Positions 1 to 21,407 of a stretch of DNA of 21,407 nt are shown one piece after another; positions within the stretch are counted from its first letter, which is position 1, and every line of letters starts with the position of its first letter. The stretch comes from a virus: IMG/VR virus record IMGVR_UViG_3300033552_000061, positions 1 to 21,407 of that record; one strand, written 5' to 3'. The position numbers were made by a program, and so were the translations under genes. A model generated the notes under the pieces. The model was not told where the DNA came from and did not search any database. It saw only the letters and a program-made list of their open reading frames with translations.

Positions 1-1778
1 AGCGTGGCTATTCAGGTACCGCAGATGAATTTGTCCCAGAGACATTCTCAATTGTGGAATCCCTCAAGTCAAGCATAGCAGGAACAAAGCCTAAGTTTAA
101 ATACTTACCGCTACAAGAGGCACAGGAACAAGACACTACAACGCTTAACGCACTAGTTGACTTCTACTGGTCACAAAATAACATGACCGAAAAACTACTC
201 AACTGGGTAGGGGACATGATTATTTACGGAAATGGTATTTTCATGGTATCATGGGAAAATGACAAGCCAATGGTCCAACATATCCCATTGTCGGACTTCT
301 TTGTAGACCCTGCAGCAACACACCTTAATCGACCAGAAGAGCCAGGCTATGCCCGTTACGCTGGATACCGATACCTTACAAGCTTAGAACAGCTTAAACA
401 GGAAAAGGTAGTTGACCCAGAAACTGGTGAGCTAGTTCCTAAGTTTAAGAACCTGGACAAAGTTCAACAGTGGAATGGCGAAGATGACCAAATGGACAAG
501 GACCGCAAGGAAAAATTCCTTGGTTCTACATATGGCAAGGAGGCATTCAAGGAACAAGTTGAAGTAATAGTATACTTCACACGTCGCAAGAAAGTTATGC
601 TCGCAAACCGAACTACACTTATAATGGACGAGCCGAACCCCTACCAGCGTGACGCTTCCACGATGCCTACTGTTACTGAAGTTGATGGTGAGATAATTAA
701 TGGAAAAAAAGAAGTTCCTGAAGTTCAAGGATTCCTGCCGTTTGCTATTCTTCGTAATTACGTTGACAGCAACCTGTTCTTTGCACGTGGTGATGTAGAA
801 ATTATTCTACCTAGCCAAGAAGCACTGAACGATACAGCAAGCCAGAAGCGTGACAACGTTGCCTATGCCCTAAACAACATGTGGCAAATTGACCCACGGT
901 TTAAACACCTTGCAGAACAAATTGAATCTGTACCGGGTGCAGTATTCCCTATCCCTAAAGGTGCTCTTACGCCTATTGAGAAGGATGACATTAGCCCAAG
1001 TGCTGATGGTGAAATAGAACGCCTGCGACAACAAATGCGTAACGCTACAGCTGCAGATGCGGCCGTACAGGGCGTTGCACAGAAGTTTAGCCGTACTACA
1101 GCAACCGAAGTTCAAGCACAGCTTAACCAAGCATCGACTCGCTTCACCACCAAGGTACAGAACCTTGAGGACGAAGGATTTGCACAATTAGCACGTATTA
1201 TCTACAAGATGATTCAGATTTTTGTTACAACCGAGATCGCAGTCCGATTAGTTGGCAATGCAGGTGTTGAATGGAAATCATACAACCCGGGCATTTACAC
1301 TGGCGAATACGAACCACGTGTCGTACTTGAATCAACAGCTAACGCAGAAAATTCAGCACTGTCGCAAGCATTGCAAGCAGCTGGTACATTCAGTATCAAC
1401 AACCCACTTGTTAACCAAGTAGCATTCTTGCGCAAGACATATGAAGCACTATTCCCTAAGATGTCCAAAGAAGACATTGAAGAATTGCTTACACCACCTG
1501 CACCTCCAATCATGGGACCAGATGGACAAGCTATCGACCCATCACTCGTACAGGGCGACGCACAGGTTACACCTGGTGCTGCAGCTGCGCTACGCAGTGA
1601 AGGCGAAGAGGAAGCCCCACAACGTGGTTCTCGTTCATTCGGTGATACCGGACGTGGACGTGCAACCCAATCTGGACAACAGGGTGGCGGTGGACAAAAT
1701 AGCAATGCAAATAACATGCGCCGTCCTCGTAGCGACCAGCCTAGTACTGTCCTACCTGCGAGCTCACGACCAAGATAA
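1..1778 (+). CDS. Portal protein (5' partial)
   Basis: Forms the dodecameric ring at one capsid vertex through which DNA is packaged and ejected, and to which the tail attaches. The reading frame is open from base 3 to the window edge, with 591 residues visible. The GTG at 54 is an internal valine, not the start: the residues before it (PETFSIVESLK) look like the conserved N-terminal portal region. The middle contains the acidic and amphipathic segments usual in podovirus portals, including EILPSQEALND near bases 800-835 and the QKFSRTTATEVQAQ helix near 1080-1120. The last 60 or so residues are Gly/Gln/Arg/Ser-rich and probably disordered. It is followed by a small gene, then scaffold and capsid, the normal portal-scaffold-capsid order. 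Function rests on pattern and position; I am fairly sure. Confidence 0.85.
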   Translation, partial: RGYSGTADEFVPETFSIVESLKSSIAGTKPKFKYLPLQEAQEQDTTTLNALVDFYWSQNNMTEKLLNWVGDMIIYGNGIFMVSWENDKPMVQHIPLSDFFVDPAATHLNRPEEPGYARYAGYRYLTSLEQLKQEKVVDPETGELVPKFKNLDKVQQWNGEDDQMDKDRKEKFLGSTYGKEAFKEQVEVIVYFTRRKKVMLANRTTLIMDEPNPYQRDASTMPTVTEVDGEIINGKKEVPEVQGFLPFAILRNYVDSNLFFARGDVEIILPSQEALNDTASQKRDNVAYALNNMWQIDPRFKHLAEQIESVPGAVFPIPKGALTPIEKDDISPSADGEIERLRQQMRNATAADAAVQGVAQKFSRTTATEVQAQLNQASTRFTTKVQNLEDEGFAQLARIIYKMIQIFVTTEIAVRLVGNAGVEWKSYNPGIYTGEYEPRVVLESTANAENSALSQALQAAGTFSINNPLVNQVAFLRKTYEALFPKMSKEDIEELLTPPAPPIMGPDGQAIDPSLVQGDAQVTPGAAAALRSEGEEEAPQRGSRSFGDTGRGRATQSGQQGGGGQNSNANNMRRPRSDQPSTVLPASSRPR

Positions 1779-1788
1779 GGATTAAGTT

Positions 1789-2094
1789 ATGGCACTAACG
1801 CCAGAAGAACGCAAACGTAATAGTGAGGAGTCTGCCAAAGTGCAGGCCCTCATAACGACCCAGTGGAGAGAATTTGCAAAGACAGAAGCATACAAGCAAT
1901 ACGTTGAGTATATTGACATGCAGGACTACTTTGCAGTTACTGCCGCCAAGGGCCCTATCAGTACCTTTGACAGTACCAGTGGGGAACAACTAAATTATGA
2001 CCCCGTAAAAGCTTCAGGGCTATTGCAAAGAAGCGTAGGTTATGATATAGTTAAATTATACGTTGAGGGTTATGTAAATCCTACAACGTCGTAA
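1789..2094 (+). CDS. Small hypothetical protein between portal and scaffold
   Basis: A 101-residue protein that I do not recognise. The N-terminal part is charged and helical (PEERKRNSEESAKVQ), followed by Tyr-rich and Phe-rich segments and no membrane helix or signal peptide. It starts 10 bases after the portal stop with an AAGGA site overlapping the portal end, so it is very likely cotranslated with portal. Small genes in this position in podovirus genomes are often virion-associated or assembly factors, but nothing in the sequence shows which. The gene is real by spacing, ribosome binding site and intact frame; the function is unknown. Confidence 0.7.
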   Translation: MALTPEERKRNSEESAKVQALITTQWREFAKTEAYKQYVEYIDMQDYFAVTAAKGPISTFDSTSGEQLNYDPVKASGLLQRSVGYDIVKLYVEGYVNPTTS

Positions 2095-2131
2095 ATCACA
2101 CAGAAATAATAGAATACAAGGAGTATCCTAG

Positions 2132-2923
2132 ATGAATAATTCCCCTACCGAGGAAGAACAAGTTCAAGTTGCCTCAGTTACTGAGCCTACAACAGTCGAA
2201 CAAGTTCAACAAACCACGGCGGAGTCACAATCACAGGAAGCTATCTCTAACGAGCAATCGCCAGAGGCAGCATCACAGACTACCGCTACAAATACTAACG
2301 GAAGTCAGAATGATGATGACGGTCTTGCTAAGTTTGCTAAGTCTCAAGGTTTCGACCCAGAGAACTTATCAGATGGTGAACGCAGAGCCTTAAAAATCGC
2401 ACACGACAATCAAAAAGCTTACCGCAACACGGCCAATGAAAAGAAAGTAACAGAAGCAGCTTCCGAGCTGAATAAACCTGTTGCCAACGAATCAGAAGAT
2501 GCCAAGTTCCGTAGAGAGTTTACGCAATGGAAATATGAACAACAGTCAGACAAGTTCTGGACTGGAGAAAATATTGACCGTAGCCTAGAGCCTTCTATGG
2601 TGGAAATTCTTAACGAAAAGAAAGAAGAGTATGGTCCCGACTATGCCCGAATCCTTTCGCAAGACCTTACAACACTATACGGACTAGCTCAGATCAAGTC
2701 AAATGCAAACGCAGGTTCTACCGCAAACACCGACGCAATACGCCGAGAAGAACGGGAATCTATTAAAAAGCAACAAACTGCAAGTGCCGGACAATCACAC
2801 GCCGTAACTCAAAACAACAGCTCGACCAAAATTGATCGCAGTTGGCTTGAGACGACATATGACTCCAGCAACCTCGAACACCGTAAAATGGTTGACGAAG
2901 CAGTTGCAAATGGTGATTTATAG
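2132..2923 (+). CDS. Scaffold (capsid assembly) protein
   Basis: Internal scaffold that guides coat protein into a procapsid and then leaves or is degraded. It has 263 residues. The first 65 or so are low in complexity and rich in Gln, Glu, Thr and Ser. A helical, highly charged centre follows (residues about 90-180), and the C-terminal 30 residues end with the HRKMVDEAVANGDL helix. Composition, disorder and helix-rich charge are typical of scaffolds, which rarely share sequence; position directly before the capsid gene is the main argument. A strong site (AAGGAG) lies upstream of the ATG. The extreme C-terminus of podovirus scaffolds usually contacts coat protein, and the last residues here would be the candidate. 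Confidence 0.75.
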   Translation: MNNSPTEEEQVQVASVTEPTTVEQVQQTTAESQSQEAISNEQSPEAASQTTATNTNGSQNDDDGLAKFAKSQGFDPENLSDGERRALKIAHDNQKAYRNTANEKKVTEAASELNKPVANESEDAKFRREFTQWKYEQQSDKFWTGENIDRSLEPSMVEILNEKKEEYGPDYARILSQDLTTLYGLAQIKSNANAGSTANTDAIRREERESIKKQQTASAGQSHAVTQNNSSTKIDRSWLETTYDSSNLEHRKMVDEAVANGDL

Positions 2924-2972
2924 TAAACAAAACAAAACACACTATAAATACAATATCTAAGGATAAAAAACA

Positions 2973-3815
2973 ATGAACGTAAAAGCAAACACATCAGGAT
3001 TCGTTCCTGAACTATGGGCAACTGAGCTCATGGAAAACCGTACTAACTCACTGATTATGTTAAACCTAATCAACCACCAGTACGAATCACAACTGCTACA
3101 AAAAGGTGACACTGTTCACATCGAAAAAATGGACGAATTTACTGTTCAGGACATCGACGAAACTGTTGGTCTTACTGTAACAGCTGCAACTACCAGCGAA
3201 GATACTATCGTTATCGACAAGTATGTTGGTTTTGCAAAAGCATACCAAGACGTAATCAAGAAACAATCTGGATACGAGCTACGTGCTCCTATCGTAGAAC
3301 GTGGCGGACGTGCACTAGCAACAGCTATTGACAGCTACATTTTGAGTAAATGGGACGGCGTTATTGCGGCTAACAAGCCTGCAGCAATCGCAGCTCTTAC
3401 ATTTGCATCAATCGTAGACGCACACGGTATTCTTGACGCAAAGAACGTACCAGAAGATGGTCGTTTCCTAGTTATCAACGGAATTGGCCGTGCTGACCTA
3501 CGTAAAATCCCTGAGTTTACTGCTTACAAAGAAACTGGCGAAGCTGGTCTTGTAAAGAGTTCAAAGGGTCTTGTAGGCGAAATCTACGGTACACCTGTAT
3601 ACGTAACTAACGCTGTCGTAACCGCAGTCGGTGCATTCAAGTTTATTCTTGCACACCGTGACGCATTCGCAGCTGCAGTACAAATCAAGCCTGAGATCGA
3701 ATACGACCGAGACATCGTTAAGAAAGCTGACATCATCACTGGTTCAACTCTTCTTGGCGCAAAAGTCCTTCGTAGCGACCACGCTGTGATTATCTCTCGA
3801 ACTGCACCAGTCTAA
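2973..3815 (+). CDS. Major capsid protein
   Basis: Main shell protein, present in hundreds of copies per head. It has 280 residues, on the short side for an HK97-fold coat protein but within range. It starts with an FVPELWATELMEN segment, the usual N-terminal arm pattern of podovirus coat proteins (F-x-P-E-x-W), then GDTVHIEKM and a TVQDIDETVGLT turn. The central part alternates helices and strands (VDAHGILDAKNVPEDGRFLV, then a GEIYGTPVYVTN strand pair). This VPEDGRxLV plus G-x-PVYVTN pattern is one I associate with this coat family. Upstream AAGGAT site, start unambiguous. A strong terminator follows the stop, suggesting the capsid message is ended there. HK97 fold is inference from the family. 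Confidence 0.88.
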   Translation: MNVKANTSGFVPELWATELMENRTNSLIMLNLINHQYESQLLQKGDTVHIEKMDEFTVQDIDETVGLTVTAATTSEDTIVIDKYVGFAKAYQDVIKKQSGYELRAPIVERGGRALATAIDSYILSKWDGVIAANKPAAIAALTFASIVDAHGILDAKNVPEDGRFLVINGIGRADLRKIPEFTAYKETGEAGLVKSSKGLVGEIYGTPVYVTNAVVTAVGAFKFILAHRDAFAAAVQIKPEIEYDRDIVKKADIITGSTLLGAKVLRSDHAVIISRTAPV

Positions 3816-3844
3816 TAGCTGAACAGTATAGAGTAATCTAAACT

Positions 3845-3883
3845 ATTGCCTCCTCTCGTAATACATGGGAGGGGGCAATTTTT
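3845..3883 (+). terminator. Intrinsic terminator after the capsid gene
   Basis: Thirteen-base stem 3845-3857 pairs with 3867-3879 (two G-U pairs, no mismatch), with a 9-base loop, and the right arm runs into five T residues. It stands 29 bases past the capsid stop and before the fibre gene. It should stop or reduce transcription into the tail genes, so the capsid module would be expressed more strongly than what follows. Confidence 0.88.
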
Positions 3884-3915
3884 ATATCCAATACAAATAA
3901 CAATCAAGGAATTTA

Positions 3916-6009
3916 ATGAAAGATTATGCTACTAGCCTGATTATAGTTGCGCCTTTCCCATCAAATACTGGAGTCAACATTACTGTTGAAAACGGTCACG
4001 GGTCAAGGTTTCCAGCTGTACCATTTAAGGCAACAATACATCCAGCACTATACATGCCGGACCTAGACAATGCCGAGAAGGTATTAGTCACTGCAAAAAA
4101 CGGTGACAACCTCACCATCCAACGTGCAGTTGCCCCAACCACAGCTAAATATATTGAAGCTGGTTACAGAATCTCAAACGCCTTGTTTGTAGAAGACTTT
4201 GAATACATTGCTGACATAGCAGCTACTCCTGGACCAACGGGTCCAACAGGTCCCACAGGACCAACCTCTACAGTTCCTGGACCTACTGGTAATACTGGTT
4301 TAACTGGACCTACCGGAGCAACAGGTGCGGCATCAACAGTAGCCGGACCTACGGGCCCACAAGGTACTACGGGACCTACAGGAGCCGCCTCAACAGTTCC
4401 TGGACCTACAGGTCCACAAGGACCAGCTGGTACAAACGGCACTGGTACTATTACCAGTATTGTTGCTGGTGCAAACATATCAGTTAACAATGCCGATGTT
4501 AATAACCCAGTCATCTCAACTACGGCTACTCCACTGACAGTCAAGGACGAGGGCACGACTTTAACTTCAACCCCAAATTCGTTTAACTTTACTGGCGCAG
4601 GAGTTTCGGCAACTAGCGTAGGAAACGACGTAACAGTCGCAATTAACGCAACAACCCCTGCCGATGCAAGCCCTACAGTAAAGGGTATTGTTCAGCTTGC
4701 TGGCGATCTTGCAGGAACGGCCACTGCACCTACGGTCCCAGGACTTGCAGGAAAGGCAAACACAAGCCACACCCACGCACAATCAGATGTTACTGGATTA
4801 GCAGCTTCACTGTCCGGAAAAGAAGCCACCATCCCAGCAGGGACTACTGCCCAATACTATCGTGGTGACAAAACATTTCAAACACTTGACAAGACAGCAG
4901 CAGGTATACCTAACGTAGACAACACAGCGGACACAGCTAAACCTGTTTCTACTGCACAGCAAGCAGCACTCAACCTAAAAGCAAACCTGTCAGGACCAGC
5001 ATTTACTGGGCTACCGACAACCCCGACACCAACAGGTGCAACGGGAATTGCAACAAAAGGATACGTTGACACTCAAGCCTCTTCACAATCTTTAATTCGC
5101 AACCAAGTACCAGGTGGCCTAGTAAACGGAACAAACACCGTCTTTACAACCGCCTCGGGATACGCAACGGGCTCACTAAGACTGTACAAGAACGGTATTC
5201 GCCTTAAGGGTGGTGCAAACGATTATACAGAAGGAGCCTCGGGCTTCACTATGGTTATCGCACCAGCTACAGGAACATTACTGGTAGTAGACTACGAAGT
5301 AACCGCAACTGGATTCTCAGTAGGAACAAACTCAACAATCTCAGATGATACTCCAGCAGGAACAGTAAACGGCTCAACAGTTGCATTCACTGCGCCAAGG
5401 GCTTACATTGCTGGTTCACTTGAGGTATTTATTAACGGTATCAAACAAAAACGAGTTACTCACTTTGTGGAAACTACGCCAAGCACTGGTGTATTCACCA
5501 TGGGTGACGCTCCACTCACTGGTGATATTATCACTATTAATTACCAGTTTAACCTCAACCCTTCAAGCAACGCAGATACAGTAGACGGGTTTCATATTGA
5601 AGGTATATTCAATGCCCTGTACCCAGTAGGTAGTGCCTACACAAACTACACTAATGCCGCAAACCCAGCAACACTATTGCAAATGCCATGGTCAACCTGG
5701 ATTGCTAAAGAGGGCAGAGTAGTCGTCGGTAAAGCCGCTAGTGGAACATTTGCAACCGCAGGCTCAACTGGCGGTGCAGAAACCCACACACTATCCGGTG
5801 GCGAAATGCCAGCTCACTCCCACGCATACAAGCTTAACCTTATGCACTCAGACGGACAAGCTGTCAATGCAGAGTTTATAGCAGCAAACCTTTCTAGCGG
5901 TGCTTCTCGTAGGCGTTATCTTGACGTTACTGAAGTTGCAGGCAGCAGCCTCCCCCACAATAACTTACAACCATTCGTTACCGCATACGTCTGGGAAAGG
6001 ACAATTTAA
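3916..6009 (+). CDS. Tail fibre with collagen-like repeats and collar-type tip domain
   Basis: Long receptor-binding fibre, 697 residues, built from clear modules. Residues 1-100 are a beta-rich adaptor of a kind common at fibre N-termini, with a [10 protein letters not shown] strand and NAEKVLVTA. Residues 106-175 are collagen-like Gly-X-Y triplets. Residues 290-390 are fibre-shaft repeats ([19 protein letters not shown], then TKGYVDTQ). Residues 392-466 and 473-548 are two copies of one beta domain. Residues 564-697 are a T4 gp10/gp12-like collar tip with [15 protein letters not shown] and the metal-binding-type MPAHSHAY motif, ending [16 protein letters not shown]. The gene sits alone downstream of the terminator with an AAGGA site, and its stop overlaps the next start (TAATG). 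Which receptor it binds cannot be read from sequence. Confidence 0.85.
4231..4440 (+). repeat. Collagen-like Gly-X-Y repeat region
   Basis: About 70 residues of mostly Gly-Pro-Thr and Gly-X-Thr triplets inside the fibre. A larger unit of roughly 19 residues, built on ASTVxGPTGPQG, appears twice (near bases 4330-4385 and 4387-4440), and a divergent [11 protein letters not shown] precedes them. The triplets are interrupted by the STV and AASTV breaks. Such stretches form trimeric triple helices in phage fibres; length variation by recombination would be expected. Confidence 0.9.
5089..5559 (+). repeat. Tandem duplicated beta domain in the fibre
   Basis: Two adjacent units (5089-5313 and 5332-5559) share the order VNG, T-V-x-FT, a GSL strand, N-G-I-x-x-K, then TGxxxxxxY. 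Unit one has [26 protein letters not shown] and [11 protein letters not shown]. Unit two has [25 protein letters not shown] and [11 protein letters not shown]. The match is clear by eye at protein level but diverged at DNA level, so the duplication is old. It probably spaces the tip domain or adds a binding surface. Confidence 0.75.
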
Positions 6010-6449
6010 TGGCTAAACAACAAATAAACTCAAGTCAAGCAAAAATGACAGTAATTGACAGTAACTTTGCTTTATCAGGAACAAGATATGCAACTTCTTC
6101 GGCTACTTTTGCGGATGTAACAAATATTTCTCACAGTATTATAAATACAAGCGCTAGCGCCTGTAATGCCATATTAACAATGACAATAATGGCTCAAAAA
6201 AGCGGTGGCGGTGCAGAGGGAGCTTGTCGCATAACAGTAAACGGAGTCGCTTACGGCTCTGAAGTGTACTACAACCCTGCCACCTCAGACTGGGTGCGAG
6301 GCACTATGAATGCTGTTATTCCGATTCCAGCAGGAGCAACAATAGCCGTAAAACTACAGGCTAGGTCCGTAGGTGTTGGCACTTTTTCGGTAGTAAATGA
6401 AACTGCCAACTGGATGCCAAAATTAACAGGAATGGTAGTAGGAGCATAA
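6009..6449 (+). CDS. Small beta-rich tail-fibre-associated protein 1
   Basis: A 146-residue protein with no recognised name. It is rich in Ala, Thr, Ser and Val with alternating strand patterns (YATSSATFADVTN, NAILTMTIMAQK, ACRITVNGVAYGSEV, PIPAGATIAVKLQAR), as in a single jelly-roll-like domain. Its ATG overlaps the fibre stop codon (TAATG), so it is translationally coupled to the fibre. Together with the next gene, it probably decorates or caps the fibre, or is an alternative receptor-binding subunit. This is inference from neighbourhood and composition; a chaperone role is also possible. Confidence 0.6.
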   Translation: MAKQQINSSQAKMTVIDSNFALSGTRYATSSATFADVTNISHSIINTSASACNAILTMTIMAQKSGGGAEGACRITVNGVAYGSEVYYNPATSDWVRGTMNAVIPIPAGATIAVKLQARSVGVGTFSVVNETANWMPKLTGMVVGA

Positions 6450-6451
6450 TT

Positions 6452-6877
6452 ATGCCACAAACTAAAGTAACCCCTAATGAACAAAACACAGGCGCTACCA
6501 GGGCGACAATAGCTACCCAAGAAAATGCTACGTCAACAACTTATGTTGACCTTGCTACAACTACCGACACAGTAACCGTAACAATAGGAAGTAATGGTTT
6601 AGCGTTTATATCATTGAGCGCATATATAGTCAACAGCGCAGCTTTTACTGTTAACCTCCTGTCGTTTGTTGCATCGGGCGCAAATACTATCGCCGCTAGT
6701 GACGCTAACGGTGGGCAGTTCCAGACATTTGCAGCTAACGCATTTGGTATGGTGGGCAACGGGGGACAACTCCTTTCTGGGCTGACTCCTGGAATAACTA
6801 CATTTAAACTTAAATATCGTGTTACGGGCGGCACTGGTTCTTATAGCAATAGAGTAATATCAGTGATACCACTATAA
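6452..6877 (+). CDS. Small beta-rich tail-fibre-associated protein 2
   Basis: A 141-residue protein that begins 2 bases after the previous stop. After a 25-residue leader it shows strands in the pattern TSTTYVDLATTTDTVTVTI, then GLAFISLSAYI, and near the C-terminus TTFKLKYRVTGGTGSYSN. This Thr-rich strand followed by a hydrophobic strand resembles the preceding gene (both begin with an S-x-T-[FY]-x-D-[VL] strand), so the two may be distant paralogs. It ends in a TAATG overlap with the next gene. No enzymatic motif is seen; the likeliest role is a trimeric or capping subunit of the tail appendage. Confidence 0.6.
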   Translation: MPQTKVTPNEQNTGATRATIATQENATSTTYVDLATTTDTVTVTIGSNGLAFISLSAYIVNSAAFTVNLLSFVASGANTIAASDANGGQFQTFAANAFGMVGNGGQLLSGLTPGITTFKLKYRVTGGTGSYSNRVISVIPL

Positions 6878-7143
6878 TGTTTGGAGCATTTAACTTAGGC
6901 GCATTTATATTTGGTGAAAGTATTTGGGGTCCCAAGTGGGCTCCCAACGCTAACCCGGATATTGACGGCAACTACAGCACAGGATACAGTCCAGCAGGAA
7001 ATTTCTACCCAGACAGTATAGCTACTGGTGGCTACGGACAATCATACGTAGGACAAGCAAAACTAGAAACAACACAAATACCAGACACCGGAATCTTCCT
7101 ACCTGCCTACAATGGTGGTGGTGAAGTCAAAAGAATAAAATAA
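6877..7143 (+). CDS. Small Gly/Tyr-rich hypothetical protein of the first fibre cassette
   Basis: An 88-residue protein, coupled to the gene before it by a TAATG overlap. It is rich in Gly, Tyr, Asn and aromatic residues (FGAFNLGAFIFGESIWGPKW at its start, then YSTGYSPAGNFYPDS). The N-terminal segment is hydrophobic, but the glycines and aromatics make a true membrane helix unlikely. I do not recognise it. Its place at the end of the first fibre cassette, directly before the head-tail adaptor gene, suggests a structural virion peptide. Confidence 0.5.
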   Translation: MFGAFNLGAFIFGESIWGPKWAPNANPDIDGNYSTGYSPAGNFYPDSIATGGYGQSYVGQAKLETTQIPDTGIFLPAYNGGGEVKRIK

Positions 7144-7155
7144 TAAGGAAACAAT

Positions 7156-7809
7156 ATGGAATATAACCTAGCAGGAATACGAAGAAGGGTACTCGTTGAT
7201 AAACTTGACGATGAAGAATTTGACCCAAGTGTTGTTGATAACTTTATCAATGATACACAGCGTGACATATGCAATCAGTACGAACTACCATTTCAAGAGA
7301 AAATATTCTCAGGTGATGTTCCATCTGGTTCCACTATGTTCAAATTTCCGGGTGATGTAGCGGAAATACAATCACAAGTTATTACGTCCCCAGCGGACGG
7401 AACACAAAGAAGCCTTAAAGATAGTTACGCTGATTTTCGTACCTTTAATAGTATGTACCCTACACCAGCAGCAAGCCTACCAAGTCCTATACTTAAATGG
7501 ACACTGTACGCAGGTAACATGCTCACAAGCGCACCTACTGACAAAGATTACACTATGACAATCTTCTACGTAAGCAAGCCTGTCACGCTAACCGAGAACG
7601 CATCAGTACCCCAGATTCCAGAAGAGTTTGGCGAACTGTTAGTACTAGGTGCCTTCAAACGCATTCAAGAACGTAACGAAGACTTTGACCTAGCAGCCGG
7701 AACGCAAAGAGAGTACGAGCGAATTTTACTGCAACTAGTTAACCGATACGGATTCCGCAAAGCAGACGGACCTATCGTAATGAAAAATCAACAAGTAAGG
7801 AACCGATAA
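7156..7809 (+). CDS. Head-tail adaptor (tail tubular protein A-like)
   Basis: Connects the portal ring to the tail nozzle. At 217 residues it is close to the usual size of T7 gp11 and P22 gp4 class adaptors. It has the usual start (MEYNLAGIRRRVLVDKL followed by an F-x-x-x-x-V-D-x-F-I-N-D-T-Q helix), a central Tyr/Thr/Ser-rich beta part, and a C-terminal helical segment (PEEFGELLVLGAFKRIQERN, then REYERILLQLVNRYG) that would line the ring. It is immediately followed by the nozzle-type gene (1 base apart), the standard pair. The AAGGAAA site fixes the ATG. No closer family name can be given without alignment. Confidence 0.78.
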   Translation: MEYNLAGIRRRVLVDKLDDEEFDPSVVDNFINDTQRDICNQYELPFQEKIFSGDVPSGSTMFKFPGDVAEIQSQVITSPADGTQRSLKDSYADFRTFNSMYPTPAASLPSPILKWTLYAGNMLTSAPTDKDYTMTIFYVSKPVTLTENASVPQIPEEFGELLVLGAFKRIQERNEDFDLAAGTQREYERILLQLVNRYGFRKADGPIVMKNQQVRNR

Positions 7810-7810
7810 T

Positions 7811-9802
7811 ATGGCAACGAGTCGCACAGAAAAAACTACAGCAGTCTTCGAGTTACGAGGGCTAGATTTGGTGACTCCTGTCGATCTTTTGGAAAGAGGA
7901 CGAACTCCTTTTGCAAAGAACTTCCGCCTGTACGCACAGCAAGCAGCAGACCGTCGTGTGGCCGTAAGTTCACGCAAAGGACCTGGTTTCTATGTCACCC
8001 CACTCAACGAAGTGCTCTCAGACAGCAATACAGCCCTCACAGGGCCTTCCACGGCAAATGTGGGACTTATTACCGGTTTACACGCACAACCGTTCACAGC
8101 GGCCTCTAACGACCGCATAACACGCATTGACATTAAGGTTGCCGACACAGCATCCGCAAGTGGACCAATCATGGTACAAATTTATAGCGATCAGTCGGGT
8201 CCCTATAAGCTTCTATCTGAATCTTCACTACTAGGTGGGGACATTAGTGCAACATCCGATTACGTGACCGCAAGGTTCGTTAAGTCGGTAAAGCAAACAC
8301 TTGGTGTTAAATACTGGGTTGTGCTTAGGGTACAGGATGATGGCAAGGGAGCCTACCAGCTATCAACCACTACTGCAGGCACGATGGCATGGAAATCAGA
8401 CTCAACCTTACCTGCAATTGCAGTGCAAGCATACGGATTAAACTACCGCATCTACACCGCACTTGACATAAAAGACAAGGGTGGATACCGATTCAACCGT
8501 GACAATGGTGTCAACTACACACTTGTAGCCTACGGAACTACTGTATACAGGGTAGACGAAGCAACAAAAGCGTTGGTGGCCATTGCGACCGGATTGAGCG
8601 CAAGTGCAACGGAGTACAGCTTTACAAACGCAGACAACAAAGTATTCTGGGTTAACAGCTACGACCAATTAAAAACTTGGAACGGTACTACCGTGGAAAC
8701 CATAACTGACAATGAGCTTCCAATACTTTCATTCATAGCATTCCACAAGGACAGACTATGGGGACGTGTTGCAGCTGACCCGAACAAGCTTGTGTTCTCA
8801 GAGAACCCAGGAAACCCAGCGTTCAACCCTGCAGGTACAGTGGCCACAGTTGCTACAGAACAGTGGTACTACGCATGGCTTTCTATCTCGTTCATATATG
8901 TTCCCCGACCGCACAACGGTTCACCTGTTACGTGGTTTGGTTCATTCCAAGACTCACTTACCATTACCACCGCAGACAATAAATATGTAATCAGTGGCTA
9001 CGACCGTGGTTCATTTAACTTACGTGAGTCAACTGGTAGCAAGGGTGCACTAAGCAACCGTGGTGTTACTTCGGATGAGAACAAAATATACCTAGTAGCT
9101 AACGATGGCTTCTACGAATACAATGGTTCGGAAGACAAGAAAATATCCGATCAGATTAACCCACTCTTTGACGGATGCGGAAGCAAGGAAGAGATCACTC
9201 CAGTACTTTGGAAGAATGAAGTTCGCTTCTACATGGCATCACAGGGCAGCCTGTCAAATGATACATGTTTAATTTACAACAAAGACCTCCAGGAAATGGA
9301 ATACGATACAGGTACACACGTCAATAGGGCGATCTACTACAGCGACGCAGACGACAACCAAGAGCTTGTAGAATTTAGTTCACTTGTTCCGGCGCTGTAC
9401 ATGGCAGAGATGAACTACCACTCACTCGGTGCACCTATAGACTTTGAGTACAGACTAAAATATGACTCAATGGGTGTCCCGGCACAGAAGAAGCGCATCA
9501 AACGATACTTCCCTATTCTGCAGGGGGTTGACAGTACATTCAACATTCAACTTGCAATGGACAAAGACTTCCAGGACAGTCCTCGTGTTAAGGACCTGCT
9601 TATGACCACAAACGGTGCAAAGTGGGGCGAGTTTAACTGGGGAGATGGTACTCTATTCGGTGGAGACAAATCGTTCAACGTGCGCAGGCAATCATACTCA
9701 GGCTACGCCTACTACTGGCAACTGAGGATAATGCGCAAAGCAGTTAACAACCGTGTTGCCTTCATTGGTGCACAATTCAGCTATAAAACTAAAAGACTAT
9801 AA
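7811..9802 (+). CDS. Tail nozzle (tail tubular protein B-like)
   Basis: Large beta-structured tail protein, 663 residues, comparable with T7 gp12 and related stabilisation or nozzle proteins that form the hexameric channel below the adaptor. The N-terminal 45 residues carry the typical start pattern (FELRGLDLVTPVDLLERGRT then PFAKNFRLY). Residues 70-150 form a beta domain; later segments have repeated propeller-like strands (KVFWVNSYDQLKTWNG, then FIAFHKDRLWGRVAADPNKLV, then NKIYLVANDGFYEYNGSED). The C-terminus (KKRIKRYFPILQG to WQLRIMRKAVNN) returns to the nozzle core. No catalytic residues are evident. It is paired with the adaptor before it and followed by a fibre gene that may dock on it. 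Confidence 0.78.
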   Translation: MATSRTEKTTAVFELRGLDLVTPVDLLERGRTPFAKNFRLYAQQAADRRVAVSSRKGPGFYVTPLNEVLSDSNTALTGPSTANVGLITGLHAQPFTAASNDRITRIDIKVADTASASGPIMVQIYSDQSGPYKLLSESSLLGGDISATSDYVTARFVKSVKQTLGVKYWVVLRVQDDGKGAYQLSTTTAGTMAWKSDSTLPAIAVQAYGLNYRIYTALDIKDKGGYRFNRDNGVNYTLVAYGTTVYRVDEATKALVAIATGLSASATEYSFTNADNKVFWVNSYDQLKTWNGTTVETITDNELPILSFIAFHKDRLWGRVAADPNKLVFSENPGNPAFNPAGTVATVATEQWYYAWLSISFIYVPRPHNGSPVTWFGSFQDSLTITTADNKYVISGYDRGSFNLRESTGSKGALSNRGVTSDENKIYLVANDGFYEYNGSEDKKISDQINPLFDGCGSKEEITPVLWKNEVRFYMASQGSLSNDTCLIYNKDLQEMEYDTGTHVNRAIYYSDADDNQELVEFSSLVPALYMAEMNYHSLGAPIDFEYRLKYDSMGVPAQKKRIKRYFPILQGVDSTFNIQLAMDKDFQDSPRVKDLLMTTNGAKWGEFNWGDGTLFGGDKSFNVRRQSYSGYAYYWQLRIMRKAVNNRVAFIGAQFSYKTKRL

Positions 9803-9811
9803 AAGGATATT

Positions 9812-10411
9812 ATGGGACTAATAACAATTACAAATATCGAGGATAATACACCAGCTTCAAGCAACCCCTTGAATCAAAGGTTTGGTATTATCGCCAAAGA
9901 GATGAACGGTAATCTTGACAGTGCAAACTACAAGAACAAATCCGTAACAATAGAAAAATTGGCCGATGGTATCCTTTCAGTAGCTTACCCAGTTGGTTCA
10001 ATTTACATGAACGCAAACAGCGCAATCAACCCTGCAACACTGCTTGGATTCGGTACATGGATTTCATTCGGCGATGGTAGGGTCCTTGTTGGTAAAGCAG
10101 CAACTGGCACCTTTGCCTCAGCTGGCGCAACCATGGGTGCAGAAACTCATTCACTTACGGGTGCAGAGAACGGTGCCCACAACCACGGCGTAAACGACCC
10201 AGGACACTCCCACAACGTTTCATTAACTGGTTCAAACACAGAAACTGTCACAAACGGTCGCTCTATTGAGTGGACCAACCCAGTTGACACTATTAACGTA
10301 GGAACCAGCGCAAGCACTGCAAACATTACCATTGCCAGTTCGGGCTCGGGTACTCCCCACAACAACATACAGCCTTCAATCGTTGTCCATATGTGGATGA
10401 GAACAGTCTAG
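9812..10411 (+). CDS. Short tail fibre with collar-type tip domain
   Basis: A 199-residue second receptor-binding protein. Residues 1-50 are an adaptor helix (NPLNQRFGIIAKEMNGN followed by TIEKLA). From residue about 55 it carries the same tip as the long fibre: YPVGSIYMN, GFGTWISFGDGRVLVGKA, a TG-rich stretch, GAHNHG and GHSHNV motifs, and an HNNIQPSIVVHMWMRT end. The AHNHG and GHSHN histidines match the metal-binding tip of T4 gp12-type collar proteins. It is a clear paralog of the long fibre's C-terminus. The AAGGAT site fixes the ATG, and the next gene starts 1 base after its stop. Confidence 0.8.
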   Translation: MGLITITNIEDNTPASSNPLNQRFGIIAKEMNGNLDSANYKNKSVTIEKLADGILSVAYPVGSIYMNANSAINPATLLGFGTWISFGDGRVLVGKAATGTFASAGATMGAETHSLTGAENGAHNHGVNDPGHSHNVSLTGSNTETVTNGRSIEWTNPVDTINVGTSASTANITIASSGSGTPHNNIQPSIVVHMWMRTV

Positions 10412-10412
10412 T

Positions 10413-10631
10413 ATGTTTTCTCCAATTCAATTGACACCAAACATGGACCCCGGAATGATGGCATCCACCATTAATGACAATTTCCGTCAGTTAGAGGCGG
10501 AGAACCGTACCAAGGTTATTAAGGACGAGGACGGTGTAAACCGTATCCTTATCGGACGCACTCCTAGCGGAAAATACATTATTGCAATTACAGTAAAAGG
10601 AAAAGACGTTCTAAAAGCGTTAGAGGCATAG
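10413..10631 (+). CDS. Small tail-appendage protein (coiled helix plus beta hairpin)
   Basis: A 72-residue protein, 1 base after the short fibre stop. The first 30 residues are helical with an N-D-N-F-R-Q-L pattern (STINDNFRQLEAENRTKV), then beta strands with R-I-L-I-G-R-T-P-S-G-K-Y. I associate this arrangement with very small proteins next to phage fibres that act as adaptors or trimerising caps, but I have no family name. Tight packing with the following gene (1 base gap) indicates joint expression. Confidence 0.6.
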   Translation: MFSPIQLTPNMDPGMMASTINDNFRQLEAENRTKVIKDEDGVNRILIGRTPSGKYIIAITVKGKDVLKALEA

Positions 10632-10632
10632 C

Positions 10633-10953
10633 ATGAATCTTGTAGATTTTGGATTCCTATCAGATGGACTAATTGATAAAGTTATATTTATTAAGGAAGG
10701 CGTAGTACCACCCAGTACGTTCTCTCTTAATGTGTCCACCGACACAACCGAAATATTCTTTCCTCACGTTTCTGTTAGCCTTGATGGATTAAAATGGTAC
10801 ACGGATGAATCCCCACGTTACAGTGACGCAAGCACCTTCCCGGACATTTCCGTGTCAGCTACGTGCTACTCGGGACTTGTTCGTATGTTCCCAACACTTG
10901 GCGCACCGGGTGGTTTTTATCGCATTATCGGAGTTAAAAATGATATCCAATAG
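10633..10953 (+). CDS. Small tail-associated protein, F-x-S-D family, member 1
   Basis: A 106-residue beta-rich protein of unknown function, first of three in a row with a related N-terminus: here VDFGFLSDG, followed by LIDKVIFIKEGVV. Its remaining part alternates strands with aromatic residues (EIFFPHVSVSLDGLKWY) and looks like a single beta sandwich. It begins 1 base after the previous stop and overlaps the next start by 14 bases. Probably part of the tail appendage, for example a decorating or receptor-binding subunit. I can see no enzymatic motif. Confidence 0.6.
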   Translation: MNLVDFGFLSDGLIDKVIFIKEGVVPPSTFSLNVSTDTTEIFFPHVSVSLDGLKWYTDESPRYSDASTFPDISVSATCYSGLVRMFPTLGAPGGFYRIIGVKNDIQ

Positions 10954-11212
10954 TAAAGATTACATATTTAATAGCGACTTGCAATATCCACCCATATCCA
11001 ATCAAGGTAAGCACACATCTACCTCAGAGGGTACTGTTGTGCTGGCCGCTAACGTTGCGGTTGGTTCAGACTATCAGGTCTTTGGGCCCGTGACTAGCGG
11101 AACTTATGGTGCAGGAATGGAAAAGAAACTTGCGTGGATAGATAATGCCAATAACCTACGTTGCAATAGTACTGTTGGTTCAGTAACATACTGGAGAGTA
11201 TATGCCTATTAA
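10940..11212 (+). CDS. Small tail-associated protein, F-x-S-D family, member 2
   Basis: A 90-residue protein. The frame is open further upstream to 10805, but the ATG at 10940 is preferred: it follows a GGAG site, overlaps the previous gene by only 14 bases, and gives the start KDYIFNSDLQYPP that matches its neighbours. The rest is beta-rich with a VVLAANVAVGSDYQVFG strand pair and ends in a VTYWRVYAY strand. It overlaps the next gene by 11 bases. Unknown function, presumably tail-associated. Confidence 0.6.
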   Translation: MISNSKDYIFNSDLQYPPISNQGKHTSTSEGTVVLAANVAVGSDYQVFGPVTSGTYGAGMEKKLAWIDNANNLRCNSTVGSVTYWRVYAY

Positions 11213-11639
11213 CATTAACGATTTTATGTTTCACAGCGATTACCTGCCATATCCAAGAACAGAATCACATTTGTCTACTGTATCGGTAAGCGGAAACATC
11301 AATGCTGGACAAAATATAACTTACTACAGTGCAACCTTAGTGGATATTGGAACAGACAAAACTCAATCCGTCATACGATGGAAGGTCCCAAGCACAGCCT
11401 GGGTAGCAGCTTTAAACGAAGAAATGCAAGTAGGTGTCTGGAAAAAAGGACGTGAAGCAATAAACAAACAAGGTGTTCAAGGGCAACAGCCTACGGGCAT
11501 ATGGTGTTTTCCGTTTGTAGATGTACAAAATGGCAAAGCACGTGCAGCAATAAAATTGTACAATAATCAAACTACAGCACTTACAATACCAACAACCACA
11601 TTTGAAACCGGAATTACAACCTATTCAATACCCGTTTAG
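11202..11639 (+). CDS. Small tail-associated protein, F-x-S-D family, member 3
   Basis: A 145-residue protein whose N-terminus (NDFMFHSDYLPYPR) matches the motif of the two genes before it. Beta strands and short loops fill the rest: SVSGNINAGQNITYYSATL, then IRWKVPSTAWVAA, a Trp-rich KKGREAINKQ stretch and a TALTIPTTTFETGITTY end. The length and the Tyr/Trp content are consistent with a carbohydrate-interacting beta sandwich, but no known family name applies. It is the last gene before the internal promoter, so it ends the second fibre cassette. Confidence 0.6.
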   Translation: MPININDFMFHSDYLPYPRTESHLSTVSVSGNINAGQNITYYSATLVDIGTDKTQSVIRWKVPSTAWVAALNEEMQVGVWKKGREAINKQGVQGQQPTGIWCFPFVDVQNGKARAAIKLYNNQTTALTIPTTTFETGITTYSIPV

Positions 11640-11642
11640 GTG

Positions 11643-11671
11643 TTGACAAATTAACAACAATGTGATAAGAT
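11643..11671 (+). promoter_or_regulatory. Sigma70-like promoter for the ejection genes
   Basis: A perfect -35 TTGACA (11643-11648), a 17-base spacer, and TAAGAT (11666-11671) preceded by TG one base upstream, giving an extended -10. It lies in the 62-base gap before the 240-residue ejection protein gene, with a purine-rich AGAGGAA site at 11692-11698 and an ATG at 11702. Host RNA polymerase would be expected to use it. Confidence 0.75.
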
Positions 11672-11701
11672 AATAATAGAATATAAAAACAGAGGAACAT
11701 A

Positions 11702-12424
11702 ATGCCACCCCAAGTACAAACACTTGCACAAGTAATGGCGGATTTAAACCCGGCTTTCACAGGACAAGAACAAGTCATTCAAAAGAAGCAAGCTGGCCTT
11801 GGAGCTAAGTATGATGCTCGAAGAGCTGGTATCACAGCTGAAAAAGGACAAGGCTTCAATGCAATTAATAACCAGGCAACTGGCCGTGGATTATCATTCA
11901 GTGGTATACCTATTGACGAGCAAGCTACATACCTTTCAACAAAATATCTTCCTGGTCTACAAGAAGCAGATTACCAACAAACCGAAGAAGGTCTTGCATT
12001 TGAAGGACGACTTGCTGAAATTGGTACTCAAAAATCTACCCAAGCTTTGGGACGCATAGATCGACAGACCAGTGATCTAAACTCATGGAACATGCAACAG
12101 GCATCACAACAAGCTCAGGCTCGTGAAAACTCACTGAACCGTGCAGCGCAAGCAGCCGAGGGTGCAGCATCACGTGCAGCATCTGCATCAGAAAGCAGAG
12201 CAAACCGTGCAGAAAGTGCAGCCGCAAGAGCCGCAGCATCAGCCCCTCCTACGGTTAATCAATTTATGCAATCAGCATTTGCTGAAAACTACAATGGAGC
12301 CAACGTAAAGAATGGTTGGACTGAGGGTGTTCTTGCTGGAAACCTAGCATCAGCATACGGCATAAGCAGAGGAGACGCTTTAAAGCTCGCCTACAGCTAC
12401 CGTAAACAATATTATGGTCAATAA
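11702..12424 (+). CDS. Internal virion (ejection) protein, small
   Basis: A 240-residue protein that probably travels in the head and is ejected into the host with the DNA. The first part is charged and helical (QEQVIQKKQAGLGAKYDARR, then GITAEKGQGFNAINNQATGRG). Residues about 125-180 form an Ala/Arg/Ser/Glu low-complexity coiled coil (RAAQAAEGAASRAAS and following). The end is globular, with NQFMQSAFAENYNGANVKNG. Small ejection proteins of podoviruses, such as T7 gp14, look like this. The next gene is the very large ejection protein, which strengthens the call. It is the first gene after the internal promoter. Confidence 0.6.
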   Translation: MPPQVQTLAQVMADLNPAFTGQEQVIQKKQAGLGAKYDARRAGITAEKGQGFNAINNQATGRGLSFSGIPIDEQATYLSTKYLPGLQEADYQQTEEGLAFEGRLAEIGTQKSTQALGRIDRQTSDLNSWNMQQASQQAQARENSLNRAAQAAEGAASRAASASESRANRAESAAARAAASAPPTVNQFMQSAFAENYNGANVKNGWTEGVLAGNLASAYGISRGDALKLAYSYRKQYYGQ

Positions 12425-12435
12425 TCGGAGTTAAG

Positions 12436-15400
12436 ATGGATTACAAATATCAAGGTTACCTAGGAAAAGAAACCGACTCGCTTAAGTCATTATCGAGAGC
12501 TTCTTTGTCGTACCAAAAATACAAAGAACTTGAAGAAGAAGAGCAAGCTAAAAACAAACAACTTGAAGAAAGTCAGATAGCAGCAGCCCAACAAGCAGAG
12601 GACGACAAACCTTGGTACCAAAAAGTTGGTGATGCCACAGCAGGCGTTGGCAGTTTTGTTAAAGATGCAGCAGTAGACCTATATAAAACAGGCGAAAACG
12701 CAATAGGTGGTAACGCCAACATTGTAGAAGGTTCTGTAGCAGCAAACGAAGAAGCTGGACGATCTAAACGAGAACTTGAGATGACTCAAGCTACAGCCAA
12801 AGCACTCCAAGACAAGCTAGGTGCTGAGTACGACAACCCAAACTCAAGTGCATGGGACAGCAAAGAAGTTCGATCTATTATTGATAGGGGCAACAACGAC
12901 TTAGCAGAACTACGAAAATCCACACAAACACAACGTGAGGGTGCACAAAAACAAATAGAAGAATCCCAGAATGTTGATACCAAAAAAGTAGCAGCAGATA
13001 CAGCTGAGACATTCTTAAACATAGCCACACTTGGTACGGGCGCAGCAGCTAAACAAGTAGCAAAACAAGGCATAAAACTTGGCGTACAGACCATCAAAAA
13101 ACAAGGCGGTAAAGAGATCGCAAAGAACCTTGCACGGGGTGCAGGTGAAGGTGCTATATTCTCTGGTGCAGCTGGACTTACTGATTCAGTTAGCGAAGGC
13201 TTATCTGCAGAGGATGCTGTTACTAACATTGCTAAATCAGCAGCATTTGGTGGACTACTTGGTGGTGCATCCGGTGGCGTTGGTTCGGCATTACGTGTTA
13301 AGGCCAACAACAAAGCAGCAACCGCACTTGATGCCTCTAACGCAAAGAACGAAGCAGACATTGCCAGTGTAGATACTGGAATTGATGACATCGTGGATGG
13401 AATAAACAATCCACTCCGTGATGTTTCTGACGCAGATTTACGCTCACAAATTGATGAGTTTACGGACGGTGGTGGCAGGACAGATGATGTCCAGGCTGAC
13501 TACGCACGTGTTCAATCTGTTAAGGATGAACTATCTTCTCGTGAACGTAACACTTACTTTGCAGGTGGTGGACTTTCAAAAGCAGAAGCCACAAAAGCAC
13601 TTGACGATTTTGACTCTGGTAATATGCCAGATGCAGTATACAAAACTGCTGAACCTGTTGACTCGGCTGTACAAGTTATGGCCCGTGACGACATGCCAGT
13701 TCAGCTTAAAACAGCAGCAGCAGAAGTAGTCCAGGACAGGAAAGCTGTTGAGGACCAAATGTTTGGTTTAATGAGCCCAGAAGTAAAGGGCGCAGAACTA
13801 AATAGGTTGGATGAATCATACGATGCTTCCATAAAGCAACTGCAACGCCGTTATTCTTCATTAGAAAAACCAGTTAAGGACAAGGACACAACAGTAAATC
13901 AATCTGTTGCTGGTCAAAAACTTTCTGGTGAATACAAAACAGACGTAAGGTTTCAGGCAGCAAAAGAAAAACTTGACGATCAGTACAGGAATGACATTGC
14001 CGAACTTGACATGCTAGAAGCAAAAGACCTAGAAGAAGTAGCAAAATACCAAGGCATGATTGATACACTTGATCGAAGAGATTCACAAATTTCAAATGAT
14101 GCAAACCGTTTTATGTCATCTTCACCTGATACGTTCAAGGACATAGACCCTGCGGAAATGGCAGCACAGCGCAAGTTGCTCAGTGATAAAGTATCACAGG
14201 CAGAACGATTTGACGACGGAAAAGGTATTGTAACCGAAGCAGCTACATCTCCTGACCCAGTTAAATCAATCGAGAACAACCCTGACGGGATAGCTTCAGT
14301 ACGTGCAGACATTGCAGAATCCACTGCTAACCTAGAAGGATTCAAGAACGCCAGTGGACTGCGACAAGCAGTACTCGGTATTCTATCACCTAGTAAAAAC
14401 TTTGAAGCATTCGGACTTCGCAAACTTCACGACGCAATTGTTGTCGGTGACGCAAAACTACAGCTTGCAAACCAAGCAGACTTTGAACGATTAAAACCTA
14501 TCGCCAAAGCAATCAACGGAAACAAAGACTTACAAAAACAAATAGTTGAATACCTTGAAGGTGGACGACAGACCCTATCAGCTACCGACGTTAAAACAGC
14601 CGAAGCAATCCGTTCATTACTGGACGAGAAAAAAGCTTGGTTGAACGATAACGGTTTCGCAACAATGGACGACTATTTCCCCCACATGTTTGACGTAAAG
14701 AATCCAGAAACAAAGCGACTCTTTAATGCAAAGACAACAGGTGAAATTAAGTTTGGTAACATTAAACAACGTTTGTCTGACAGTGACGATTATAGTCGTG
14801 AGATTATTGATGTCTTGTCTACGTACACGCAAGGTGTCAACAAAAAGATTCACCTTGAGCCTACACTGCGACCACTCGATGACTTGAAGGTCATGGACAA
14901 GGTTACGCAAATGGAACGAGATTGGCTTAATACATTTATTGACCAATTAAAAGGTACTGGCAAAAGAAGCGGATTAGAAAAAGGATTTAACACTGTCGTA
15001 GACGAATTGCTTGGCAAAACAAACAGCAATGCAGTTGGTGGCAATCACTACCGTGCGGTACTTGGTGGACAACGTATGATTTCATCTGTTGCAACCATGG
15101 GTATAAACCCTGGTACTGCACTACGAAACCTTACACAGGTTGTCAACACCGTTGCTGGCATTGGACCTAAGTGGTCTGCAGTCGGTATGGTACATGGTAC
15201 TCGTGCTCTTCGTGCAGGTAAAGGTAGTCCTGAGTTCTCAGAGATGGCAGAAGCTGGAGTATTCTCTGGTGGTATAAGTAAAAATTACAACGCTGATCTT
15301 GATGAATTTAGTACAAATATTACTGGCCTAAAGGGTAAATCAAATGCCGTAGCAAACAAGATGATGCTAATGGTCAGTGTTACAGACTCAACAATGCGAG

Positions 15401-16443
15401 CCCAGGCATACTGGGGAGCTAAAGCCAAAGCCCTTTCAAAAGGAATGGATGAGGATGCAGCAAAAGCATTTGCACGTGAAAAAGTAATTGACACACAATT
15501 TGTTACGTCAAAGGTTGACATGCCTACAACCCTTAACGGGCCTGGTGTTCGCAGCCTGACACAACTTGCAACCTTCTCGGCTAAACAAGCTGAGTTCCTA
15601 GCTGGACTTGGTGTAAACCTGGTCAAGGGCAAGGATGGTTCATTTACAATGGGACGTGGCGAGCAGGCAGTAAACTTACTATCTGCAGCAGCAATGGCAG
15701 GTACAGCAACAGCAATACTTGAACCAGTGATTGGATTTAACTCTGAAGAGTTTATCCCTTTCTACCCACAAATTGCACCATTCATCCCAGGAGCAAACAA
15801 AGAAGTATCAGATGCGCTATACCGTTCACCACTAGTTACATTACTAGCAGGAGATGGTAAAAGCAGAATGGGACTTGTTGAAGCAATTCAATCAGGAGAC
15901 CCAGGAGAGTTCTTGAAAGACCAATGGTCTTCAATTACTCCAGGTGGTACACAGATCAAGAAATCTGTCGAAGGATTTAGCACTACTAACTCAGGCGAGT
16001 CTCGCAATTCAGAAGGTAATATACGTTACCTGCAGAATGAAGACGGATGGAGTAAATTTCAGGCTAGTATCTTTGGACAATATTCCACAGAAGCCGGTAG
16101 GGATTGGATTGAGGAAGGTTTTCCTACTCTCTCCGAGTCGCAAACCGGCAACGTTGACGCACAAACTTCTCGTGATATGAAAGAGGCATACTCTGCTTTC
16201 TACTCAGCACGTAAGAAAGCGTCAGGTCGCCAGAGTGCAGTCGATAAAATGAAAGAAGCCGCCCTTATTGGGGACAACAACAAGGTCAGCCGACTGGCAA
16301 AAGACTTCAACGATAAGGTTACTGAATCAATGGCAAAGTATTGGAATGAACACCAAGAGTTACCAGAAGATTTACAGGACGAACTATTGAACGATTTGTA
16401 CATAGATGTTAATAAAGTTAAAGAGAATGCAAAGAAAAACTAA
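12436..16443 (+). CDS. Large internal virion (ejection) protein
   Basis: A 1335-residue head protein that likely forms part of the DNA-ejection channel across the host envelope. The N-terminal 60 residues are a Glu/Gln/Lys coiled coil. Residues 185-285 are rich in Gly and Ala with amphipathic, membrane-active looking helices (KQVAKQGIKLGVQTIKKQGG, then AAFGGLLGGASGGVGSAL). Long charged coiled coils fill residues 330-640. Then MDDYFPHMFD (about residue 745), GINPGTALRNLTQVVN (about 890) and RSLTQLATFSAKQAEFL (about 1036) appear, a pattern I see in very large podovirus virion proteins. A hydrophobic stretch follows near 1080-1110. No obvious transglycosylase catalytic motif is visible. Its stop overlaps the next start (TAATG). 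Confidence 0.7.
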   Translation: MDYKYQGYLGKETDSLKSLSRASLSYQKYKELEEEEQAKNKQLEESQIAAAQQAEDDKPWYQKVGDATAGVGSFVKDAAVDLYKTGENAIGGNANIVEGSVAANEEAGRSKRELEMTQATAKALQDKLGAEYDNPNSSAWDSKEVRSIIDRGNNDLAELRKSTQTQREGAQKQIEESQNVDTKKVAADTAETFLNIATLGTGAAAKQVAKQGIKLGVQTIKKQGGKEIAKNLARGAGEGAIFSGAAGLTDSVSEGLSAEDAVTNIAKSAAFGGLLGGASGGVGSALRVKANNKAATALDASNAKNEADIASVDTGIDDIVDGINNPLRDVSDADLRSQIDEFTDGGGRTDDVQADYARVQSVKDELSSRERNTYFAGGGLSKAEATKALDDFDSGNMPDAVYKTAEPVDSAVQVMARDDMPVQLKTAAAEVVQDRKAVEDQMFGLMSPEVKGAELNRLDESYDASIKQLQRRYSSLEKPVKDKDTTVNQSVAGQKLSGEYKTDVRFQAAKEKLDDQYRNDIAELDMLEAKDLEEVAKYQGMIDTLDRRDSQISNDANRFMSSSPDTFKDIDPAEMAAQRKLLSDKVSQAERFDDGKGIVTEAATSPDPVKSIENNPDGIASVRADIAESTANLEGFKNASGLRQAVLGILSPSKNFEAFGLRKLHDAIVVGDAKLQLANQADFERLKPIAKAINGNKDLQKQIVEYLEGGRQTLSATDVKTAEAIRSLLDEKKAWLNDNGFATMDDYFPHMFDVKNPETKRLFNAKTTGEIKFGNIKQRLSDSDDYSREIIDVLSTYTQGVNKKIHLEPTLRPLDDLKVMDKVTQMERDWLNTFIDQLKGTGKRSGLEKGFNTVVDELLGKTNSNAVGGNHYRAVLGGQRMISSVATMGINPGTALRNLTQVVNTVAGIGPKWSAVGMVHGTRALRAGKGSPEFSEMAEAGVFSGGISKNYNADLDEFSTNITGLKGKSNAVANKMMLMVSVTDSTMRAQAYWGAKAKALSKGMDEDAAKAFAREKVIDTQFVTSKVDMPTTLNGPGVRSLTQLATFSAKQAEFLAGLGVNLVKGKDGSFTMGRGEQAVNLLSAAAMAGTATAILEPVIGFNSEEFIPFYPQIAPFIPGANKEVSDALYRSPLVTLLAGDGKSRMGLVEAIQSGDPGEFLKDQWSSITPGGTQIKKSVEGFSTTNSGESRNSEGNIRYLQNEDGWSKFQASIFGQYSTEAGRDWIEEGFPTLSESQTGNVDAQTSRDMKEAYSAFYSARKKASGRQSAVDKMKEAALIGDNNKVSRLAKDFNDKVTESMAKYWNEHQELPEDLQDELLNDLYIDVNKVKENAKKN

Positions 16444-16886
16444 TGTATAAAATAAACCTTAAAAAGACCCACCGACTACTGTATCGTGTTTACATGATAA
16501 AAGCCCTCAGTGCGGTCTTTGTAGGTCTTGGTATACTCGTAGCGCCAGCGGCCGTGTTTGGCTCAATAGCCTACTCGACCATAACGGCAATCGTTCCACC
16601 GTTCTGGTGGGGTACATTGTGGTTATTATTCGGCACGGCGATTATATTCGGACTGCAGTCATCAAGATACAGAATAGCTAGATTAGGTTTAGCAGGTCTC
16701 ATTGTTCTTTATATGACGCTAACGGCAGGACTATTTACAAGTCAACTACTTCCGGAATCATCAGGTTCCTACATGTTTGCAGTTGGTACGTATGCAGGTC
16801 TTGCAATAACAACGTTTGCTATCTTACTTGAACCACCTATTAACCCAGAAACGGCAATAGGCATAAAGAAGAAAGCAGATAAATAA
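16443..16886 (+). CDS. Four-helix membrane protein of the lysis region
   Basis: A 147-residue protein with a basic N-terminus (KINLKKTHRLLYRVY) and four hydrophobic segments, at about residues 21-43, 53-71, 81-98 and 109-128. The last segment is followed by a short polar tail ending in KKKADK. It begins inside the stop of the ejection protein and overlaps the next gene by TAATG. Position before an anchored coiled-coil protein and the amidase suggests a holin or a membrane factor for lysis, but it could equally be an ejection partner or a superinfection-exclusion protein. No named family was recognised. Confidence 0.55.
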   Translation: MYKINLKKTHRLLYRVYMIKALSAVFVGLGILVAPAAVFGSIAYSTITAIVPPFWWGTLWLLFGTAIIFGLQSSRYRIARLGLAGLIVLYMTLTAGLFTSQLLPESSGSYMFAVGTYAGLAITTFAILLEPPINPETAIGIKKKADK

Positions 16887-17278
16887 TGGGAAACATAAAC
16901 ATAGACGTGGGCGCAATCGTGACTTCCATATCACTTGTTATAGCCTCCATTGCGGCATTTATTGTAGCATTAAAAGATAAGAAAAACACAGCAGGAGAGG
17001 AAAAGGCGATATCAGTGACAAAGATAAACGAAACCGATAAGAAGGTAGAGATACTAATTGACCAAGTTGATTTTCTATTCGATGAGATCAGCAGACTGCG
17101 TTCAGAAAAGATTAATCTTGAAAAGATAGTTGCAAAGCTACAAGAAGACCTGCAAGTTGAATCATCCGATCACACCGTAACAAAGCAGAAACTTGCGCAA
17201 GCACTGGAAGAATTGGAAAATAAGAATAAAAGGCTTAAAGACCTGGAAGGTATAGTAGGCATAAAAGATGTCATTTAA
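16886..17278 (+). CDS. Membrane-anchored coiled-coil protein
   Basis: A 130-residue protein with one N-terminal hydrophobic segment (residues about 8-28, VGAIVTSISLVIASIAAFIV) and then about 90 residues of predicted coiled coil (KKVEILIDQVDFLFDEISRL, continuing to ELENKNKRLKDLEG). This is the shape of spanin-like or holin-regulator proteins, but no lipobox and no second spanin gene are present, and Amidase_2 lysis does not need a spanin in a monoderm host. It overlaps the four-helix gene by 1 base and the amidase start by 11 bases, so all three are likely cotranslated. Confidence 0.55.
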   Translation: MGNINIDVGAIVTSISLVIASIAAFIVALKDKKNTAGEEKAISVTKINETDKKVEILIDQVDFLFDEISRLRSEKINLEKIVAKLQEDLQVESSDHTVTKQKLAQALEELENKNKRLKDLEGIVGIKDVI

Positions 17279-18224
17279 ATACGAAACTCAACACAACTCA
17301 CCAAACTACACAGAGGGTAGCCGAGCTCAAGCAACGTGGGGCCGACCCTACACTGTAACTGCTATTGCTATCCACTGGTGGGGAGACCCAAACAGGAACC
17401 CTTCATACGAGGGTGTCATTAACACACTAGTCAGCCCTAGCAGCGGCGTATCTTCACACTTTGTTGCAACAGGTACAGGACGACGTGTCGCACAGCTTGT
17501 CGATCTACAGAATGCAAGTTGGGCAACCAACTCGGCAAACCCATGGACGGTAAGTATTGAGTGCGACCCACGATGCCGTGAGGAAGACTACGATGTTGTT
17601 GCTGAATTAATTGCAAACATCCGATCAGTCTACGGAAACATTCCACTGGTACCGCACAGACAATTTGTCGCAACAGCATGCCCGGGTAATTACAACCTGG
17701 CAGAGCTCGACCGTCGTGCTAACCTAAAGGATGGCTCGGGTGACTGGGGAGTTGTCAGTAATAAAGTTATTGCACAACCAGTACCTACAGCACCTGCAGT
17801 ATCAGAAGTAAGCCGTGAAGTATTTGCACCACTGAAGAACTTTAAGTTCAACAAAGACTCACGCATGTACGACGTTATTACCGGAGCCGTAAGTGGCGAC
17901 AAGGTGTACGCATTGGGCACAGAGATTTCTATGAAACAACTGCTTACGCTAAGTAATGGTAACAAATGGTACAGGACTGCATACAGTTCCGATAGGGAAC
18001 TTGCGACTGGATTCCGTGCAGAGGACATAATTGCGGTTGAACCCGTAGTAGTACCTGCGCCAGAACCAGTAATCACGCCTAAGCCTACTGAGGAGCCGTC
18101 TAAGCCCCCTGTAGACGAAAAGCCTACAACTACGCCAGTTGAGACCACAACGCTCTTAGAGGACGTTACAAGGTGGTTTAAAGCGATATTGGATTATCTA
18201 AGTAAATTTACTAGGAGTAAATAA
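17268..18224 (+). CDS. Endolysin: N-acetylmuramoyl-L-alanine amidase (Amidase_2) with SH3-like domain
   Basis: Cleaves the bond between N-acetylmuramic acid and L-alanine in peptidoglycan. It has 318 residues. Residues 25-150 carry the Amidase_2 zinc-site pattern: H36 in AIHWWGDP, H130 in LVPHRQF and C138 in ATACPG, with E98 in VSIEC and H64 in SSHFVA as likely further active-site residues. Residues 183-262 form an SH3-like wall-binding candidate (KVYALGTEI, then NKWYRTAYSSDRELATGFR). A Pro/Thr linker at 263-300 leads to a final amphipathic helix (TRWFKAILDYLSKF). No signal peptide is seen, so release should need a holin. It overlaps the coiled-coil gene by 11 bases and is followed directly by the holin gene. 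Confidence 0.88.
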   Translation: MSFKYETQHNSPNYTEGSRAQATWGRPYTVTAIAIHWWGDPNRNPSYEGVINTLVSPSSGVSSHFVATGTGRRVAQLVDLQNASWATNSANPWTVSIECDPRCREEDYDVVAELIANIRSVYGNIPLVPHRQFVATACPGNYNLAELDRRANLKDGSGDWGVVSNKVIAQPVPTAPAVSEVSREVFAPLKNFKFNKDSRMYDVITGAVSGDKVYALGTEISMKQLLTLSNGNKWYRTAYSSDRELATGFRAEDIIAVEPVVVPAPEPVITPKPTEEPSKPPVDEKPTTTPVETTTLLEDVTRWFKAILDYLSKFTRSK

Positions 18225-18479
18225 ATGGAACTACTATCAACGCTAGCTATCCCTGCAGTTGTAAAACTGTACGAATTGCTAAACAAAAAGGAATGGGCAT
18301 CAGCATTTAAAATTGTGCTGGCTGTCCTATCGGGTGCCCTTGCCGGATTCTTCGGAGTCGCTGGCCTGGACATCATGACTGGCATTGTAGCCGGATTAGC
18401 TGCATCAGGTATTGTTACCGTTGCTGGCTATGCTGGTGAACATGTCGGTGAAACAAACACACCAAAACAAACAAAATAA
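18225..18479 (+). CDS. Putative holin (two-helix)
   Basis: An 84-residue membrane protein that begins right after the amidase stop, with a TAGGAG site overlapping the amidase end. It shows an amphipathic N-terminus (LAIPAVVKLYELLNKKEW), two hydrophobic segments at about residues 28-48 and 50-68 with a D49 between them, and a polar tail (NTPKQTK). Size, topology and position next to the endolysin fit a holin. The segments are short and Gly-rich. It could form the lesion together with the next small protein or be an antiholin. Confidence 0.6.
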   Translation: MELLSTLAIPAVVKLYELLNKKEWASAFKIVLAVLSGALAGFFGVAGLDIMTGIVAGLAASGIVTVAGYAGEHVGETNTPKQTK

Positions 18480-18487
18480 ACCATAAC

Positions 18488-18493
18488 GGGAGG
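18488..18493 (+). promoter_or_regulatory. Ribosome binding site of the 48-residue membrane protein
   Basis: GGGAGG, six bases upstream of the ATG at 18500. The match and spacing are strong and support translation of this very short gene. Confidence 0.75.
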
Positions 18494-18499
18494 ATTCAT

Positions 18500-18646
18500 A
18501 TGAATCTATTTCTAGGTTTGCTAGTTGGAGTACTTGCGTACTTCCTAGCACAATTAGTGTTCAACGATATTATCTCTGCTTTAATAGCATTGGTAATAGG
18601 CTTCGGCGTGGCTTTTGGCTACGACCGTTTTAGCACTCGTCGTTAA
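18500..18646 (+). CDS. Very small membrane protein of the lysis cluster
   Basis: A 48-residue protein with two hydrophobic segments (LFLGLLVGVLAYFLAQLV at its start, then ISALIALVIGFGVAFG) and a short basic tail (YDRFSTRR). It stands 20 bases past the holin-like stop with a strong Shine-Dalgarno site and is the last right-going gene before the terminator at 18658. A role as second holin, antiholin or pinholin-like peptide is inference from position and topology; no family was recognised. Confidence 0.65.
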   Translation: MNLFLGLLVGVLAYFLAQLVFNDIISALIALVIGFGVAFGYDRFSTRR

Positions 18647-18657
18647 GACATAAAATA

Positions 18658-18692
18658 ATCCCCTCAAGCATTACGCCTGGGGGGATATTTTT
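18658..18692 (+). terminator. Terminator between convergent operons
   Basis: Stem 18658-18669 with 18675-18686, 5-base loop, one G-U pair and one A-C mismatch, followed by five T residues (18688-18692). It lies 12 bases after the last right-going gene and 6 bases before the stop of the left-going genes. On the other strand the tract after the stem (ATTATTTTA) is weaker, so it may act in both directions. Confidence 0.82.
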
Positions 18693-18697
18693 ATTGC

Positions 18698-19231
18698 TTA
18701 AAATGATGCTTCGATATATTCTTCTAGGTGACTTGGTATGATTATTATTTCGTAACCATAATATTCAGTTACCTTATTGAATGTGTCTATCTTCACGCCC
18801 ATTCTTTGGTCACGCATAAGATAGTGCAATCTATCTCTGTGTATATAAATCTTACGTACACGACTTGGAACGTTGTTATTGTCAAGATTGCGCCGTGCTT
18901 CTAGCACGCCAAGTTCTGGATTACCACGGAGTGAGATTTTGGCACGAGCCAAACGGCTCCTGGTTTCAGGGTCAACTCCGAACGTAATTCCGTTTCTCCC
19001 GTAACTACCATCGGTCGGGTCAATGAAAAAATCTTTTCTTGATACGCCAACAAAGCCCTGGCGTTCAATGCTTCCTGAATATTCCTGTCGAAAGTAGTCA
19101 TCCCTCTTGGGGACAACCTCCTCTCGTATGTCAAATTTCTCAGCTAGCAGTTCTTCAACAAGTTTCCTATCCTTATCGGGTAGGGATTTAACTTTTCTTG
19201 TCTGAAGTTCCTTCGGTAAGACGATACTCAC
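18698..19231 (-). CDS. Hypothetical protein, last gene of the left-going operon
   Basis: A 177-residue soluble protein of unknown function with a mixed composition: a charged N-terminus (PKELQTRKVKSLPDKDRKLV), a central part with Gly/Asp/Phe turns (KDFFIDPTDGSYGRNGITFG), an Arg-rich stretch (RSRLARAKISLRG) and a C-terminal Tyr/Ile-rich strand pair (VTEYYGYEIIIIPSHLEEY). The start is a GTG, chosen because AAGGAG lies 7 bases upstream and the next Met is far downstream. It overlaps the preceding gene by 44 bases. No enzymatic motif is evident. Confidence 0.6.
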   Translation of the reverse strand: MSIVLPKELQTRKVKSLPDKDRKLVEELLAEKFDIREEVVPKRDDYFRQEYSGSIERQGFVGVSRKDFFIDPTDGSYGRNGITFGVDPETRSRLARAKISLRGNPELGVLEARRNLDNNNVPSRVRKIYIHRDRLHYLMRDQRMGVKIDTFNKVTEYYGYEIIIIPSHLEEYIEASF

Positions 19232-19739
19232 TGTTGATCTCCTTCATGGTGTCTACGTTTGTGTGTGATGCTGCAGAGACCATTGCAATCTTCATTGCGT
19301 TGTCACGATCTTTTTGAGTAATATCACCAATCTTACGTGCCATGTCTGCTGCGCCATCTGCGTATGCACCCTTGTAGGCTGAATCCGTTTTGTCGTCCAG
19401 TTTACTTTCGAGGTCCTTAACATGCGCTGTGCGTGTGTCTAGGCCATCCTCACGTGCGTCCAGAACAGCTTTCATGTCATCGTTTTCGATAGATTGCTTA
19501 ATTACGTCACGAGTCTTGTCTCGCAATTCTTCGTAAACATCAATCGTTTCCTTTGCATCAATCAGTGCCTGGCTGGTCTTTTGATTTAGCTTCTCTTTGC
19601 GCTCAAGACCTTGCTCAAGTGATTCAATACGTGCCTTGTTAGCTTTGTCGCTTAATTTCTTGCCGTCGCTCTCTGCTTTGCTGAAGGCTTTTTCAAAGTC
19701 TTTCTTGCTTAGTACTTCATAGTTTTTGAATAGTTTCAT
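19188..19739 (-). CDS. Coiled-coil hypothetical protein
   Basis: A 183-residue, highly charged protein, largely helical. Residues 10-130 are a near continuous coiled coil rich in Lys, Glu, Asp and Ala (KKDFEKAFSKAESDGKKLSD, then LEQGLERKEKLNQKTSQAL), followed by an Ala/Asp/Gly-rich segment (GAYADGAADMARKIGD) and a polar tail. No membrane segment. A strong AAGGAG site fixes the ATG at 19739. Similar-looking helical proteins occur as structural or nucleic-acid-associated factors in phages, but nothing here decides the role. It lies between two unrecognised genes, one of which overlaps it. Confidence 0.6.
   Translation of the reverse strand: MKLFKNYEVLSKKDFEKAFSKAESDGKKLSDKANKARIESLEQGLERKEKLNQKTSQALIDAKETIDVYEELRDKTRDVIKQSIENDDMKAVLDAREDGLDTRTAHVKDLESKLDDKTDSAYKGAYADGAADMARKIGDITQKDRDNAMKIAMVSAASHTNVDTMKEINSEYRLTEGTSDKKS
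19239..19244 (-). promoter_or_regulatory. Ribosome binding site supporting a GTG start
   Basis: AAGGAG on the minus strand, seven bases upstream of the GTG at 19231. It lies inside the 3' end of the coiled-coil gene and is the reason to accept the GTG and the long overlap. Confidence 0.7.
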
Positions 19740-19752
19740 ATTAACTCCTTAG

Positions 19753-20034
19753 TTATTTTCGTTCTTCATAAAATTGTTTTGTAATGCGTACAATCTCACT
19801 CGTTTTTGCACGTCTTTTTGATAGAGGGTCAAATACAAATATAACACTAGTATATTTAAGACTCCTAGGACCCTTAGGCGTGACAAAACGCCCGAACTCA
19901 CCTTTGCTTTTATTACCACCCCAACTATCTCCTCTGTAGACAACAAGTTCTACTTTATCATTTATACTTCTGGCACATACGTCACCAGGGTTCAACACCT
20001 GGCCCAGTAAATCCTTCTTCTCGTTAAAACTCAT
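19753..20034 (-). CDS. Hypothetical small beta protein next to the kinase
   Basis: A 93-residue protein using the ATG at 20034. Two upstream Met codons (20043 and 20070) lie in the same frame inside the kinase gene, but the start at 20034 gives an 11-base overlap typical of coupled genes. The protein begins NEKKDLLGQVLNPGDVCA, then shows strands VELVVYRGDSWGGN, GRFVTPKGPRSLKY and TSVIFVFDP, and ends in a basic helix (RVR-less, AKTSEIVRITKQFYEERK). It looks like a small beta barrel with a helix; the SWGG turn and PGDVCA start are notable. No function is assigned. Confidence 0.55.
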   Translation of the reverse strand: MSFNEKKDLLGQVLNPGDVCARSINDKVELVVYRGDSWGGNKSKGEFGRFVTPKGPRSLKYTSVIFVFDPLSKRRAKTSEIVRITKQFYEERK

Positions 20035-20911
20035 GGTGAACATTGCCAACCTGGAATGTAAACAGTCCAAGTTCTCTCCACATGCGACACACCGAAGGGC
20101 GATCGTCGATTACATACTTGACATTGTATTTGTTTTTTATATGCTTATCGTAAAGTTCTTTTTTGACTTCAGTGTCAGGTCGTTCATCCCCGACTTGCCT
20201 TGTGTGGAGTTCGTCGTAGTCGATTCCATTGTTATCCAACCAAGCTTCCGTTGTTTCACGATGACCCTCGTCCTTACCCCTGCCTGAGAGAATGATAACT
20301 TTGTAACCGTGACCGTATGCCATGGCCATAACATTAGAAACAGCATCATCAACGCTATCTTCCCCAGCACGACTAGCGTCATAAATATCACGAGTGCTAC
20401 CATTACTGTCGGGAGAAAGATGAGCAAGAGTGCCATCAATGTCAACAATAATACATTCTTCCAAATTTTCATTGTATTCTACTCTTTCTTGTTTTAGTGT
20501 TGCAATGTGCCTGCTGTGCATACTTGTTATGACACTTAGAGGAACTTTGTCAGCTCGTCGTTCGTTTCTGCTGATACATTCTTCTAGTGGCGTGTCAATA
20601 AATAGTACCCTGAAACTTGCTCCGTTAGTATTAGCTAGTTTTTCAAATAACTCTTGGTGCTTTGGTTCAAAGTTGGTGTCGTCAACTACTATATTTCTTC
20701 CGTGTGCTATTGCATTCTCTATAAGGGCGTTGCGTATAAACAGTACCTCAGCCTCATTGCGTTTACCGAATTTACCATTGTGCAACATTTTGCGAAGGTC
20801 ATCTTTGTTAATTCGCAAGTAGTCCATTTCGTCCACAAGCTCTTTTGCGTAGGTACTTTTACCGGACGCAGGTAGACCTTTAAGCATTAGTAGTTCTGGT
20901 TTATTTGTCAT
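20024..20911 (-). CDS. Polynucleotide 5'-kinase / 3'-phosphatase (T4 PseT-like)
   Basis: Two-domain end-healing enzyme of 295 residues, close to T4 Pnkp (301). The N-terminal kinase has the Walker A motif GLPASGKST (12-20), a likely catalytic Asp at 37 or 38 in NKDDLR, and Arg 115/119 in the RNERRADKVP lid. The C-terminal domain is a DxDGT-type (HAD) phosphatase with D157/D159 in IIVDIDGTLAH, the SGRGKDEG motif (209-216) and IDDR (268-271), followed by MWRELGLFTFQVG. The kinase-then-phosphatase order matches T4 Pnkp. It removes 3' phosphates and adds 5' phosphates, preparing broken RNA or DNA for ligation. In T4 it repairs tRNA cut by host anticodon nuclease. No RNA ligase is in the window. 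AAAGGAG fixes the ATG. Confidence 0.92.
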   Translation of the reverse strand: MTNKPELLMLKGLPASGKSTYAKELVDEMDYLRINKDDLRKMLHNGKFGKRNEAEVLFIRNALIENAIAHGRNIVVDDTNFEPKHQELFEKLANTNGASFRVLFIDTPLEECISRNERRADKVPLSVITSMHSRHIATLKQERVEYNENLEECIIVDIDGTLAHLSPDSNGSTRDIYDASRAGEDSVDDAVSNVMAMAYGHGYKVIILSGRGKDEGHRETTEAWLDNNGIDYDELHTRQVGDERPDTEVKKELYDKHIKNKYNVKYVIDDRPSVCRMWRELGLFTFQVGNVHHEF

Positions 20912-20927
20912 ATGGCTCCTTTAATTA

Positions 20928-21086
20928 TTACTGGCACGAATCGCATTGCAGGTCATCCATTGGGTCTGTCGGCACTACGTACATTTCCATAGCCCTTCCA
21001 CCGATAAGACGATGTGCAAGCTCGTGGTTTACTTCCAACTGTCCCAGTTCTTCTGGGGTTGCGTTTCTTTCAAATTCTATACTCAT
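20928..21086 (-). CDS. Tiny protein with C-terminal Cys-x-x-Cys-Gln, copy 2
   Basis: A 52-residue protein, too short to be caught by a 60-residue cut-off. The N-terminus is acidic and helical (ERNATPEELGQLEVNHELAH), and the C-terminus is VPTDPMDDLQCDSCQ. The last 15 residues closely match the end of the gene directly upstream (APVDPSDLTMCEGCQ), which its ATG overlaps by 1 base (TAATG). The Cys-x-x-Cys pair could bind metal or form a redox pair. It lies 16 bases upstream of the kinase/phosphatase start. Confidence 0.6.
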   Translation of the reverse strand: MSIEFERNATPEELGQLEVNHELAHRLIGGRAMEMYVVPTDPMDDLQCDSCQ

Positions 21087-21262
21087 TATTGGCATCCTTC
21101 GCACATTGTTAGGTCACTTGGGTCAACTGGTGCATTCAGTGGCCTGCCGTTACGTTTATTAAAGTCTTCCGGTGATTCTTGTGCACTGTGCATCAGCCTG
21201 TCGATGGCCTCAAGCTTCTCTTCCAAGGTCATCTCTTCTTTTATGATCTTATTCCCGTTCAC
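21086..21262 (-). CDS. Tiny protein with C-terminal Cys-x-x-Cys-Gln, copy 1
   Basis: A 58-residue protein. The GTG at 21262 is preferred: an AAGG sequence lies about 8 bases upstream and the preceding gene's stop is just before it. An ATG ten codons later is an alternative. It has a charged helical N-terminus (NKIIKEEMTLEEKLEAIDRL), a linker with RNGRPLN, and the tail APVDPSDLTMCEGCQ shared with the next gene. No function recognised. The conserved tail in two otherwise different proteins suggests a shared partner or metal site. Confidence 0.55.
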   Translation of the reverse strand: MNGNKIIKEEMTLEEKLEAIDRLMHSAQESPEDFNKRNGRPLNAPVDPSDLTMCEGCQ

Positions 21263-21263
21263 G

Positions 21264-21407
21264 CTACTCGCCTTTTTCTGCTACAATCTTCAATGTCTCG
21301 TTTAGTTTACCGGCTGTGTAGGCTGCTTTGAGTGCATCTTTAATGTCGTAGGCATCATTAAGGTCACGACCCAGTGAGTTATCTTCTGGTTCACCACGAC
21401 CAAATGT
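21264..21407 (-). CDS. Hypothetical protein, 3' end only
   Basis: Only the C-terminal 47 residues are in the window; the start lies beyond base 21407. It begins with a Gly/Glu/Asp-rich part (FGRGEPEDNSLGRDL), then a helix with AYDIKDALKAAYTAG, and ends in NETLKIVAEKGE. The stop is TAG, one base before the GTG of the next gene. Same direction and spacing as the other left-going genes, so it is part of that operon. Function unknown. Confidence 0.5.
   Translation of the reverse strand, partial: TFGRGEPEDNSLGRDLNDAYDIKDALKAAYTAGKLNETLKIVAEKGE

Follow-up and report, generated by a model that had tools for sequence, protein, structure and literature searches.

Stand-alone phage micro-genes as probable detached redox tails of class I ribonucleotide reductase

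We analyzed two adjacent micro-genes, A and B, at one end of a 21,407-nt stretch of viral DNA (IMG/VR record IMGVR_UViG_3300033552_000061, positions 1 to 21,407; hereafter the window) and conclude that they very probably encode detached, trans-acting C-terminal redox tails of the α subunit of class I ribonucleotide reductase (RNR), NrdA, which would help the phage to use the RNR of its host. At the level of sequence, this reading draws on the similarity of the tails, the splitting of host NrdA, the complementarity of split and fused forms, gene order, NrdR-like boxes, selection and the absence of phage NrdA. The relevant features are as follows.

21086..21262, minus strand: gene A, GTG start, 58 aa, ending APVDPSDLTMCEGCQ and TAA; putative stand-alone RNR redox-tail protein, Saccharibacteria type
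20928..21086, minus strand: gene B, ATG start, 52 aa, ending VPTDPMDDLQCDSCQ and TAA; putative stand-alone RNR redox-tail protein with a Microbacteriaceae-type tail
21089..21133, minus strand: putative redox tail of gene A, sequence APVDPSDLTMCEGCQ; fused-NrdA-tail profile E = 1.6e-7
20931..20975, minus strand: putative redox tail of gene B, sequence VPTDPMDDLQCDSCQ; fused-NrdA-tail profile E = 8.5e-8
20024..20911, minus strand: polynucleotide kinase/phosphatase, downstream neighbour; PF25109 E = 6e-42, AAA_33, phrog_505 E = 6.3e-85
21264..21407, minus strand: incomplete upstream ORF, of which the C-terminal part falls inside the window; 80% identical relative in contig L002

The original prediction had described two adjacent micro-genes of 58 and 52 residues with matching P-x-D-P...C-x-x-C-Q ends, unrelated N-termini and a position just upstream of a polynucleotide kinase/phosphatase gene, and this description holds. 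Both ORFs are present on the minus strand, the match between them is confined to the tails, and both cysteine pairs lie at the extreme C-terminus, CEGCQ in gene A and CDSCQ in gene B, followed by the stop. The stop of gene A and the start of gene B have one base in common (TAATG), and downstream of gene B come a ribosome-binding site and the kinase/phosphatase gene, identified by PF25109 and AAA_33. The same gene follows the tail gene in L002 and, farther off, in L003, and the L002 relative of the window's upstream ORF likewise lies upstream of the tail gene. The tandem arrangement, with an overlap of the same type, recurs in another phage contig, L007. Comparison of gene A with its relatives gave pN/pS values of 0.19–0.38, and that of gene B with its L007 counterpart gave a pS of about 1.0 and a pN of 0.16; judged by these substitution patterns, both tails are under purifying selection. 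Relatives of gene A are encoded on five phage contigs, and the conserved parts of their alignment are the helix (MTLEEKLAAID) and the tail. In gene A, the helix MTLEEKLEAIDRLM precedes the tail, and the structure model places a helix at residues 13–27, followed mostly by short helices and coil (mean pLDDT 73), a predicted layout in which a short helix might serve for docking while the tail stays mobile. A degenerate DNA pattern encoding DPx[DE]xxxC[DE]xCQ-stop gave at least 120 matches in IMG/VR, in short ORFs with the same tail context, and read backwards it gave no matches in 159 bacterial genomes. Because pN/pS is low, the tandem is kept in L007, the pattern is widespread and the reversed pattern is absent, the twin ORFs exceed what chance would produce. 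Conservation in related genomes, on which the original prediction had been staked beforehand, is thus apparent from the pN/pS values, the L007 tandem and the IMG/VR matches.

Searches of genes A and B against Pfam, PHROGs and NCBIfam gave nothing above cut-off and no convincing E-value over the tail; the match to phrog_14482 (E = 0.006) spans residues 4–26 of gene A only, and a tblastn search of gene A against isolated phages returned chance-level matches only. In GTDB genomes, the pattern occurs in two kinds, either fused to NrdA or as a separate ORF. The fused kind forms the very C-terminus of RNR α chains of 800–1100 residues in Parcubacteria-type lineages and in actinobacteria such as Demequina, Mumia and Jiangella, so that the tail recurs on other proteins, as the original prediction had suggested it might, by ending NrdA itself. 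The separate kind is an ORF directly behind nrdA in Saccharibacteria and Microbacteriaceae. The α chain accompanied by a separate tail has ATP-cone, PF00317 and PF02867 domains and matches NCBIfam NF005101, its closest solved relative by sequence being 5im3, a structure of P. aeruginosa NrdA. In both operons checked (L208 and L177), the gene order is nrdA-tail-nrdB, with a β subunit of the PF00268 family; the domains, NF005101 and the β gene behind the tail gene identify this α chain as a class I enzyme. When a profile of 34 unique fused NrdA tails was searched against the 570 ORFs of the window, it matched gene B (E = 8.5e-8) and gene A (E = 1.6e-7) and no others; none of the remaining ORFs fell below E = 2.5, and the best of 20 shuffled sets reached E = 1.1. 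Gene A is 47–60% identical to tail genes located just downstream of nrdA in Saccharibacteria, with 47–57% identity over all 58 residues to those of Saccharibacterial nrd operons, and gene B resembles the nrd-operon tail genes in the tail only. Both genes are separate from any RNR α, so a covalent link to the catalytic barrel is absent. One Saccharimonadales tail gene (L352:1262-1468) ends in CEGCE, not CEGCQ, indicating that the terminal Gln is not absolutely fixed. A Pup-like modifier, suggested by this Gln, was unsupported, the RNR explanation covering that residue, and an arbitrium-like signal peptide was rejected given the RNR link and the absence of any sign of a secretion signal.

Split and fused enzymes proved complementary. 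Among 116 distinct NrdA C-termini, 31 were fused and 85 had no CxxC; a tail gene ended 65–279 nt downstream in 80 of the latter, and a second tail followed none of the 31 fused chains. As for the remaining five, two have a tail gene 1.5–2 kb away (L260, L267), one lies on a contig that ends within a tail start (L310), one is a frame artefact (L342; in that genome the pattern occurs 47 nt downstream of where NrdA matches), and for the last, the CxxC-less NrdA of Saccharimonadales genome G212 (L350), no tail gene was found over roughly 1.5 kb downstream. None of the 37 NrdA loci L318–L354 contained CxxC. The tail-less chains retain their catalytic signatures: the YY motif is present in all 79 examined, and 78 of them keep all three active-site cysteine motifs. 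Across 80 Microbacteriaceae genomes, NrdA and the tail pattern occurred together in the same 38 and neither occurred in the other 42 (p = 1e-23). Among 79 sampled Saccharimonadales genomes, six had NrdA; the tail pattern was found in four of these six and in none elsewhere, and a fifth has the CEGCE variant. The implication is that tail-less NrdA models in these groups are not mis-annotated but represent incomplete enzymes. A GFG-containing motif (e.g. ARRGFGG, RKGFGFGG) lies near the end of 83 of the 85 tail-less NrdAs from Microbacteriaceae and Saccharibacteria and is a candidate docking site for the detached tail. The class Ib NrdE of Leifsonia retains its own CVSCML end.

The tail of NrdA is flexible, and its cysteine pair acts after each turnover and is then re-reduced by glutaredoxin or thioredoxin. 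In class I RNR, it is this C-terminal dithiol that reduces the active-site disulfide before a redoxin restores it (PMC5704485, PMC9669993). We propose that in some Saccharibacteria and many Microbacteriaceae, where NrdA stops short of the tail, the micro-gene directly behind nrdA would supply it, and that tail proteins made by a phage may bind host NrdA and shuttle electrons to it, the donor in some phages probably being a glutaredoxin encoded next door. The outcome would be a dNTP supply raised or secured during phage DNA replication. By analogy with the split class II RNR, in which NrdJb does this job, the micro-protein would carry electrons from glutaredoxin to tail-less NrdA. Tail binding to NrdA, catalysis in trans and the benefit to the phage are the steps that we infer; if they hold, one added short peptide could let a phage boost the RNR of its host.

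The tail is widespread among mobile elements. Searching IMG/VR with gene B yielded 32 loci, mostly matching just its last 17–35 residues; these relatives are micro-ORFs of about 20–30 residues (e.g. VNEVDSVGGYAVPVDPMDDLQCESCQ), and in 31 of the 32 loci a stop, which the search did not require, follows directly after CQ. Isolated phages with the tail comprise Pontimonas phage phiPsal1, Clavibacter phages CMP1 and CN1A, in all three of which the micro-gene is unannotated, and the cyanophage Pan2 of Pseudanabaena, where it lies at L040:6001-6081 and is annotated as hypothetical Pan2_27. In phiPsal1 (L039) and CMP1 (L041), the micro-gene directly follows the holin gene, where the lysis cassette ends; the CN1A copy (L042) lies slightly farther along, behind a metallophosphatase gene. 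Such a position suggests late expression, which is unexpected for part of an RNR. Plasmids of Clavibacter, Leifsonia and Gryllotalpicola carry the tail as well. The 33-aa tail protein of the Leifsonia plasmid (L283:2974-3075) has been annotated, seemingly in error, as 'ribonucleotide-diphosphate reductase subunit beta' (WP_223361114.1).

Phages with a tail nearly always have no NrdA. It was found above cut-off in just one of 46 phage records searched, with one further weak match below cut-off, an absence that is firm for the four isolated phages, whose genomes are complete, and weak for the IMG/VR records, many of which are fragments. The window, itself an incomplete fragment, contains no RNR gene, RNR α included. 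Considering that the phages are nearly all without NrdA, their tails should serve the host enzyme. The one record with an NrdA above cut-off, a 95-kb viral contig (L136, L287), has a tail-less NrdA and, about 3.5 kb before its end, a tail gene preceded by an NrdR-like box pair, as if the gene were under host NrdR control.

The near-absence of phage NrdA would also be expected if the phage tails were decoys or inhibitors, occupying the tail site of host NrdA or soaking up glutaredoxin and so throttling or redirecting host dNTP synthesis, and the varied N-terminal bodies of the phage tail proteins could alter the outcome of binding in this direction. We nevertheless consider such a role very unlikely. 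Like host tails, the phage tails retain both cysteines, the DP and the terminal Q, and they are under purifying selection; the retained dithiol speaks against a decoy, since an inhibitor would not need it. In L006 and L007, the tail gene has a glutaredoxin gene (PF00462) as its neighbour, as it does in L082, where the glutaredoxin was recognized by sequence motif; this arrangement fits electron supply. Lytic DNA phages, moreover, usually need more dNTPs.

Three possibilities had been put forward in the original prediction: a docking tag, a metal or redox site, and a signal that a common partner reads. The redox site and the common partner were right in kind, given that the tail matches the RNR α dithiol tail, whose partners are the α active site and glutaredoxin or thioredoxin; zinc found no support. 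A CxxC is able to bind zinc and the bodies of genes A and B differ, as might be expected of a zinc hook or a general protein-docking tag that is unrelated to RNR in the phage and either derived from the RNR tail or similar to it by convergence. However, each chain has two cysteines only, the match to RNR tails spans about 15 residues including the DP and the terminal Q, and gene A matches a Saccharibacterial nrd-operon tail protein over its whole length, making a role unconnected with RNR highly improbable.

Programmed frameshifting or readthrough, by which host NrdA and tail would form one chain and the phage copies would be fragments of such genes, is extremely improbable: host tail ORFs do lie close to nrdA, no more than about 280 nt from its stop and in many cases sharing a few bases with it, but the frame of the tail relative to nrdA takes all three values, which argues against fusion by a frameshift, the gap varies, the tail genes have their own start codons and N-terminal sequences, and orphan copies far from nrdA have NrdR-like boxes of their own. 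Such an additional orphan tail gene, away from nrdA, is present in many Microbacteriaceae. Using a combined mismatch of 11 or less as the criterion for a box pair, we found paired NrdR-like boxes upstream of 23 of 29 orphan host tails, compared with 0 of 655 background windows. The boxes are nearly always 33 bp apart, start to start, corresponding to a 17-bp spacer, and NrdR proteins tolerate spacers of 14–17 bp (PMC12051234). Before phage tails, no box pair of host strength was found except in L136, suggesting that the phage copies are mostly not under NrdR.

Returning to detached tails that serve a host RNR, the window offers indications of which host this is. Relatives of its portal protein occur in 4 of 294 Saccharimonadia genomes, and, taken together with the full-length resemblance of gene A to Saccharibacterial operon tails, this suggests by sequence comparison that the window belongs to a phage of Saccharibacteria. 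The two tails differ in type: that of gene A scores 46.8 bits with a Saccharibacteria tail profile and 13.9 with a Microbacteriaceae one, whereas for the tail of gene B the order is reversed, at 42.3 bits (Microbacteriaceae profile) against 19.2 (Saccharibacteria profile). Gene B of L007 behaves like that of the window (45.6 versus 29.8 bits, respectively). Because gene A has a Saccharibacteria-type and gene B a Microbacteriaceae-type tail, the twin could be a two-key kit with which the phage of an epibiotic Saccharibacterium serves two different RNRs, one belonging to the epibiont itself and the other of actinobacterial derivation; in broader terms, detached enzyme tails would be exchanged among mobile elements as minimal metabolic genes. 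We regard this extension as unlikely. A literature search on Saccharibacteria with Microbacteriaceae carriers found nothing useful.

The closest precedent that we found for a detached class I tail is the split class II RNR NrdJa/NrdJb of P. aeruginosa, which a 2015 paper called the only split RNR in a non-viral organism (PMC4520616). There, too, the cysteine-bearing C-terminal part for thiol-disulfide exchange is a separate protein encoded by an adjacent gene, and the catalytic chain is without it (PMC4520616, PMC5704485); alone, that chain gives trace activity only, with an artificial reductant (PMC4520616). NrdJa/NrdJb is, however, a class II, B12-dependent enzyme, NrdJb comprises 229 residues that form a cysteine-rich domain including a zinc finger, and similarity of a class I tail to NrdJb is not reported (PMC5704485), whereas the phage and host tails described here belong to a class I enzyme, have 20–60 residues and are carried alone by phages and plasmids. 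Membership of genes A and B in the NrdJb family, with its cysteine-rich domain of 150–220 residues and six conserved cysteines, was rejected, as they have 58 and 52 residues with two cysteines each and the partner operons, with their PF00268 β subunit, are class I. The tail of class I RNR α (NrdA/NrdE) typically has CxxC at its end (PMC9669993), the same extreme-C-terminal motif that is fused in Parcubacteria-type lineages, Demequina, Mumia and Jiangella; here the motif ends an independent polypeptide that has a start codon and an N-terminal extension of its own and can be unlinked from nrdA. Phages are known to bring RNR parts, some in two pieces, but split phage RNRs such as nrdA-a/nrdA-b of Aeromonas phage Aeh1 are complete enzymes, mostly cut by introns, inteins or homing endonuclease insertions (PMC3653736), whereas here the tail comes alone, without a catalytic subunit. 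Phage NrdH and glutaredoxin accessory genes likewise provide an electron-delivery part for RNR; those redoxins reduce the RNR tail, whereas genes A and B would be the tail, the next step of the relay. Our literature search, beyond whose range most subscription journals and preprints lie, turned up no publication describing a split tail of class I RNR or the motif.

It is at RNR that DNA precursor synthesis is committed and regulated, and the class I form of this enzyme is split in two distant bacterial groups, with the detached part borne alone by phages and plasmids as a gene of 20–60 codons. Members of the tail family are too short for the size limits that gene callers apply, and Pfam, PHROGs and NCBIfam contain no model for them. 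An old question, whether the redox tail of RNR functions fully in trans and how it is held, becomes testable with a synthetic peptide.

Two further observations concern the surroundings of the tail genes. An RNA-ligase-like ORF, recognized by eye, and the polynucleotide kinase/phosphatase flank the tail gene in the window's relatives (L003:3542-4531, L002:2857-3822, window 20024-20911), possibly constituting a phage RNA-repair pair. Elsewhere in the window, positions 3916-6009 encode a fibre-like protein with a collagen-like stretch.
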